Shown one piece after another: positions 1 to 64,000 of a stretch of 64,000 bases of DNA (its first letter is position 1; each line of letters opens with the position of its first letter). The position numbers were made by a program, and so were the translations under genes. The DNA is taken from contig NZ_JMME01000001.1 in the NCBI RefSeq assembly GCF_000686945.1, forward strand, positions 186,001 through 250,000, in the 5' to 3' direction. This DNA comes from Selenomonas sp. AE3005 (lineage in GTDB: Bacteria > Bacillota > Negativicutes > Selenomonadales > Selenomonadaceae). Below the pieces are notes generated by a model that had not been told where the DNA came from, ran no database searches, and worked only from the letters and a program-made list of their open reading frames with translations.

Positions 1-465
1 CTGGCAGAGGAAAATGATACGCCGGCCTTTATCGCGCCGAATTTTGCCATTGGGGCAGTATTGATGATGGTCATGGCCAAACAGGCAGCAAAGTATATGC
101 CTGAGGTGGAAATCATCGAACTGCATCATGATAAGAAATTGGATGCTCCTTCCGGTACGGCGGTGCAGACGGCAGCGATGATTGCCGAAGTGCGTGCTGC
201 CCACAAACAGGGCCATCCCGAGGAGAAGGAAAAGCTGTCTGGTGCCCGTGGCGCTGACTATGAAGGTATGCACATTCACAGTGTGCGCCTGCCGGGATAT
301 GTTGCCCATCAGGAGGTTATCTTTGGCGGCCTGGGACAGACGCTGACCATTCGTCATGATTCACTGAATCGTGAATCCTTTATGCCCGGTGTGGTGCTGG
401 CAGCAGAAAAGGTACGGAGCCTTAAGGGGCTCACCGTCGGTCTGGATAAGTTATTAGAGTTTTGA
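1..465 (+). CDS. dapB: 4-hydroxy-tetrahydrodipicolinate reductase, C-terminal part (5' end outside window)
   Basis: The reading frame is open from base 1 and gives 154 residues before the stop, so the N-terminal NAD(P)H-binding Rossmann part lies upstream of the window. The visible part contains the family signature around [13 protein letters not shown], which carries the catalytic His/Lys and the substrate-binding SGTA loop, and a typical C-terminal dimerisation region. In the diaminopimelate/lysine pathway DapB reduces the product of DapA in the cytosol. The next gene, asd, makes the aspartate semialdehyde that feeds this pathway; it begins 17 bases after the dapB stop, so the two are very probably co-transcribed. 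Assignment is by motif and neighbour; confidence is high. Confidence 0.93.
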
Positions 466-482
466 GAGAGGATGAAACGTTG

Positions 483-1514
483 ATGAAAAAGTATAATGTG
501 GCAATTCTGGGTGCAACGGGTGCTGTTGGACAGGAATTTTTAAATCTTATTGAAGAACGTAATTTCCCTTTTGCTGACCTCAAGATGCTGGCCTCCAAGC
601 GCAGCGCCGGCAAGAAAATCCAGTTTATGGGCAAGGAGTACACGGTAGAGGAAGCCACCACGGAATCCTTTAAAGATGTGGATATCGCCCTGTTCGCCGG
701 CGGCAGCGCCAGCAAGGAATTTGCTCCGGCAGCAGTTAAGGCTGGGGCCGTGGTTATTGATAACTCCAGCACCTTCCGTATGGACCCGGAAGTTCCGCTG
801 GTAGTACCGGAAGTCAATCCCGAGGCGATTGCCCAGCATAAAGGTATCATTGCCAACCCGAACTGTTCCACTATCATCATGGTAATGGCGTTGAAACCTC
901 TCTATGATATTGCTAAAATTAAACGCGTCGTTGTTTCGACCTATCAGGCTGTTTCCGGCGGCGGTAAAGAGGCTATGGCCGAACTGGAACAGCAGGTGCA
1001 GGATATTGTGGCCGGCAAGCCTGTAACGGCTAATATTCTGCCCGGTGCAGCTTTGAAGAAACATTATCAGATTGCCTTCAACCTGCTGCCGCAGATTGAC
1101 GTCTTCAAGGAAAACCTCTACACCAAAGAGGAAATGAAGATGATTGATGAAACGAAGAAAATCATGAGTGATAATGACATGCGCATTACCGCTACGACTA
1201 TCCGTGTGCCGGTGTACCGCAGCCATGCCGAATCCGTAAATATCGAATTCGTGGACGAGGTCAGTGAGGACGCAGCCCGTAAAGCGCTGGCTGCCTTCCC
1301 CGGTGTAGAAGTGGTGGATAATCCTGATGAACAGCTCTATCCGCAGCCACTGGAAACTTCCGGCAAGAACGATGTAGCTGTAGGCCGTCTGCGCAAGGAT
1401 TACTCTGTGGACCATGGTCTGAACCTTTGGGTTTGCGGCGACCAGATTCGCAAGGGTGCAGCCTTAAACGCTCTGCAGATTGCTGAGTACATGATTGAAA
1501 AGGATATGCTTTAA
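483..1514 (+). CDS. asd: Aspartate-semialdehyde dehydrogenase
   Basis: 343-residue cytosolic enzyme that reduces aspartyl phosphate to aspartate semialdehyde, the branch point to lysine/diaminopimelate, threonine and methionine. The N-terminus has the NADP-binding GATGAVGQ loop (residues 10-17). The catalytic cysteine is in NPNCST (Cys128), and a conserved His lies in the VPVYRSHAE segment. The ATG at 483 is preferred over the in-frame TTG at 462: a GAGAGAGG ribosome site lies 11 bases before it and the protein then starts MKKYNVAIL, as in homologues. It follows dapB directly and is closed by a strong terminator at about 1548-1591, so the two form the end of a lysine-pathway operon. Confidence 0.95.
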   Translation: MKKYNVAILGATGAVGQEFLNLIEERNFPFADLKMLASKRSAGKKIQFMGKEYTVEEATTESFKDVDIALFAGGSASKEFAPAAVKAGAVVIDNSSTFRMDPEVPLVVPEVNPEAIAQHKGIIANPNCSTIIMVMALKPLYDIAKIKRVVVSTYQAVSGGGKEAMAELEQQVQDIVAGKPVTANILPGAALKKHYQIAFNLLPQIDVFKENLYTKEEMKMIDETKKIMSDNDMRITATTIRVPVYRSHAESVNIEFVDEVSEDAARKALAAFPGVEVVDNPDEQLYPQPLETSGKNDVAVGRLRKDYSVDHGLNLWVCGDQIRKGAALNALQIAEYMIEKDML

Positions 1515-1547
1515 AACATAGTTTTGTTTAGTGGTCGACGTAATAGA

Positions 1548-1591
1548 AAAAAGACAGTTTGTGCAGTATTTGCTGTGCAGACTGTCTTTTT
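1548..1591 (+). terminator. Rho-independent terminator after asd
   Basis: An arm starting AAAAAGACAGT pairs with ACTGTCTTTTT, and the helix continues inward through TTGTGCAG/CTGTGCAG (with wobble pairs), closing a six-base loop. The 3' arm ends in a T run. It lies 33 bases after the asd stop. Confidence 0.9.
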
Positions 1592-1622
1592 CTGTTCAGA
1601 TAGTTTAACAACGGGTAATTAG

Positions 1623-1709
1623 CTTATGAAGGCAGGAATTATGCCGGTTTTAGCGAAATTCATAAGGATAAGAAGTAAGGATACATAGATACGTTTCCAT
1701 GTATCTATG
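1623..1709 (+). other. Structured intergenic region upstream of the DUF805 gene
   Basis: CTTATGAA (1623-1630) pairs perfectly with TTCATAAG (1669-1676). Inside it GGCA/TGCC forms a small hairpin. A second perfect inverted repeat follows, CATAGATAC (1684-1692) with GTATCTATG (1701-1709). The segment between the asd terminator and the gene at 1754 therefore holds two dyads. It may be an RNA leader or an operator region; nothing recognised matches it. Confidence 0.45.
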
Positions 1710-1753
1710 GGATAAAAATTATAATTCTTGACATTGGATAAGGGGGAATTATC

Positions 1754-2179
1754 ATGGACAAGCAAAAATATGTTCCTGACCAAACTATTTTGGAGATGTT
1801 CCTTACGGGAAAAAGCAGGTTGAATCGCTTGCGGTATTTTAAAAGAGTAATGGTTTTAGTGATTTTAATAAACCTGCTCAATTTACCTCTTGAATTTATG
1901 GGAATAGATGTTAATAATCCGCCCCTCGCTATTTGTGTATATGTGGTGATAAATTTTTCGCTGTTTCTGCTTATAGGATATCGTCTCGATGTACGGCGTC
2001 TTCATGACAGTGGGAAGGGAAAAACGCTGGCAGTTGTTTCAGTTATAGTGAATGTAGGTTCTATAATGAGTCAATATGTTTTGCTGGTTGCGGTTCTGCT
2101 TTCGTTATATATTCTTTTTGTCCCGGGGAGTAAGGGCGATAATGAATATGGTCCGGACCCCTTGGGCGATAATGAATGA
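1754..2179 (+). CDS. DUF805 family small membrane protein
   Basis: 141 residues with about four hydrophobic segments (roughly residues 31-50, 58-76, 90-107 and 108-123). The family hallmark RRLHDSGKG lies between segments two and three, and the C-terminal loop GSKGDNEYGPDP matches the usual G..G.N.YGPDP ending. DUF805 proteins are inner-membrane proteins of unknown function found in many bacteria. A GGGGG ribosome site lies eight bases before the ATG. The stop codon overlaps the ATG of a 26-codon reading frame (2176-2256). The gene is alone between two hairpins. Family assignment is good; the function is unknown. Confidence 0.85.
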   Translation: MDKQKYVPDQTILEMFLTGKSRLNRLRYFKRVMVLVILINLLNLPLEFMGIDVNNPPLAICVYVVINFSLFLLIGYRLDVRRLHDSGKGKTLAVVSVIVNVGSIMSQYVLLVAVLLSLYILFVPGSKGDNEYGPDPLGDNE

Positions 2180-2256
2180 CCAAACACAACATCTACGGCA
2201 TCACCGAAGGCGATGGCATGTACCTGGCACCCAAGGACAGGGTAGCCATCTGGTAA
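2176..2256 (+). CDS. Possible 26-residue coupled small ORF
   Basis: An ATG at 2176 overlaps the DUF805 stop as ATGA and opens 26 codons (MTKHNIYGI...DRVAIW) ending in TAA at 2254-2256. There is no separate ribosome site, so it could only be expressed by translational coupling. It may instead be the degraded tail of a longer ancestral reading frame. No family is recognised. A hairpin terminator at about 2291 follows. It is listed because the overlap geometry is typical of coupled genes; confidence is low. Confidence 0.25.
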   Translation: MTKHNIYGITEGDGMYLAPKDRVAIW

Positions 2257-2290
2257 AGAATAGAGCAAATGTTGGTTTAATTTTTATAGC

Positions 2291-2343
2291 AAAAAGGTGC
2301 TGGGATATAAATGCTTTCGCATTTCATCACAGCATCTTTTTTG
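2291..2343 (+). terminator. Rho-independent terminator after the DUF805 gene
   Basis: AAAAAGGTGCTG (2291-2302) pairs with CAGCATCTTTTT, with an inner AAATGC/GCATTT hairpin, and the structure ends in a T run. It closes the DUF805 transcription unit. Confidence 0.8.
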
Positions 2344-2348
2344 ATTTT

Positions 2349-2371
2349 GACAACTACCTTCGGTAGTTGTC
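2349..2371. repeat. Perfect 10-bp inverted repeat
   Basis: GACAACTACC (2349-2358), a TTC loop and GGTAGTTGTC (2362-2371) form a perfect dyad. It lies just after the DUF805 terminator and about 170 bases before the small GG-leader peptide gene. No T run follows, so an operator or RNA structure is more likely than a terminator. Confidence 0.6.
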
Positions 2372-2541
2372 TGCATCTTGCTATCTTCTTTAAGAGGTGA
2401 TATCCACGCTGCCCCAGAGTTCCTTTGAGGTATCAGTATTAGACGTTTTTTTTTATATCGCACTACACACTTTTTGCATTCGGGTATATAAAGAACAGAA
2501 CGCAAGACAACAACACTCAAAGATGTGAGGAGGAAAAGAAA

Positions 2542-2694
2542 ATGGATAAGAAATTCATGAACAAGATGGACAATATGGCACTGGATAAGGTGGCTGGAGG
2601 TAAGCGGTACGTTTATCCTACTGATGATCGTCGTCCGAATCGTCCGATTAAAACGTGGCATATAGAACGCAAACAAGTCATACGTTATAGATAA
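2542..2694 (+). CDS. Small peptide precursor with double-glycine-type leader (bacteriocin-like)
   Basis: A 50-codon gene with a strong GAGGAGGAAAAG ribosome site ending about six bases before the ATG. The first 20 residues (MDKKFMNKM...ALDKVAGG) look like the double-glycine leaders of class II bacteriocins and related secreted peptides: charged, hydrophobic positions spaced through it, ending in GG. The predicted 30-residue core starts KRYVYP and is strongly basic, with two aromatic-rich patches and no cysteine. Such leaders are normally removed by a C39-peptidase ABC exporter; none is encoded in this window. A terminator 11 bases after the stop makes the gene monocistronic. The leader call is from pattern only, and antimicrobial or signalling activity is inference. 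Confidence 0.6.
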   Translation: MDKKFMNKMDNMALDKVAGGKRYVYPTDDRRPNRPIKTWHIERKQVIRYR

Positions 2695-2704
2695 AAATTG
2701 GTTA

Positions 2705-2735
2705 AAAAGAGAGCACAGGGTGCTCTCTTTTATTG
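2705..2735 (+). terminator. Rho-independent terminator after the GG-leader peptide gene
   Basis: AAAAGAGAGCAC (2705-2716) and GTGCTCTCTTTT (2720-2731) form a perfect 12-bp stem with a three-base loop, followed by more T residues. Confidence 0.92.
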
Positions 2736-2762
2736 TATTCCGTTCTTATTTTATGGTAAAAT
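2733..2762 (+). promoter_or_regulatory. Putative promoter for prfC
   Basis: TTGTAT and TAAAAT are separated by 18 bases, just after the preceding terminator and about 84 bases before the chosen prfC start. The match to consensus is moderate. Confidence 0.4.
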
Positions 2763-2845
2763 GGATATTATGTGAGTTTCACGGTACTTTCAAACGGAAA
2801 AACATATGTTTGTATCAATTTTATAGTACAATTGGAGGATTTGCT

Positions 2846-4471
2846 TTGTCAGCTTTAAGCGCAGAACTTAATAAGGAAATTGAAAAGCGCCGTACCTTTG
2901 CCATCATCTCTCACCCTGATGCTGGTAAGACGACGCTTACGGAAAAACTTTTGCTTTATGGTGGGGCTATCCATCTGGCTGGTTCCATTAAGTCCCGTAA
3001 GACACAGCGTCATGCGGTTTCTGACTGGATGGAAATCGAAAAGCAGCGTGGTATCTCTGTTACCTCGTCGGTATTGCAGTTTGATTATGACGGTTATCGT
3101 ATCAACATTCTTGATACCCCGGGGCATCAGGACTTCAGTGAAGATACTTACCGCACTTTGATGGCTGTGGACAGTGCTGTCATGGTAATTGACGTGGCTA
3201 AAGGTGTCGAGGCGCAGACGAAAAAACTCTTCAAGGTTTGTAAGCAGCGCGGTATTCCTATCTTTACCTTTGTCAACAAGCTCGACCACTTTGGTAAGGC
3301 GCCGATTGATTTAATGGATGAAATTGAAACCGTGCTGGGCATTCGCTCGTATCCGATGAACTGGCCTATTGGCCAGGATGGCCAGTATATGGGTGTATAT
3401 GACCGCCGCAATGACAAGGTGCTGCTTTTTGCGGCTGATACGTCTCATGGTCAGGAGGCCCGTATTGCTGATTTTTATGAACCGGATGACCCGGAAGTTG
3501 TGGCCCGTGTAGGCGAAGATGTGTGGCAGGCCCTGCAGGACGATTTGGAACTTCTGAACGAGGCCGGGGAAGACTTTGACATGTCAAAGGTAAACAGCGG
3601 TGAACTGACGCCGATGTTCTTCGGTTCAGCTATGACCAACTTCGGCGTACAGGACTTCCTGGAAGGTTATATCCGCATGGCACCGACGCCGCAGCCGCGT
3701 AAGTCCTCTGAGGGGCTGATTGCTGCTGATGATGAGAAGTTCTCCGGTTTTGTCTTTAAGATTCAGGCCAATATGAACCCGGCACATCGTGACCGTCTGG
3801 CCTTTATCCGTATTTGTTCCGGCAAATTCGAGCGCAATATGGAAGTCTGGCATGAACGGACGGGCAAGATGCTGAAACTGGCCCAGCCGCAGCAGTTCCT
3901 GGCGCAGGACAGACAGATTATCGATACGGCTTATCCCGGCGATATTGTAGGTTTGTTCGACCCTGGCGTGTTCGGTATCGGCGATACGGTCTGTGATGCC
4001 AGCCATAAGTTCAAGTATGCGGATTTCCCGGTGTTCCCACCGGAAAAATTTGCCCGTGTGCAGGCCAAAGATACCATGAAACGCAAGCAGTTCGTTAAAG
4101 GTATCGAGCAGCTGACGCAGGAAGGGGCTATTCAGCTCTTCCAGCAGGCTGGTGCTGGTACGGAATCCTATATCGTCGGCACGGTAGGCACCCTGCAGTT
4201 TGAGGTGCTGGAATATCGCTTGAAGAACGAATACAATGTAGATATCGAAATGAATATGCAGCCCTATGAAGTGGCCCGCTGGATGGCCTTTGAGGACGGT
4301 CATGAGGTGACGCCGGCAGAACTCAAAGGTGCTGACCGTGGCATGTTCGTTTATGACCGCCATAACAATCCCGTATTGCTCGTGAATAACGAGTGGGCGC
4401 TGGGCTGGATTACGGACAACAATCCGGAACTCTTGCTTAATCATGTGCCCTTTGACAAAAAAGAGGCCTAA
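2846..4471 (+). CDS. prfC: Peptide chain release factor 3
   Basis: 541-residue translational GTPase that recycles RF1/RF2 from the ribosome after peptide release. G1 is SHPDAGKTT near the N-terminus, G3 is DTPGHQDFSEDT, and G4 is NKLD; a domain II/III region follows as in RF3 rather than EF-G. The TTG at 2846 is chosen because GGAGG ends seven bases before it and the product then begins MSALSAELNKEIEKRR, giving the usual length near 530. The longer upstream frame adds 42 residues that look non-coding. The gene stands alone between a terminator upstream and a hairpin shared with the convergent DUF4931 gene downstream. Confidence 0.95.
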   Translation: MSALSAELNKEIEKRRTFAIISHPDAGKTTLTEKLLLYGGAIHLAGSIKSRKTQRHAVSDWMEIEKQRGISVTSSVLQFDYDGYRINILDTPGHQDFSEDTYRTLMAVDSAVMVIDVAKGVEAQTKKLFKVCKQRGIPIFTFVNKLDHFGKAPIDLMDEIETVLGIRSYPMNWPIGQDGQYMGVYDRRNDKVLLFAADTSHGQEARIADFYEPDDPEVVARVGEDVWQALQDDLELLNEAGEDFDMSKVNSGELTPMFFGSAMTNFGVQDFLEGYIRMAPTPQPRKSSEGLIAADDEKFSGFVFKIQANMNPAHRDRLAFIRICSGKFERNMEVWHERTGKMLKLAQPQQFLAQDRQIIDTAYPGDIVGLFDPGVFGIGDTVCDASHKFKYADFPVFPPEKFARVQAKDTMKRKQFVKGIEQLTQEGAIQLFQQAGAGTESYIVGTVGTLQFEVLEYRLKNEYNVDIEMNMQPYEVARWMAFEDGHEVTPAELKGADRGMFVYDRHNNPVLLVNNEWALGWITDNNPELLLNHVPFDKKEA

Positions 4472-4476
4472 AAAAT

Positions 4477-4516
4477 ATGACCTGACATGTTCAAGTTGAC
4501 GTGTCAGGTCATTTTT
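4477..4516. terminator. Terminator between convergent prfC and DUF4931 gene
   Basis: ATGACCTGACATG (4477-4489) pairs with CGTGTCAGGTCAT (4500-4512), followed by TTTTT. A run of A residues precedes the left arm, so it can work in both directions. It belongs to the TGAC-type hairpins seen several times in this window. Confidence 0.88.
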
Positions 4517-4524
4517 AGGTTGTA

Positions 4525-5310
4525 TCATTCGTTGTCAAAATAAAGCTGCCTGATTTCAGCGGCCATATCAGGGATATTGGTGGGGCGTACATGGACGCCG
4601 TAGCCGACAAAGAGCGGCGGCGTGGCAAAGCGGGGCATGATTTTTATATAAACCCTGCCTTGCAGCTGGTAGAAGAAGAGATTGTAGCTTTGCACCCGTC
4701 CCTGATGAAAATGACGTGTCAAAAAACTGGTGCCGGTCTGAATAAAATGGGCCATGGCAGCAATGGCCGCAGGTGTATTGATATCCGCTGGAACAATATT
4801 TAATTCCCAAAAGCCGATACGGGGCGTCGTGGCAATATTGAATTCCACATTGCCTGCACGGGTGATAAGCTCGCCGGCAAATTCTTCCGGCAGGACGGCC
4901 AGTGGCTGGGCCAGTTCAGGAAAGGCCACAAGCTGCATATGGGGGTGACGGATAGTACCGCCGGAAAGCGGGCCGTAATTTTTAAAGAACAACACATCAG
5001 CGTAGCGTCCTGAGTTCAGCATTTTTTGCCAATGGTGCAGGCCAAAACGCAACAGCCGCTGCATGTGTTCGGGCGTATAGTCCGGTATATCACTCTGGCA
5101 TTTATCCGTTTCAATCAGCACGAACTGGTCTGTGCCGGACAGGACATTGTATTTATTGCGCAGGAGGATGATGGGCCCGTCGGCAGCTATGATGTCAGTG
5201 AGCTCAGCAGTATGGCAAAAAGGACAGTAATTATCCGGATGACGAATGGTTTCCGGCTTTTGCCTGCCAATTTGCATATTGAAATCAATAAGGTTGTAGG
5301 GCAGATTCAT
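4525..5310 (-). CDS. GalT/HIT-like protein (DUF4931 family)
   Basis: 261 residues, related in layout to galactose-1-phosphate uridylyltransferases. An N-terminal CPFC pair is preceded by HPDNY and could bind zinc. SGGTIRHPHMQLVAFP near the middle carries the HPH nucleotidyl-transfer motif of the HIT superfamily. It resembles the uncharacterised DUF4931 proteins of Firmicutes rather than canonical GalT, so a nucleotidyltransferase or hydrolase on an unknown substrate is the safest description. The start at 5310 (MNLPYNLIDF) has an AGGAGGGAT ribosome site. The frame stays open 67 codons further upstream, but that part is made of the repeated element described at 5346-5513 and is unlikely to be translated. 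Single gene, convergent with prfC. Confidence 0.72.
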   Translation of the reverse strand: MNLPYNLIDFNMQIGRQKPETIRHPDNYCPFCHTAELTDIIAADGPIILLRNKYNVLSGTDQFVLIETDKCQSDIPDYTPEHMQRLLRFGLHHWQKMLNSGRYADVLFFKNYGPLSGGTIRHPHMQLVAFPELAQPLAVLPEEFAGELITRAGNVEFNIATTPRIGFWELNIVPADINTPAAIAAMAHFIQTGTSFLTRHFHQGRVQSYNLFFYQLQGRVYIKIMPRFATPPLFVGYGVHVRPTNIPDMAAEIRQLYFDNE

Positions 5311-5345
5311 AAATATCCCTCCTGAGGGAGAATTGATGTTAGTCC

Positions 5346-5513
5346 CATTATAACGCCGTTGTTCCAGTTTTGCCATAGGCAAAACTTCCTCTTGGCGTTT
5401 CAACGAGGCGGGAGATATGCTCGCCACCTGTTTTGGTATTCGTGCCCCCACCTGCTGAGGTGGGGGACATTTTCTTGCCTCGTTATAACGCCGTTGTTTT
5501 GTTTTTGCCATGC
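5346..5513. repeat. Repeat element: two ~30-bp direct copies around a GC-rich hairpin
   Basis: TATAACGCCGTTGTT followed shortly by TTTTGCCAT occurs at about 5346-5377 and again at 5482-5513. Between the copies CCCCCACCT (5445-5453) and AGGTGGGGG (5458-5466) form a perfect 9-bp stem with a GCTG loop, and GGCG/CGCC forms a weaker one at about 5407-5425. A 14-base piece, TATAACGAGGCAAG, on the minus strand at 5474-5487 recurs on the plus strand at 6251-6264 ahead of dhaK. It resembles a REP/MITE-like dispersed element. Confidence 0.55.
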
Positions 5514-5540
5514 GTAATTTTATAAAATTCGGTCATAGAG

Positions 5541-5570
5541 TTGACAGGAATCGTTGATTTATGCTATTAT
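5541..5570 (+). promoter_or_regulatory. Promoter of tRNA-Arg
   Basis: A consensus TTGACA (5541-5546), an 18-base spacer and TATTAT (5565-5570) end 16 bases before the tRNA. Confidence 0.8.
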
Positions 5571-5586
5571 ATTCATCGTCGATAAA

Positions 5587-5661
5587 GCGCTCGTAGTCCA
5601 GTGGATAGGACGTTAGCCTCCGGAGCTGAAAGCGGCAGTTCGACTCTGCCCGAGCGCACCA
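5587..5661 (+). tRNA. tRNA-Arg (anticodon CCG)
   Basis: The acceptor stem GCGCTCG/CGAGCGC, D stem GTCC/GGAC, anticodon stem TTAGC/GCTGA and T stem GGCAG/CTGCC around TTCGACT all form. The seven-base anticodon loop is CTCCGGA, giving anticodon CCG (arginine, CGG codons). The 3' CCA is encoded. A strong promoter precedes it and a terminator follows, so it is a single-gene unit. Confidence 0.95.
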
Positions 5662-5675
5662 CTTGTAAATGACTT

Positions 5676-5712
5676 CCCCGTCAAAGTGCAAAACTTTGAT
5701 GGGGATTTTTTG
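5676..5712 (+). terminator. Terminator after tRNA-Arg
   Basis: CCCCGTCAAAGT (5676-5687) pairs with ACTTTGATGGGG (5693-5704), with one wobble pair, followed by ATTTTTT. Confidence 0.9.
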
Positions 5713-5821
5713 TTTAAATATAATTGTCTTAAATAATTTTCCTTGATAAAGCAGGATTTAATCACGGGTTTAACGAAATAATAAGCATATAATGGAGATA
5801 AACTCGTGGGGAGGTTTTATT

Positions 5822-6202
5822 ATGGGGAAAATTCAAAAAATCCTCGTGCCTGTTGACGGTTCCGTTAATGGCTGTAAAGCTGTAGACGAAGCTATTTTCC
5901 TGGCAGAAAAATGCAAAGCTGATTTGGATTTTGTCTATGTGTCCAGTAATATCAACAAGGATATTCCCAGTCATATTGTCTTTGACCGCATTTGGGAAAA
6001 GATTCCGCAGGAGCTGCGGGCGGCCAAACATGTGGAAACGGGCAGTATTCATAAGGCTATCATTCGTGTGGCCGCCCAGGAACACAGTGATATGATAATC
6101 ATGGGCAGCCGGGGCTTAGGGCTCTTCAAGGGAGCGCTTATCGGCAGTGTCAGTCAAAAAGTCATTGAAGAATCACCGATTCCTGTAATGGTGATTAAAT
6201 AA
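5822..6202 (+). CDS. Universal stress protein (UspA family)
   Basis: 126-residue single-domain Usp protein. It starts GKIQKILVPVDGS, the usual first strand and Asp, and ends with the ATP-binding signature GSRGLG...GSVSQKV followed by IPVMVIK, so the nucleotide site looks intact. Usp proteins are cytosolic, ATP-binding and induced by stress or growth arrest; the individual role is unknown. The ATG at 5822 has GGGAGG about eight bases upstream; the in-frame ATG at 5792 adds ten unlikely residues. It is monocistronic, between the tRNA terminator and the hairpin at about 6212. Confidence 0.9.
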   Translation: MGKIQKILVPVDGSVNGCKAVDEAIFLAEKCKADLDFVYVSSNINKDIPSHIVFDRIWEKIPQELRAAKHVETGSIHKAIIRVAAQEHSDMIIMGSRGLGLFKGALIGSVSQKVIEESPIPVMVIK

Positions 6203-6211
6203 GCTTAACTG

Positions 6212-6245
6212 ACAGACAGTTTTCCTTGGGGAAAGCTGTCTGTTG
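6212..6245 (+). terminator. Probable terminator after the universal stress gene
   Basis: ACAGACAGTTTTCC (6212-6225) pairs with GGGAAAGCTGTCTGT. The T tract after it is broken by G residues, so termination may be leaky into dhaK. Confidence 0.6.
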
Positions 6246-6311
6246 TTGTGTATAACGAGGCAAGCTGAAATAATGCCAGCATCATTGGCCGGCAAGGGAG
6301 GATTTTGGGCA

Positions 6312-7301
6312 ATGAAGAAACTTATCAATGCGGTGGACTCAGTTGAGGAACAGATGGTACTGGGGCTGGTAAAATCTGCGCCGCATAAACTGCGCAAACT
6401 GGACGATGGCAATATTATTGTCCGCGCTGTCAAAAAAGAAGGCAAGGTAGCGCTCGTCAGTGGTGGCGGCAGCGGTCATGAGCCGGCGCATGGCGGTTTT
6501 GTTGGTGAAGGTATGCTGGATTGTGCCGTAGCCGGGCCGGTGTTCACTTCTCCTACCCCTGATAAGATATTGGCCGGTATTCAGTCTGTGGCCGCTGATA
6601 AGGGCGTTCTGTGCATTGTCAAGAATTATGCCGGTGATGTGATGAATTTTGAAATGGCTGTCGATATGGCCAATGATGAGGGGCTGGAGGCTGACTATGT
6701 TGTAGTCAATGATGATGTGGCGGTGAAAGACAGTCTGTACACCACGGGACGCCGCGGCGTGGCCGGAACTGTACTGGTACATAAGATTGCCGGTGCCAAA
6801 GCTGAACAGGGGGCCAGCCTGGCGGAAGTAAAGGCGGTGGCAGAAAAGGTTATTGATAGCGTCCGTACCATGGGCATGGCTGTTTCTCCCTGTACCGTTC
6901 CGTCTGTAGGCAAACCCGGCTTTGAACTGGCTGACGACGAGGTGGAAATCGGCATTGGCATTCATGGCGAGCCGGGAATAAAACGTGAAAAAATCAGCAG
7001 TGCTGCGGCTGTCGCACAAAAGCTGCTGGATAAAATACTGGCTGACCTGGACTTCAGGGGCCAGGAAGTTGTGGTAATGGTAAATGGCATGGGCGCAACG
7101 CCGCTGATGGAACTTTATATCATTAACAACTTTGTGCAGGATTATCTTAAAGAGCAGGGCGTTAAGGTCTATGACACCATGGTGGGCAATTATATGACCT
7201 CCATTGAAATGGCCGGTTTCTCCTTGACACTGCTGCGCTTGGATGATGAAATGAAAGCGCTTTACGATGCCAAAGCAGATACACTGGCTTTAAAACGCTA
7301 A
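6312..7301 (+). CDS. dhaK: PTS-dependent dihydroxyacetone kinase, DhaK subunit
   Basis: 329 residues. DhaK binds dihydroxyacetone covalently and receives phosphate from DhaL-ADP. The GGGSGHEPAHGG loop (near residue 50) and GIHGEPG (near residue 220), which holds the substrate-binding His, are both present, as is GMGATPLMELY. The start is set by GGAGG ten bases before the ATG at 6312 (MKKLINAVDSV). The longer frame upstream contains the 14-base copy of the repeat element. dhaL starts 12 bases downstream and dhaM follows, so the module phosphorylates dihydroxyacetone with phosphoenolpyruvate via the PTS. The PTS phosphotransferases EI and HPr are not in the window. Confidence 0.94.
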   Translation: MKKLINAVDSVEEQMVLGLVKSAPHKLRKLDDGNIIVRAVKKEGKVALVSGGGSGHEPAHGGFVGEGMLDCAVAGPVFTSPTPDKILAGIQSVAADKGVLCIVKNYAGDVMNFEMAVDMANDEGLEADYVVVNDDVAVKDSLYTTGRRGVAGTVLVHKIAGAKAEQGASLAEVKAVAEKVIDSVRTMGMAVSPCTVPSVGKPGFELADDEVEIGIGIHGEPGIKREKISSAAAVAQKLLDKILADLDFRGQEVVVMVNGMGATPLMELYIINNFVQDYLKEQGVKVYDTMVGNYMTSIEMAGFSLTLLRLDDEMKALYDAKADTLALKR

Positions 7302-7313
7302 GGAGATGTAAGG

Positions 7314-7937
7314 ATGTTAGACACAGCAAAAATTGTAGAAATTATTCGGGCTATGGCGGCACGGATAGAGTCGGAGAAGGATTTTTTAACGCAGCTTGAC
7401 AATGAAATCGGTGATGGCGACCACGGCACAAACATGGCACGCGGCTTTAAAGCTGTGGCGGAAAAACTGCCGGAGCTCTCTGGTGGTGATGCCGGAGCTA
7501 TCTTAAAAGGTGTTGGCATGCAGCTGGTGTCCAATGTGGGCGGAGCCTCCGGGCCGCTTTATGGCACGGCTTTTATGAAGGCTGGTAATGTCTTAAACGG
7601 CAAGGACAAAATTGGGGCGCAGGATTTTGCACAGGCCCTGGCGGCGGCGATTGGCGGCATAGAAATGCGTGGCAAGTCCACAGAGGGCGAAAAGACCATG
7701 CTGGATGCCCTGTGTCCTGCTTATAAAGCCCTGCAGGAAAAGCTGGCTGCTGGTGCTGATTTAAAGGCTGCTATGGGAGCGGCGGTTGAGGCGGCGCAAA
7801 AAGGTGTAGAATATACAAAGACTATTGTTGCTGCCAAAGGCCGGGCCAGTTATTTGGGGGAACGCAGCCTCGGACATCAGGACCCTGGGGCGACATCTTC
7901 ACTATATATGCTGCAGGAAATATTCAAGTGTTTGTAG
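7314..7937 (+). CDS. dhaL: Dihydroxyacetone kinase, ADP-binding DhaL subunit
   Basis: 207 residues. DhaL carries a tightly bound ADP that is rephosphorylated by DhaM and passes phosphate to dihydroxyacetone on DhaK. The nucleotide and Mg-binding segment DNEIGDGDHGTNM lies at residues 30-42, and the C-terminal SYLGERSLGHQDPGA motif with the conserved DPGA is intact. AAGGAGATG lies ahead of the ATG. Length and order (K-L-M) match the PTS-type kinase rather than the single-chain ATP-dependent enzyme. Confidence 0.94.
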   Translation: MLDTAKIVEIIRAMAARIESEKDFLTQLDNEIGDGDHGTNMARGFKAVAEKLPELSGGDAGAILKGVGMQLVSNVGGASGPLYGTAFMKAGNVLNGKDKIGAQDFAQALAAAIGGIEMRGKSTEGEKTMLDALCPAYKALQEKLAAGADLKAAMGAAVEAAQKGVEYTKTIVAAKGRASYLGERSLGHQDPGATSSLYMLQEIFKCL

Positions 7938-7986
7938 GAAAATTATTAAGGCTTTAAGTTCCTAAGGTTCTCGTGGGGTGAGAAAA

Positions 7987-8373
7987 TTGGTAGGTATAGT
8001 AATCGTTTCGCATAGCGAAAAGTTAGCTGCAGGTGTAGTGGAAATAGCCAAAATGATGGCGCCGGACGCGCCGATTGCCGCTGCCGGCGGTATGGAGGAT
8101 GGCACACTGGGGACAAGCTACGGCAAGATAAGTGCTGCCGTTGATGAAGTTTATTCCGCTGACGGGGTGGCGGTGCTTATGGATATGGGCAGTGCCGTTA
8201 TGACCACGGAAATTGTCATCGAAGATATGGGTGACCGTAAGGTGACCATGCTTGATTGTCCGCTGGTGGAAGGCGCGGTGCTGGCAGCTGTAGAGTCGAC
8301 CGGGGGCATAACCCTGGAAGGACTGGCGGAAAAAATCAAAGAGGCTTATAATGTGAGGAAATTTCCAGAATAA
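7987..8373 (+). CDS. dhaM: Dihydroxyacetone kinase phosphotransfer protein DhaM (EIIA domain only)
   Basis: About 128 residues forming a mannose-type EIIA domain. The phosphorylated His is in VSHSEKLAAG near the start, and MDMGSAVMT is the usual later motif. It takes phosphate from HPr and rephosphorylates ADP on DhaL. It lacks the HPr and EI-like domains fused in E. coli DhaM, as is usual in Firmicutes. A TTG start at 7987 is preferred because GGGGTGAG sits just before it; a GTG at 7978 is the alternative and adds three residues. A nitroreductase gene follows after 13 bases. Confidence 0.88.
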   Translation: MVGIVIVSHSEKLAAGVVEIAKMMAPDAPIAAAGGMEDGTLGTSYGKISAAVDEVYSADGVAVLMDMGSAVMTTEIVIEDMGDRKVTMLDCPLVEGAVLAAVESTGGITLEGLAEKIKEAYNVRKFPE

Positions 8374-8386
8374 AGGTGGGGGACAA

Positions 8387-8986
8387 ATGGAAAAAGATGC
8401 GCTGAATATCATTGCTACGCGGCATAGCACCCGTAAATTCAAACCGGATATGGTGGCGGAAAGCCTGCTCGACCAAGTTATTGAGGCTGGCCGCAGGGCA
8501 CCCAGTGGCAAGAGTAAAAATCAGAACCATTTTTTGGTGATACGTGACCAGGCTATACTGGCTAAACTGGTGGAACTTGTGCAGAGTGAATTCGCCAAAA
8601 TGGAAATCACCCCGGAAAATGAGGCTAATATTGGCGGCGCTATAAAACTCTCGAAGAAGGGAAATTATGTCTTTAAGTATAATGCGCCGGTGCTGATTGT
8701 AGTGGCCAATCAGGAAAACTATGGCAACAACATGGCAGATGTATCCTGTGCGCTGGAAAATATGCTGCTGGCTGCTAATGCTTTGGACCTCGGCGCCTGC
8801 TGGATAAATCAGCTGCGCTGGCTTAATGACAATCCTGTGCTGCAGGCTTATTTGCAGGAGCTGGGCTTAAAAGAGGGCGAACGGGTATATGGCTCTGTAA
8901 GCCTGGGGTATCCTGATACACCCGATGGTCTGCCGAATAGAAATATAACGTCCATTAAAGGCAATGAAGTGACTTATATAGGCTAA
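8387..8986 (+). CDS. Nitroreductase family protein
   Basis: 199-residue flavin oxidoreductase of the nitroreductase fold. The N-terminal RHSTRKFKPD with the FMN phosphate-binding arginines and the RRAPSGKSKNQN segment near residue 40 are both typical. The central GACWINQLRW and the C-terminal GYPD are also consistent. The natural substrate cannot be told; such proteins reduce quinones, nitroaromatics or enones with NAD(P)H. AAAGGTGGGGG precedes the ATG. It is 13 bases behind dhaM and is probably the last gene of that operon; a terminator follows at 9000. Confidence 0.85.
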   Translation: MEKDALNIIATRHSTRKFKPDMVAESLLDQVIEAGRRAPSGKSKNQNHFLVIRDQAILAKLVELVQSEFAKMEITPENEANIGGAIKLSKKGNYVFKYNAPVLIVVANQENYGNNMADVSCALENMLLAANALDLGACWINQLRWLNDNPVLQAYLQELGLKEGERVYGSVSLGYPDTPDGLPNRNITSIKGNEVTYIG

Positions 8987-8999
8987 AATGGCGCAATCC

Positions 9000-9027
9000 G
9001 AGCGTGGGCAGGCCTCACGCTCATTTT
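9000..9027 (+). terminator. Terminator after the nitroreductase gene
   Basis: GAGCGTG (9000-9006) pairs with CACGCTC (9016-9022), followed by ATTTTC. The T run is short. Confidence 0.6.
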
Positions 9028-9042
9028 CATGTACGCATGGGG

Positions 9043-9071
9043 TGGCAGAAGAATGCGGAAATATGTATAAT
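9043..9071 (+). promoter_or_regulatory. Putative promoter for galU
   Basis: TATAAT (9066-9071) is preceded at 17 bases by TGGCAG, a poor -35. It is 42 bases ahead of galU. Confidence 0.4.
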
Positions 9072-9112
9072 AGGTAAGGACGATAAATACAAGCAGTAAG
9101 GGGATTATCATA

Positions 9113-9988
9113 ATGCAGAAGATAAGAAAAGCAGTTATTCCGGCTGCCGGTTACGGCACGCGTTTTTTACCGGCGACGAAGGCGACGCCTAAGGAAATGC
9201 TGCCGATTGTGGATAAACCGACGATTCAGTATATCGTTGAGGAGGCTAAGGCCAGCGGTATTGAAGATATTCTTATCATCAGCGGTCATGGCAAGCGGGC
9301 CATTGAGGACCATTTTGACAGTGCCCCGGCGCTGGAAATGGAACTGCAGGCCAAGGGCAAGACTGATTTATTAAAAATCGTACAGGAAACTGCAGATATT
9401 AACATCCATTATATCCGCCAGCGTTATATGCGCGGCCTGGGTGATGCTATTCTCTGTGCCCGGGCGTTTATGGGGGATGAGCCGTTTGCGGTGCTGCTGG
9501 GTGATGATGTGGTTTATAATCCGGATAAACCGGCCCTTGCTCAGCTTATTGATATATATGAGGCCACGGGCGGTTCTGTCCTGGGGTGTCAAAATGTTCC
9601 TGAGGAGAAGGTTTCTGCCTATGGTATTGTAGCCGGCAAGGAAACAGATAACAGCCGTCTGATGCGCGTTTCTGATATGGTGGAAAAACCTGCCAGGGAA
9701 GAGGCGCCCAGCCGTATGGCAGTATTGGGGCGCTACATTATCAAGCCCCAGATATTTGACATACTGACGCAGACCAAGCCGGGCAAGGGCGGCGAAATTC
9801 AGCTTACCGACGCTCTTAAAGAATTGGCCCGTCAGGATGCTGTGTATGCTTATGACTTTATCGGTCAGCGTTATGATGTCGGCGACAAACTGGGCTTTTT
9901 GAAGGCGACGGTGGAATTCGCTCTGCGCCGAGAAGATTTGGGCGCTGACTTTAAGGCGTATTTAAAGGAGATTGTGACGAGAATCTGA
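9113..9988 (+). CDS. galU: UTP--glucose-1-phosphate uridylyltransferase
   Basis: 291 residues. It makes UDP-glucose for envelope polysaccharides and galactose metabolism. The nucleotidyltransferase signature AAGYGTRFLPATKATPKEML is at residues 11-30, and the conserved EKP and FLKATVEFA regions follow. Length and motifs match bacterial GalU rather than RmlA or GlgC. The ATG has a GGGG ribosome site. The next gene starts 10 bases after the stop, so galU heads an operon with the two DUF445 genes. Confidence 0.94.
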   Translation: MQKIRKAVIPAAGYGTRFLPATKATPKEMLPIVDKPTIQYIVEEAKASGIEDILIISGHGKRAIEDHFDSAPALEMELQAKGKTDLLKIVQETADINIHYIRQRYMRGLGDAILCARAFMGDEPFAVLLGDDVVYNPDKPALAQLIDIYEATGGSVLGCQNVPEEKVSAYGIVAGKETDNSRLMRVSDMVEKPAREEAPSRMAVLGRYIIKPQIFDILTQTKPGKGGEIQLTDALKELARQDAVYAYDFIGQRYDVGDKLGFLKATVEFALRREDLGADFKAYLKEIVTRI

Positions 9989-9998
9989 GGTGTAATTC

Positions 9999-11234
9999 TT
10001 GCAGAAGAAAAATAAAGCCAATTTGGCCTTAGGGATAAGTGCAGCAGGATTTCTCGGGACCATGGGCATAAATGCCGGCTTTTGGGGCGGCATGGTTCAT
10101 CATGGTTTTTTGGCGGCGACGATTGGCGGTCTGGCAGATTGGTTTGCCGTGACCGCCATTTTTCATCGTCCTCTGGGGATTTCCTATCGTACCGATATCC
10201 TGCGGCGTAACCGTGCGCGTATTATGGACGCTCTGGTGACCTTTGCCAGTGAAGACCTGCTGAGTACGGAAAACATCATGGGCGTAATTGAACGGCAGAA
10301 TGCCGCGCAGCTCCTGGCCGATTATTTTCTTCACCGCGGTGGTCGTAAGCGTGTGCATGAGGTGGTTCAGGCTGTAATGCTGAAATCTGTCAACGATATG
10401 GACACCAAACGCATTGCTGGCGAACTTGCGCCGGCTATCAAGGAAGGGCTCCAGTCGCTGGCTGTAGAGGATATTTTGCCGGAAATATTGCGGCTGCTGG
10501 CGCAGAAACGTCATACGGACAGGCTGCTCGCCAGTCTGGTGTCCATTGGCAGGCAGGTTATTGAGTCGCCGGCGTTAAAGGCTGCCCTTTTGGAACATAT
10601 CCGTATCCTGCGGGAAAGTTACGAAAAGGATTCGGCCGGACGTGCCTTTGTGCTCGCCTCCATGGGAATTACGGATGAAAAGATTTTGTCCCTGCTGACG
10701 GAACGCATTGAGGCGCGGCTGGATAGTCTGCAGGCTGCCGGTGTTAATGCGGGCAGTGAATTACAGGCCGGACTGACAGCGATGTTATTAAATCTCAGCC
10801 AGGACGAGCGCCTGCGTGATTTACTGAAGGACCGCAAAGAGCAGCTGCTGGATAATATCGACCTGGCCGGTGGCTTGTCGCGCTGGCTGGAACATAACAT
10901 ACAGGGGGATAACCCTTTTTGGCTGCCACAGCTGGAGGCATATACGGACAGCCGAATTGATGAATTTATCAGTTCGGCGTCGCAACAGGAACAATTTGAC
11001 CAGGCTATAAAGAAAATCCTGCGCGGTGAACTGAATAAGCATCATGTTCTGATTAAGGGAATTATCAAGGAACGGCTGAATGAGTTTTCCGATGATGAAC
11101 TCGTGGCCTTTGTGGAAGGCAAGGTTCAGGACGATTTGCAGATGATTCGCATAAACGGCTCACTGGTGGGCGCCTTGGTGGGCATGGGCTTATACCTGCT
11201 GATGGCCTTGGCTGAAAGGATGTGGGGCTTATGA
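9999..11234 (+). CDS. DUF445 family membrane protein (first of a tandem pair)
   Basis: 411 residues with one hydrophobic segment near each end (about 12-40 and 388-405) and a long, charged, mostly helical middle. GGLADWFAVTAIFHRPLG near residue 45 and the C-terminal QMIRINGSLVGALVG are the DUF445 (YjiN-like) hallmarks. The function of this family is not established. The TTG start follows GAGGTG by six to seven bases. The next gene is a paralogue whose ATG overlaps this stop. Membrane anchoring at both ends with a long helical span suggests an elongated envelope protein; that is inference. Confidence 0.85.
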   Translation: MQKKNKANLALGISAAGFLGTMGINAGFWGGMVHHGFLAATIGGLADWFAVTAIFHRPLGISYRTDILRRNRARIMDALVTFASEDLLSTENIMGVIERQNAAQLLADYFLHRGGRKRVHEVVQAVMLKSVNDMDTKRIAGELAPAIKEGLQSLAVEDILPEILRLLAQKRHTDRLLASLVSIGRQVIESPALKAALLEHIRILRESYEKDSAGRAFVLASMGITDEKILSLLTERIEARLDSLQAAGVNAGSELQAGLTAMLLNLSQDERLRDLLKDRKEQLLDNIDLAGGLSRWLEHNIQGDNPFWLPQLEAYTDSRIDEFISSASQQEQFDQAIKKILRGELNKHHVLIKGIIKERLNEFSDDELVAFVEGKVQDDLQMIRINGSLVGALVGMGLYLLMALAERMWGL

Positions 11235-12535
11235 GCAATGGTTTTAACAAAGCAGATAAAACACTGCTGATAGTTTTTATTTTGTTTCTGGGCACCATGT
11301 TCCTGCATTTATGCTATCCCCATAGTTTGGCTGTTGATGGCCTGCTCTTTGCCAGTGAGGCGGCGCTGGTGGGCGGCATTGCGGACTGGTTCGCCGTTAC
11401 GGCCCTGTTTAGAAAGCCGCTGGGCTTTCCCTATCATACAGCGATTCTGCCGCGGCGCCGTGACGCTTTTATCAAGGCGTCAACCTTTTTGGTGCAGCAG
11501 GAGTTCTTTTCCCGGCGCAAGATTTTTAATCACCTGGAGCGCCTGCATATCATGCCGATGGTCATGAACTGGCTGAAAAAGCCGGCTACCAGTGCGCAGC
11601 TCACCTCTAAACTGGTGGATTATGTCAGGGATTTTCTTCTGCATCAGAATACGGAGCAGCAAGCCCGTGTGCTGGCAGAAAAAGTGCGCGAGTCGCTGGC
11701 ACGGGTAGAGCCGGAGGACTTTTTTGCCATGTGGGGCGGCTGGCTCAGAAAAACCGGCAAGGATAAGGATTTTGTCATGCGTGTTGCCGGTTACTGGCAG
11801 CAGCAGGCTCAGGGGGATGAGGCGCGCAAGCAGATTCAGCAGATGCTGGAGGCTTACGAAGAAGAAAAAATCGGCGAAAATCCCCTGGCCAGATTGATGG
11901 CCGGTTTTGCCCAGGCCATTGACCTCATAAATTATGAGGAGGCGGCGGCGCTTATTCAGCAGCAGCTGCTGGTCATGCTGCAGGAACTCGGAACCCGTGA
12001 TTCGCAGCTGCAGCAGGATATTCTGCACCTGTTTTATGAAAAGGCTGAAGTGCTGAATCAGGACGCACAATTTCATCAGCTGACGCATGAACTGAAGGAC
12101 AGCCTGCTGCGTGATTTGCCTGTGGAATCAGCCATCAGGCAGATGCTGGCCCATTTGCAGCAGCATTTTCTCGAGGACCAGGCCCGGGAGGTTGACCCAC
12201 TGGCCGAACACATGCCGGCTTTGCGCAGCCGCCTGGAAGAGCTGATTGGCGAGGAATATGAACGCACCTTGCGGCTGTTGGAACGTGATGAAAACCTGCG
12301 TGCTATTTTAGGCAGTTTTCTTTATGATGTGATTGCCCGGACGGCCCTGCATGCGCAGGCGCTTATCGGCGTAATCGTCAGGGACGTTCTGCTCAGGCTT
12401 ACTGATGAGCAGCTCAATCATCTCGTTTATGATAAGGTTGAACCTGACCTCTTGTGGATTCGCATGAATGGCTCCATTGTGGGGGCAGGCATAGGTCTGA
12501 TTATGTTTGTGCTGCTGCATATTGCCGGCGTATAA
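11231..12535 (+). CDS. DUF445 family membrane protein (second of a tandem pair)
   Basis: 434 residues, a paralogue of the preceding product. It has an N-terminal hydrophobic segment, then GGIADWFAVTALFRKPLG, a long helical middle, and a C-terminal WIRMNGSIVGAGIGL segment that enters the last hydrophobic stretch. The ATG at 11231 overlaps the upstream stop (ATGA), so translation is coupled; the frame is also open from a GTG at 11222. The middle region is rich in Gln, Glu and Leu and likely forms coiled coils. Function unknown; coupling suggests the two paralogues act together. Confidence 0.85.
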   Translation: MSNGFNKADKTLLIVFILFLGTMFLHLCYPHSLAVDGLLFASEAALVGGIADWFAVTALFRKPLGFPYHTAILPRRRDAFIKASTFLVQQEFFSRRKIFNHLERLHIMPMVMNWLKKPATSAQLTSKLVDYVRDFLLHQNTEQQARVLAEKVRESLARVEPEDFFAMWGGWLRKTGKDKDFVMRVAGYWQQQAQGDEARKQIQQMLEAYEEEKIGENPLARLMAGFAQAIDLINYEEAAALIQQQLLVMLQELGTRDSQLQQDILHLFYEKAEVLNQDAQFHQLTHELKDSLLRDLPVESAIRQMLAHLQQHFLEDQAREVDPLAEHMPALRSRLEELIGEEYERTLRLLERDENLRAILGSFLYDVIARTALHAQALIGVIVRDVLLRLTDEQLNHLVYDKVEPDLLWIRMNGSIVGAGIGLIMFVLLHIAGV

Positions 12536-12669
12536 AGAATGCCGTAATTATCTGCTGGGGCAGTGGCGGAAACGTGGATTTTTACCCGTAAATATGCTAA
12601 GATATTTAACGTGATACTCAAAAAACGGAAACAGCGGCACAGCCGCTTATCTAGGAGGATATTATTATT

Positions 12670-14019
12670 ATGGCAAGATTATTTGGTACTGATGGTGTTC
12701 GCGGTGAGGCAAATGTAAGCCTGACACCGGAGTTGGCTTATCGTCTGGGCCGTGCGGCTACGATTTATTTTGGCCGTGATACGGAAGAACAGCCGTTGAT
12801 TCTCATTGGCCGTGATACGCGTCTGTCCGGTGAAATGTTTGAGGCTGCTTTGACGGCTGGTATCTGTTCTGCGGGCGGCCGGGCAATGCTGGCTGGTGTC
12901 ATTCCTACGCCGGCTATCGCTTATCTGGCACGTCGTCATAAGGCTAAAGCTGGTATCGTTATTTCGGCATCCCATAATCCGTTCCATGATAACGGTATTA
13001 AGTTCTTCGGTGGTGACGGCTACAAACTGCCGGACGCTGTCGAAGATGAGCTGGAGGCTATTGTACACAAGCTCGAAGAAAACGATGATATGGCCCGTCC
13101 GACTGGTGAGCACATCGGCCATATCGAGTATCGTACGGACTTGCTCAATCAGTACATTGAATTTGTTATCAGCACCTGTCAGGAACGTTTTGACGGCATG
13201 AAGGTTGTTCTGGACTGCTCCAATGGTGCAGCTTACCAGGTTATGCCGAAGGTGCTGCGTGAACTGGGGGCCAAGGTTAAGGTTATTCATGCTCTGCCCA
13301 ATGGTGTTAATATCAACGATAAATGTGGTTCTACCCACATGGAATCCCTGCAGAAGGCTGTTGTCGAAAACAATGCTGACTTTGGTATTGCGCATGATGG
13401 TGACGCTGACCGCTGCCTGTGCGTTGACGAGAAGGGGCAGATTATCGATGGCGACCACATTCTCGTAATGTGCGCCCAGGATATGATGAAGAAGGGCACG
13501 CTGCCGCATAATACGGTTGTGTCCACTGTTATGGCTAACATCGGTTTCCACAAAGCCATCAAAGAGGCTGGCGGCCGCGTAGAAGTTACCCAGGTGGGTG
13601 ACCGCTACGTGCTGGAAAATATGTTAAAGAGCGGCTATAAGATTGGCGGCGAGCAGTCCGGTCACATCATCTTCACGGACTACAGCACGACGGGTGATGG
13701 TCCTATCACGGCTTTGCAGGTACTGGCCTCGCTGAAACGCAGCGGCCGCAAGGCATCGGAACTGACGGCGCTGATGACTACTTATCCGCAGCTGCTGGTC
13801 AACGTCCGTGTAGCGACCAAGGAAGGCTGGGAAGATAACAAGGCCATTGCCGAGGCTATTGCCAAGGGTGAGGCTGAACTGGGCAATGACGGCCGTATTC
13901 TGGTGCGTCCGTCCGGTACGGAACCGCTGATTCGCGTTATGGCTGAAGGCCCGGACCAGGCACAGCTTGAAACCATCTGCAACGCCATCGCTGATGTAGT
14001 CAAAAAAGAGCAGGGCTGA
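12670..14019 (+). CDS. glmM: Phosphoglucosamine mutase
   Basis: 449 residues. It converts glucosamine-6-phosphate to glucosamine-1-phosphate for UDP-GlcNAc, the precursor of peptidoglycan and lipid A. The N-terminus is LFGTDGVRGEAN, the phosphorylated serine is in ISASHNPFHDNG (Ser101), the Mg site is DGDADR, and the C-terminal phosphate loop is RPSGTEPLIRVM. TAGGAGG lies ahead of the ATG. cbiK starts three bases after the stop. Confidence 0.96.
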   Translation: MARLFGTDGVRGEANVSLTPELAYRLGRAATIYFGRDTEEQPLILIGRDTRLSGEMFEAALTAGICSAGGRAMLAGVIPTPAIAYLARRHKAKAGIVISASHNPFHDNGIKFFGGDGYKLPDAVEDELEAIVHKLEENDDMARPTGEHIGHIEYRTDLLNQYIEFVISTCQERFDGMKVVLDCSNGAAYQVMPKVLRELGAKVKVIHALPNGVNINDKCGSTHMESLQKAVVENNADFGIAHDGDADRCLCVDEKGQIIDGDHILVMCAQDMMKKGTLPHNTVVSTVMANIGFHKAIKEAGGRVEVTQVGDRYVLENMLKSGYKIGGEQSGHIIFTDYSTTGDGPITALQVLASLKRSGRKASELTALMTTYPQLLVNVRVATKEGWEDNKAIAEAIAKGEAELGNDGRILVRPSGTEPLIRVMAEGPDQAQLETICNAIADVVKKEQG

Positions 14020-14022
14020 TAT

Positions 14023-14799
14023 ATGAAACAGGCAATATTGTTTGCAAGTTTCGGTGTTGTAAATGCTGCTGCCCGGACTGCCTGTATCGATGCGGCAGCC
14101 GCGCAGATTGCTAAGGCTTTTCCTGCTTATGAGGTACGTCAGGCTTATACCTCGGTATTTATAAAAAAGAAACTGGCTGAGCAGGGGATTCAGGTGGATT
14201 CCCTGCCTGAGGCTTTGTCTAAACTGCAGGCAGACGGATTTTCCCGTGTTATCATTCAGCCGGGATATCTGACGGCTGGAGAAGAATACGAGAAAAAAGT
14301 ATTAGCCGTGATGGAGGCACAGCGGCAAAATTTTGCTGAGCTGATTATCTCCCGGCCGCTAATGCAGCAAAGTAAAGATTGTCAGGATATGCTTATGGTG
14401 CTGCAGCAGATTTTTTCCCTGGAAAATGGTGAAGAACTGGTGCTGGTGGGCCATGGCTCACCGCATCAGCACAATCCAGCTTATGAAAATCTGCAGGCGG
14501 CGGCTGATGAAAATAACCTGCCGATTCATATCGGAGTTATTGAGCCGACGGATACACCGGATTATGCGGCCGTGCTGGCGAGGTTACAAAAGTGCAATAG
14601 CAAAAAACTGTTGCTGGCGCCGTTATTGCTTTCCGGGGGAGCGCATGTCAATGAAGATATCGCCGGCCCGGAGCCGGAGTCCTGGCTGAGCCGTTTACAG
14701 GCGGAGGGATTTGTTGTCCGCACCAGTCTTAAAGGTCTGGGAGAATATCCTGCATTCCAAAAACTTTACGTACAGCGTATACAGGAACTGGTGTTATAA
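14023..14799 (+). CDS. cbiK: Sirohydrochlorin cobaltochelatase, cytosolic (CbiK family)
   Basis: 258 residues without a signal peptide. CbiK inserts Co2+ into sirohydrochlorin in the anaerobic cobalamin pathway. The two expected metal-site regions are present: VGHGSPHQ near residue 145 and SGGAHVNED near residue 207. It is three bases behind glmM and probably uses the same mRNA. A second CbiK with a signal peptide and a B12 riboswitch is at 62712. This one sits directly upstream of the B12-dependent propionate genes. A role in sirohaem (Fe) or haem-type chelation cannot be excluded from sequence. Confidence 0.87.
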   Translation: MKQAILFASFGVVNAAARTACIDAAAAQIAKAFPAYEVRQAYTSVFIKKKLAEQGIQVDSLPEALSKLQADGFSRVIIQPGYLTAGEEYEKKVLAVMEAQRQNFAELIISRPLMQQSKDCQDMLMVLQQIFSLENGEELVLVGHGSPHQHNPAYENLQAAADENNLPIHIGVIEPTDTPDYAAVLARLQKCNSKKLLLAPLLLSGGAHVNEDIAGPEPESWLSRLQAEGFVVRTSLKGLGEYPAFQKLYVQRIQELVL

Positions 14800-14934
14800 A
14801 ATTTAGTAAATAACCTATATTTATAAATTATATTCGCATAAAGTATTTTTATTTTTATAAATATGGGGTATAATAACCTAGTATGAGTGTCTATAATAGG
14901 CAAGGGATGCCTAAAAGATGAATGAGGTGAGTAC

Positions 14935-15285
14935 ATGTCACATCCAGTAACAACTAACCCGTTGATTATTATGTTAATCAACATGACCGTTGTGTTCTTG
15001 GTGCTTATGGCTCTAGGCGTGGTCATCAATTTGATTCATTACATTGACCCGACGAAACCCAAAACTGCACCCAAGGAAGAAGCTCCGGCGGCACCTGCCC
15101 CAGTGGCTGAACCTGAATCGGCAGCGGCTGCACCTGTGGAAGAGGGGATTTCTCCCGAGGTCGTCGCCGTTATAGCCGCCGCTGTGGCCAGCATGGGCTG
15201 TGCCGGAACGGTTAAGGCTATTCGTCCGGTAGAACGTAACAACTGGAAAAATTCCGGCCGCAATGCAATTCAGGGCCGGGGTTAA
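14935..15285 (+). CDS. mmdD: Na+-pumping methylmalonyl-CoA decarboxylase, delta subunit (OadG/MmdD-like)
   Basis: 116 residues: one N-terminal transmembrane helix (about 10-35), an Ala/Pro/Glu-rich linker (about 42-70), then a soluble tail beginning SPEVVAVIAAAV. This is the layout of MmdD/OadG, which anchors the biotin and carboxyltransferase parts to the membrane pump. The tail is clearly related to the separate small subunit at 23515, the same relation as between the delta and epsilon chains of the Veillonella enzyme. GAGGTGAG precedes the ATG. mmdB follows 21 bases downstream. An upstream TATAAT (14869-14874) has no good -35. Confidence 0.85.
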   Translation: MSHPVTTNPLIIMLINMTVVFLVLMALGVVINLIHYIDPTKPKTAPKEEAPAAPAPVAEPESAAAAPVEEGISPEVVAVIAAAVASMGCAGTVKAIRPVERNNWKNSGRNAIQGRG

Positions 15286-15306
15286 AGCAGGGAAGGAGGA
15301 ATTATT

Positions 15307-16437
15307 ATGGAATTATTACAAGCATTTGGCGTTTCCCTGCAGGCCGTTTGGGCGGACAGTGGTTTTTCCGCTTTTACCATGGGCAATGGCATTATGATTC
15401 TTGTCGGCCTTGTCCTGCTGTACATGGCCATCGTTAAGGAATTTGAACCGCTGCTCTTAGGTCCTATCGCCTTCGGCTGCGTACTGGCAAATTTCCCGCG
15501 CACGGGATTCTTTACTGAACCTGGACTTATGCAGGCTATTCATTTTGGTATTGAAAATGAAATTTTTCCGCCGCTTATTTTCCTGGGCATTGGTGCAATG
15601 ACGGACTTTGGTCCGTTGCTGGCGCGTCCGGTCACCCTGCTTTTGGGTGCGGCTGCCCAGATTGGTGTGTTCGTAGCGCTGGTTGGTGCTATGATGTTAG
15701 GCTTTACGGTACAGGAAGCTGGTGCTATTGGCATCATCGGTGGTGCTGACGGCCCGACGGCTATCTATCTGTCCATTCAGATGGCACCGCATCTGCTTGG
15801 TGCTATTGCCGTAGCTGCTTACTCTTACATGTCTTTGGTGCCGCTGATTCAGCCGCCGGTTATGAAACTTCTGACCACGCAGAAAGAGCGTGAAGTGGCT
15901 ATGGAACAGCTCCGCCCGGTTACGAAATTCGAGCGCGTTTGTTTCCCCATTGTGGCAGCTATCATCATCAGTCTGCTGTTGCCGCCGATTGCCTCGCTGC
16001 TCGGCTGTCTGATGCTCGGTAATCTGTTCCGTGAATCCGGTGTTATGGATCGTCTTTCCGATACGGCACAGAATTCCCTGTGCAACATTGTTACGATTTT
16101 CTTGGCTACTGGTACTGGTATGACCATGAATGCTGACGACTTCCTGCAGCCGGCAACGCTGCTGATTATCGGCTTGGGCTTGGTGGCCTTTATTGCTGGT
16201 ACGGCTGGCGGCGTTATCTTCGGCAAAATCATGTGCCGTGTATCCGGCTGGAAAATCAATCCGCTTATTGGCTCTGCCGGTGTATCCGCTGTGCCGATGG
16301 CTGCCCGTGTCAGCCAGGTCGTGGGCATGAAGGCCAAACCGGGCAACTACCTGCTCATGCATGCTATGGGCCCGAATGTGGCAGGCGTTATTGGTACGGC
16401 CGTAGCTGCTGGTACCATGTTGGCTATGCTCAAATAA
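15307..16437 (+). CDS. mmdB: Na+-pumping decarboxylase, beta subunit (membrane carboxybiotin decarboxylase)
   Basis: 376-residue polytopic membrane protein of the OadB/MmdB/GcdB family. It decarboxylates carboxybiotin and couples this to Na+ export. About nine hydrophobic segments are visible. The conserved [10 protein letters not shown] loop (near residue 145) is where the family has its Na+-binding Asp, and [14 protein letters not shown] and [14 protein letters not shown] lie further on. GGAAGGAGG is the ribosome site. It ends in a strong terminator, so delta and beta form their own transcription unit, separate from alpha, epsilon and gamma at 21.9-24.1 kb. Confidence 0.93.
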
Positions 16438-16474
16438 TTATGGATAAATAATAACAATTAAGTCAAAAACAGGC

Positions 16475-16512
16475 AAACCGCCGTCAAGTCTTACTTGACG
16501 GCGGTTTCTTTT
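16475..16512 (+). terminator. Terminator after mmdB
   Basis: AAACCGCCGTCAAGT (16475-16489), a CTT loop and ACTTGACGGCGGTTT make a perfect 15-bp stem, followed by CTTTT. Confidence 0.93.
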
Positions 16513-16534
16513 CGTGCTAACATAAAACTTGTGG

Positions 16535-16698
16535 TATAATTGCAACATAGTAGTATGATAATCTATGATTATAATTCATGGTTTTGATAACTTGTTGTTA
16601 TCATAGACAGGAATATATGTAATTATAGTTACTATTTATCTACTTGCAGTTAGACCGGGAGTAAAAATCTGTTGCCGGAATCGAAGATGAGTCGGCAC
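16535..16698 (+). promoter_or_regulatory. Promoter and leader region of the propionate operon
   Basis: TATAAT at 16535-16540 has no good -35, which would fit an activator-dependent promoter. Downstream TGATAAC (16585-16591) and GTTATCA (16597-16603) form a perfect 7-bp inverted repeat with a five-base spacer. TGCCG/CGGCA forms a weak hairpin at about 16674-16698, just before the ribosome site of the CoA-transferase. The regulator is not known. Confidence 0.4.
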
Positions 16699-16717
16699 TG
16701 ATGAGGGAGGATTTTCC

Positions 16718-18220
16718 ATGATTGATATTCTCGACCGCGTGCGCAACAAAGAGTTGCAGAGCAAGATTGTCACGGCGGAAGAAGCAGCAGCTTTTTTCAA
16801 GGAAGGCATGAATGTTGCAACCAGTGGTTTTACTGCTTCGGCATATCCGAAAGCTATTCCACTGGCCTTGGCTGAACGGATGAAGAAGGAACCGTTCACT
16901 ATTAACCTCTGGACAGGCGCTTCTACCGGCCCGGAGCTGGATGAGGCATTGGCAAAAGTTCACGGTATTAAGAAACGTTTACCCTACCAGACGGATAAGG
17001 ACCTGCGCAATGAAATAAACGACGGTTCCGTAGATTATCTGGACCTGCATCTTTCCGAGTCGGCTCAGCTAAGCCGCTGCGGTTATCTCGGCAAGGTTGA
17101 TGTGGCTATCGTTGAGGCCTGTGCTATTACGGAAGAAGGCAATATTATCCCGACGACGTCGCTGGGCAATGCTGCCTCCTATGTACAGAGTGCTGATACG
17201 GTTATCGTGGAAGTCAATACTTCCCAGCCGCTGGAACTCGAGGGTATGCATGATGTTTATACCCCGATGGACCCGCCCAACCGTCTGCCGATTCCTATCG
17301 TTAAGGCCACGGACCGTGTAGGTACGACGTACATTCCCTGCACACCGGACAAGATTAAATACATTGTTCCTTGCGATATTCCGGACCATACGCGTCCTTT
17401 GAAGGCCATTGATGACGACTCCCGTAAGATGAGCCAGTTCACGCTGGACTTCCTCAAGAAGGAAGTAGAGGCTGGCCGTATGCCGAAGAACCTGCTGCCG
17501 CTGCAGTCCGGTGTAGGCAATGTAGCTAACGCTGTTATGGCTGGTTTCGTTGATTCTGACCTCAAAGACCTGACGGTTTATACCGAAGTTATTCAGGACG
17601 GCATGCTCGACCTCATTGATGCCGGCAAGCTCCTGATTGCGTCTGGTACGGCTTTCAGCCCGTCGCCGGAAGGTATGGCCCGTTTCTATAAGGACGTTGC
17701 CAAGTACAAGAAATACCTGCTCCTGCGTCCGGAAGAAATTTCCAACAGCCCGGAAGTGGTGCATCGTCTCGGTGTTATCGCCATGAATACGGCTATCGAA
17801 GTGGATATCTACGGCAACGTAAACTCCACCCATATCACGGGTACCAAGATGATGAATGGTATTGGCGGCAGCGGCGACTTTGCCCGTAATGCTTACCTGA
17901 CTATTTTCTATACACCGTCCATTGCGAAAGACGGCAAGATTTCCGCTGTCGTGCCGATGTGCTCGCATATCGACCATACGGAACACGATGTGGATATCAT
18001 CATTACTGAGCAGGGTATTGCTGACCTTCGTGGCAAAGCACCGCGTGAGCGTGCACTCGAAATCATCAATAACTGCGCACATCCGGACTATCGTCCGATT
18101 CTTCTGGATTACTTCGAAAGAGCAACCGAAGCAACCCATCATGCGAACACGCCGCACATTCTGGAAGAGGCCCTGTCCTTCCATGAACGCTTTGTGGCTA
18201 CGGGCAGCATGAAAAAATAA
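16718..18220 (+). CDS. Succinyl-CoA:acetate/propionyl-CoA:succinate CoA-transferase
   Basis: 500 residues, class I CoA-transferase of the Cat1/AarC/ScpC group. The catalytic glutamate is in YTEVIQDGM (near residue 290), and the C-terminal GIGGSGDFARNAY and EQGIADLRGKAPRER segments are typical. In propionate formers it moves CoA from propionyl-CoA to succinate, giving propionate and succinyl-CoA, so the cycle spends no ATP on activation. Its position directly ahead of the mutase genes supports that direction; acetate as a partner is possible. GAGGGAGG precedes the ATG. Confidence 0.92.
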   Translation: MIDILDRVRNKELQSKIVTAEEAAAFFKEGMNVATSGFTASAYPKAIPLALAERMKKEPFTINLWTGASTGPELDEALAKVHGIKKRLPYQTDKDLRNEINDGSVDYLDLHLSESAQLSRCGYLGKVDVAIVEACAITEEGNIIPTTSLGNAASYVQSADTVIVEVNTSQPLELEGMHDVYTPMDPPNRLPIPIVKATDRVGTTYIPCTPDKIKYIVPCDIPDHTRPLKAIDDDSRKMSQFTLDFLKKEVEAGRMPKNLLPLQSGVGNVANAVMAGFVDSDLKDLTVYTEVIQDGMLDLIDAGKLLIASGTAFSPSPEGMARFYKDVAKYKKYLLLRPEEISNSPEVVHRLGVIAMNTAIEVDIYGNVNSTHITGTKMMNGIGGSGDFARNAYLTIFYTPSIAKDGKISAVVPMCSHIDHTEHDVDIIITEQGIADLRGKAPRERALEIINNCAHPDYRPILLDYFERATEATHHANTPHILEEALSFHERFVATGSMKK

Positions 18221-18279
18221 GGTAGACTATATAAATATAAAAAATAGAACTGTATGAATTGAATAGGAGGCATATCCTC

Positions 18280-19929
18280 ATGAGCACGGAAGAAATCCAG
18301 GCTGAGCTTGCAAAATACGAAGCCAGCGTAGAAAAAGCAGTAGCACGTTTCCCGGAACGTCCGCACCTTCCCGAGCAGCGCCTTTATACGCCGCTTGATA
18401 TCAAGGGCGATGATTATGCTGATGAAATCAGTTTCCCGGGTGTTTATCCCTTCACCCGTGGTGTACAGCCCACTATGTACCGTGGCCGTTTCTGGACCAT
18501 GCGTATGTATGCCGGTTTCTCCACGGCTGAAGAATCCAACAAGCGCTATCGCATGTTGATTGAAAACGGTGCTACGGGCCTTTCCTGCGCCTTCGACCTG
18601 CCGACTCAGATTGGTTACGATTCCACTGACCCGATTTCCGAAGGTGAAGTTGGTAAGGTTGGTGTTGCTATCGACTCTTTGGCTGATATGGAAACGCTCT
18701 TTGACCAGATTGACCTGGGCAAGGTTTCCACTTCCATGACCATCAATGCACCGGCATCTGTACTTCTCGCTATGTACATTGCCGTGGCTGAAAAGCAGGG
18801 CGTTCCTGCTGACCAGCTCCGTGGTACGATTCAGAACGATATTCTGAAGGAATACGCAGCCCGCGGCACGTATATCTTCCCTCCGCGCCCGTCCATGCGC
18901 CTTATCACGAATATCTTTGAATACTGCTCCAAGAATGTACCGAAATGGAACACCATTTCCATCTCCGGTTATCATATCCGTGAGGCAGGTTCCACGGCGG
19001 CTCAGGAAATCGCCTTCACGATTGCTGATGGTATCGCTTACTGCGAGGCTGCTATTAAGGCAGGCTTAAAGATTGATGACTTCGCCGGCCGTCTGTCCTT
19101 CTTCTGGAATGCGCATAACAACGTACTGGAAGAAGTGGCGAAATTCCGTGCATCCCGCCGTATCTGGGCCAAGGTTATGAAGGAACGTTTCCATGCAGAA
19201 AAGGATAAATCCATGATGCTGCGTTTCCATACTCAGACCGCTGGTTCCATGCTGACGGCTCAGCAGCCCAACAACAACATCGTCCGTGTTGCTTTGCAGA
19301 CGGCCGCAGCTGTTATGGGCGGCACGCAGTCCCTGCATACCAATTCCCGCGATGAAGCACTGGCTCTGCCGACGCAGGAATCCGTTACGATTGCCCTGCG
19401 TACGCAGCAGATTGTTGCTTACGAAAGCGGCTTGGCTGATGTCATCGACCCGCTGGCTGGTTCCTACTATGTAGAGGCCATGACGGACAAGATTGAGGCC
19501 GAAGCTTGGGATTACATCAAGAAGATTGATGATATGGGCGGTGCCGTAGCTGCTATCGAAAAAGGCTATATCCAGAAAGAAATTCAGGATTCCGCTTACA
19601 AATGGCAGATGGATGTTGAATCCGGTGCCCGCACCATCGTTGGTGTCAACAAATTCCAGATGGAAAATGAAGAACCTCCAAAAGACCTGCTGAAGGTTGA
19701 TGAAGCTGTTGGCGAACGCCAGAAGGCTAAAGTCAATGCCATGAAGGAAAAACGCGACAATGAGGCTGTTAAAGCAGCTCTGGCTGACCTCAAGAAAGCC
19801 TGCCAGGACGAAAACGAAAACCTTATGCCGCATATCCTTAATGCCGTTAAGACCTACGCAACACTCGGTGAAATCTGCAACGTTATGCGTGAAGTTTTCG
19901 GTGAATACGAGGCACATGTAAGCCTGTAA
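18280..19929 (+). CDS. Methylmalonyl-CoA mutase, catalytic (large) chain without B12 domain
   Basis: 549 residues covering only the substrate-binding TIM-barrel part of acyl-CoA mutases. [24 protein letters not shown] (residues 61-84, not quoted further) carries the Tyr/Arg substrate contacts, and the [11 protein letters not shown] and [12 protein letters not shown] regions match the methylmalonyl type. The cobalamin-binding domain is a separate gene 34 bases downstream, as in split mutases of archaea and some Firmicutes. It interconverts succinyl-CoA and (R)-methylmalonyl-CoA. AGGAGG lies ten bases before the ATG at 18280; an upstream TTG at 18259 is within the ribosome-site region and is rejected. 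Confidence 0.93.
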
Positions 19930-19963
19930 TCAACAGCGTAGTTTTAGCTTGGAGGAATACAAA

Positions 19964-20359
19964 ATGGAAAAGAAAATCAGAGTTCTTGTTGCCAAACCGG
20001 GCCTTGATGGCCATGACCGTGGTGCGAAAGTTGTTGCCCGCGCTCTGCGCGATGCTGGTTTTGAAGTTATTTACACGGGCCTGCGCCAGACTCCGGAACA
20101 GATTGCCGAAGCTGCCCTGCAGGAAGACGTTAATGTTGTTGCTATGAGCATCCTTTCCGGTGCGCACGGCCATCTCTTCCCGAAAGTGGTTGACCTGGTT
20201 CGCGGCAACGGCATGACTGATACCCTGATTATCGGCGGCGGCGTTATCCCCGATGGCGACATTCCGGCACTCAAAGAGGCTGGTGTTGCTGAGGTATTCA
20301 CGCCGGGCACGCCGACCAGCGATGTGGTCAACTTCATCAAAGAAAATGTAAAGCTCTAA
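19964..20359 (+). CDS. Methylmalonyl-CoA mutase, cobalamin-binding (small) chain
   Basis: 131-residue B12-binding domain. The signature DxHxxG appears as GLDGHDRGA (His is the lower cobalt ligand), followed by SILSGAH and IIGGGVIP, which bind the nucleotide tail. With the preceding 549-residue chain it makes up a complete split mutase. GGAGG lies about nine bases before the ATG at 19964. Location is cytosolic; it needs cobalamin, supplied by the pathway encoded in part at 62-64 kb. Confidence 0.94.
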
Positions 20360-20377
20360 TAATTTAAGCAAGTATCT

Positions 20378-20426
20378 AGTGTTAGGAGGGGGAAGCTGCA
20401 TAAGAAGGGCTTTCCTTCCTGACACT
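20378..20426 (+). other. Intercistronic hairpin before meaB
   Basis: AGTGTTAGGAGGGGGAAG pairs with CTTTCCTTCCTGACACT across a 17-bp imperfect stem, in the 102-base gap between the B12-binding chain and the GTPase gene. It is not followed by a T run, so processing or mRNA-stability control is more likely than termination. Confidence 0.5.
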
Positions 20427-20461
20427 ATTTTCTTGCCAAACTACCGAAAGGTGGTGACATC

Positions 20462-21403
20462 ATGGATATAGCAAAAGAGTTACTCAACGGCAATCGTCTG
20501 GCCTTATCCAAGGCGATTACAGCCATTGAAAACGAATATCCCGAGGCCACGGAGATTATGAAGGAAATCTATCCGCATACCGGCCATGCTTATGTTTTAG
20601 GTATTACCGGGCCGCCGGGCGCTGGCAAGAGCACGCTTACGGATAAGATTACCCGCGCTTATCGCGCACAGGGCAAGACTGTCGGCATTGTAGCTGTTGA
20701 CCCGACCAGCCCCTTTACCGGTGGTGCTATTCTGGGCGACCGTATCCGTATGAATGAGCTGACACTTGACGCAGGAGTCTTTATCCGCAGTATGGGCACC
20801 CGTGGCAGTTTAGGGGGACTTTCCCACAAGACTGCCGACGCTGTAAAAGCGATGGATGCCTTTGGAAAGGACATCATTATTGTCGAAACTGTCGGTGTAG
20901 GCCAGTCGGAGGTGGATATCGTTAAAGCCGCCGACACTACGATGGTCGTGCTGATTCCCGGTATGGGTGATGATATTCAGGCCATCAAAGCCGGTATTTT
21001 GGAAATCGGTGATTTGTACTGCATCAACAAGTCTGACCTTGACGGGGCAGACAAACTGGTGCGGGAAATCAACATGATGCTGGATTTGGACAGCTTTATG
21101 ACGGACTGGCGGCCGCCGATTACCAAGGTGATTGCCAGCCAGAATGAGGGTATTGAGGACTTAATCGGCACAGTCGAAAAGCACAGGGCGTATATCGAAG
21201 GCAATGGGGAACTGACCCGCCGCCGCACGAAACGCACCCGTGATGAAATGCTCGATATCTTAAACAGCGGCATTAACAATTTTGTCAAAGGACAGATTGT
21301 GGATAGCGGCCGTTTGGATGAATACGTCGAAAAAATCCGTGCCCATGATACAGACCCTTATACTGTAGTAGGCGGTCTGATGGATGAGATGTTAAAAAAA
21401 TAA
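20462..21403 (+). CDS. meaB: MeaB/ArgK-type GTPase, mutase chaperone
   Basis: 313 residues. G1 is GPPGAGKST (near residue 44), then DPTSPFTGGAILGDRIRM, ETVGVGQSE and NKSD, the set that defines MeaB/MMAA-type G3E GTPases. These proteins gate cobalamin loading and protect or reactivate methylmalonyl-CoA mutase. Older annotations call the family ArgK or LAO transport kinase, which is misleading here. GGTGGTGA is the ribosome site. The position right after both mutase chains strongly supports the chaperone role. Confidence 0.93.
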   Translation: MDIAKELLNGNRLALSKAITAIENEYPEATEIMKEIYPHTGHAYVLGITGPPGAGKSTLTDKITRAYRAQGKTVGIVAVDPTSPFTGGAILGDRIRMNELTLDAGVFIRSMGTRGSLGGLSHKTADAVKAMDAFGKDIIIVETVGVGQSEVDIVKAADTTMVVLIPGMGDDIQAIKAGILEIGDLYCINKSDLDGADKLVREINMMLDLDSFMTDWRPPITKVIASQNEGIEDLIGTVEKHRAYIEGNGELTRRRTKRTRDEMLDILNSGINNFVKGQIVDSGRLDEYVEKIRAHDTDPYTVVGGLMDEMLKK

Positions 21404-21431
21404 TTTACATATTTTTAGGAGGTTGTGCATT

Positions 21432-21848
21432 ATGTTTAAGGTATTAGGTGTAGACCATATTGGTATTGCTGTAGGTGACCTGAAAGAAGTAGGCTCCTTC
21501 TGGGGCGATATGCTGGGCCTGCCGAACAATGGTGAAGAAACTGTTGAAGAACAGAAAGTAACCACGGGTTTCTTCCCGACGCCGAACGGCAGTGAAATTG
21601 AACTCTTAGCAGCTACGGCTGATGATTCCCCGATTGCCAAATTCATCGAAAAGAACGGCGGCCGCGGCGGCATTCAGCACATTGCCCTGCGTGTAGATAA
21701 CCTCGAAGCAGCATTGGCTGACCTCAAGGAAAAAGGCGTACGCCTGATTGATGAAAAGCCCCGTAAAGGTGCCGGCGGTGCCAAGATTGCCTTTGTTCAT
21801 CCGAAAGCCTCCCATGGTGTTCTGCTTGAACTTTGCCAGCGCGACTAA
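21432..21848 (+). CDS. mce: Methylmalonyl-CoA epimerase
   Basis: 138-residue protein of the glyoxalase/VOC fold. Metal ligands of the family are visible in VDHIGIAV near residue 8, QHIALRV near residue 80, and LLELCQ at the end. It converts the (R) epimer made by the mutase to the (S) epimer needed by the decarboxylase. The ATG at 21432 is ten bases after AGGAGG; a TTG at 21423 is rejected. It is 28 bases behind meaB in the same operon. Confidence 0.92.
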   Translation: MFKVLGVDHIGIAVGDLKEVGSFWGDMLGLPNNGEETVEEQKVTTGFFPTPNGSEIELLAATADDSPIAKFIEKNGGRGGIQHIALRVDNLEAALADLKEKGVRLIDEKPRKGAGGAKIAFVHPKASHGVLLELCQRD

Positions 21849-21964
21849 TCGCAGCATTTACCATAATTATTTATCACTAGGTAATAATAACTTGCAATTT
21901 CCCGGCAAATAGTGCAAAATATATAGCGGAGAACACAAAAGCTAATTATATGAGGAGGTATATA

Positions 21965-23494
21965 ATGGCTACTGTTCAGGAAAAAATTGATTTAATGCAT
22001 GCCAAAAAAGAACATATCATGCAGGGCGGCGGCGAAGCTCGTATCGCCAAACAGCATGAAAAAGGCAAGCAGACAGCACGTGAGCGTATTGCCAAGCTCT
22101 TTGACGAAGGTACTTTCGTTGAGCTGGATATGTTTATGAAACATCGTTGCACCAACTTCGGTCAGGAGAAGAAAGAACTGCCCGGCGAAGGTGTAGTGAC
22201 CGGTTACGGTACGGTTGACGGCCGTCTGGTTTATGCTTATGCACAGGATTTCACCGTCGAAGGCGGTTCCCTGGGTGAAAAGCATGCACATAAGATTTGG
22301 AAGGTTATGGACCTGGCCATGAAGATGGGTGCTCCCTGCATCGGTATCAACGATTCCGGTGGTGCGCGTATTCAGGAGGCTGTAGACGCCCTGTCCGGTT
22401 ACGGCGGCATCTTCTTCCGCAACACGGCAGCATCCGGTGTTATCCCGCAGATTTCCGTAATCATGGGACCCTGCGCCGGCGGTGCTGTATACAGCCCGGC
22501 TATCACGGACTTTATCTACATGGTAAAGAATACGAGCCAGATGTTCATCACGGGCCCGGCAGTTATCAAATCCGTTACGGCTGAAGAAGTAACGGCTGAG
22601 GCTCTCGGTGGTGCTATGACGCATAACACCCGCAGCGGTGTAGCTCACTTTGCCGCCGAGGACGAGGACGACTGCATTAAGCAGATTCGTTACCTGCTGT
22701 CCTTCCTGCCGAGCAACAACATGGAAGACGCGCCGATTATGGAAACCGGCGATGACCCGGACCGTCAGGATGAAAGCCTGAACACGGTTATTCCGGACAA
22801 CCCGAATGCACCGTATGACATGAAGGACGTTATCCGTTCCATCGTCGACAATGGTGAATTCTACGAAGTGCATGAGCACTTTGCTACCAACATCATCTGC
22901 TGCTTTGCCCGTTTCGACGGCCGCAGCGTTGGTATCATTGCCAACCAGCCGAATGTTATGGCCGGCTGCCTGGATGTTGACGCATCCGATAAATCCGCGC
23001 GTTTCATCCGTTTCTGTGATGCCTTCAACATTCCTCTGGTTAACCTCGTTGACGTACCGGGATTCCTGCCGGGCGTTGACCAGGAACATAATGGTATCAT
23101 CCGTCATGGTGCCAAGATGCTGTATGCATACAGTGAAGCAACTGTTCCTAAGGTTACGGTTATTACCCGTAAGGCTTATGGCGGTTCCTACATCGCTATG
23201 TGCTGCCGCGAACTCGGCGCTGACCAGGTTATGGCTTGGCCGACTTCGGAAATCGCTGTTATGGGCCCGGCTGGTGCCGCTAACATCATTTTCCGTAAGG
23301 ACCCGGACAAGGACGCCAAGACGGCAGAGTATGTGGAAAACTTCGCTACGCCGTACGTTGCTGCTGAACGCGGCTATGTAGATATGGTTATCGAGCCGAA
23401 GGAAACCCGTCCGTGCATTATTACGGCACTGAATGCTCTGGCCAGCAAGCGTGAAGTTGGCCCGGCTAAGAAACATGGGTGCATTCCGCTTTAA
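21965..23494 (+). CDS. mmdA: Methylmalonyl-CoA decarboxylase, alpha (carboxyltransferase) subunit
   Basis: 509 residues, acyl-CoA carboxyltransferase of the MmdA/PccB type with two crotonase-like halves. INDSGGARIQE and the GPCAGGAVYSPA oxyanion segment are in the first half; VDVPGFLPG and AYGGSYIAMC are in the second. It transfers the carboxyl from (S)-methylmalonyl-CoA to biotin on MmdC, giving propionyl-CoA. MmdE, MmdC and the delta and beta membrane subunits nearby indicate the Na+-pumping decarboxylase rather than a transcarboxylase or ATP-dependent carboxylase. GAGGAGG precedes the ATG at 21965. Confidence 0.93.
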   Translation: MATVQEKIDLMHAKKEHIMQGGGEARIAKQHEKGKQTARERIAKLFDEGTFVELDMFMKHRCTNFGQEKKELPGEGVVTGYGTVDGRLVYAYAQDFTVEGGSLGEKHAHKIWKVMDLAMKMGAPCIGINDSGGARIQEAVDALSGYGGIFFRNTAASGVIPQISVIMGPCAGGAVYSPAITDFIYMVKNTSQMFITGPAVIKSVTAEEVTAEALGGAMTHNTRSGVAHFAAEDEDDCIKQIRYLLSFLPSNNMEDAPIMETGDDPDRQDESLNTVIPDNPNAPYDMKDVIRSIVDNGEFYEVHEHFATNIICCFARFDGRSVGIIANQPNVMAGCLDVDASDKSARFIRFCDAFNIPLVNLVDVPGFLPGVDQEHNGIIRHGAKMLYAYSEATVPKVTVITRKAYGGSYIAMCCRELGADQVMAWPTSEIAVMGPAGAANIIFRKDPDKDAKTAEYVENFATPYVAAERGYVDMVIEPKETRPCIITALNALASKREVGPAKKHGCIPL

Positions 23495-23514
23495 TCTTTC
23501 GGAGGTCTTTTACC

Positions 23515-23670
23515 ATGAAAACTGAAGCAAATGGCGCTTCGCCAGAAGTAGTAGCAGCAATTACCGCTGCTGTCCAGATGATGATGGGCAACAAGGTTAT
23601 CGCTGTACGTATTAAGCGCAGCGATGTATGGGCACTGTCCGCCCGCGGCGGTCTGGCCCGGCAGTTCTAA
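23515..23670 (+). CDS. mmdE: Methylmalonyl-CoA decarboxylase, epsilon subunit
   Basis: 51 residues starting MKTEANGASPEVVAAITAAV. It matches the C-terminal part of the delta subunit at 14935 (SPEVVAVIAAAV, then a basic region), which is the described relation between the epsilon and delta chains in Veillonella. In that enzyme epsilon stabilises the complex. A GGAGG site lies about eight bases ahead of the ATG at 23515. It lies between mmdA and mmdC, as in the Veillonella order without mmdD. Easily missed because of its size. Confidence 0.85.
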   Translation: MKTEANGASPEVVAAITAAVQMMMGNKVIAVRIKRSDVWALSARGGLARQF

Positions 23671-23706
23671 TCCTTGTGACAAGAATCTTTGATGGGGGAA
23701 TATTTA

Positions 23707-24096
23707 ATGAAAAAGTTCAATATCACCGTAAACGGCACGGCTTATGAAGTCGAAGTTGAAGAAGTAAAATCCGCTGTTGCAGCTCCGAAGGCTGCACCGG
23801 CTGCTCCGAAAGCAGCTCCGGCTCCGGCCGCTCCGGCTGCACCGGCAGCTCCGAAGAAGGCTGCTGTAGCCGCTGGCGCTGGTGAGCATTCTATCGATGC
23901 TCCGATGCCGGGCAAAATCGTGAAACTCGTTGCCAGCGAAGGTCAGTCCGTTAAGGCTGGCGAAACCCTGCTGATTCTTGAAGCCATGAAGATGCAGAAC
24001 GAAATCGCTGCTGACGCTGACGGCGTAGTAAAGAGCTTTAATGTAGCTGCCGGCCAGAGCGTTAAGGCTCACGAATCCCTGGTTATCCTGGGCTAA
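23707..24096 (+). CDS. mmdC: Biotin carboxyl carrier subunit (gamma)
   Basis: 129 residues. There is a short N-terminal beta region, an Ala/Pro-rich flexible linker (about residues 24-56) and a C-terminal biotinyl domain whose modified lysine is in EAMKMQNE (Lys95). It carries CO2 as carboxybiotin from MmdA to the membrane subunit MmdB. GGGGG lies ahead of the ATG at 23707; the frame is open 6 codons further up, inside the ribosome site. A strong terminator closes the propionate operon here. Confidence 0.95.
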
Positions 24097-24112
24097 TTTC
24101 ATAGCGAATCAG

Positions 24113-24138
24113 AAAAGAGCACTGCGGTGCTCTTTTTT
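24113..24138 (+). terminator. Terminator of the propionate operon
   Basis: AAAAGAGCAC (24113-24122), loop TGCG, GTGCTCTTTTTT (24127-24138). Confidence 0.93.
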
Positions 24139-24184
24139 GCTGTCATATGAACGAATAGACAATTGATAATCTAACTCAATTACC

Positions 24185-24213
24185 TTGACAAGTCAGTCTG
24201 ACACCTGTAGAAT
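24185..24213 (+). promoter_or_regulatory. Promoter of the metal-binding lipoprotein gene
   Basis: TTGACA (24185-24190), 17-base spacer, TAGAAT (24208-24213). The spacer holds TGAC/GTCA half sites (TTGACAAGTCAG) that could bind a regulator, but they also resemble the TGAC motif of nearby terminators. Confidence 0.75.
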
Positions 24214-24265
24214 GTGATTTGTTTCTTAATTAGATGTTGTTATCATTGGGAAGGAGTTATGCTGC

Positions 24266-25159
24266 TTGAAAAAGTTAATGAGTATATTGCTGGCTGTTCT
24301 CGTATGTGTTTTTGCCGTAGGCTGCGGCGGCCAGACAGCCCAGGACAAGAAGGAATTTACCATCGTCACGTCTTTCTATCCCATGTATATTGATGTGCTG
24401 AATATCACCAAAGGGGTGGAAGGTGTTAAGGTGGTCAATATGACCAAGCCGCAGACGGGCTGCCTGCATGATTACCAGCTGACCACTGAAGATATGAAGA
24501 CACTCGAAAGCGCTGATGTGTTTGTAGTTAATGGTGCCGGGATGGAAAGTTTTTTGGAAAAGGCTGCCAAGCAGAATCCGAAGATGAAGACCATCGAGGC
24601 CTCCAATTATAAAGATATCAATCTGCTGAAAGATGGGGAGGCTGACAATCCGCATGTGTGGTTATCGGTGACCTATGCCATTGCCCAGGTCAAGGCCATT
24701 ACTGCCGGACTGTGTGAGGCAGATCCTGGTCATAAGGACGCTTACCGCAAGAATGCTTTGGACTATTGCATGAAACTGGAGCAGCTTAAAGAGGAAATGC
24801 ACGGTGAGCTCGACAAGCTGCCGCATAAGGATATTGTGACCTTCCATGAGGCTTTCCCGTATCTGGCTAAGGAATTCAAGCTGAACATCGTCAGTGTCAT
24901 TGAACGTGAGCCGGGCACAGAGCCGACGCCGCAGGAACTCGAGGACACGATTACGAAGGTGAAGGGGCTCGCTGCCAAGGTGTTGTTCACGGAACCGCAG
25001 TACTCTCCGGCAGCAGCGGAAACCATTGCCCGGGAAACAGGGGCAAAGATTTACCAGCTTGACCCGGTAGTAACTGGTGAGGCCAATGAAAGCGCTATTG
25101 ATGCTTATATCGATACCATGAAAAAGAATATGGCGGTGCTTAAAGAAGCTCTGCAATGA
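24266..25159 (+). CDS. Zinc/manganese ABC transporter substrate-binding lipoprotein (ZnuA-like)
   Basis: 297 residues with a lipoprotein signal peptide: basic start, hydrophobic run and lipobox VFAVGC, so Cys20 would be acylated. The mature part has the cluster A-I fold marks FYPMY, three metal-site histidines in CLHDYQ, NPHVWLS and TFHEAFPYLA, and a late acidic residue in QLDPV. No His-rich loop is present. It starts at TTG with AAGGAG nine bases upstream. No permease or ATPase gene adjoins it; a promoter before and a terminator after make it an orphan binding protein. Zn versus Mn cannot be decided. Confidence 0.85.
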   Translation: MKKLMSILLAVLVCVFAVGCGGQTAQDKKEFTIVTSFYPMYIDVLNITKGVEGVKVVNMTKPQTGCLHDYQLTTEDMKTLESADVFVVNGAGMESFLEKAAKQNPKMKTIEASNYKDINLLKDGEADNPHVWLSVTYAIAQVKAITAGLCEADPGHKDAYRKNALDYCMKLEQLKEEMHGELDKLPHKDIVTFHEAFPYLAKEFKLNIVSVIEREPGTEPTPQELEDTITKVKGLAAKVLFTEPQYSPAAAETIARETGAKIYQLDPVVTGEANESAIDAYIDTMKKNMAVLKEALQ

Positions 25160-25168
25160 TGATGAAAA

Positions 25169-25199
25169 TGACTTGTCAGCGTTGACAAGTCATTTTTTC
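25169..25199 (+). terminator. Terminator after the metal-binding lipoprotein gene
   Basis: ATGACTTGTCA, then GCG, then TTGACAAGTCAT and TTTTTT. Another TGAC-type hairpin. Confidence 0.9.
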
Positions 25200-25251
25200 T
25201 TGCCAAAAGTCAAAAAAACAAATATAATATAATAAAAGTCAAATGGTCAAT
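25200..25251 (+). promoter_or_regulatory. ctsR operon promoter with CtsR-like half sites
   Basis: TTGCCA (25200-25205), 17-base spacer and TATAAT (25223-25228). AGTCAAA heptamers occur at 25208-25214 and 25237-25243 and GGTCAAT at 25245-25251, flanking the -10. CtsR recognises direct repeats of RGTCAAA. The usual three-base spacing between heptamers is not exact here, so autorepression is likely but the exact operator is uncertain. Confidence 0.6.
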
Positions 25252-25291
25252 TGTGATTTATAAATAGTTCGGATTTTAGAGGGTGAGAGAA

Positions 25292-25744
25292 ATGAGCAAT
25301 ATTGCCGATTTGATTGAAGCCTATATCCTGCGGCAGCTGGCTACGCAGCAGGACGGCAAAGTGGAGCTCCGGCGCACGGATATCGCTGACGAGATTTCCT
25401 GTGCTCCGTCGCAGATTAGCTATGTGCTGTCCACCCGTTTTACCCAGGACAAGGGTTTTGTGGTGGAATCCCGGCGCGGGCTCGGCGGTTTTATCCGCAT
25501 TGTGCAGGTGCCGGTAAAAAATATGGTCTATGAGGACATGCTGGACAGCATTCATGTGGATACAGAGCTGCCGGTTGTACAGTCCATGATAAAATATCTG
25601 TTGCAGCATGAAATGATTACCGGCCGTGAGGCCTCGCTGATGATGCAGTTTGTGGTTTCGATATTCCAGTCGGAATCCATCACACCTAAGGAACGGGTGC
25701 GTATGCTTAAAACTATGCTGCTTACATTGGAGAACTTTTCCTAG
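25292..25744 (+). CDS. ctsR: Transcriptional repressor CtsR of class III heat-shock genes
   Basis: 150 residues. It starts MSNIADLIEAYILRQL and has the DNA-binding winged-helix region CAPSQISYVLSTRF followed by the ESRRGLGGFIRI beta-wing with its conserved RGGGG-like turn. CtsR represses clp genes and is inactivated by heat and by the McsA/McsB arginine kinase encoded next door. The ATG at 25292 has GAGGGTG eight bases upstream; the GTG at 25283 overlaps the ribosome site. First gene of the four-gene operon. Confidence 0.95.
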   Translation: MSNIADLIEAYILRQLATQQDGKVELRRTDIADEISCAPSQISYVLSTRFTQDKGFVVESRRGLGGFIRIVQVPVKNMVYEDMLDSIHVDTELPVVQSMIKYLLQHEMITGREASLMMQFVVSIFQSESITPKERVRMLKTMLLTLENFS

Positions 25745-25755
25745 GGGGTGTGTTT

Positions 25756-26301
25756 ATGTTATGTGATGATTGTGGCCGTAAGGAAGCGGTGGTGCACATT
25801 ACCCAGATAGGGGCTGATGGCCGGGTAGAAAAGCACCTGTGTGAATCCTGTGCGGCAGCATATAATGATTTTGTGGGTGTGCAGCAGGATGGCCGCCATG
25901 TATCTGTGGATGATTTCCTGCGCGGAATTTTCGGCAGTGCACAGGGGCAGGAAAATAAGGCCTCTGGTGGCACGGGCGAGCTCAGCTGTCCGCACTGTGG
26001 CATGAGTTACCGTGATTTCCGTCAGACGGGAAAAATCGGCTGTGCGGCTTGCTATGATACTTTCCGCGTTCAGTTGGAACCAATTTTGCGGCGTATTCAT
26101 GGTTCCAGTGTACATCGGGGCAAAATTCCGCATCGCAGCGGCGGCACGCTGGAATTAAAACATACCATTGCCCAGCTGTCACAGCAGTTAAAGGCCTGTG
26201 TAGAGCAGGAGGAATATGAAAAGGCGGCGGAGCTCCGTGATAAGGTGCGGGCTTTGAAACAGGAACTGCAGCAGAAGGAAGGAGGCCAGGACCATGAATG
26301 A
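25756..26301 (+). CDS. mcsA: McsA, zinc-finger activator of McsB
   Basis: 181 residues. Two paired CxxC modules are seen: CDDCGRK with CESC in the first 40 residues, and CPHCG with CAAC near residues 78-98. A C-terminal UVR-type helical motif follows (EEYEKAAELRDKVRALK). McsA activates the arginine kinase McsB and modulates CtsR. The ATG at 25756 is five bases after GGGGGTG. The end overlaps mcsB by eight bases, so they are translationally coupled. Confidence 0.93.
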   Translation: MLCDDCGRKEAVVHITQIGADGRVEKHLCESCAAAYNDFVGVQQDGRHVSVDDFLRGIFGSAQGQENKASGGTGELSCPHCGMSYRDFRQTGKIGCAACYDTFRVQLEPILRRIHGSSVHRGKIPHRSGGTLELKHTIAQLSQQLKACVEQEEYEKAAELRDKVRALKQELQQKEGGQDHE

Positions 26302-27379
26302 GCTGGATACATTGTTACAGGCCAGCAAAGTGGCCTGGCTGACAGCTGAAGGAGACGACAGCGATGTAGTTCTGGCCAGCCGCATTCGCCTGGCCAGAAA
26401 TTTACGGCAGCTGCCCTTTCCCAACCGGGCTGACCTGGCGCAGCTGCAAAAAGCCGATGAGAGCCTGCAGAGTGCCATGCCGTCGGTGGAGACAGCACTC
26501 GGGGAACACATGACACGGGTGGACATGGAAAATATTTCCGGTCTGCAGCGTGAAGTACTGCGGGATAAGCAGCTTATCAGCGACAATCTGCTGAAAAATC
26601 CCCAGCACCGGACGGTATACTGCAATGACAGCCAGAATGTCAGCATTATGGTCAATGAAGATGACCATATACGCATACAGTGCCTGACACCGGGACTTAA
26701 TCTGGAAACGCCCTTGCAGAAGGCTTTTGCCGTGGACGATGCTTTGGAAGGACAGCTCGATATTGCCTTTGATGAAAAGATGGGGTATCTGACAGCCTGT
26801 CCTACCAATATGGGTACAGGTCTCAGAGCCTCGGTGCTCCTGCATTTACCGGGCATGGTTTATACCCGTAATGTCAGCAGTATCATCAATATCTCACCGC
26901 AGCTGGGGCTGGCTGTAAGGCCGTTATTTGGCGACGAAAAAGAACAGCCGGGCTGTCTGTTTCAGATTGCCAACCAGCTGACACTCGGTTACTCGGAACA
27001 GGAACTCATTGATAACCTGCGCGGTGCGGTGACGGAAATCGTCGCGCATGAACGCCGGGCGCGCAAGGCCCTGGCTCTTTACATGAAGGAACGCCTGGAG
27101 GATGAAGTCTGGCGTGCCGTGGGGACATTATCTTATGCCCGGCTGCTGTCGGAGAAAGAAGTGCTGGAACTGGCCTCACGCCTCCGTCTGGGGCTGGACC
27201 TCAAACTCATTCGGGGAATTGCCCCGGAGTGTTATGGTGAGGTGCTTATCAGCGGCCGCAGCAGTTTCCTGCAGAATTTAGCAGAAAATGAAAACCTTAC
27301 AAAAACGGAAATAGACAGATTACGGGCACAGCACGTACGCAAAATTTTGGAAAGGTACCGCCTGCGCCTGGAGGAATAA
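26294..27379 (+). CDS. mcsB: Protein-arginine kinase McsB
   Basis: 361 residues, phosphagen-kinase fold. SRIRLARN (near residue 30), NEDDHIRIQ (near residue 118) and the TACPTNMGTGLRASV loop (near residue 173) are the family's catalytic and nucleotide sites. It phosphorylates arginines on CtsR and on damaged proteins, marking them for ClpC-ClpP. GGAAGGAGG lies before the ATG inside the end of mcsA. clpC starts two bases after the stop. Confidence 0.95.
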   Translation: MNELDTLLQASKVAWLTAEGDDSDVVLASRIRLARNLRQLPFPNRADLAQLQKADESLQSAMPSVETALGEHMTRVDMENISGLQREVLRDKQLISDNLLKNPQHRTVYCNDSQNVSIMVNEDDHIRIQCLTPGLNLETPLQKAFAVDDALEGQLDIAFDEKMGYLTACPTNMGTGLRASVLLHLPGMVYTRNVSSIINISPQLGLAVRPLFGDEKEQPGCLFQIANQLTLGYSEQELIDNLRGAVTEIVAHERRARKALALYMKERLEDEVWRAVGTLSYARLLSEKEVLELASRLRLGLDLKLIRGIAPECYGEVLISGRSSFLQNLAENENLTKTEIDRLRAQHVRKILERYRLRLEE

Positions 27380-27381
27380 CT

Positions 27382-29875
<2,494 letters not shown>

Positions 29876-29886
<11 letters not shown>

Positions 29887-30004
29887 TAAATTACTGCCAC
29901 CGGGAAAAGGACGCTGGCTGGTGAATTTTCTGACCAACTTTTTCTGGGCCATCGTCTGGCTCGGACGCAGCATAATAAGATTCGTGCAAAAGAAATGCAA
30001 ATAG
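29876..30004 (+). CDS. Small hydrophobic protein overlapping the end of clpC (42 aa)
   Basis: A 42-codon frame with AAGGAG seven bases before its ATG, overlapping the clpC stop by 11 bases and ending five bases before a terminator. The product (MSHNKLLPPGKGRW...QKKCK) has one hydrophobic, Trp/Phe-rich segment at about residues 14-35 with basic residues on both sides, so a single-pass membrane or amphipathic peptide is likely. No family is recognised. The ribosome site, overlap and terminator placement argue that it is a real fifth gene of the heat-shock operon. Confidence 0.6.
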
Positions 30005-30008
30005 CAGG

Positions 30009-30048
30009 AGGAGCTATGGCTGCAACAGTCCATAGCTCCTTATTTTTT
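30009..30048 (+). terminator. Terminator of the ctsR-clpC operon
   Basis: AGGAGCTATGG (30009-30019) pairs perfectly with CCATAGCTCCT (30030-30040), followed by TATTTTTT. Confidence 0.92.
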
Positions 30049-30076
30049 GCTTTTCTGGTAGAAAATATGATACAAT
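30047..30076 (+). promoter_or_regulatory. Putative promoter of ftsEX
   Basis: TTGCTT (30047-30052), 18-base spacer, TACAAT (30071-30076), 37 bases before the ftsE start. Confidence 0.55.
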
Positions 30077-30112
30077 AATGATTAGCTTATTTTTATGGGA
30101 GGAAAAATCCTG

Positions 30113-30799
30113 ATGATACAGATGCGTGAGGTCTGTAAGACCTATGATACAGGCGTAGTGGCTTTGAGCCATGTAAACGTGGATATTCAAAAGGGCGAAT
30201 TTGTCTTTGTCGTGGGCCCCAGCGGTGCCGGTAAGTCCACTTTTATCAAGATGCTTTTCCGGGAAGAACTGCCCACCGAGGGCCGTCTGCTGGTGAATGG
30301 TCACGATGTGGTGGAGATGGACCGTTCGGAGGTGCCATATCTGCGCCGTGAGCTGGGGGTAATCTTCCAGGACTACCGCCTGCTGCCGGATAAGACCGTG
30401 TTTGAAAACGTGGCCTTTGCCATGCAGGTAATCGAGGCACCGCGCCGGCTGATGCAGCGCAGTGTCAATTCTGTGCTTGACGTAGTAGGCCTGCGTGATA
30501 AATACAGGAGTTTCCCCTCACAGCTGTCCGGCGGTGAGCAGCAGCGTGTGGCCATTGCCCGGGCTATTGTCAATAATCCGTCCATCGTCATTGCGGACGA
30601 ACCTACCGGTAATCTGGACCCGGAAACCAGCTGGGATATCATGGATATTTTCAAGCGCATCAACAGGGCAGGTACCACTATCGTTATGGCCACCCATGAC
30701 CGCAATATCGTCGATACCATGAAAAAACGGGTAATCGCCATCGAAGATGGCCGCATTGTCCGCGACCAGCAACGGGGAGGCTATGGCTATGAAGCTTAG
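30113..30799 (+). CDS. ftsE: Cell-division ABC ATPase FtsE
   Basis: 228 residues, the usual FtsE length. Walker A is GPSGAGKST, the Q-loop is IFQDYRLL (FtsE-typical DYRLL), the signature is [14 protein letters not shown] and Walker B is [11 protein letters not shown]. With FtsX it forms a division-site complex that switches on periplasmic murein hydrolases. The ATG at 30113 is ten bases after GGGAGG; the ATG at 30095 is inside the ribosome site. It overlaps ftsX by 11 bases. Confidence 0.95.
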
Positions 30800-31676
30800 A
30801 ACAGGTGAATACTTTATTCAGGAGGTTTTCCGCTCCCTGCGCCGCAACAACTGGATGTCATTTGCCTCCATTGGTACGGTGGCTGTGTCGTTATTCGTGC
30901 TGGGGGTATTCCTCATTCTGGTTTTGAATATGAACCGTATGGCCTCCACACTGGAATCACAGGTACAAATCAGCGTTTATCTGGAGGAAGATTTAAGCCG
31001 CCAGCAGCGTATTGATTTGCAGAGCAATATCGAAAAAATGCAGGGCATTGATACGGTGAAATTCGTGGATAAGGACGAGGCCAAAGCGCGCCTGTCCGAG
31101 CGCCTCGGAGACCAGAAATATCTGCTGGAGGCTTTGGGGGACAAAAATCCGCTGCCTGACGCCTTTGAGCTGACGGTAGCCCAGCCGGATATGGTGGAAA
31201 CGGCGGCTAAGGCCATTGAGCGTATGGACGGGGTAGAGTCGGCCAAATATGGTCAGGACGTGGTGGAACACCTCTTTGACATCACCCGGCTCATGCGTAT
31301 TTTCGGTCTGGTGCTGATGCTGCTGCTCGCCGGCGCTACGATTTTTATCATTTCCAATACCATCCGCCTGACGGTGTTTGCCCGGCGGAAGGAAATTGCC
31401 ATTATGAAATATGTAGGCGCTACGGACTGGTTTATCCGTTGGCCGTTCCTGATGGAAGGCATTGTACTGGGCTGTATCGGCGGAATTTTGTCGGCTATAG
31501 CGCTGCGCAGTTTCTACGCGGCTATGGCTGCCAAGATTTACAGCACTTTGGCCTTTTTCCCGCTTATGCCCCAGTATCCCTTTATGAACTATGTGACAGT
31601 CGCCATTATTCTGTCGGGCATGGTTATCGGGGCCATCGGTTCGGCCTTCTCCTTGAAACGTTTCCTTGAGGTGTAA
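30789..31676 (+). CDS. ftsX: Cell-division membrane protein FtsX
   Basis: 295 residues. There is a cytosolic start ([20 protein letters not shown]), a first membrane helix, an extracytoplasmic loop of about 120 residues, and three C-terminal helices with ARRKEIAIMKYVGAT between the second and third, as in FtsX. The loop is the region that contacts the murein hydrolase partner. The ATG at 30789 has GGGGAGG eight bases upstream. The putative partner gene begins two bases after the stop. Confidence 0.93.
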   Translation: MKLRTGEYFIQEVFRSLRRNNWMSFASIGTVAVSLFVLGVFLILVLNMNRMASTLESQVQISVYLEEDLSRQQRIDLQSNIEKMQGIDTVKFVDKDEAKARLSERLGDQKYLLEALGDKNPLPDAFELTVAQPDMVETAAKAIERMDGVESAKYGQDVVEHLFDITRLMRIFGLVLMLLLAGATIFIISNTIRLTVFARRKEIAIMKYVGATDWFIRWPFLMEGIVLGCIGGILSAIALRSFYAAMAAKIYSTLAFFPLMPQYPFMNYVTVAIILSGMVIGAIGSAFSLKRFLEV

Positions 31677-31678
31677 TT

Positions 31679-32797
31679 ATGGAAAAATGGCAAAAAGTTA
31701 CGGCGGCTGCTGTTCTGGCTGCTTTTTCCACGTCTACTGCGGCGTATGCCGCTTTAGAAGATGACAAGGCCAGCTACGACAAGCAGGCCGAGGATAAACG
31801 GGCGGAAAGCGATGCCCTGCAATCCAAGATAGAATCCTTATCCGAGGAAAAACGCGCCATCGATGAAGAGGCTGATGCGGCGATTGCAGAGCATAAATCC
31901 CTGCGCGCCGCGCTGGATGAAACCCTGCAGCGTCTGGAACAGAATGAAACGCGCCTTAAGGAAGTTGAGGCTGATTATCAGAAAAAGAGTGATAAACTGG
32001 GCAAGCGTGTCCGGGATATCTATGTCAATGGTCAGATTTCCTATTTGGACGTACTGTTCGGTGCTAAGGACTTTTCCGATTTGATGACACGCATGGACCT
32101 GCTGAAAAAAGTCATTAAGCAGGATTATGATTTAGTGCATTTGGTGCTGAACGAGAAAACAGAAATCGAAACGACGAAAAAGAAACTCGAAAAGGATAAG
32201 GAAACCAGGGCTGAACAGGAATTAAAAGCCCGGCGGGCTCGTGAGTCGATGGAGGAGAAGGTTCGCAAGCGTCAGGCTATCATCGACCAGATGAAGAATG
32301 ATAAAGCCACCGTTGACAGACAGTACGATGAACTCATGGCGGCCTCCAAACAGATAGAGGAAATGCTCCGGCGCAGCAGTATGGCTAACATGCCGGCGTC
32401 TGCCGGCGGCGGCAATGGCTCCATGATTTGGCCGGTGGGCGGTACGATTACCTCCGAATACGGCTGGCGCGTTCACCCGATTACCGGTACGCAGAAGTAT
32501 CATAGCGGTATCGATATCGGTGCTGATTACGGTGTGCCCATAGCGGCGGCCGCCTCCGGGACGGTAGAATATGCCGGCTGGATTTCCGGCTATGGCAATA
32601 CCATCATCATCAATCATGGCGGCGGTATTACCACCCTGTATGGGCACAATCAGTCTCTGGCCGCATCCGTAGGCCAGCAGGTCAGTCAGGGAGAAACCAT
32701 TGCTTACTGCGGCTCCACGGGCAACTCCACCGGTCCGCATTGTCACTTCGAAGTGCGGCAAAATGGTGAACCGGTAAGCCCGTATGGTTATCTCTAA
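31679..32797 (+). CDS. Murein hydrolase with coiled coil and LytM/M23 domain (EnvC/CwlO-like FtsEX partner)
   Basis: 372 residues: signal peptide (cleavage near AAYA/ALED), a long coiled coil at about 25-235, then an M23 domain. The zinc ligands are all present: HSGIDIGADYG (His and Asp) and HCHFEV near the end. In E. coli EnvC the LytM site is degenerate and only activates amidases; here the intact site suggests a true endopeptidase, as in Gram-positive FtsEX partners. Position right after ftsX supports control by FtsEX. Exported to the periplasm. Confidence 0.9.
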   Translation: MEKWQKVTAAAVLAAFSTSTAAYAALEDDKASYDKQAEDKRAESDALQSKIESLSEEKRAIDEEADAAIAEHKSLRAALDETLQRLEQNETRLKEVEADYQKKSDKLGKRVRDIYVNGQISYLDVLFGAKDFSDLMTRMDLLKKVIKQDYDLVHLVLNEKTEIETTKKKLEKDKETRAEQELKARRARESMEEKVRKRQAIIDQMKNDKATVDRQYDELMAASKQIEEMLRRSSMANMPASAGGGNGSMIWPVGGTITSEYGWRVHPITGTQKYHSGIDIGADYGVPIAAAASGTVEYAGWISGYGNTIIINHGGGITTLYGHNQSLAASVGQQVSQGETIAYCGSTGNSTGPHCHFEVRQNGEPVSPYGYL

Positions 32798-32812
32798 ACA
32801 GAGGTGAAATTG

Positions 32813-33964
32813 TTGAGTAAGAAAAAGATATGCCTGATAATCGTCCTGACGGCGCTGATTTCCAGCTTTTTGACCGTTGCGGCGCTGGTGAATCTCGCAG
32901 GTCTGGGCAAGGAAAGTGCCGGTGATTTACTGCGGTTCTTCGGGGTTAAACGCATGATTGAATCCCGTTATGTGAATGAGGTAAATTCCACCAGTCTTAT
33001 TGACGGGGCGATAAACGGCATGGTGCAGTCCCTCGGCGACCCGCATTCAATTTATATGAAATCCTCCATGTATAAGACGTTGAAGGAACATACGGCCGGC
33101 GCTTTTGGCGGTATCGGTGTCACCATGGGCTTTAAGGACGATAAAGTCACCATCATATCGGTACTGGAGGGCACTCCGGGAGAACGGTCCGGGCTGAAAG
33201 CCGGTGATGAAATCCTGACTGTTGACGGTACGCCGGTGACGGAGTATCAAAGCGAGGAAGTGGCCATGCATATTCGCGGTGAGGCCGGAACCAAGGTCAA
33301 ACTGATGATTCACCGCGAGGGCAGTGAGGACACGGAATATACCCTGGAACGGGATATCATCAAGGTGCCGTCTGTCAAGGGCAAAATGCTGGAAGGCTCC
33401 AAGATGGGCTATATCCGGATTGCGTCTTTTGGCGAAAACACCGGTGAGGAATTTAAGTCTGAATACGCTGCGCTGGAAAAGGCCGGCATGCAGGGGCTGA
33501 TTGTTGACCTGCGGCAAAATCCCGGCGGCCTAATCACGAGCTGTGTAGAGGTAGCTGATATGCTCGTGCCCAAGGGCAATATTGTTTCCGTGGTGCAGCG
33601 GGATGGCAGCAGGGAAGAATATGATTCTTCGCTGGAAAAGGCTAAATATCCTTTGGTGGTGCTTATTGACGGTAATAGTGCCAGCGCGTCGGAAATTTTA
33701 GCCGGGGCCTTGCAGGATAGGGAGGCGGCCACCCTGGTGGGCACTAAATCCTATGGCAAAGGTTCCGTACAGGTCGTGGTGCCGCTTTTCCATGACGATG
33801 GCCTGAAACTGACCATTGCCAAGTATTACACACCCAACGGCCGTTGTATTGACGGTGTCGGCATTGAGCCGGATGTCACGGTGAATTTTACTGAGGACAG
33901 CCGGGAGGATACGCAGCTAAACATGGCAAAAGAAGTTTTGCAGGGAAAAATGTCCCAGCTGTAG
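32813..33964 (+). CDS. C-terminal processing protease (CtpA family, S41)
   Basis: 383 residues: N-terminal signal anchor (about 5-25), a PDZ domain at about 95-170 with GERSGLKAGDEILTVDG, then the S41 catalytic domain. The nucleophile is in GNSASASEIL (near residue 288) and the general-base lysine in SYGKGSVQ (near residue 315), so the Ser/Lys dyad is complete. A TTG at 32813 is taken as the start because GAGGTG is six bases upstream; a GTG at 32804 is the alternative. It follows the M23 gene by 15 bases and may process envelope or division proteins. Confidence 0.9.
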   Translation: MSKKKICLIIVLTALISSFLTVAALVNLAGLGKESAGDLLRFFGVKRMIESRYVNEVNSTSLIDGAINGMVQSLGDPHSIYMKSSMYKTLKEHTAGAFGGIGVTMGFKDDKVTIISVLEGTPGERSGLKAGDEILTVDGTPVTEYQSEEVAMHIRGEAGTKVKLMIHREGSEDTEYTLERDIIKVPSVKGKMLEGSKMGYIRIASFGENTGEEFKSEYAALEKAGMQGLIVDLRQNPGGLITSCVEVADMLVPKGNIVSVVQRDGSREEYDSSLEKAKYPLVVLIDGNSASASEILAGALQDREAATLVGTKSYGKGSVQVVVPLFHDDGLKLTIAKYYTPNGRCIDGVGIEPDVTVNFTEDSREDTQLNMAKEVLQGKMSQL

Positions 33965-33973
33965 GTAACAGGT

Positions 33974-34008
33974 TGTAACCGCGTGCACAGGAAGGGCAGG
34001 CGGTTACA
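33974..34008 (+). other. Hairpin between ctpA and the GGDEF gene
   Basis: TGTAACCGC (33974-33982) and GCGGTTACA (34000-34008) form a perfect 9-bp stem with a 17-base loop. No T run follows, so it may be a weak or factor-dependent end, or part of the leader of the next gene. Confidence 0.5.
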
Positions 34009-34029
34009 TGTATTGGGGAGTTTTGGGTT

Positions 34030-36048
34030 ATGTTTCGTTCTATCAAGATGCAGATACTCGCGCTGTGTCTGACATCGATGTTTGTACTGGCTGTGTGCAT
34101 GGGTACAGTCAGCGTTTTATCCATTGACCGGCTGACGGTGGATAGTGAAGCGCAGAATATGAACCGGGTGGCGGAAAACCAGCGGGAGCTTATCAATGTC
34201 GAACTTATACAGGCTGAAGATGTGACCAATTTCGTGGCCCGCGACATTGAACGCCGTATAGGCAGTCCGGAGGATTTACGCAGTAAAACTGTCAGGCAGA
34301 ACGTGGCAGCCGATGTAAATCATTCTTTTCAAAATGCCGTAAGCAATGTGGATTTTATCTGCTCATATTATATATACTATGTTGAGTCGCTGGCCGGCAC
34401 CGATGACAATCTGTGGCGCGTCCGTCCGTATAATAAGACGGAGTTTGAACCGCGTAAAATAACACCGATATCGTCATTTGCCCATGATGATGTCAAACAT
34501 ACCAGCTGGTATACGCTGCCGGTCAAAAACGGCAAACCTGTCTGGGTGCCGCCGTATTACTCAGAAGTTCAAGAACGCTATATGCTTTCCTATGTCGTGC
34601 CTATTTTTAAGGGAGATACCTTAGTAGCTGTGGTGGGGGTGGATATTGACTTCCAGCAGTTCCTGAACCGTATCGAAAAGGTGCCTGAGTATGCCTCCGG
34701 CAAGGCCTTCTGTACTGATTTGACGGGTAAGATACATTACACGGCTGACAATCCCGAAGGCATAGAGGCCAGCCGCAACGGTCAGCTGCTGCAGCAGGCG
34801 AATAAGTTTTTTGTCGCCCCGCGCAATCGCAGTGACCAGCTGGTACGTTATCAGTGGAATGGCGTGGAATATGATACAACAGCGGTGAACCTGCGTAATG
34901 GTCTGGCGCTGATGGTACTGGCACCGGTACAGGAAATCCATTTCATGTCATTTCTGCGGATAATCCAGCTCGTGGTAGTGTTCATCATCATGGTGCTGCT
35001 GTTCTCCTTGGTTAGTATCGCCATGACCAGGCGGATGACCAGACGTCTGCAGGATTTGACTGCCGTGGCTAATGATATCGCTGCCGGCAATCTCGATGTT
35101 GATGTACCGTCAGGCGGCCATGATGAAATCGGTGATTTAAGCCGGGCACTTGGACGGACGACCAGTGAACTAAAAAAATCCATGGATAAAATGGAACGCA
35201 TGACCTATTATGACTCCCTGACAGGTCTGCTGAACCGCCTTGGCCTCGATGAGGCCCTGCGGAAGTGGTGGGACAGGTCACGTCAGGCCGTGCTGATAAC
35301 CATGGACATCGATGATTTTAAGCTGATAAATGACCTGTACGGTCATGATGCCGGTGATGTGGCCCTGCAGCGCATGGCCGAAATGCTGCAGTCCTTCTTT
35401 GGCAGCAACAGTATTGTGGCCCGCAATGGCGGTGATGAGTTCGTCGTGGTCATGCAGAATATTGCGCTCGAGGACGCTTGGCCCCGTATACAGGAATTTG
35501 GTATGATGGCCAAGAATTATACGGTGGGCGGCCAAAATTACAGCTTTACTACTTCGGCCGGTTTTTCCGCTTATCCGCAGATGGCCGAAAGTCTGGGGGA
35601 TTTGTTCCGTCAGTCTGACGAGGCCCTGTACGCCGTGAAACTAAAAGGCAAAAATAACTGCGGCGTCTATGATGAATCCCTGGCTAATCAGGACAGGAGC
35701 CAGCTGGGATTCAACCTGCGGATTGTCAGCAAGAACCTGCCGGCCGCGCTGTGCATTTACCGGCTGGATAAGGATAACACCCTGCTGTATGCCAATGATA
35801 TGTTCCTGACCTATGCAGATTGTGCGAATATGAACGAGCTGCAGAAACATATTCATGGTTCGGTACTGAAACTGCTGCCGGCGGAAGAGGTGGAATCCTT
35901 CCATCAGGACGTAGATGAGGCACAGGTTTACCATTATCATCTCTGTTCCTGTCAGGGACGGCGGCTAAAAGTGTCAGTGCGGCGCCGTATCGTCAAACAT
36001 CCGCTTTACGGGCAGATTTGTTACAGCATTATGACGGAAGAAAAATAA
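34030..36048 (+). CDS. Membrane diguanylate cyclase with Cache sensor, HAMP, GGDEF and C-terminal PAS-like region
   Basis: 672 residues. A first membrane helix at about 8-28, a periplasmic double-Cache-like sensor to about 310, a second helix at about 312-335, HAMP to about 385, then GGDEF with the exact motif NGGDEF near residue 466. The RxxD product-inhibition site five residues before the motif is absent (GSNS in its place). About 120 residues follow the GGDEF domain and contain a PAS-like stretch (ALCIYRLDKDNTLLYANDMF). It should make c-di-GMP in response to an extracytoplasmic signal. AAGGGC-type site; the ATG is preceded by GGGGAG. Confidence 0.88.
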   Translation: MFRSIKMQILALCLTSMFVLAVCMGTVSVLSIDRLTVDSEAQNMNRVAENQRELINVELIQAEDVTNFVARDIERRIGSPEDLRSKTVRQNVAADVNHSFQNAVSNVDFICSYYIYYVESLAGTDDNLWRVRPYNKTEFEPRKITPISSFAHDDVKHTSWYTLPVKNGKPVWVPPYYSEVQERYMLSYVVPIFKGDTLVAVVGVDIDFQQFLNRIEKVPEYASGKAFCTDLTGKIHYTADNPEGIEASRNGQLLQQANKFFVAPRNRSDQLVRYQWNGVEYDTTAVNLRNGLALMVLAPVQEIHFMSFLRIIQLVVVFIIMVLLFSLVSIAMTRRMTRRLQDLTAVANDIAAGNLDVDVPSGGHDEIGDLSRALGRTTSELKKSMDKMERMTYYDSLTGLLNRLGLDEALRKWWDRSRQAVLITMDIDDFKLINDLYGHDAGDVALQRMAEMLQSFFGSNSIVARNGGDEFVVVMQNIALEDAWPRIQEFGMMAKNYTVGGQNYSFTTSAGFSAYPQMAESLGDLFRQSDEALYAVKLKGKNNCGVYDESLANQDRSQLGFNLRIVSKNLPAALCIYRLDKDNTLLYANDMFLTYADCANMNELQKHIHGSVLKLLPAEEVESFHQDVDEAQVYHYHLCSCQGRRLKVSVRRRIVKHPLYGQICYSIMTEEK

Positions 36049-36057
36049 AAATAGGGG

Positions 36058-36086
36058 TTTACAGCTTAACATAAATATGCTAAACT
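36058..36086 (+). promoter_or_regulatory. Putative promoter of the glutamine synthetase gene
   Basis: TTTACA (36058-36063), 17-base spacer, TAAACT (36081-36086). Confidence 0.5.
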
Positions 36087-36117
36087 TCTACATGTAGTTG
36101 AATAACAAATGGCAATG

Positions 36118-36174
36118 GAGCCATGCAGAGTTACTATCCCTGTGGGGATTGGTATCTTTGCATGGCTTATTTTA
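36118..36174 (+). terminator. Leader hairpin upstream of glnA (terminator or attenuator)
   Basis: AGCCATGCAGAG and CTTTGCATGGCT form the base of a stem of about 20 pairs (with mismatches) that ends TATTTTAATG. It lies between the putative promoter and the glutamine synthetase start, so it would be transcribed as a leader. It could end upstream transcription or act as an attenuator. Confidence 0.5.
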
Positions 36175-36202
36175 ATGTGATTATGTAAAGGGTGGTATGA
36201 AG

Positions 36203-38089
36203 ATGGAAGATTTAATCTATGTGATTCCGGCAAATTCCCGTAAAGAGGATATCGTAGCTCAGTTAAAGGCTCATCCGGAAATCAAATACGTTTCCCTGGT
36301 CGGCGTAGATATGGCCGGCAACGATACCGATGAAAAGATTCCCGTACGGATTTTCCTCAAAGACATGGATGATTTCTATGCCGGCACGGCAGTACAGACC
36401 GACGGTTCTTCCGTTGTGCTGACGGGTATCGCCACCCTGAACAACGCCAAGGTTGATATGCCTATTGACCCCACGGTGAACTGGTTCGTGGACTATAACA
36501 TGGAATTCTACGATGAAGAAACGGGCAAGCCGGTAGGAACCCTGCGTATTCCGTCCTTCCTCGTGCATGATGGCAAGCGCGTTGACTCCCGGGCAGTACT
36601 GGCTGACACTTTGGACTATGTCAAAAAAGAACTGCTGGCAACGTTCAAAAAATATCCCAAGATTTCCGGCCTGGAAAGCATTGACGGCAATGACGTTGTA
36701 GATATTAAATTCACCTCTGCTACCGAATTGGAATTCTGGGTTAAGACGCCGCTCGAAGAGGCTGCTATCGAAGAAATGTCCGCCTCCCAGGTCATGCAGG
36801 AACAGTACTGGGAACGCACGCATGGTGCTGTTCGTACGGCAATGGAAAACTGCCTGATTGAACTCGATAAATACGGTTTCCAGGTGGAAATGGGCCACAA
36901 AGAAGTGGGCGGCCTTAAAGCCCAGATTGACGGCAGCGGCAACATGACGCATGTTTGTGAACAGCTCGAAATTGACTGGCGTTTTGCTGATGCCCTGCAG
37001 GCTGCTGACAATGAAATCTTTGTCCGCACGGTAGTAAAGGAAACCTTCCGTTCCATCGGCCTCGAAGTAAGTTTCAAGGCTAAACCGATGATTGGCCTGG
37101 CCGGTAACGGTGAACATACGCATATCGGCATGGCTGCTGTCACTAAAGACGGCAAACTGCACAACCTCTTCACGGCTGACGACCAGCGCAAGGACTTCAT
37201 GAGCGCCGTAGGTTACGGTTCCATGATGGGCCTGCTCAAAAACTACGAAGTTATCAATCCGCTGGTATCTGCAACCAATGACTCCCTGAACCGCTTGAAA
37301 CCCGGTTTTGAGGCCCCGGTATGTATCGTTACTTCCCTGGGCCATCGTCCGGACCAGCCGTCCCGTAACCGTACGATTCTTACGGGCCTTATCCGCGACC
37401 TCGGCAATCCTTATGCTACCCGTTTCGAACTGCGTGCCTGCAATCCCTATACCAACACTTATCTGGTATTGGCTGCAATTTATTCTGCCTGCCTTGATGG
37501 TATCAAGATGGCGGTACAGCACACGACAGCTGAATTGCTGACGGAACTTTCCAAGGAGGCCGGCGAAGAAGGTTTCTATCTGGAAAAAGACCGTGCTTAC
37601 CGCAGTGAAAACGATGTATTTGAAGATTATAGTGCTGAAGAACGCGACCGCCTCTTTGGTGCTCCCCCGGCTACGGTTTGGGAAAACATGCAGAATCTGG
37701 ACAACTATCCGGAGAAGAAAGCTGTTATCACTGCCGGCGGCGCGCTGGATGACACCATCCTGAACGCTTTCCGTGCCGGTGCGCTGCTGCGCTGGAAGAC
37801 GGAGCTCATCGCCCGTATCATTCCGGAAAACCGCGATATCGTCCGCGCCGCCAAGGAAATCAAATCTGATTTCGTAACGGATTTGGATTCCTACAACTGG
37901 AACAAAATCAATGGTATCCGCGCTTATCTGGCCAAGGACAGCATTGATGAAAAGTCCCTGTTCACGCTGCTTATCAACGCTCTGAATGAAGGCGACTACG
38001 CCGCTGCCTCCGGCCTGCAGGTGGAGATGTACGACAAGATTGAGGAACTCAAAGCCCTCTACGACAGCTATGTAAAGAACATGATTTAA
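36203..38089 (+). CDS. glnA: Glutamine synthetase, long (about 630-residue) clostridial-type form
   Basis: 628 residues, longer than the 440-470 of classical GlnA-I. The catalytic domain motifs are recognisable: TELEFWVK, the ATP/glutamate segment GNGEHTHIGM, and NRSRT-like PSRNRT with RFELRACNPYTN. The C-terminal 130 residues are an added helical region. Annotated homologues in clostridia and Negativicutes are called glutamine synthetase; the exact class (type III-like) is not certain. It assimilates ammonia into glutamine. GGGTGG lies seven bases ahead of the ATG at 36203. It is flanked by two GGDEF genes. Confidence 0.87.
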   Translation: MEDLIYVIPANSRKEDIVAQLKAHPEIKYVSLVGVDMAGNDTDEKIPVRIFLKDMDDFYAGTAVQTDGSSVVLTGIATLNNAKVDMPIDPTVNWFVDYNMEFYDEETGKPVGTLRIPSFLVHDGKRVDSRAVLADTLDYVKKELLATFKKYPKISGLESIDGNDVVDIKFTSATELEFWVKTPLEEAAIEEMSASQVMQEQYWERTHGAVRTAMENCLIELDKYGFQVEMGHKEVGGLKAQIDGSGNMTHVCEQLEIDWRFADALQAADNEIFVRTVVKETFRSIGLEVSFKAKPMIGLAGNGEHTHIGMAAVTKDGKLHNLFTADDQRKDFMSAVGYGSMMGLLKNYEVINPLVSATNDSLNRLKPGFEAPVCIVTSLGHRPDQPSRNRTILTGLIRDLGNPYATRFELRACNPYTNTYLVLAAIYSACLDGIKMAVQHTTAELLTELSKEAGEEGFYLEKDRAYRSENDVFEDYSAEERDRLFGAPPATVWENMQNLDNYPEKKAVITAGGALDDTILNAFRAGALLRWKTELIARIIPENRDIVRAAKEIKSDFVTDLDSYNWNKINGIRAYLAKDSIDEKSLFTLLINALNEGDYAAASGLQVEMYDKIEELKALYDSYVKNMI

Positions 38090-38108
38090 CAGGTTTCGGC
38101 CATAAAAA

Positions 38109-38148
38109 TGAGCTGACCCGTCAATTGACAGGTCAGCTTGTTTTTTAT
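38109..38148 (+). terminator. Terminator after glnA
   Basis: AGCTGACC (38111-38118) pairs with GGTCAGCT (38131-38138) around a GTCAATTGAC palindrome, followed by TGTTTTTT. TGAC-type hairpin; it lies between convergent genes. Confidence 0.88.
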
Positions 38149-38154
38149 AGGCAG

Positions 38155-39756
38155 TTATTTATTTAAACTGTCGAGGTTGGCAAAATCGCCTTCGTCTTCC
38201 CCGGAAATATAGTAGCAGTCGCGTTTTTCCTTGGCGGCAAACAGGGCCAGGTCAGCGGCATGGAAGAGGTGATTGTAAGTCTTGCCGTTCTGCGGTGATA
38301 CGGCAATGCCGATGCTGGCGCTAAGGCCGGCGTTAGTATCGCCGATGACCAGGTCACGGGCCAATTGATTTATCTCGGCGGCTTTGCGCTTGATGATGGT
38401 CAGATCCTTTTGATTGTCGATGATGACTACGAATTCATCACCGTCCAAATGGCCGACACAGTCATAGGCGCGGAACAATTCTTTGAGTCCCTGGGCAAAT
38501 TTTTGCAGGATGCGGTTGCCGTACTGGTGGCCTTCTTCCTTAGTGGCTTTTTTGAAGTTATCCAAATCAATGAGGAAAATAGCCATCATGCCAGGAGCTA
38601 AGGACTCTTCGTATTCCTGCAGCCGTTTGCGGCAAGTGGTTTCGATAGCGGCGCGGCTGGCCAGGCCGGTCAGGGCGTCCGTATCGTTTTCCTGCCGCAG
38701 ATTATTGCGCATGGCGCGGATTTCATTGATAGCCGTAGCCATTTCTCCCAGTTCGTCCTCGGAGAGAATGCTGAGTTTTGTTTCGTCTTCATGTCCCTTG
38801 ACGATATCCGTAACCACTTTGCAAATTTGGCGGATGGGGCTGGTTATACGGGTGGCGATGAGGTGGGCACCGATACTTACAAATATCAGCAGCAGAATAC
38901 CGATAATCCCGACACGGATAACTTCTTCATTAGCAGCCCGGAAAATGACGCTGGTGGGCTGAATGGTAGCTACGTTCCAGCCGGTCAGCTGATTTTGCGA
39001 ACAGCTGACAAAATAATCTTTGTTGTTGAGGGTGATTCTGGCGATACCGTTTTTCTCGTCCATAACCCTGAGTATCTTTTTATTGTAATCGGGGTCGCTG
39101 TTTTCGGCACCGTCAGGATTGGAATTGGCGATAATTTTGCCCTCCTGATCCAGAACGAGGATAGAAAGGCTGTTAACGCTTTGGGCGTCGATGAATTGCT
39201 GCAGATTATCCAGGTATATGTTACGCTGAATTGCGCCTATGGGCTGGTGCTGGTCATTGAAAATGGGTACTTCCATGACGACAATCATTTGGCCGGTGGC
39301 CATACTGACGACAACATTGGAAACGTTATCGTGTCCGGCCAGAGCCTCCTGAAAATGGCGGCGCTGATTGATATTGACGAGGGGAGAGTTATCACTGCGG
39401 ATAAGCTGTTGGCCGGTAGCATTGGCGATGGCTGTAATATTTTTATCCCGAAATAGTTCGTCATTGTCATGGAGCATTTTTTTGACAGATTCGGCAGCTG
39501 CCGGATTGCCGGTAATTATAAAATCTTTTATCACAGGATTGTCGGCTATTGTATGCAGCGTATAGAAATTATTTTGTATTCTATTGGTGATGTGCTCGTT
39601 AACGATGGTATTGTTCATCAGACCGGTGTTTTTGGCGTGATGCTCCATGTGGTCAGCCAACCGCCAGCCGCTGTAAACAATTACTGCAATCAAGGGGATT
39701 ATGCCCATCAGGACTAAAAGCAGGAATAATTTGTTATGTATACTTTTTTTACGCAT
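38155..39756 (-). CDS. Membrane GGDEF-family protein with Cache sensor and DGDEF active site
   Basis: 533 residues. A first helix at about 8-30, a double-Cache-like sensor region to about 280, a second helix at about 283-305, HAMP to about 360, then a GGDEF domain. The signature reads LDGDEF (near residue 437), with Asp replacing the first Gly, while an RxxD inhibitory-site motif (RAYD) is kept five residues upstream. DGDEF may reduce cyclase activity or leave a c-di-GMP-binding role; this cannot be told from sequence. AGAGGTG is eight bases before the ATG. It is convergent with glnA and divergent from the tad locus. Confidence 0.87.
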   Translation of the reverse strand: MRKKSIHNKLFLLLVLMGIIPLIAVIVYSGWRLADHMEHHAKNTGLMNNTIVNEHITNRIQNNFYTLHTIADNPVIKDFIITGNPAAAESVKKMLHDNDELFRDKNITAIANATGQQLIRSDNSPLVNINQRRHFQEALAGHDNVSNVVVSMATGQMIVVMEVPIFNDQHQPIGAIQRNIYLDNLQQFIDAQSVNSLSILVLDQEGKIIANSNPDGAENSDPDYNKKILRVMDEKNGIARITLNNKDYFVSCSQNQLTGWNVATIQPTSVIFRAANEEVIRVGIIGILLLIFVSIGAHLIATRITSPIRQICKVVTDIVKGHEDETKLSILSEDELGEMATAINEIRAMRNNLRQENDTDALTGLASRAAIETTCRKRLQEYEESLAPGMMAIFLIDLDNFKKATKEEGHQYGNRILQKFAQGLKELFRAYDCVGHLDGDEFVVIIDNQKDLTIIKRKAAEINQLARDLVIGDTNAGLSASIGIAVSPQNGKTYNHLFHAADLALFAAKEKRDCYYISGEDEGDFANLDSLNK

Positions 39757-39887
39757 TTTGCTACACCTCTTTTAGTGATTTACTGATAATTTTGATATTT
39801 ATAACATTATACCGCTAAAAAAGGATTTTTTCTATGGTTAAAATAAAATATAAAATTGGTACAATTCGCAGGAAAAAGGCATCGTGA

Positions 39888-39916
39888 TTGCGAAATAATA
39901 ATTAAAGCTGTATAAT
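39888..39916 (+). promoter_or_regulatory. Promoter of the tad pilus locus
   Basis: TTGCGA (39888-39893), 17-base spacer, TATAAT (39911-39916), 75 bases before rcpC. Surrounding DNA is very AT-rich. Confidence 0.7.
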
Positions 39917-39991
39917 AAGTGTAGGGAAGTATTTAATTATTATAATAATACAGATAATTTTGTAAAATTTTTAGAAATGAAGGGGATGCCA

Positions 39992-40918
39992 ATGTTTTCC
40001 AAGCTAATGGATGTACTAAACGATTTACAGCCCAGGCAGTTGTTGATGCTGGCAGGGGGAACAGCGGTAGCAGTGTTTTTGGTAGTCTATCTGGCTTTAA
40101 CGGGACTTACCAATAATGTTGGAGAAGTGCCAAAAGTAAATCAGCCTGCCCAGTCACAGACAGTTATGACGCAGGTAGTGATGGCCAAGGAGGATATTCC
40201 TTCCCGTACCGTCATACAGGAAAGCATGCTGGAAATGAGAGAAGTACCGGTGGATTCATTGCCCCGCGGTGCGATGATGAGCATGCAGGACGTGGTCGGA
40301 CAGCCGGCCGCAGCGACAATTTTTGCCGGCGATGTCGTTACCTTGTCCAAGCTGATTGTCGATAAGACTAAAGTCGGCTTTGCGGGAGAAATTCCGGAGA
40401 ATTGCCGGGCGGTGTCGGTAGGTGTAAGTGAGATTACCGGTGTGGCCGGCTTTGCCAAACCCGGGGATTACGTGGATGTAATTCTGGTCGAGAAAAACAA
40501 TCAGGGGGCTACCAGCCGTTTCCTGCTCAAAAATATCCTGCTTTTAGGGATAAATCAGGATGCAGCCGCTGCTGCTGCGCAGGATAAGAACGGGGATAAG
40601 AATAAAACAAAGTCAAAGCCGGCGATTGCGACTCTGGCCTTGGAGCCTGACGATATGCTGCAGCTTGTTTCCGCTGCGGCTGTTGGTGAAATTTATCTGG
40701 CCCTGCGTCCGTTCCATGCTAACGACAAGGGCAGCTTTTTGAACACCTACAGTCTGCGTTCAGCCCGAGCAGGCGAGGTGACAGCAGCACCGGCACAGCC
40801 AGTGGCAGCACAGCCGGTTCAGGCAGCAGCGCCAGCACCGGCTGTCAGTGCGCCGGCAGCTCCAAGAGCGTCGGCACCCTATGAAATTATTCAGGGCGAT
40901 AAAGTAGTTACGAAGTGA
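39992..40918 (+). CDS. cpaB: Flp pilus assembly protein RcpC/CpaB
   Basis: 308 residues: one N-terminal membrane helix (about 18-38), then a SAF domain (starting VVMAKEDIPSRTVI near 60) and the RcpC/CpaB homology region (GVSEITGVAGFAKPGDYVDVIL near 140). The tail is Ala/Pro-rich. CpaB works next to the secretin in the periplasm. AAGGGG lies seven bases before the ATG at 39992. The secretin gene starts 11 bases after the stop. Confidence 0.9.
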   Translation: MFSKLMDVLNDLQPRQLLMLAGGTAVAVFLVVYLALTGLTNNVGEVPKVNQPAQSQTVMTQVVMAKEDIPSRTVIQESMLEMREVPVDSLPRGAMMSMQDVVGQPAAATIFAGDVVTLSKLIVDKTKVGFAGEIPENCRAVSVGVSEITGVAGFAKPGDYVDVILVEKNNQGATSRFLLKNILLLGINQDAAAAAAQDKNGDKNKTKSKPAIATLALEPDDMLQLVSAAAVGEIYLALRPFHANDKGSFLNTYSLRSARAGEVTAAPAQPVAAQPVQAAAPAPAVSAPAAPRASAPYEIIQGDKVVTK

Positions 40919-40929
40919 GGGTGGATGGC

Positions 40930-42477
40930 GTGAAGTTAAAAAATTTGGGAATTATAAGCGGCATTTTTGCCAGCTGCTGCTTGTGCACAGCCAGTGCCTC
41001 AGCGGCGGAATTATTATCAGTGGGAGTGCATAGTTCCAAGTATATCTCTATGCCGACAGCCATTACCCGCATCGCTGTCGGTGATCCGGATATAGCAACA
41101 ATCGTGCAGGTACCTTCCTCCAATTCGGAGTTCTTGATAGTGGCACATAAGGCCGGCACGACATCACTCTTTGTCTGGTGCGATGATGGCGCGCGCTATG
41201 AATACATTGTTGGCGTGTCCCCCGAGGATGAAGGACAGGCCAAAGTCATTGAAAGCGCTATCAATCTGCCGGGTGTCCGGGTTAAGATGGTCAATGGCAA
41301 GGTGCTCCTGTCCGGTACGGTAGAAAATCAGTACGAACGCAATTATGCCGTGCGGACGGCCCAGCTCTTTGTATCTGCGGCAGATAAGGGCAACATCAGC
41401 GTGGGCAGCAATACCAGCGCCCGCCTGGAAACCAAGGGCGCCCGCACGGAATCGCGCAATGGTGTAGTGGGCGGCAACAATATTGCCGATGATGGTTCGG
41501 TAATCGACCTGCTGCATATGCGTCATCCTTCGCAGATTAAGCTGGAGGCACAGGTTATTGCCATCAATCCCAAGGACCAAAGCGATTTGGGCTTTGTCTA
41601 TGGTTCGAATACCGGCTCTGACCTGTTGAGTACGCCGGGTGTATTCTACGCTGGCGAAAGCTATGGTTCCGGCAGCACGACTTTCCGCAACAATCCCTGG
41701 AAGTGGCTGACCGATCATCATAGCAATATCAATGTCGCTTTGCAGGCACTCGTAGTGCAGAATAAGGCCAAGATTCTTTCGCGGCCGAGTATTACGACGA
41801 TGAGCGGTGAGGCTGCGCTCATTCAGGTGGGCGGCGAAATTCCTTATACCACCAGAGACAGCAATGGCAATCCTTCGACGGAATTCAAGGATTACGGTAT
41901 TATCCTGCAGTTTAATCCCGTAGTTGATGCGGAAAACCGCATTGTATCGGCCATTCATACCGAAGTCAGCATGCCCAGTGGGGAAACCGTTGACAAGCAG
42001 CCTATTTTGGACAGACGTCAGGCTGATGCTGTCGTGACGGTAACTCCGGGCACCACCATGGTAATTGGCGGCCTGATGGATTCCCGGGAATATAAGATAG
42101 TACGCAAATTCCCGTTCCTCGGAGATATTCCTGTTATCGGTGAATTCTTTAAATACACCTCTACCACGCAGGACCGGCAGGAACTGATTATTCTGGTTAC
42201 GCCGCATCTCGTGGACGAAAATAACGCCGCCAAGGCCGAGGTGACCAAGGATATGCACGAGCTCTATCAGAAAGACCAGAAAGAAAGAGCTGATATGAAG
42301 AAGGTAGACTTCAACGAACAAAATGCGGCTGCTGAAAAAAAGGCAGAAAGCGAGACTGCACCCAGGCAGCAGGCGGCAAACCGGGAAGGGGATGATTCCC
42401 GGCAGGTAGCAGCAGAGATGTCCCGGGAATCAATTCTGGGCAAATACCTGAACCGCGATGTATTGCCCGGTAAATAA
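40930..42477 (+). CDS. cpaC: Flp pilus secretin RcpA/CpaC
   Basis: 515 residues: signal peptide ending near ASASA/AEL, an N-terminal pilus domain (ITRIAVGDPDIATIVQV), a BON-like segment near 110-145, and a C-terminal secretin domain with VGGEIPY and TPGTTMVIGGLMDS. The extreme C-terminus is a charged extension. It forms the outer-membrane channel for the pilus, which implies a diderm cell. The GTG at 40930 follows AGGGTGG by five to six bases; the GTG at 40915 is the alternative. Confidence 0.92.
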   Translation: MKLKNLGIISGIFASCCLCTASASAAELLSVGVHSSKYISMPTAITRIAVGDPDIATIVQVPSSNSEFLIVAHKAGTTSLFVWCDDGARYEYIVGVSPEDEGQAKVIESAINLPGVRVKMVNGKVLLSGTVENQYERNYAVRTAQLFVSAADKGNISVGSNTSARLETKGARTESRNGVVGGNNIADDGSVIDLLHMRHPSQIKLEAQVIAINPKDQSDLGFVYGSNTGSDLLSTPGVFYAGESYGSGSTTFRNNPWKWLTDHHSNINVALQALVVQNKAKILSRPSITTMSGEAALIQVGGEIPYTTRDSNGNPSTEFKDYGIILQFNPVVDAENRIVSAIHTEVSMPSGETVDKQPILDRRQADAVVTVTPGTTMVIGGLMDSREYKIVRKFPFLGDIPVIGEFFKYTSTTQDRQELIILVTPHLVDENNAAKAEVTKDMHELYQKDQKERADMKKVDFNEQNAAAEKKAESETAPRQQAANREGDDSRQVAAEMSRESILGKYLNRDVLPGK

Positions 42478-42513
42478 GGGCAGGTGCAGTAAGGGGAAGG
42501 AGTGATTGCTGAC

Positions 42514-43374
42514 ATGGAAGGGCATAGCAGTATTATCATCGCTGTTTTCAGCACTTCCTCCGGCAATGGAAAAACCATTACGGCCATCAATCTGGCTGCC
42601 GGATTGGCAGAAGAAGGCTACAGGACATGTCTGGTAGACCTTGACCTGCAGTTTGGGGACGTGATGGGGTATCTGGATTTGGTTAGTGATTATACCATAG
42701 CCGATGCCCAGAGGGCCATACTGAGAGATGAACAGCATTTCAAGATAGATGATTATCTGACGGAATATAAGTGCGGTGAGGCCTCTTTTGCTGTACTGCC
42801 GCCACCCCGGGAAATAAATGATGCTTATCAGATTAACGTCGAGGCTGTGGAGAAAATCATACGCTCCATGCGTGGTTTTAACTTTATTGTGCTGGACCTC
42901 ACGGCAGTGTTCAGTACTTTGAATCTGGCCATGCTGGATTTGAGCACGGTTATAAACTATGTAGGCGTGATGGATTTCCTGCCGGCGGTGAAAAATTATA
43001 AAGTCGGCTATGACACGCTCCTGCGCTTTGATTATGAAGAGAGTAAAATCTGTCTGGTGGAAAATATGACGGACCAGGACAGATATATAAAATCCCGGGA
43101 TGTAGAGCGGCTGTTAGGGACGAAGATTTATCATCATTTGCCCAGTGATTATCAGGCCGTCACTTATTCCATACGTATGGGCAAACCGCTTATGTATTGC
43201 ATGCCTTTGTCACCGCTGACGCAGAGTTATTGGCAGCTGGTGGACCGTTATACCAACCGCAGTAAGCAGTCGCGTGCAGCCCTGCAGTATGAGGAACAAA
43301 AGACAGGGCGGAAGAAAATTCTTTCGTGGCTATTTGGGGACGATGACTGGCATACGGCAAATAACACGAAATAA
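42514..43374 (+). CDS. TadZ/CpaE-like ATPase without receiver domain (first of two)
   Basis: 286 residues of the ParA/MinD fold only. The P-loop is SSGNGKT with the catalytic lysine kept, followed by the second Walker region LVDLDLQFGDV. There is no N-terminal receiver domain. TadZ/CpaE proteins place the pilus machine at a cell pole or focus. Having two such genes in tandem is unusual. AAGGAG lies 11 bases before the ATG at 42514. The last 25 residues are basic and Trp-rich. Confidence 0.85.
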   Translation: MEGHSSIIIAVFSTSSGNGKTITAINLAAGLAEEGYRTCLVDLDLQFGDVMGYLDLVSDYTIADAQRAILRDEQHFKIDDYLTEYKCGEASFAVLPPPREINDAYQINVEAVEKIIRSMRGFNFIVLDLTAVFSTLNLAMLDLSTVINYVGVMDFLPAVKNYKVGYDTLLRFDYEESKICLVENMTDQDRYIKSRDVERLLGTKIYHHLPSDYQAVTYSIRMGKPLMYCMPLSPLTQSYWQLVDRYTNRSKQSRAALQYEEQKTGRKKILSWLFGDDDWHTANNTK

Positions 43375-43389
43375 GGGCAGGTGACCAAG

Positions 43390-44496
43390 GTGAATTATCG
43401 CGTAATACTTGTAGAACGGGACGCCGATATGTTGTCCCGAATGGCCGGGATATTAAAGGCTGATGATACATTTGACCTGGCATCGACTTATCATGAAGTG
43501 GATATGGCCTTAGGCCAGAGTTCTGTTTTCCGGCCTACACTGTTTTTGATAGACATGGATTCCGCTGACGATGTGAAATATATTGCCCGTTTTGTTAAGG
43601 CTTATCCGCAGGCACAGATTCTCGGGCTGCTTAGCCAGTGGAAATCTTCTACCGCCGAAAAATTGTTGGCGGCCGGGGCCAGCGGCTGCATATTAAAACC
43701 CTTTAGTACAGCGGACGTTGTCGAGGCCCTGGCAATTTATAAACGCCGCGGCAAGCCACTGCCGACACGTACTTTGGCGTTTTTTAGTCCCAAGGGGCAT
43801 TCGGGCAGTACTACCATGGCTACGGTACTTGCCATTGAACTGGCCAAGCTGAGCGGTGAGTCTGTGGGAATTATCGACGCTGACCTGCAGTTCGGTGATG
43901 TGGCGATGTTCTTTGACGCTGTACCCCGTCATAATGTGGTCGAGGCTACGCATGATATCAATTTGCTGACTCCGGCCGCATTGGAACATTATTTTCATAA
44001 AGTAGGGAATGGTGTCTGGATTATGAGCGGCCCCCTGCAGCCGGAACATGCTGAACTTGTGGAGGCTGACCGCCTGATTGAAGTTGTGCGGATGGCCGGC
44101 AGTTTGTTCCGCTATGTAATTCTCGATTTGCCGGTAGGCTTTAATCCGATTTCCCTGGCCCTGGCTGAATGTGCGGATACGGATATACTGATTTCTATGA
44201 TTAGCAGTGGTCAGGAAGTCCGGCACATGAAACGTTCTCTCAAGATGTTTCACATGTGGGATAACTACGGAAAGCAGGTCTATACTATTTTTTCCGGCGT
44301 GCATAATTGCACTGAATCCCATAAGCGCAAAATTGAAGGAGAACTGGGGCGTTCGGTGACGTTGTTTTTGCCGGAGGAACGGCGGATAAAAGATGTTGCC
44401 GGCAGCGGGCGGCTGATGAAGGATTTGCCGGAAGGCACGCCCTTTATCGAGGCCGTGGCAAAATTTGCCGGTGATATTATCAGCGGCAGGAGGTGA
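43390..44496 (+). CDS. cpaE: TadZ/CpaE protein with receiver domain and atypical P-loop (second of two)
   Basis: 368 residues. The N-terminal 120 residues are a response-regulator receiver: acidic pair in VERDAD, phosphoacceptor Asp in FLIDMD and Lys in LKPFS, all in place. The C-terminal part is a ParA/MinD-like domain whose loop reads PKGHSGSTT, lacking the usual GKT lysine, as described for atypical CpaE/TadZ proteins. DADLQFGDV follows. The GTG at 43390 has AGGTGA just upstream. Its stop overlaps the tadB ribosome site. Confidence 0.88.
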   Translation: MNYRVILVERDADMLSRMAGILKADDTFDLASTYHEVDMALGQSSVFRPTLFLIDMDSADDVKYIARFVKAYPQAQILGLLSQWKSSTAEKLLAAGASGCILKPFSTADVVEALAIYKRRGKPLPTRTLAFFSPKGHSGSTTMATVLAIELAKLSGESVGIIDADLQFGDVAMFFDAVPRHNVVEATHDINLLTPAALEHYFHKVGNGVWIMSGPLQPEHAELVEADRLIEVVRMAGSLFRYVILDLPVGFNPISLALAECADTDILISMISSGQEVRHMKRSLKMFHMWDNYGKQVYTIFSGVHNCTESHKRKIEGELGRSVTLFLPEERRIKDVAGSGRLMKDLPEGTPFIEAVAKFAGDIISGRR

Positions 44497-44501
44497 GGCC
44501 G

Positions 44502-45458
44502 ATGGTTATTTTTGCAGCTATTGTGGCCGCTATCGCCGCCTTCGTTATGGTGCTGTTGGTGACCGTTTACTTCCAGCATTTACGGCGGATGAGCATCTTC
44601 TACCGCTTGCGCCGCCATCATGTCATTGAAAGCGGCCAGGTGCTGGAACAGCCTTATCTGGAACGCATGCGCGGCTGGTTGCGGAAAGCGGCAGCCCCGT
44701 TGGCTGAGCATGGTCCTGTACAGGTACTGGACTTCCGCATGCGTCAGGCAGGAATTCCGCTGCTCGGCGGTGAATTCATGATTATGTTATTGGTCAGCGC
44801 CTTAGCGGCATTCTTAGGCAGCTGGATGCTGACACTGGAAACGGGCACGGCGCTGCTTATCGCCGCCATGACAGTAATCCTCTTATGGCTGACGGTGTCC
44901 TGGCGTATCTACAGCCGTCGCAATGCTTTTTCTGAGCAGCTCGGTGACTGCCTGACTACCATTTCCAATGCCCTGCGCGCTGGTTACAGTTTTCCGCAGG
45001 CGGTGGAGGTAGTAGCCAAGGAGATGGAACCGCCTATCAGTGACGAATTTGCTCAGGTGTACCGCGAAGTTGGCATGGGTGTGCCGCTGGAGGCTGCACT
45101 TGAGGCAATGGGACGCCGCGTCGGCAGTGCTGATTTGGATTTGGTGATAAATGCCGTTCTCATTCAGCGTGAAGTCGGCGGCAACTTGGCGCAGATTCTC
45201 GATAATATCAGCGATACTATTCAGGAACGCATTCGCATGAAACGCGAAATCTTCGCCCTGACGGCACAAGGCAGGCTGTCAGCCTGGGTACTGATTATTT
45301 TACCGTTTGCGTTGGCCTTGTTTATGTATTTTTTCAATCGCGAGCAGTTGATGGTACTGATTGAGGACCCGTTAGGCCGTATGGCGCTGCTTATTTCCTT
45401 GTTATTGGAAGTTATCGGCTATGTGGTAATTCAAAAGATTGTCCATATAGACGTATAA
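44502..45458 (+). CDS. tadB: Flp pilus inner-membrane platform protein TadB
   Basis: 318 residues of the GspF/TadB type. Hydrophobic segments lie at about 1-22, 87-125 and two near the C-terminus. The central cytosolic domain has LGDCLTTISNALRAGYSFPQAVE, the T2SSF signature, and LEAALEAMGRRVGSADLDLVINAV. It forms the assembly platform with TadC. AGGAGGTGA precedes the ATG at 44502. Confidence 0.9.
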   Translation: MVIFAAIVAAIAAFVMVLLVTVYFQHLRRMSIFYRLRRHHVIESGQVLEQPYLERMRGWLRKAAAPLAEHGPVQVLDFRMRQAGIPLLGGEFMIMLLVSALAAFLGSWMLTLETGTALLIAAMTVILLWLTVSWRIYSRRNAFSEQLGDCLTTISNALRAGYSFPQAVEVVAKEMEPPISDEFAQVYREVGMGVPLEAALEAMGRRVGSADLDLVINAVLIQREVGGNLAQILDNISDTIQERIRMKREIFALTAQGRLSAWVLIILPFALALFMYFFNREQLMVLIEDPLGRMALLISLLLEVIGYVVIQKIVHIDV

Positions 45459-45502
45459 TTTTAAAGATGTAAGTATATGGTTTTAGGAAGGATGTGGATG
45501 AT

Positions 45503-45724
45503 ATGTTACAACGTATTGAAAAGATTTGGTCGGAAAAAGGTCAAGGCATTGTGGAATATGCGCTGATTCTGGCCTTCGTAGTGGCAATTGCTGTAGTTGC
45601 TTTGAAGAGTGACAGCGGCATCGGACAGAAAATCCAAAATCTCTTCGATAACACAGGTACTAAAATTGAGCAGGCAGGACAAAATGTCGGTGGCGGCACG
45701 GGTGGAGGCTCCACCAATCCGTAA
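45503..45724 (+). CDS. flp: Flp-type major pilin
   Basis: 73 residues. A short charged leader ends EKG, followed by QGIVEYALILAFVV, the Flp motif: cleavage after Gly, Glu at +5 and Tyr at +6, then a hydrophobic helix. The C-terminus is Gly/Thr-rich (GGGTGGGSTNP). AGGAAGGA lies about ten bases before the ATG at 45503. A hairpin after the gene (45754-45789) could make its mRNA more abundant than downstream genes. Confidence 0.9.
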   Translation: MLQRIEKIWSEKGQGIVEYALILAFVVAIAVVALKSDSGIGQKIQNLFDNTGTKIEQAGQNVGGGTGGGSTNP

Positions 45725-45753
45725 TGAAGGCACATAGTTTATGTAAGACGGAG

Positions 45754-45789
45754 GAAAGAGCTTCTTGGTGTTGTGGGAGGCTCTTTTCT
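45754..45789 (+). terminator. Partial terminator/attenuator after flp
   Basis: GAAAGAGCTTC pairs with GAGGCTCTTTT (wobbles included) around a 12-base loop, followed by CTCGC. The U tract is inside the arm, so a leaky stop is likely; this would favour high pilin mRNA over the genes that follow. Confidence 0.55.
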
Positions 45790-45824
45790 CGCTATAGTGG
45801 TTTAGAGAAGGGGAGGTGCAGCTG

Positions 45825-46271
45825 GTGAACAGACAAAAAGGCCAGTCTATGGTGGAATTTTGCCTGGTTTTGCTAATTCTGCTTCCCGTGATATTGGGCA
45901 TGATATACGGCGCCTTTGCCTATGCTGATTACCTGCAGTACAATACAGCCGTGCGCGAGGCAGCCAGAGATATTGCTATGCAAAAGGATGCAGCAGCACG
46001 CCTGGTCAGTGTAAATAAGATAAATAGTAATAAACATAGCAACGATTATGCCCAACCGCTGACGAAACTCTACACACCGGAATTTTCTGCAGCCGTAAAG
46101 GAACCTGCAGAAGAGACTACAGCCAATCCGGACACGGGGTCAGTAACGGTAAGTGTGAAACTGACGCTCGCCGTAGATACAGTCCTGTTGCCGAAAGAAT
46201 TAGGGCCCATGCAATGCAGCATGCCTATAGAACCGCTGGTGCCTGTCGCCGGTTCGGCAGCTAATCCGTAG
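45825..46271 (+). CDS. tadE: TadE-like pseudopilin
   Basis: 148 residues. KGQSMVEFCLVLLILLPV at the start has the prepilin-type cleavage site with Glu at +5 of the mature form. The YADYLQYNTAVREAARDIA helix is typical of TadE. The rest is a small periplasmic domain. GGGAGGTG lies six bases before the GTG at 45825. Minor pilins of this type are needed for Flp pilus assembly. Confidence 0.85.
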   Translation: MNRQKGQSMVEFCLVLLILLPVILGMIYGAFAYADYLQYNTAVREAARDIAMQKDAAARLVSVNKINSNKHSNDYAQPLTKLYTPEFSAAVKEPAEETTANPDTGSVTVSVKLTLAVDTVLLPKELGPMQCSMPIEPLVPVAGSAANP

Positions 46272-46322
46272 AGCAGGAATAGCAGTAGTTTAGTGATACG
46301 ATAGCAGCAAGGTGGGGATGAT

Positions 46323-47849
46323 ATGTCGCTCTTAAAGCGTTTGGGAAGAACAAAGGAACAAGCCATCAAGGAAGTGGAAAGAAGGGGCGTAAATCAGCCG
46401 GCCGCCAATCTACAGGAACAAGCTGATAAAGGCCGGGAAACTGCGCCGCGCAAAGCTCCGGCATGGACACCGGACGAACATCAGACTTATTCCCGGCTGG
46501 GGGAGAACAAACATACAGATCATTCTCATATGGCGTCTGCGTTTGCGGCGCGCCGTTCTGCTGTGGTGCAGATAGACCAGATTCAGGCTTTAAGATTGGC
46601 TATTCATCGTCGGATTGTGGATGAAATGACGGTGGCTGAGCAGCAGCTCATTGCTCAGGGCAAAGAGGCCCGGGAACAGATAAAGAATTTGATTTCTTCC
46701 TATCTGGAACGGGAAATGGTCAATAGCAACTATAATCTGTCCCGGGCGGAACGCATGGCTCTCGTGGACGATATTTGTGATGAGCTGCTGGGCCTTGGCC
46801 CCTTGGAACCGCTCTTAAAAGATGATTCCATTACAGAAATTATGGTAAACGGCCCCAAGGATATCTTTGTGGAACGTGGCGGCAAGCTGCTGCTCACCGA
46901 TACCCGTTTTTATGATGATGCCCATCTGATGAATATTATTGAGCGTATACTGGCACCGCTGGGCCGCCGCGTAGACGAGGCGTCACCTCTGGTTGACGCC
47001 CGTCTGGCAGACGGTTCGCGTGTAAATATCATCATTCCGCCGTTGTCGCTTACAGGTCCGACACTGACCATCCGCAAATTTGCGCAGAATGCCTTATCCG
47101 TGGAAAACCTTGTAGGGCTGGGCACTATGAGCGAAGAGATGGCGATGTTCTTGGAAGGCTGTGTTAAAGCGCGGCTGAACATTCTGGTTGCCGGGGGAAC
47201 CGGCTCCGGCAAGACGACGACGCTTAACGTACTGTCATCTTTTATCCCGTCCGCTGAGCGCATTGTCACCATCGAGGACGCAGCCGAACTCAGGCTGCAG
47301 CAGCGCCATGTGGTCATACTGGAATCACGTCCGGCCAATATCGAGGGCACGGGTGCGGTTACCATTCGTGACCTGGTACGCAACGCCCTGCGTATGCGTC
47401 CTGACCGCATTATTGTTGGTGAGGTTCGCTCCGGTGAGGCTCTGGACATGCTGCAGGCCATGAATACCGGCCATGATGGCTCAATTACCACGGCCCATGC
47501 CAATAGTCCCCGTGATGTGCTGTCCCGTTTGGAGACCATGACACTGATGGCTGGCATGGAGCTGCCGGTACGTGCTGTGCGTACGCAGATTGCATCGGCT
47601 ATCAACCTGATTATTCAGCAGTCACGCCTGCAGGACGGCAGCCGTAAACTCACCCATATCACCGAAGTTCAGGGCATGGAAGGTGATACGATCATCTTAC
47701 AGGATCTGTTCCGTTATGTGCAGGACTATATTGATCAAGAAGGCCGCTCTGTGGGACATTATGAGGCTACAGGCCTGCAGCCTACGTTTATGGATAAATT
47801 CCGTATCCACGGTGTGGAACTGCCGCGGGATATATTTAAAAAGCACTGA
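46323..47849 (+). CDS. tadA: Flp pilus assembly ATPase TadA/CpaF
   Basis: 508-residue secretion ATPase of the VirB11/GspE superfamily. Residues 1-90 are a charged, probably disordered start. Walker A is GGTGSGKTTT near 290, an Asp/Glu box is TIEDAAEL near 317, Walker B is RPDRIIVGEVR near 360, and the His box is TGHDGSITTAHANS near 380. It powers pilus assembly at the inner membrane. The ribosome site is AAGGTGGGG. Confidence 0.94.
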   Translation: MSLLKRLGRTKEQAIKEVERRGVNQPAANLQEQADKGRETAPRKAPAWTPDEHQTYSRLGENKHTDHSHMASAFAARRSAVVQIDQIQALRLAIHRRIVDEMTVAEQQLIAQGKEAREQIKNLISSYLEREMVNSNYNLSRAERMALVDDICDELLGLGPLEPLLKDDSITEIMVNGPKDIFVERGGKLLLTDTRFYDDAHLMNIIERILAPLGRRVDEASPLVDARLADGSRVNIIIPPLSLTGPTLTIRKFAQNALSVENLVGLGTMSEEMAMFLEGCVKARLNILVAGGTGSGKTTTLNVLSSFIPSAERIVTIEDAAELRLQQRHVVILESRPANIEGTGAVTIRDLVRNALRMRPDRIIVGEVRSGEALDMLQAMNTGHDGSITTAHANSPRDVLSRLETMTLMAGMELPVRAVRTQIASAINLIIQQSRLQDGSRKLTHITEVQGMEGDTIILQDLFRYVQDYIDQEGRSVGHYEATGLQPTFMDKFRIHGVELPRDIFKKH

Positions 47850-47863
47850 GGGAGGGCATAACC

Positions 47864-48847
47864 ATGATTATTTTAGTGGCTGCATTAGTGACAGCTTTGG
47901 TTATGGCAATGCTGTTCCTCTTGCTTTACGCCGCCCGCCGTCCGCAGATGCAGACGCGTCAGCACCTGGAACGCATGATTGCCGAGGCTGAGGCCGAGCG
48001 CAGCGCAGCCAGACAGCAAAAACGCCGGTCAGCGGCCGCGGAAACGGGTGTGGTTTCCGATTATCACTATATGCGTGAGCAAAGCTTTAAAGAGCGTATT
48101 ATCCGCCCACTGATGAAGGGGATGGAAAACTGGCTTATGCGTTTTGCGCCGCGGGAACTCAGGACGATGATGGAAAATATGCTCCTGCATTTGGGCATGC
48201 AGGAACAATGGAGCGTTAACCGTCTGGCTGCTGGCTGGGTATTATGGGTAGTGGTCGGCGGTATCTTTGCCCTGCTGTTCATATCGGCCTTTTCGCCGCT
48301 GCTGCTGCCCCAGCAAATTGCAATTTTCATTTTGGGATTGATTTTAGGGGCGCTTGTTCCCTTTATGTTGCTGCAATCGGCTATCAGACGGCGCAAAGCC
48401 GCTATCCGGCGGCAGCTGCCGGAGTTTCTCGATTTTCTGTGCGTCAGTGTTCAAGCCGGCTTATCCTTTGATGGCGCTGTGACCAAAATCGTTAACCGCA
48501 TGAAAGGCCCTCTGATGGATGAATTCCGGCGTATGCTCCGCGACATGGGGCTGGGTATGGATAGGCAGCGAACCTTGAATCAGCTGGCTAAACGCTGTGA
48601 TGTAGAGGAGATTTATCTTTTTACGGCCTCAGTAATACAGGCGGAACATTTGGGCACAAGCATGTCCAGAACTTTGAAAATGCAGGCTGACAATATGCGT
48701 GACCGCCATCGTCAGACAGTACGGGCATTGGCCTTGAAGGCGCCGGTAAAGATTATCTTCCCGATGATATTGTTTATCTTTCCTTCAATTTTCGTAATGG
48801 TGGTCTTTCCAGCAGCTTTGACGCTGCTGAAATCCCTTAACAGATAG
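47864..48847 (+). CDS. tadC: Flp pilus inner-membrane platform protein TadC
   Basis: 327 residues, the second T2SSF-type platform protein. It has an N-terminal helix (1-24), two helices near 127-170, a domain with LPEFLDFLCVSVQAGLSFDGAV, and C-terminal helices after ALKAPVKIIFPM. The TadB/TadC pair is split by the pilin, tadE and tadA genes. GAGGGAGG lies before the ATG. Confidence 0.9.
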   Translation: MIILVAALVTALVMAMLFLLLYAARRPQMQTRQHLERMIAEAEAERSAARQQKRRSAAAETGVVSDYHYMREQSFKERIIRPLMKGMENWLMRFAPRELRTMMENMLLHLGMQEQWSVNRLAAGWVLWVVVGGIFALLFISAFSPLLLPQQIAIFILGLILGALVPFMLLQSAIRRRKAAIRRQLPEFLDFLCVSVQAGLSFDGAVTKIVNRMKGPLMDEFRRMLRDMGLGMDRQRTLNQLAKRCDVEEIYLFTASVIQAEHLGTSMSRTLKMQADNMRDRHRQTVRALALKAPVKIIFPMILFIFPSIFVMVVFPAALTLLKSLNR

Positions 48848-48878
48848 GCAAAGATTTACTGACTGGAGGTGGGACAGG

Positions 48879-49655
48879 ATGATGACAAAGCTGCGGAAAA
48901 TACTGCGGGGAGAAAAGGGGCAGAGTTTGACGGAATGGTGTCTGGTGGCACTGCTGGCGTTGGGAGTGTTTCTCCTGTTCAGGGAATCCAGCCTGCTCAC
49001 CCAGGCGAAGAACACCTATGATAATGTGGGCAGCTATCTAAGCGGTACGACGAAAACCGCCCAAAACCTCAGCAAGTATGGTACAATCTCCAACACGGAG
49101 CTCATGCAGATTGCTAATGAAGAGCGGATATCGCTGGACCAAAAGACTTTGGAGAATCTGGCCGGGGCTTTTATCGGCAAGACCAAAAATGAGATAAGAG
49201 CCATGCTGATAAAGGACCCCAATTTCAATAAATACGACGCGGGCAAAGAATTAAATCAAGGCAATCTGCTCTTTGACTATTACATTGAAAAAACCGGTGA
49301 TGGTGAAGACGGGGCGGTACAGACGAGATTTGGCAATACCATGGTTTCCACCGATAACCTGCTCAATTGGATGCAGGGCAACTATACGTCGTTTGATACG
49401 AAAAATAATGCACTGACTATGGATAACCGCCTGTTCTACTCCAATGATGTAATTGACCCTTCGGGCGTAATGAACGGTACGGCGCATGAAGAAGGTACGT
49501 ATGCCGTCAGTGTGCGCTGCACATTCAATTTTGACAAAAGCGGCAAGGTGGAGAGTGTGCAGATTTGGGCTACCCGTAATAAACAAAAAAAGGGAACAAA
49601 TACCTGGATTAGAAATGAAACAGACGGGCTCATGCATTTAATGGTTAAAAATTAA
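48879..49655 (+). CDS. Large minor-pilin-like protein of the tad locus
   Basis: 258 residues. The N-terminus has a basic leader then EKGQSLTEWCLVALLALGVFLLF, which fits a type IV prepilin site (cleavage after Gly, Glu at +5). The remaining about 220 residues are a hydrophilic domain without a recognised family, with a repeated Asn/Asp-rich character. It could be a tip or adhesive minor pilin, which is inference from its prepilin-like start and place between tadC and tadG. GGAGGTGGG lies before the ATG. Confidence 0.7.
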   Translation: MMTKLRKILRGEKGQSLTEWCLVALLALGVFLLFRESSLLTQAKNTYDNVGSYLSGTTKTAQNLSKYGTISNTELMQIANEERISLDQKTLENLAGAFIGKTKNEIRAMLIKDPNFNKYDAGKELNQGNLLFDYYIEKTGDGEDGAVQTRFGNTMVSTDNLLNWMQGNYTSFDTKNNALTMDNRLFYSNDVIDPSGVMNGTAHEEGTYAVSVRCTFNFDKSGKVESVQIWATRNKQKKGTNTWIRNETDGLMHLMVKN

Positions 49656-49667
49656 GGGGGGAGTATC

Positions 49668-51329
49668 ATGAGAGGAAAGTCTGCCGAAAAAGGGACGGTC
49701 TTAGTCTTTGTCGCTCTCATGCTCCCCTTTTTGGTATTTTTTGCCGGTATGGGAATCGATGTAGGGCGTGCTTACCTGTATAAATCCCATATGCAAAACG
49801 CTGCCGATGCTGCTGCGCTGGCCGGTGTGGAGAAAGCCGGCGGCTTGAAGGGCAGATTGGTGCGGAGCGGCGAGGTGCCGCTGAACAGCAATATTATTCA
49901 GTCCGAAAGCTCGGCTGTTGCTGACGAGGGCGCCAATAAAATCCTGGCTATGGATAAAAACAATATATGGAACACGCAGAACAGCAATACCCATACCGAA
50001 ATGCGCAAAATTGTACGCACGGATTTAAAAAATCCGATAATGAAAAATCAGGCGGCGACCTATTATTATAAGGTCGTTTTGACCGATGATATGCCGTTTG
50101 ACTTTGCCAGGAACTTTTTGCCGGCTGATTTGCTGCCAGACAATTGGAAGATATATGTAGAGGCCTGGGCAATGTCTAATGTACGCGAGGGCGGCATAGA
50201 TTTGGACACGCAGCTTAGAGCGGCAAGAGATGCCTATACAGCTGGTACTTTTCAGGAATTAGAGGCTGGCTTAAAAAAACCGAGCAACTTTAGCAGTAAA
50301 CGCGATTATGCCAAGGCAATCAGTTTTACCAACAAAGGGCCGGCCTATAATGCAGATGGAACCAGGACAGAAATCCACGATATGGATGGTACGGCGTCTT
50401 TGAACAATAATATGAAAAGCCTGTTTGTAAATTTTAAACCGGATTTTATTACCAGCCAAAAGATGACTGGCGACTGGGACCTTCATAAAATAGCCAATAT
50501 GACGGTGCAGGAGGCCAGGGAATACATTTATGCCCTCGGCATGCAGATTACCAACTGGCGGATTGTTGACGCGTCAGGTACGGCATTGGAAGAAAACGAA
50601 GGCGGCATTTCCCTGTGGGGAAGGTTCTACGAAAAGCTGGTAAAATATTTTGGGGAAAATGTAGCCAAACAACTGATGTATACGCCGATAACCTCTGTTA
50701 TCAATGTGACTAATCCTTACCCGGTAAGAGAGCTGGAACAACTGTCAGAGGACGAAATCTCCTATGATATACGCACGGACGAACCTAATAAGCTGGACCC
50801 TCTCTTTATCCGCATTGAAAGTGAGGAATATAATACAGGTTCCGGCAGCACCAGCTGGGTTACCAACACAGCCCGTGATATCAATATCAATATCCTGGCT
50901 GATAATACACCCAAATCAACCATTGCCGGGAAATATTATTATCGCCCCATGTTGTTCTTCTACGATGGCCCGGTGGGGGATAATGATGAACGCGGTACAG
51001 GACGTAAGTCACGCACGGTTACTTTGAATCTGGATAAAGACTTCCGCGGTATACTTTACGCCCCCAACAGCCCGGTGTGTGTGCAGGGGAATGGTCATAA
51101 GTTCCAGGGAATTATCGTCGCTGAACGTATCGTGGATGCTGCCGGCAATACCATAGAAATGCCGGGTGAGCTTAACAGCACGACGAATCCGGATTTTCAG
51201 TTATTCTATACGAAACTCGGCCTCAGTGAGGCTTACTACGATGACTTTGGTGCCATCGCTCTTACAGTTTATAATGACCCCAAACAGGATATCGTTTTTC
51301 TGACGGAACGGGCGAAGGTTACTATCTAA
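49668..51329 (+). CDS. TadG-like pilus protein
   Basis: 553 residues. The first 60 residues are the TadG N-terminal pattern: EKGTVLVFVALMLPFLVFFAGMGID (no Glu at +5), then VGRAYLYKSHMQNAADAAALAG. The long remainder is extracytoplasmic, with no metal-binding VWA motif visible. In other tad loci TadG is a membrane-anchored protein required for pilus function. GGGGGGAG lies before the ATG. The prepilin peptidase gene starts 13 bases after the stop. Confidence 0.82.
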   Translation: MRGKSAEKGTVLVFVALMLPFLVFFAGMGIDVGRAYLYKSHMQNAADAAALAGVEKAGGLKGRLVRSGEVPLNSNIIQSESSAVADEGANKILAMDKNNIWNTQNSNTHTEMRKIVRTDLKNPIMKNQAATYYYKVVLTDDMPFDFARNFLPADLLPDNWKIYVEAWAMSNVREGGIDLDTQLRAARDAYTAGTFQELEAGLKKPSNFSSKRDYAKAISFTNKGPAYNADGTRTEIHDMDGTASLNNNMKSLFVNFKPDFITSQKMTGDWDLHKIANMTVQEAREYIYALGMQITNWRIVDASGTALEENEGGISLWGRFYEKLVKYFGENVAKQLMYTPITSVINVTNPYPVRELEQLSEDEISYDIRTDEPNKLDPLFIRIESEEYNTGSGSTSWVTNTARDININILADNTPKSTIAGKYYYRPMLFFYDGPVGDNDERGTGRKSRTVTLNLDKDFRGILYAPNSPVCVQGNGHKFQGIIVAERIVDAAGNTIEMPGELNSTTNPDFQLFYTKLGLSEAYYDDFGAIALTVYNDPKQDIVFLTERAKVTI

Positions 51330-51342
51330 GGTGGTTCTCTTT

Positions 51343-51978
51343 ATGTTGTTGATAAAACTATTGGCTGCCATCGCCTTGGCGGTGGCAGCCTCCTTGTGCG
51401 GTACGCGCTGGATTGATTCCCTGTACCGCCGGAAGGGAGAAATACTTTCCTTTCCCAAGCGGATTGCTGAGCAGGCTGTTGCGCGTCGCCGCCGCATGCC
51501 GGCCGTTATGGGCGCACTCTTTGCTTTTTCCGTGCTGGTAATAAACTGTCCTGTCTGGCAGAGCGGCTTTATTATGGCGTACCTGTTCTTTCTGGTATTG
51601 TTTGCTTTTACTGATTTTGAACAGCAGGTAATCTTTGACATAATGCTGCTGCCCTGCGCTGCCCTGGGACTTGTCAGTACAATTTTGACAGGTCAATCAC
51701 TGCTGACGCATTTGCTGGCGGCCCTGGGCGGCGGCGGCCTGTTCTTACTGCTGGCACTTATCAGCAAGGGAGCCTTGGGCGGCGGCGATATAAAGCTCAT
51801 AGCTTGTTTAGGACTATGGACAGGGATAAATGACCTGTCAGATATCATGATTATCGGCTGTATCGGTGGCGGCGTTGCCGCACTGCTGCTCCTGCTGACC
51901 GGCCGTATAAAAATAGGAGAAAATATGGCTTATGGCCCTTATTTTATCTTTGCCGCCTTGTATGTATTGTTTCGCTGA
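51343..51978 (+). CDS. Prepilin peptidase (CpaA/TadV-like)
   Basis: 211 residues, about six membrane helices. The two catalytic aspartates of A24 prepilin peptidases are in FTDFEQQVI (near residue 88) and GGGDIKL (near residue 148). It would remove the leaders of Flp, TadE and the minor pilin. The N-terminal methylase domain of PilD-type enzymes is not clearly present. The ATG at 51343 has AAGGTGG eight bases upstream. Confidence 0.9.
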   Translation: MLLIKLLAAIALAVAASLCGTRWIDSLYRRKGEILSFPKRIAEQAVARRRRMPAVMGALFAFSVLVINCPVWQSGFIMAYLFFLVLFAFTDFEQQVIFDIMLLPCAALGLVSTILTGQSLLTHLLAALGGGGLFLLLALISKGALGGGDIKLIACLGLWTGINDLSDIMIIGCIGGGVAALLLLLTGRIKIGENMAYGPYFIFAALYVLFR

Positions 51979-51990
51979 CAGGAAATGCCT

Positions 51991-52287
51991 ATGAAAATTC
52001 AACTGGAATACGCCGACACCTTCTGGCGACGCTTTTGCGGCCTGATGTTCCGCAAACAGCTGCCCCCGGGACAGGGCCTGCTGCTCGCTCCCTGCAATGG
52101 CGTCCACATGTGCTTTATGCGCTTTGCCATTGACGCCATTTTCATCGATAAGGACTACCGCGTACTGAAAATCGCCCCCAACCTAAGGCCGTGGCTGGGG
52201 ATAGCCTACTGCCATAAAGCCTGGGGCGTAGTGGAAGTAGCTGCCGGTGAGGCTGAAGGGATAAACATAGGTGACATAATGGCATGA
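51991..52287 (+). CDS. DUF192 family protein
   Basis: 98 residues matching the DUF192 pattern: an RFCGLMFRK start, a LLAPCNGVHMCFMRFAIDAIFID core, and a hydrophobic EVAAG.A end. DUF192 proteins often accompany pilus or secretion loci in Firmicutes but have no established function. AGGAA is seven bases before the ATG at 51991; the ATG at 51985 is the alternative. It begins 13 bases after the prepilin peptidase stop and is the last gene of the locus. Confidence 0.8.
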   Translation: MKIQLEYADTFWRRFCGLMFRKQLPPGQGLLLAPCNGVHMCFMRFAIDAIFIDKDYRVLKIAPNLRPWLGIAYCHKAWGVVEVAAGEAEGINIGDIMA

Positions 52288-52304
52288 TTTATTACTAAAA
52301 TGCA

Positions 52305-52333
52305 TTGTCAAGTGTCAGACTTTGTGATAAAAT
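52305..52333 (+). promoter_or_regulatory. Promoter of the valS transcription unit
   Basis: TTGTCA (52305-52310), 17-base spacer, TAAAAT (52328-52333), followed directly by the T-box leader. Confidence 0.65.
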
Positions 52334-52354
52334 TAACGTCATGTTAGAAAAATA

Positions 52355-52606
52355 GCAAGGCAATGACGAAGAGGAGTAGGGCTATTCCTGCGGCAGAGAG
52401 AGAAAACGGCTGGTGGAAGTTTTCGTGCAGGGGGCGTGAAGGTCGCTTCGGAGCTTTTGGGCTGAACTATAGTAGGCGCAAACGTCTGGCCGCGTTAAGG
52501 CTTTGAGCTGACTTGTCAGATTGACATGTCAAATTGACAGGTCAGGAACATTGGTGGTACCACGAAAGTATGCGCTTTCGTCCTTTGGGGCGGAGGCGCT
52601 TTTTAG
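52355..52606 (+). promoter_or_regulatory. T-box leader of valS with terminator
   Basis: The leader has the AGAGAG and GGTGGAAG segments of stem I, a specifier region with GTC (valine) at 52442-52444 inside GAAGGTCGC, the AGTAGGCGC...CGTTA region, and the T-box core TGGTGGTACCACG at 52552-52564. The terminator GCGCTTTCGTCC (52572-52583)/GGGCGGAGGCGC (52588-52599) has 12 pairs and ends in TTTTT. Uncharged tRNA-Val should stabilise the antiterminator and allow valS transcription. A TGAC hairpin at 52508-52545 lies between stem III and the T-box. Confidence 0.9.
52508..52545 (+). repeat. TGAC-type hairpin within the valS leader
   Basis: CTGACTTGTCAGATT pairs with AATTGACAGGTCAG (one wobble and one bulge), and between them TTGACATGTCAA is a perfect palindrome. 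It resembles the TGAC hairpins at 4477, 25169 and 38111 but here it is inside the T-box leader and is not followed by T residues. Confidence 0.6.
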
Positions 52607-52625
52607 TTTATTGAGGAGGATTACA

Positions 52626-55304
52626 ATGAGCGAGATTCAGGAACAGGAAAACAACATTCCGAAGGTTTATGACCCGCAGTCTTTTGAAAAGAAATGGTAT
52701 AAGTTCTGGGAGGACAATAAACTCTTCCATGCTGAAGTGGATAAGAGCAAGAAACCTTACAGTATGGTTATTCCGCCACCGAATGTCACGGGGCAGCTGC
52801 ACATGGGCCATGCGCTTGACAATACGCTGCAGGATATTTTGATTCGTTTCCGCCGCATGCAGGGTTACAATGCTGTCTGGATTCCGGGCTGTGACCATGC
52901 CGGTATCGCTACACAGGCTAAGGTTGAGGCCTCCCTGCGTGAAGAGGGGACGAACCGTTATGAACTTGGCCGCGAAAAGTTCCTCGAACGCGTTTGGGAC
53001 TGGAAGGAACAGTATGGCAACCGCATTATGTCCCAGCTGCGTTCCCTGGGTTCTTCCTGTGACTGGGACCGTCAGCGTTTTACGATGGACGAAGGCTGCT
53101 CGGCCGCTGTGCGTGAAGTGTTCGTAAGCCTGTATGATAAGGGGCTTATCTACCAGGGCACGCGCATTACCAACTGGTGCCCGAACTGCAACACGGCTAT
53201 CTCTGATATCGAAGTGGAGCATGAAAATGAAAACGGTCACCTCTGGCACCTGCGCTATCAGGTAGAGGGTGAGGACCGCTATGTGGAAATCGCCACGACC
53301 CGTCCCGAGACCATGTTCGGTGATACGGGTGTAGCTGTACATCCCGACGACGAACGTTATAAGGATATCGTAGGTAAGACTTTGATTCTGCCGATTGTCA
53401 ACCGCCGTATTCCGCTGTTTGCCGATGAGTATGTAGACAAGGAATTCGGTACTGGTGCCGTCAAGGTTACGCCAGCACATGACCCCAACGACTTTGAAAT
53501 GGGGCTGCGTCACAACCTCGAACAGATTAAGGTCATCAACAACGATGGTACGATGGGCGAAGGCGCTGGCAAGTACAACGGCATGGACCGTTACGAATGC
53601 CGCAAGGCGCTCGTGAAAGAGCTCGAAGAACTCGGCGTACTCGTGTCTGTTGAAGAACATGAACATGCTGTTGGTCATTGCTCGCGCTGCCACAGCACGA
53701 TTGAACCGCTGGTATCCAAGCAGTGGTTTGTGAAGATGGAATCTTTGGCTAAGCCGGCTATGGAGGCAGTTAAAGACGGCCGCATTAAGTTCGTGCCGGA
53801 GCGTTTCAGCAAGATTTACCTGCAGTGGCTCGAAAATATCCGTGACTGGTGTATTTCCCGCCAGCTTTGGTGGGGGCATCGGATTCCGGCCTGGTACTGT
53901 GATGACTGCGGTAAGACCAGCGTATCCCGTACGGACCTGACGGAGTGTCCGCATTGCCACAGCCAGCATATTCATCAGGACGAAGATGTACTTGACACCT
54001 GGTTCAGCTCCGGTCTCTGGCCGTTTGAAACCATGGGCTGGCCGAAAGAAACGGAAGAGCTTAAGCATTTCTATCCGACAGCTACGCTCGTAACCGGTTA
54101 CGACATCATCTTCTTCTGGGTGGCCCGTATGGTTATGATGGGCCTGGAATTTGGCAAGGATATTCCGTTCCAGCATGTATTTATCCACGGTCTGGTACGC
54201 GACAGCCAGGGCCGCAAGATGAGTAAGTCCCTGGGCAATGGTATTGACCCGGTAGAAGTTATTGAAAAATACGGTGCTGATACCCTGCGTTTCATGCTGA
54301 TTACGGGCAACACGCCGGGCAATGATATGCGTTTCTATTGGGAACGTGTGGAGTCTGCCCGTAACTTTGCCAACAAGATTTGGAACGCCTCCCGTTATAT
54401 GCTCATGAACCTCGAAGGCTTTGACAAGAGCTTTAAGCCGGCTGAGGAAGATTATACTCTGTCTGATAAGTGGATTTTGTCCCGTTATGCGCGTACGGTG
54501 CGTGACGTTACGGAAAACCTTGATAAGTTCGAGCTCGGCGAGGCCGGCCGCATGATTTATGAATTCATTTGGAATGAGTTCTGCGACTGGTATATCGAGC
54601 TGACGAAGGCACGCCTTTACGACAAGGAAAATGTCCGTGCCCGTAATACGGCCCTGTATGTGCTGTCCACCGTGCTTGAAGGTACGCTGCGCCTGCTGCA
54701 CCCGTTCATGCCGTTCCTCACGGAAGAAATCTGGCAGAAGGTGCCGCATGCTGATGACCTCAAGAGCATTATGGAAACCAGCTGGCCGGAAGTTCAGGCC
54801 GAGTGCATCAGCGACGAGATTGAGGCTGATATGACGGCCATCATGGAAACTATCAAGACGGTTCGCAATATGCGTGCGGAAGTCGGCGCTGCTCCGAGCA
54901 AGAAGAGCGAGCTTATCTTAAGCTTTACGGACGAATCCTTGCGCGCTGTATTTACGGAAAACCAGAGCTATCTTGATAAGCTGGCATCTTCTGAACCGAT
55001 TACGATTCTGCCAGCTGGTGCTGATAAGCCGGAAAATGCTATGGCCGGTGTGGTAAACGGTGTGGAAGTATTCCTGCCGCTTAAGGGCCTTATTGATGTG
55101 GATAAGGAAACCGCCCGCCTGACCAAGGAACTGGAAAAACTCGACAAGGAAATCAGCCGCCTGGCCAAGAAACTGGGCAACGAAGGTTTCCTCGCCAAGG
55201 CTCCGGCTGATGTAGTAGCAGGTGAGAAGGAAAAGCTGGCCGGCTACGAGGAAAAGAAAAAATCTGTGGAAGGCCGTATGCAGGATTTGGCCAAACTGAA
55301 ATAA
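52626..55304 (+). CDS. valS: Valyl-tRNA synthetase
   Basis: 892 residues, class I synthetase. The HIGH motif is LHMGHALD and the KMSKS motif is [12 protein letters not shown]. The editing domain is in the middle, the anticodon-binding domain near 650-780, and a C-terminal coiled coil at about 820-890. It charges tRNA-Val and edits mischarged Thr. GAGGAGG lies before the ATG at 52626; the frame upstream belongs to the T-box leader. The specifier codon in the leader agrees with this identity. Confidence 0.97.
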
Positions 55305-55322
55305 TCGTTAGGAGAACCCTAT

Positions 55323-56633
55323 ATGAATTATCAGGAATCGCTGGCGTATTTAGAAAGTCTTAATATTTTTGGTATCAAACTTGGTCTGGAACGCATGCAA
55401 AAATTGCTGGCACGTTTGGAGCTGCCGCAGGAGCGGTATCGTACCATTCATGTGACCGGCACCAATGGCAAGGGTTCGGTGTCTGCCATGTTGGCAGGCA
55501 TCCTGCGCCATTCGGGGATTCACACAGGCTTTTACAGTTCACCGCATCTCGTTTCCTATACGGAGCGGATAAGGGTGGACGGGCAGGCCATCAGTGAGCA
55601 GGAATTTGCCGACTGTCTAAGTTCCATCAAGGTTTACATTGACCAGATGATAGCAGACGGTGAGGAATGTCCTACCCAGTTTGAAGTATTGACAGCGCTG
55701 GCTTTTTTCTACTTTGCCATCAAGCATGTGGAATACGCCGTCATTGAAGTAGGTTTGGGCGGACTTTTGGATTCCACGAATGTCATTGTGCCGGAAGTTT
55801 CCGTTATCACTAATGTCACCCTGGAACATGCTGACCGCTGCGGCGGTACGCTGGCCGGGGTGGCCCGGCATAAGGCCGGGATTATCAAGGAAGATGTGCC
55901 GGTGGTGACGGCCGCCAAGGGCGAACCATTGGAAATTATCCGCCAGACGGCCGAGGAAAAGAACGCTGACCTGTTTGTGGCCGGTGAAGATTTTTCGACA
56001 GAGTTTATCAGCTGTGCGGAAAACTATCAGTGCCTGGAGTTTACCTCCCATTTGCTGGGCGTGGTCAAGGAACCGTATTCCCTGCATTTGTGGGGCAAAC
56101 ACCAGATAGAAAACAGCGCTCTGGCAGTTATGACGGCACAGCTGCTGCATAATACTGATGACAGAATAACCAATAAGACAATCGATGACGCGCTTAGTCT
56201 GGTCAGCTGGCCGGCCCGGTTTGAGCGGGTTGATTTGGGTGAACAGAAATGCATTGTTGATGGGGCACATAATCCGGCTGGTATGCAGGCACTGCGGGAA
56301 AGTCTCGATATGTACGTGCCGGCCCCGGAACGGGTGTTCCTTTTGGGAATTTTAAAGGACAAGGATATCGAGTCCATGCTGGATATTCTTCTGCGTCCTA
56401 ATGATACCGTGGTGGTCACAGTACCGCATTCAGAAAGAGCGGCTGACCCACAGCAGCTGGCACAGAAGGTTGCTGCCCATGTGCAGCATGTGGAGGCCAT
56501 AGCTGATAACAGCCAGGCCCTGGAGCGTGCTTTGGAACTGGCCAATAAGGAAAAATTATTGGTGCTGGCCGGCTCCTTGTATCTGGTGGGCGGTGTGCGT
56601 AAATTGCTGCTGGATAAGAAGGGGGGAGAATGA
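55323..56633 (+). CDS. folC: Bifunctional folylpolyglutamate synthase/dihydrofolate synthase
   Basis: 436 residues, Mur-ligase fold. The ATP loop is VTGTNGKGSVSAM near residue 45, the FYSSPHLVSYTERIR segment follows, and the second nucleotide region is VDGAHNPAG near residue 316. It adds glutamates to folates. 18 bases downstream of valS and coupled by overlap to the next gene, a common valS-folC order in Firmicutes. Confidence 0.94.
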   Translation: MNYQESLAYLESLNIFGIKLGLERMQKLLARLELPQERYRTIHVTGTNGKGSVSAMLAGILRHSGIHTGFYSSPHLVSYTERIRVDGQAISEQEFADCLSSIKVYIDQMIADGEECPTQFEVLTALAFFYFAIKHVEYAVIEVGLGGLLDSTNVIVPEVSVITNVTLEHADRCGGTLAGVARHKAGIIKEDVPVVTAAKGEPLEIIRQTAEEKNADLFVAGEDFSTEFISCAENYQCLEFTSHLLGVVKEPYSLHLWGKHQIENSALAVMTAQLLHNTDDRITNKTIDDALSLVSWPARFERVDLGEQKCIVDGAHNPAGMQALRESLDMYVPAPERVFLLGILKDKDIESMLDILLRPNDTVVVTVPHSERAADPQQLAQKVAAHVQHVEAIADNSQALERALELANKEKLLVLAGSLYLVGGVRKLLLDKKGGE

Positions 56634-58510
56634 TGGCAAAACAAAAATCCCCGGAAATGACGGCAGTGGAGCAGCGGCGTAAGGCCGCGATGCGGCAGAG
56701 ATGGCAGCAGCGGTTAGAAAAGTGGGCGTGGTATGGTGTGCTGGCAGAGGCCTTTTTCCTGCCATTGTTTCCCTCGCTGGCAACTGTGGCCCTGCTTATC
56801 ACCACGGTGATTACGGCTTTGCGTTTCCGCATTGATGAGGAGTTTGTCTTTCGGCAGCTGCCTTTTGACGTGCCGGTAGGCCTGTTTGTACTGTTAAGTG
56901 CCCTGTCCATTTTGGTATCGCCGGACAAGGGATTCAGCTTTTATAACTGGTATAATCTCGTCGGCGTTTATGTGCTGACATATCTGGTGGTGGGGCAGAA
57001 CCTGCGCAGTGTCCGGCAGATAAAGGAAATTCTGGCGGTATCGGCAGCAGCGGCCGTACTCGTACTGCTGTACGGTTTCCATCAGTTCATGTTTGGCATT
57101 GATATAAGTTCCATGAAATGGGTGGACGGTGAGGCTTTCCCGGAACTGAGAAAACGTGTTTTTTCCACTTGGGAGAATCCCAACATTCTGGCCGGTTATC
57201 TGGACGCTGTTATCTGCATAGGCCTGGGGCTTTTCTTAAAGTGCGGCACCAGGCAGAAACGCATTGTTCTAGGCGTATTTATGGCAGCGGCGGCAGCCTG
57301 CCTGGCCATGACTTATGCCCGTGGCGCCTGCCTCGTGATTGCCATTATCTTTGCTGTCTACGGCATGCTTAAGGATTGGCGGGTACTGCTGGCTTGTGTG
57401 GCTGTGGGGGCTGTGCTCCTGCTGTCGGACCAGGTTCTCTATGAGCGCCTGACTTCGGTCTTTACCAAGGTTGACACTTCTTCGGAAATGCGTCTGGCCT
57501 TTTGGGAGAGCACCGTGGCGATGATTCAGGACCATCCGTTCCTGGGTATAGGCTGGGGTGCTTACTGGATGGTATATCCCGAGTATGATTTCTACCTGCA
57601 GGGGGCGGATATCCGCATTGTCCATGCGCATAATCTGTATCTGAATTACATGGCAGAAATCGGTATCCCGGGGGCAATTTCATTCTTTTGGCTGTTCTTT
57701 GGCTCGCTGTGGCTGGCTTTGTGGCAAAAGTTTAAGCCGGCCGAACCTGTACCCCAGGAGCCGACGCCCTTTGACTACAATGCGGAGACGGCGGCTGATG
57801 TGGAGCTGAAAAAAGTTGCTGACAGTGTTCAGACTGATGACCTGCCGCAGGAACCGCCCGTGTGGAAGGATTTTTGTGACTGGCAGGATTACCGGCTGCT
57901 CGGCGGCCTGTCGCTGGGCCTGGGGCTGGCCATGATATCGGTGGCTCTTAACGGCTTTACCGATGACCTGCTGTTTAATATTCCCACGTCCATGTTCCTG
58001 TGGACGCTGCTGGCGATGATTGCGGCGGTAGCCGAGTTTAATCAGCCGGCGGAAGAGGAAAGCGAGCCTGCGCCGGTGGAAGAACCCATAAGTGACTGGG
58101 GAAATGCCCTGGGAACAGATGCGGCCCCGGAAAAAACGGAGGACGACCCGTTTGCCAAAATGTATGCTGACCCGGTGCCTGAGAAAAAACAGGCTGAGGT
58201 GAAGGCTGAAACAAAAGCTGCCGCCCAAACTGAACCTGCGGCGGAGGAGAAAGCAGCTGCTACGGCAGAAAAACCTGCTGTGGAGACTGCGCCTGTTGTG
58301 GCGACTGCCCCTGCGACGGAAAAAGCGGAAACAGCAGAAACTGCAGAAAAAGTGGAGAAAGCTGCGGCAAGCGAAGGCGAGTCACAGTCCTCCGCCGAAG
58401 TTAAAGATGAAGTAAAAAACGAAGTTAAAGACGCAAAAGTCCAGCTAAAAACAACAGGGGAGGAAAAGCACGATGAAAAGTCCGACGACCATATCAAAGG
58501 CGACCATTGA
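56633..58510 (+). CDS. O-antigen ligase/polymerase-like membrane protein with long charged tail
   Basis: About 625 residues. The first 460 form a polytopic region of 10-12 helices with the Wzy_C/O-antigen ligase box: RLAFWESTVAMIQDHPFLGIG (not quoted further) and VHAHNLYLNYMAEIGIPG near residue 330. Two interrupted cytosolic/periplasmic loops are acidic. The last about 160 residues are low-complexity Ala/Glu/Lys-rich and probably disordered, an uncommon feature for this family. It likely joins polysaccharide to lipid A or another acceptor. Starts overlap the folC stop; the 3' end overlaps rex by 38 bases. Confidence 0.8.
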   Translation: MAKQKSPEMTAVEQRRKAAMRQRWQQRLEKWAWYGVLAEAFFLPLFPSLATVALLITTVITALRFRIDEEFVFRQLPFDVPVGLFVLLSALSILVSPDKGFSFYNWYNLVGVYVLTYLVVGQNLRSVRQIKEILAVSAAAAVLVLLYGFHQFMFGIDISSMKWVDGEAFPELRKRVFSTWENPNILAGYLDAVICIGLGLFLKCGTRQKRIVLGVFMAAAAACLAMTYARGACLVIAIIFAVYGMLKDWRVLLACVAVGAVLLLSDQVLYERLTSVFTKVDTSSEMRLAFWESTVAMIQDHPFLGIGWGAYWMVYPEYDFYLQGADIRIVHAHNLYLNYMAEIGIPGAISFFWLFFGSLWLALWQKFKPAEPVPQEPTPFDYNAETAADVELKKVADSVQTDDLPQEPPVWKDFCDWQDYRLLGGLSLGLGLAMISVALNGFTDDLLFNIPTSMFLWTLLAMIAAVAEFNQPAEEESEPAPVEEPISDWGNALGTDAAPEKTEDDPFAKMYADPVPEKKQAEVKAETKAAAQTEPAAEEKAAATAEKPAVETAPVVATAPATEKAETAETAEKVEKAAASEGESQSSAEVKDEVKNEVKDAKVQLKTTGEEKHDEKSDDHIKGDH

Positions 58511-59102
58511 CCGGCTGCCGCTTTATTTCCGCACCCTGCGCCTGGCTCAGGACGAGGGGATTGATATTATTTCCTCTGATGAGCTGGGACGCCGTTTAGG
58601 CATAACGCCGGAGCAGATTCGTAAGGACTTGGCCTCCTTTGGGCAGTTTGGCAAAAAAGGCGTAGGCTATTACGTCAATGAGCTCAAACGCAATGTGGGC
58701 GATATTCTGGGACTGAACAATCACTGGAACATTGCCATTGTGGGCATTGGTCATCTGGGAGCAGCCCTGGCCAATTTCCATAACTTTGTTAGTCTGGGTT
58801 TTAATCTGGTGGCACTGTTTGACGATGACCCGGCGGTTATTGGCACGACGGTAAATCATGTCAAGGTTGAAGACACGGAGAACATGGCCCAGATAGTGCA
58901 GGAACGTAATATTCATATCGGCATTATCGCCGTGCCGGCAGCTTTTGCCCAAGGGGTTGCTGATAAACTGGTGGCGGCAGGTGTCCGGGGGATTTGGAAT
59001 TTTGCCCCCATTAAGATGGAAGTGCCGGAAGGTATGCATATTGTCAACGAAGATTTGTCGGTAGGACTCAGCAGTTTGTCTTATCACATAAGCCATAAAT
59101 GA
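58473..59102 (+). CDS. rex: Redox-sensing transcriptional repressor Rex
   Basis: 209 residues. The N-terminal winged helix (SDELGRRLGITPEQIRKDL, residues 26-45) is followed by FGQFGKKGVGY and the NAD(H)-binding Rossmann fold with VGIGHLGAAL. Rex senses the NADH/NAD+ ratio and represses fermentative and respiratory genes. GGGGAGG lies before the ATG, which sits within the tail of the upstream gene. Confidence 0.95.
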   Translation: MKSPTTISKATIDRLPLYFRTLRLAQDEGIDIISSDELGRRLGITPEQIRKDLASFGQFGKKGVGYYVNELKRNVGDILGLNNHWNIAIVGIGHLGAALANFHNFVSLGFNLVALFDDDPAVIGTTVNHVKVEDTENMAQIVQERNIHIGIIAVPAAFAQGVADKLVAAGVRGIWNFAPIKMEVPEGMHIVNEDLSVGLSSLSYHISHK

Positions 59103-59103
59103 T

Positions 59104-59988
59104 ATGATTATAATAAGTAAGCTTACGAAAAGTTTCCCGTACAAGACCAAGCAGGGAACGAAAAGTGAAAAGCTGGCCGTGGAGGGACTGTCGTTGACAG
59201 TCCCTTCTGGCCAAATATTCGGCTTGTTAGGCCCTAATGGTGCCGGTAAAACGACGACGATTCGCATGCTCACCATGCAGTTAAAGCCAACCGCCGGCAG
59301 TATCTCCTATGATGGGCAGGATATAGCCAGCCAGGGACAGCAGGTCAAAAGCCTGATCGGTGTGGTGCCGCAGCATGTTAATTTTGACCAGGATTTGACC
59401 GTAGGGGAGAATCTGGAACTGCATGGACGCCTGCACCGTATGCCGCGTGAAGAGCGCCGCCAGCGCATTGCTGAGCTGCTCGACTATGTCGAGCTCAGCG
59501 AGGTGATAAATGAAAATGTGCGGCGGCTGTCCGGCGGTATGAAACGGCGGCTGCTCATTGCCCGGGCGCTTATGCATAAGCCAAGGATTCTGTTTATGGA
59601 TGAACCCACAGTGGCACTTGACCCGCAGGTGCGGCGCCGGATTTGGGATTTAATCCGGGGACTGGCCCGTGATGGCGTTACGGTTTTTCTGACCACCCAT
59701 TACATTGAGGAGGCCGAAAGTCTGTGCCAGCAGGTAGCCATTCTTAACAAGGGCAAATTGATAGCCCTGGATACGCCGGAAAATTTCAAGGAGCAGCTGG
59801 GCAAGTTCACCGTGGAATGGGACGGCGAGGACGGGCGCAGCTACCGCTTTTTCACGGACAAACAGGCAGCCGCAGCCTTTGCCGGCAACCTGGAGGCCGC
59901 CGGCGGCATACTTATACGTCCCACGAATCTGGAGGACGTATTCATTGAGCTGACAGGACATCCAACGCGAAGTAACCTTGAAGTTTAA
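59104..59988 (+). CDS. ABC-2 type exporter, ATP-binding protein
   Basis: 294 residues. Walker A is GPNGAGKTTT, signature RRLSGGMKRRLLIARAL, Walker B ILFMDEPTVALDP, and the H-loop TTHYIEEAE; the C-terminal extension is typical for DrrA/NatA exporters. The partner permease is the gene at 60675, but a toxin-antitoxin pair with its own promoter separates them. Substrate unknown. Begins one base after the rex stop. Confidence 0.9.
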   Translation: MIIISKLTKSFPYKTKQGTKSEKLAVEGLSLTVPSGQIFGLLGPNGAGKTTTIRMLTMQLKPTAGSISYDGQDIASQGQQVKSLIGVVPQHVNFDQDLTVGENLELHGRLHRMPREERRQRIAELLDYVELSEVINENVRRLSGGMKRRLLIARALMHKPRILFMDEPTVALDPQVRRRIWDLIRGLARDGVTVFLTTHYIEEAESLCQQVAILNKGKLIALDTPENFKEQLGKFTVEWDGEDGRSYRFFTDKQAAAAFAGNLEAAGGILIRPTNLEDVFIELTGHPTRSNLEV

Positions 59989-60086
59989 TAGACGTTTATC
60001 TTGAAGGAGCTGTACTCTGATCTGATTCGTTCTGGGCGATGGAATGCATATGGCTATGTGTATTGGGATTAAACAAAGAATGTGTA

Positions 60087-60116
60087 TTTACATTGTAAGT
60101 GCTTATGTAGTATAAT
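60087..60116 (+). promoter_or_regulatory. Promoter of the relB-yoeB-type module with inverted-repeat operator
   Basis: TTTACA (60087-60092), 18-base spacer, TATAAT (60111-60116). CATTGTAAGTG (60091-60101) overlaps the -35, and its exact reverse complement CACTTACAATG lies at 60153-60163 inside the antitoxin start. The arms are 51 bases apart, suitable for looping or two operators bound by the antitoxin complex. Confidence 0.65.
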
Positions 60117-60139
60117 TAGCTTAAAAGGAGGGGTATACT

Positions 60140-60394
60140 ATGAAAGCAACTACACTTACAATGAGGGTTGACCCTGTACTTAAAGAGCAGGCAGAGGCAT
60201 TATGTGCTGAAATGGGGCTGACTCTGTCAACAGCATACACCATGTTTCTGAAGGCAATGGTACGGACACGCTCGATTCCTTTTCCGATAACTGCTGACCC
60301 ATTCTATAGCAAAAAGAACCAGGCATATCTTGCCGAATCCATAGCAGAACTGGAAGCAGGCGGCGGAGAGGAGCACGAGCTCATTGATGTGTAA
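60140..60394 (+). CDS. RelB/DinJ family antitoxin
   Basis: 84 residues. The N-terminus is the ribbon-helix-helix start of DinJ/RelB (TLTMRVDPVLKEQAEALCAEMGLTLSTAYTMFLKAMVRT, not longer quoted), and the C-terminal acidic part binds the toxin. AAAAGGAGG precedes the ATG. The partner gene overlaps it by eight bases. It should autoregulate the module and neutralise the toxin. Confidence 0.9.
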   Translation: MKATTLTMRVDPVLKEQAEALCAEMGLTLSTAYTMFLKAMVRTRSIPFPITADPFYSKKNQAYLAESIAELEAGGGEEHELIDV

Positions 60395-60644
60395 AAAATG
60401 GTCTGGTCGTGCGTGGCAGGAATATCTTGACTGGCAGTTGGAAGACAAGAAGACTGTAAAACGGATAAACGCTCTGATAAAAAGCGTAGAGCGCGATGGC
60501 GTACTGGAAGGCATAGGCAAGCCTGAGCCACTTAAACATAATCTGCAGGGCTGGTTCAGCCGGCGGATTGATGACGAAAACAGGCTGGTATACCGTGTAA
60601 AAGAAAACACTATAGAGATTGCCCAGTGCAAAGGGCATTATTGA
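60387..60644 (+). CDS. YoeB/Txe family toxin
   Basis: 85 residues closely following YoeB: WSGRAWQEYLDWQ at the start, GIGKPEPLKHNL in the middle, and the RRIDDENRLVYRV and AQCKGHY segments at the end, holding the Glu, Arg, His and Tyr expected for the ribosome-dependent mRNA interferase. The ATG at 60387 lies inside the end of the antitoxin gene, so expression is coupled. The pair sits between an ABC ATPase and permease gene. Confidence 0.92.
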   Translation: MCKKWSGRAWQEYLDWQLEDKKTVKRINALIKSVERDGVLEGIGKPEPLKHNLQGWFSRRIDDENRLVYRVKENTIEIAQCKGHY

Positions 60645-60674
60645 TTGGGCTGTGCATAAGGGTGGAATCTGACC

Positions 60675-61418
60675 ATGGAAATGTTATATGATACCTGGAC
60701 GGTGTTCTGGCGTGACTGGGTGGTTCTGAAACGGCGGCTGACCAAGTTTATCCTGGCTCGCATGGTGGCGCCGATGCTGTATCTCGTGGCCTTCGGCTGG
60801 GGTCTGGGGCGCAGTATCAACGTGGGCAGCGGCAGTTATCTCGATTTTCTCGTGCCGGGAATCCTGGCCCTGAACTCGATGAATATCAGTTTTAATAGCA
60901 TTACGCCCGTACATGCGGAGCGCATATATCATAAGAGTCTGGAAGAATATATTCTGGCACCGATAAGGCCGGCCGCTTATGTTTTAGGAAAAGTTCTGGC
61001 CGCGGTTCTGCGCAGTATGCTTTCCAGCCTTATTATCCTGCTGCTGGCCTATGCTTTCGGGGCGCATTTGCATTTGTCGGCGCTCATGCTCGTTGTGCTT
61101 GTTCTGAACGCCGTTATCTTTGCCGAGGTGGGGTTCTTTGCGGCCATGAAAATCAGCACTTATGAGGAAATGAGCCAGGTAAACACTTATATCCTGCTGC
61201 CCATGTCCTTTTTGTGTGGTACTTTTTTTGCGACGCAGGCATTGCCGGCGGCAATCCGCGTGGTTATTGAAATACTGCCGCTTACACATACGAGTATGCT
61301 GCTGCGCAGTATGGGCAGTGGTGCCGGTGCTGATGGTGTTTCGCTGCTTGTACTGGCAGTATATGCCCTGGTAGGTTTTATTTTAAGCCGGCAGGCTTTT
61401 GTGAAACTGATAAAATAA
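60675..61418 (+). CDS. ABC-2 type exporter, permease
   Basis: 247 residues with six hydrophobic segments and the ABC-2 permease pattern near 180-195 (LLPMSFLCGTFFATQALP). It pairs with the ATPase at 59104 by family and order, though a toxin-antitoxin module lies between. Substrate unknown; drug, lipid or polysaccharide export is typical. The ribosome site is GGGTGG. Confidence 0.88.
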   Translation: MEMLYDTWTVFWRDWVVLKRRLTKFILARMVAPMLYLVAFGWGLGRSINVGSGSYLDFLVPGILALNSMNISFNSITPVHAERIYHKSLEEYILAPIRPAAYVLGKVLAAVLRSMLSSLIILLLAYAFGAHLHLSALMLVVLVLNAVIFAEVGFFAAMKISTYEEMSQVNTYILLPMSFLCGTFFATQALPAAIRVVIEILPLTHTSMLLRSMGSGAGADGVSLLVLAVYALVGFILSRQAFVKLIK

Positions 61419-61454
61419 GCGGCTGAGGCAATGGAAAGGCGATGACGATTAAAA

Positions 61455-62294
61455 ATGATACAGGATATATATCCGCATAAGCTGAGCAACGTATTTGTAC
61501 CGTCTGCGCAGCCCAAGGCTGATGATATAATAATCTGTGTAAAGGATAATGGCATATTGGTAAGAGAGTCGGCGGACGGGATAAGATTTCCCGTATGGCA
61601 GGAAATGTCGCAGGGCATAACCTGTCGTTATCTGCTGAGCCTTGACCAGACAGGTGTTTATTACGCCGAACAGGAAGGGCTGGAACCGTGGGCAGGTTTT
61701 GCCTACAAAACGCTGCGGGAAATCCGCTATAATATTGGCGGCCCCCAGGAGCTCATGTATCTTGCCTATACGGCCTGGCACCTTATCTGCTGGTACAGGG
61801 ATAATCGTTATTGCGGCCGTTGTGGTCATGAAACGGAGCATGCGGAGAAGGAACGGGCGCTTTGCTGTCCACATTGCGGCAATACCATTTATCCGCGGAT
61901 TGTACCTGCTGTTGTGGTAGGTGTTACCTGGGGCGATAAGCTGCTCCTGACCAAATACGCCAATCGTAAAATGAGTTTTTACGCACTGGTGGCCGGCTTT
62001 ACGGAAATAGGTGAAACGCTCGAGGAATGTGTGGCCCGCGAGGTCAGGGAGGAAACGGGGCTGCAGGTCAAAAATATCCGCTATTATAAGTCACAGCCCT
62101 GGGGCAGTGTGCAGGACCTGATTGTGGGCTTTTTCTGCGATGTGGCCGGTGATACTGATATCCGCCCGGATAATAATGAACTGGGCGAGGCCGTTTGGGT
62201 TGCGCGTGAGGATATCCAGGGACAGAAGGACGACTGGAGCCTGACCAATCACATGATGATGCTCTTTAAAGATGGCCGGGAACCACGCGCCTAA
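61455..62294 (+). CDS. nudC: NADH pyrophosphatase-type Nudix hydrolase (NudC-like)
   Basis: 279 residues. The zinc ribbon CGRCG...CPHCG is at about 118-140, followed by a Nudix box from GFTEIGETLEECVAREVREETGL (near 175) with the expected Glu and Arg residues. The NudC signature after it reads SQPWGSVQ, close to but not the same as SQPWPFPxS of E. coli NudC, so NAD(H) or NAD-capped RNA substrate use is likely but not certain. Only a weak ribosome site precedes the ATG. Confidence 0.85.
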   Translation: MIQDIYPHKLSNVFVPSAQPKADDIIICVKDNGILVRESADGIRFPVWQEMSQGITCRYLLSLDQTGVYYAEQEGLEPWAGFAYKTLREIRYNIGGPQELMYLAYTAWHLICWYRDNRYCGRCGHETEHAEKERALCCPHCGNTIYPRIVPAVVVGVTWGDKLLLTKYANRKMSFYALVAGFTEIGETLEECVAREVREETGLQVKNIRYYKSQPWGSVQDLIVGFFCDVAGDTDIRPDNNELGEAVWVAREDIQGQKDDWSLTNHMMMLFKDGREPRA

Positions 62295-62318
62295 TATTTA
62301 CTGGCGCTTATCTTTACA

Positions 62319-62347
62319 TTGACACCATCTATGCAAGCGTTTATAAT
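62319..62347 (+). promoter_or_regulatory. Promoter of the cobalamin-riboswitch transcript
   Basis: TTGACA (62319-62324), 17-base spacer, TATAAT (62342-62347), both perfect. TGTGA (62354-62358) and TCACA (62364-62368) form a dyad at the likely transcription start. Confidence 0.9.
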
Positions 62348-62391
62348 AAAACATGTGAGAAAATCACAATTTTTATTCAATTACATAAGAG

Positions 62392-62562
62392 GAACAGGTG
62401 CTGGCCGGCGCACATCCGGCAGCTGAAAAGAGAAGCTGGTTAAAGACCAGCGCGGTCCCGCCACTGTAAGGGGAGCGAACCTGCATAGTTAAGTCACTGG
62501 AAATGCTTTTTCTGGGAAGGCGCAGGCAAGCTATGAACCAAGCCAGGAGAACTGCCTGTTTG
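62392..62562 (+). ncRNA. Cobalamin riboswitch
   Basis: The conserved core GCGGTCCCGCCACTGTAA and the B12 box AGCCAGGAGAACTGCCTG (62541-62558) are present in order, with a P1-type pairing AACAGG/CCTGTT at the ends and a GCCGG/CCGGC helix in the 5' part. It should bind adenosyl- or other cobalamin and switch off the following genes when B12 is sufficient. The sequence from 62563 to 62650 holds further pairing segments that form the expression platform. Confidence 0.95.
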
Positions 62563-62650
62563 ACAATCACCGTTGCGGCCCAAGGGAGGCTGCTGAACCT
62601 GCGAGCGATGGGGAGGGGATTTTTCGTCAGGGTTCTTTATGATGAAATTG

Positions 62651-62686
62651 ACACCTTTTGCGCGCAGACGTGAAAGGTGTTTTCTT
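62651..62686 (+). terminator. Riboswitch expression-platform terminator
   Basis: ACACCTTTT (62651-62659) pairs with GAAAGGTGT (62672-62680), followed by TTTCTT, 26 bases before the cbiK start. It indicates transcriptional control by the riboswitch. Confidence 0.75.
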
Positions 62687-62711
62687 ATGGAAAATGTAGG
62701 AGGTATAAGTT

Positions 62712-63704
62712 ATGAAGAAATGGCAAAAGACGTTAGCGGCAGCTATTGCCTGCGGTGCAGCATTCTCTATGAGCTACGTTCCGGCAGAGGCAGCATACCA
62801 GCTCAATGAGGAGGTCAAGGCTCCGACCAAGGCTTTGAAACAGGCATCTGAAATCGGTGTGCTGAAAAACGAAAACCCGGCTATGGCTAATCTGGCCAAC
62901 AAAGACGCCATTGTAGTTATGACTTTTGGCACGACTTATAAAGATACGCGGGCTAAGACCATTGACGCCACGGTGAAGGCTATTCAGGCTAAGCACCCGA
63001 ATACGAAGGTCGTTACGGCCTATACTTCCCACATCATCATCAATCGTGTGAAGAAGAATGAAGGCATTACTTATCCGACGCCGGAAGAGGCCCTGGAACA
63101 GCTGAAAAAAGAAGGCTATACGCGTGTAGCTCTCGCCAGCCTTGATGTAATTCCGGGCATGGAATACAACTACAATATCGGTGTATACCACAACTACAAA
63201 GACCAGTTCAAGAAAATGACGCTGGGTACGTCTTTGATGTACTGGCAGGGACAGGAAGAACAGGCTGATGATGTGGCTGAAACCATCAAAGCACTGTCCA
63301 CGCAGTTCCCGAAACAGGGTAAAGATGATGCCATTCTGATTTTGGCACATGGTACGCCGCAGGTATCCAATGCTTACTATTCCGTAATTCAGGCAAAACT
63401 TGACGAAGCCGGTTATAAGAACGTATATGTTTACACGGTTGAAGGCTGGCCAAATCTGGAAACTGTCCTGCCCAAGCTCAAGAAGAATGGCATTAAGCAC
63501 GTTACCCTCATGCCGATGATGATGGTAGCTGGCGACCATGCCAACAACGATATGGCTGGCAAGGAAGAAGATTCCCATAAATCCATTCTGGAAAAAGCCG
63601 GTTACAAGGTAGACGCTTATATCCATGGCATTGGGGAAAATAAGGCTATCCGCGACCTTTATGTAAAACGGGCTGAAGATGCCTGGAATGCTCTGGAAAA
63701 ATAA
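62712..63704 (+). CDS. Exported CbiK-type cobaltochelatase
   Basis: 330 residues. A clear signal peptide (MKKWQKT, hydrophobic run, cleavage near AEA/AYQ) directs it out of the cytosol; about 30 extra residues precede the CbiK domain. The two metal-site segments are LAHGTPQ near residue 215 and MMMVAGDHANNDM near residue 275. Signal-bearing CbiK proteins (CbiKP) are known in Desulfovibrio. Control by a cobalamin riboswitch ties it to B12. Periplasmic chelatase, metal binding or transport roles are possible. GTAGGAGG lies before the ATG. Confidence 0.88.
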   Translation: MKKWQKTLAAAIACGAAFSMSYVPAEAAYQLNEEVKAPTKALKQASEIGVLKNENPAMANLANKDAIVVMTFGTTYKDTRAKTIDATVKAIQAKHPNTKVVTAYTSHIIINRVKKNEGITYPTPEEALEQLKKEGYTRVALASLDVIPGMEYNYNIGVYHNYKDQFKKMTLGTSLMYWQGQEEQADDVAETIKALSTQFPKQGKDDAILILAHGTPQVSNAYYSVIQAKLDEAGYKNVYVYTVEGWPNLETVLPKLKKNGIKHVTLMPMMMVAGDHANNDMAGKEEDSHKSILEKAGYKVDAYIHGIGENKAIRDLYVKRAEDAWNALEK

Positions 63705-63743
63705 GATTTCACCATATTCATTTAAATGACACTGACATAGCTA

Positions 63744-63784
63744 TAGCCGCTTGCCCTATCGATCAGAAAGGGGTGAGCGGCTTA
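63744..63784 (+). other. Hairpin between cbiK and cobI/cbiL
   Basis: TAGCCGCTTGCCC pairs with GGGGTGAGCGGCTTA; no T run follows. It may be a weak stop between the riboswitch unit and the next promoter. Confidence 0.5.
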
Positions 63785-63792
63785 GCGTGTAT

Positions 63793-63821
63793 TTGACAGG
63801 GGTAAATCATCATAGTATGAT
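63793..63821 (+). promoter_or_regulatory. Promoter of the cobI/cbiL gene
   Basis: TTGACA (63793-63798), 17-base spacer, TATGAT (63816-63821), 38 bases before the gene start. Confidence 0.75.
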
Positions 63822-63859
63822 AGGCAAAGATACTATTGTTGTATGGAGGTTTTTGATTC

Positions 63860-64000
63860 ATGAGTGGAATCTTTTATGGTATTGGCGTGGGCCCCGGTGA
63901 TCCGGAACTGTTGACGGTAAAGGCTATCAAGGCCATTGAAAATGTAGATGTGCTGATTGCGCCGAAAACGGAAAAGAAAGAAGGCAGCGTGGCCCTGACT
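63860..64000 (+). CDS. Precorrin-2/cobalt-factor II C20-methyltransferase, N-terminal part
   Basis: 47 codons are visible before the window ends. The start GIFYGIGVGPGDPELLTVKA is the N-terminal signature of tetrapyrrole methyltransferases, and the following NVDVLIAPKTEKKEGSVA fits CobI/CbiL, which adds the C20 methyl in corrin synthesis. TGGAGG precedes the ATG. The placement after an exported CbiK and a B12 riboswitch fits an anaerobic cobalamin operon that continues beyond the window. Confidence 0.85.
   Translation, partial: MSGIFYGIGVGPGDPELLTVKAIKAIENVDVLIAPKTEKKEGSVALT

What the first reader, a model, noticed from the sequence alone, without database searches (positions are those of the whole stretch)
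2542..2694. Unlisted 50-residue double-glycine-leader peptide gene
A very strong ribosome site, a leader ending LDKVAGG and a basic, aromatic core with its own terminator are visible directly. Leaders of this shape belong to class II bacteriocins and signal peptides exported by C39-peptidase ABC transporters. The 30-residue core has no cysteine and is not recognised. No exporter or immunity gene is evident nearby, so it may use an exporter encoded elsewhere.
Basis: partly seen in the sequence, partly recalled or inferred. Interest (0 to 1): 0.72.

Follow-up and report, generated by a model that had tools for sequence, protein, structure and literature searches.

The report
One of many scattered exported peptides
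This short gene makes a small, strongly basic peptide with a tag for cutting and export; it belongs to a scattered family in rumen Selenomonas bacteria that shares one on-switch and, most likely, one export machine encoded elsewhere in the genome.

Summary
The 50-codon gene is real: it has its own promoter-like element, ribosome site and terminator, and relatives in other Selenomonas genomes. Its 20-residue double-glycine leader recurs 10 times in this genome and in 10 of 22 genus genomes, before very different cores; the same core also sits behind five leaders. Upstream lies ACACTTT-N11-14-ATATAAAG: 92 sites in the genus against 2 for the reversed pattern. Of 95 collected sites, 60 precede double-glycine precursor genes. 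The element tracks one ECF sigma factor (12 of 12 genomes with it, 1 of 10 without), whose gene lies in a C39 exporter operon of the NHLM type. The element recurs behind that sigma gene, in this genome in an imperfect form. Best reading: a dispersed set of exported peptides, switched on by the exporter's own sigma factor, with leader and core exchanged as modules. No immunity gene was found; antimicrobial or signalling action is untested, and antimicrobial is my guess. The parts are known kinds; short-leader precursors, the sigma link and the dispersal make a new variant. I found no description of it in the papers searched.

The parts
2464..2497 (+). promoter-like element TACACACTTT-N12-ATATAAAGAACA (ACACTTT 2467-2473, ATATAAAG 2486-2493)
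   Evidence: Only strong hit of the weight matrix in the 64 kb window (38.2; next best place 14.0; reversed window 0 hits over 11) (the window site is one of those the matrix was built from). One of 92 genus sites of ACACTTTN{11,14}ATATAAAG against 2 for the reversed pattern
2529..2533 (+). ribosome-binding site GGAGG within GATGTGAGGAGGAAAA
   Evidence: sequence; upstream comparison of 52 family genes from 10 genomes
2542..2601 (+). 20-residue double-glycine leader MDKKFMNKMDNMALDKVAGG
   Evidence: 10 copies in the own genome at E<1e-7
2602..2691 (+). 30-residue basic core KRYVYPTDDRRPNRPIKTWHIERKQVIRYR (predicted mature peptide)
   Evidence: relatives. Cleavage after G20 is inferred from the leader consensus
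2692..2694 (+). stop codon TAA
2705..2731 (+). intrinsic terminator-like hairpin with T-rich tail

Best explanation
The gene encodes the precursor of a secreted cationic 30-residue peptide. Shown by sequence comparison: it carries a double-glycine leader shared by a dispersed paralogous family; it and most of its relatives lie behind the same two-box promoter-like element; the presence of that element tracks an ECF sigma factor gene that lies in an NHLM-type export operon (HlyD adaptor, C39-peptidase ABC transporter, second ABC transporter, TolC-like protein); and the element recurs behind that sigma gene. Inferred: this sigma factor transcribes the exporter-linked gene and the scattered precursors together; the C39 domain cuts after Gly20; the core leaves through the ABC/HlyD/TolC conduit. 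Guessed (about 55%): the mature peptides act against competing rumen bacteria, as unmodified microcins or class II bacteriocins do; the main alternatives are signalling and a role at the producer's own surface.
For: Leader family: 10 copies in the own genome; 10 of 60 genomes searched, own included, all ten in the genus. Modularity: 52 family genes hold 42 distinct leaders and 48 distinct cores in 17 core clusters; the KRYVYP core sits behind five leaders. Exporter: two C39 genes in the genome; NHLM_micro_HlyD, ABC1 and ABC2 above curated cut-offs in both operons. A strong C39 gene (E<1e-30) is in 10 of 10 leader-positive and 3 of 12 leader-negative genus genomes. Element: 92 sites against 2 reversed. 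Of 95 collected sites, 60 precede GG-leader genes (45 MNK-type, 14 other, 1 Nif11-type), 6 the FDFS family, 19 Sec-type proteins, 7 other, 3 no ORF. Strict GG motif in 54 of 92 ORFs behind the element against 5 of 416 background ORFs. Close sigma homologue in 12 of 22 genomes; all 12 have the strict element, 1 of the 10 others does. Of 11 operons with the region behind sigma held, the element starts within 400 bp in 8 (imperfect copies at that place in G000, G001 and G012), at 0.9 kb in 1, at 5.2 kb in 1, not found in 1. On a prfC tree of 21 genomes the sigma label needs 4 changes, and no bootstrap tree of 200 needs only 1. FliA is above cut-off in 20 of 22 genomes, including 7 of 9 without the element.
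Against: No transcript, cleavage or activity data. The window leader has Ala instead of Glu at -8 and does not itself match my strict GG pattern. Which of the two exporters serves it is inferred. The own C2 operon's element is imperfect: ACACTTT is 15 nt from ATATAAAG (usual 12-13), weight-matrix score 28 against a minimum of 35 among the sites the matrix was built from. G018 has one element and no such sigma homologue; G002's operon has none in the 2.65 kb behind sigma. 19 of 95 sites precede Sec-type proteins, not C39 substrates. In one search I preferred GG-bearing ORFs where several were possible, and the two arms of the GG count used slightly different start positions, which favours the motif arm. 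Sigma presence is clustered on the tree (11 of 500 shuffles as low; well-supported branches force only 2 changes), so the 2x2 test overstates independence. The TolC-like protein is below its NCBIfam cut-off. No immunity gene found. Constraint on the core is weakly tested.
Confidence: 0.75

Rival explanations
1. The peptide is a secreted signal (pheromone) sensed by the producer or its kin, and the sigma factor is part of the sensing circuit rather than a production switch.
For: Double-glycine peptides include pheromones (recalled); the set has its own sigma factor, and in several genomes a short precursor-like gene (FDFS family) lies behind it with the same element.
Against: 17 core clusters share the leader type, which fits an arsenal better than one receptor; I recognised no receptor or kinase in the ORF lists beside the gene or its relatives, which were not annotated by profile search.
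Confidence: 0.2
2. The element is an ordinary flagellar (FliA) promoter, so the peptides belong to the motility regulon.
For: The -10 part (GGGGATAT) and the spacing resemble the FliA consensus (recalled); two of the flagellin upstream regions have CGATAT; one site lies divergently beside a flagellin gene on C10.
Against: FliA is above cut-off in 20 of 22 genomes, including 7 of the 9 without the element; in the five of eight own flagellin upstream regions that the script printed (160 bases each) ACACTTT is absent.
Confidence: 0.1
3. The gene is a decaying or silent remnant: leader and promoter are copied around by recombination and most cores have no function.
For: Some copies are cut to a 25-residue ORF (G010, G012); the core tail occurs at the end of an unrelated frame in Anaerovibrio; the site before prfC is private to this genome among those searched (20 of 20 other prfC loci lack the gene).
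Against: The core is kept with an intact frame in five genomes; leader pN/pS 0.23-0.60 and core 0.35-0.41 against G012 and G002; complete promoter-like element, RBS and terminator.
Confidence: 0.1
4. Chance open reading frame.
For: Small size only.
Against: together.
Confidence: 0.01

Closest known systems
NHLP / Nif11-type precursors with the TransFuse-TransCleave-Trans exporter (TIGR03793, TIGR03798; TIGR03794/03796/03797; PMC2887384, abstract and passages read)
   Same: Same exporter families; Gly-Gly site ending the conserved leader; paralogous expansion with hypervariable cores; a Nif11-type precursor lies behind the same element in G012, and many in genus g39.
   Different: Leader of 20 residues, not a nitrile-hydratase or Nif11 domain; the window core lacks Cys and Ser; genes mostly scattered, in ones or small groups; shared two-box element linked to an operon-encoded ECF sigma. 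The word 'sigma' does not occur in that paper's main text.
Class II bacteriocins / unmodified microcins with double-glycine leaders
   Same: Short precursor, GG leader with hydrophobic -12, -7 and -4 positions, C39 export; several sister cores look by eye like amphipathic cationic helices.
   Different: No NCBIfam model (E up to 10) and no Pfam bacteriocin model matched P0001; no exporter adjacent, no immunity gene recognised; activity unknown.
Prochlorosins (conserved leader, hypervariable core; recalled, apart from the mention of Prochlorococcus N11P expansion in PMC2887384)
   Same: Many precursors, one leader type, cores diversified, precursors far from the processing genes.
   Different: Prochlorosins are lanthionine-modified (recalled); here the window core lacks Cys and Ser. 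Modification enzymes were not looked for genome-wide.
Proline-/arginine-rich antimicrobial peptides (apidaecin, oncocin type; recalled)
   Same: Basic, Arg/Pro/Tyr-containing, no Cys.
   Different: No PDB sequence matched the core at E up to 10; only 3 Pro of 30; resemblance is of composition only.

Membership tests
Double-glycine (C39-processed) precursor | Leader ending GG/GA/GS with hydrophobic residues at -4, -7 and -12 | tested here: met
   GG, V at -4, L at -7, M at -12; the usual E at -8 is replaced by A
Double-glycine (C39-processed) precursor | A C39-peptidase exporter in the genome | tested here: met
   two, E 8.9e-34 and 6.2e-33
Double-glycine (C39-processed) precursor | Cleavage after GG shown | not testable with these tools
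   needs protein work
NHLM (NHLP-type) export system | HlyD, C39-ABC and second ABC genes (TIGR03794, TIGR03796, TIGR03797) above cut-off | tested here: met
   both operons, C2 and C6
NHLP precursor (TIGR03793) | Nitrile-hydratase-like leader | tested here: not met
   no NCBIfam match for P0001 at E up to 10
Nif11-type precursor (TIGR03798 / PF07862) | Nif11-like leader | tested here: not met
   no match for P0001; met for a g39 sister gene
Class II bacteriocin | Match to a bacteriocin profile | tested here: not met
Class II bacteriocin | Adjacent immunity gene | tested here: inconclusive
   the upstream DUF805 membrane protein (1754-2179) has no relative in nine loci around core relatives; a distant or unrecognised immunity gene is not excluded
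Class II bacteriocin | Kills or inhibits bacteria | not testable with these tools
   needs an assay
Regulon of the exporter-linked ECF sigma | Presence of the element tracks the sigma gene | tested here: met
   12 of 12 against 1 of 10; kinship not removed
Regulon of the exporter-linked ECF sigma | Sigma factor acts on the element | not testable with these tools
   needs transcription or binding data

The most novel reading that the evidence does not exclude
An exporter operon carries its own ECF sigma factor, which turns on a genome-wide set of scattered peptide genes; promoter plus leader forms a portable 'express and export' cassette that picks up new cores by recombination, so that each strain carries a different peptide arsenal.
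Probability: 0.4. Interest if true: 0.8.

Novelty: new variant of a known kind. Interest (0 to 1): 0.62.

Why it matters
If the sigma link holds, a promoter search alone lists most exported peptides of a strain, including genes too short and too isolated for cluster-based genome mining, and a single sigma deletion tests the whole set. It would also give a natural system for studying how leader and core modules are exchanged, in rumen bacteria.

Tried and rejected
Plasmids, phages and IMG/VR: no relative found. The first two searches used the whole protein (with one leader residue changed, see below), the third the leader profile only (241 stretches matched a pattern, none confirmed). A plasmid or phage origin is therefore not supported.

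FliA promoter: considered because of the -10 and spacing likeness; ranked low because FliA is nearly universal in the genus while the element is not.

Link with the neighbour prfC (release factor 3): attractive because proline-rich peptides can act on termination (recalled), but 20 of 20 other genus prfC loci lack the peptide gene (about 1.5 kb upstream held for 19, only 0.47 kb for G016; in G006 prfC was not found), and DNA likeness to the window resumes at 2728 or later, at the end of the terminator. Rejected as a functional pair.

DUF805 neighbour as immunity gene: no relative in nine loci around core relatives. Not supported, not excluded.

PDB search with the core: nothing. Structure prediction and fold search were not used.

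Papers: ten searches. I read the abstract of PMC2887384 and passages only of PMC2887384, PMC3140520, PMC13289728 and PMC8241843; all others were seen as listings. 'Not found in print' means not found by these searches of an open-licence library.

Full report
What is there. The window lies at G000:C1:186001-250000 of a 2.82 Mb genome in 25 contigs. At 2542-2694 (+) an open frame of 50 codons reads MDKKFMNKMDNMALDKVAGG-KRYVYPTDDRRPNRPIKTWHIERKQVIRYR. GGAGG ends 8 nt before it, and a 12-pair terminator-like hairpin follows at 2705-2731. The core is basic (pI 10.96, about +6.9), with 7 Arg, 3 Lys, 3 Pro and no Cys. No NCBIfam family matches it at E up to 10; the one Pfam hit (DUF4771, E 0.064) is below that family's cut-off.

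It is conserved. Three contigs named Selenomonas ruminantium encode leader and core at 81-85% identity; four more loci match the leader part and one, in Anaerovibrio, the end of the core. In the loci that I fetched, seven genes in five genomes carry this core, behind five different leaders. Against six relatives the leader has pN/pS 0.23-0.60. The core has 0.35-0.41 against G012 and G002, but 1.9-2.2 against the four G010/G011 copies, each with one synonymous change only, so constraint on the core is not settled.

It belongs to a family. A profile of 12 leaders finds 10 copies in this genome at E<1e-7, and hits at E<=0.01 in 10 of 60 genomes searched, own included, all ten among the 22 genus genomes. 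The one-contig genome G010 has 16 matches. My extraction gave 52 genes from 10 genomes, with 42 distinct leaders and 48 distinct cores that fall into 17 clusters at blastp E<=1e-4. Cores include Arg/Pro-rich ones, ones that look like amphipathic helices, and sequences of up to about 100 residues. Cores are swapped between leaders: KRYVYP (five leaders), FDYGYG (MEKKFMNK-type and MAKNLMNNNRMTDKELSLVSGS), QTFWY and THxEMVEL (two leaders each). Some copies are cut to a 25-residue ORF. In an Anaerovibrio record the last 15 residues of the core sit at the end of another frame.

It shares a switch. Most upstream regions of the family show ACACTTT, a variable stretch, then GGGGATATAAAGAACAGAA and a conserved untranslated leader; some genes lack the boxes and lie close behind another family gene. 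The pattern ACACTTTN{11,14}ATATAAAG has 92 sites in 13 of 22 genus genomes and 2 when read backwards; a one-piece pattern gave 12 of 22 genomes and none in the reversed control. Spacers vary in sequence; of 88 sites measured, 85 have 12 or 13 bases, the search allowing 11-14. I collected 95 sites from fetched loci; sites held only in L120, L121, L127 and L138 were read but not counted. Behind the 95: 45 MNK-type leader genes (two of them 210 nt off), 14 with other GG leaders, 1 Nif11-type, 6 of a family with FDFS near its start and an AAG site, 19 proteins with Sec-type signal peptides (sorted by their first residues, not by a predictor), 7 others, 3 without a called ORF. A strict GG pattern is in 54 of 92 ORFs behind the element against 5 of 416 background ORFs, all five in the C6 exporter region. 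Two things favour the first number: I preferred GG-bearing ORFs when several started behind one element, and the two arms began at residue 5 and residue 9. The window gene itself does not match the strict pattern. In the window the element at 2464-2497 scores 38.2, the next best place 14.0, and the reversed window has none over 11; the window site is among those the matrix was built from.

The switch points to an exporter. Both own C39 genes lie in operons with HlyD, C39-ABC and second ABC subunits above the curated NHLM cut-offs and with an ECF sigma factor; the C2 operon also has a TolC-like protein, which is below its own cut-off. A strong C39 gene (E<1e-30) is in 10 of 10 leader-positive and 3 of 12 leader-negative genus genomes (Fisher p 0.0005). 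A close homologue of the C2 sigma (61-69% identity outside the own genome) is in 12 of 22 genomes. All 12 have the strict element, and 1 of the other 10 does (G018, one site) (p 2e-5). G004 and G013 have strong C39 exporters, no close homologue of this sigma and no element. These p-values ignore kinship: on a prfC tree of 21 genomes (G006 missing) the sigma label needs 4 changes (bootstrap 3-4, none of 200 trees with 1; well-supported branches force 2) but is clustered (11 of 500 shuffles as low). Of 11 operons in which I held the region behind the sigma gene, the element starts within 400 bp in 8 (G000, G001, G005, G006, G008, G012, G016, G020), at 0.9 kb in G011 and at 5.2 kb in G003; none was found in the 2.65 kb held for G002; G010's region was not held. 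The nearest copy is imperfect in G000 (17 nt behind sigma, 15 nt between the boxes), G001 and G012 (which has a strict copy at 351 bp). The loci of the second, C6-like sigma type that I scanned (L025, L176) and the exporter loci of G004 and G013 show no element scoring above 16.2.

FliA was the main rival for the switch, because of the likeness of the -10 part. It is above cut-off in 20 of 22 genomes, including 7 of the 9 without the element. Assigning the element to the ECF sigma is an inference from co-occurrence and position; binding is untested.

Wider spread. In the family, 33 of 189 genomes have the pattern, in 8 of 30 genera; 7 reversed matches in all were seen, so single sites may be chance. 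In genus g39 the element precedes Nif11-type precursors and short-leader genes (MEKKFMNKMDDMELDMVVGG), and again the FDFS family. So the switch reaches known Nif11-type precursors as well as the short-leader ones.

Site history. All 20 other genus genomes with a detected prfC locus lack the peptide upstream of prfC (only 0.47 kb held for G016), and likeness to the window resumes at 2728 or later. Relatives of the core sit in other places with other neighbours. No plasmid, phage or viral relative was found.

Mechanism. Most likely: the exporter's sigma factor turns on exporter-linked and scattered precursor genes; the C39 domain recognises the leader, cuts after GG, and the ABC/HlyD/TolC conduit releases the core. 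Activity is unknown; I put antimicrobial action at about 55%, signalling at 20%, the rest other or none.

Comparison. The exporter and the idea of paralogous precursors with hypervariable cores are known (PMC2887384, passages; PMC3140520, passages). Different here: 20-residue leaders that match no precursor family model tried, no Cys in the window core, scattered genes, a shared element and its likely sigma. A 2026 survey of Hungate1000 bacteriocins has no 'Selenomonas' in the listing count and no 'sigma' or 'NHLP' in its main text; a rumen survey reports Selenomonas sactipeptides (passages). I judge it a new variant of a known kind.

Noticed in passing
L021 7291-7638 (G000:C16) and L147 2075-2431 (G000:C10): Sec-type proteins of 115-119 residues behind the same element, recurrent in the genus; function unknown, possibly immunity or surface proteins.
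   Followed up: partly
L026 18378-18593 (G000:C2), with relatives in L153, L157, L165, L166, L177, L193: Short 'FDFS' gene behind the exporter's sigma gene in several genomes, ending in an AAG-type site with a short tail; could be a precursor or a regulator.
   Followed up: partly
L021 1781-2123, L022 5545-5937, L070 13316-13474, L071 7302-7415: A second leader type (MDKKELxxME..VSGG and similar) on genes close to the family's genes, in L021, L070 and L071 in the opposite direction; in two G010 loci such a gene lies beside the KRYVYP gene.
   Followed up: no
many cores, e.g. L071 6843-7082: A recurring core tail HDSNANSMAANVDETQ.. with repeated short blocks (KLPIG, MAANV), suggesting repeat expansion inside cores.
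   Followed up: no
L009 around 6001-6048 (Anaerovibrio sp. RM50): The last 15 residues of the core in frame at the end of another reading frame; looks like a recombination scar.
   Followed up: partly
L025 10869-12125 (G000:C6): Four double-glycine precursor genes, several Gly/Asn-rich, directly beside the second NHLM exporter, with other leaders.
   Followed up: no
L268-L275 (genus g39): Several Nif11-type precursors behind the same element; the two read in full end in a similar tail (NACAFIGVGFG..GGSNGPIAG).
   Followed up: partly
window 52354-52588 and 62379-62573: T-box leader and cobalamin riboswitch.
   Followed up: no
window 1754-2179: DUF805 membrane protein gene between asd and the peptide; not found in the stretch before prfC in 20 relatives nor beside core relatives.
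   Followed up: partly
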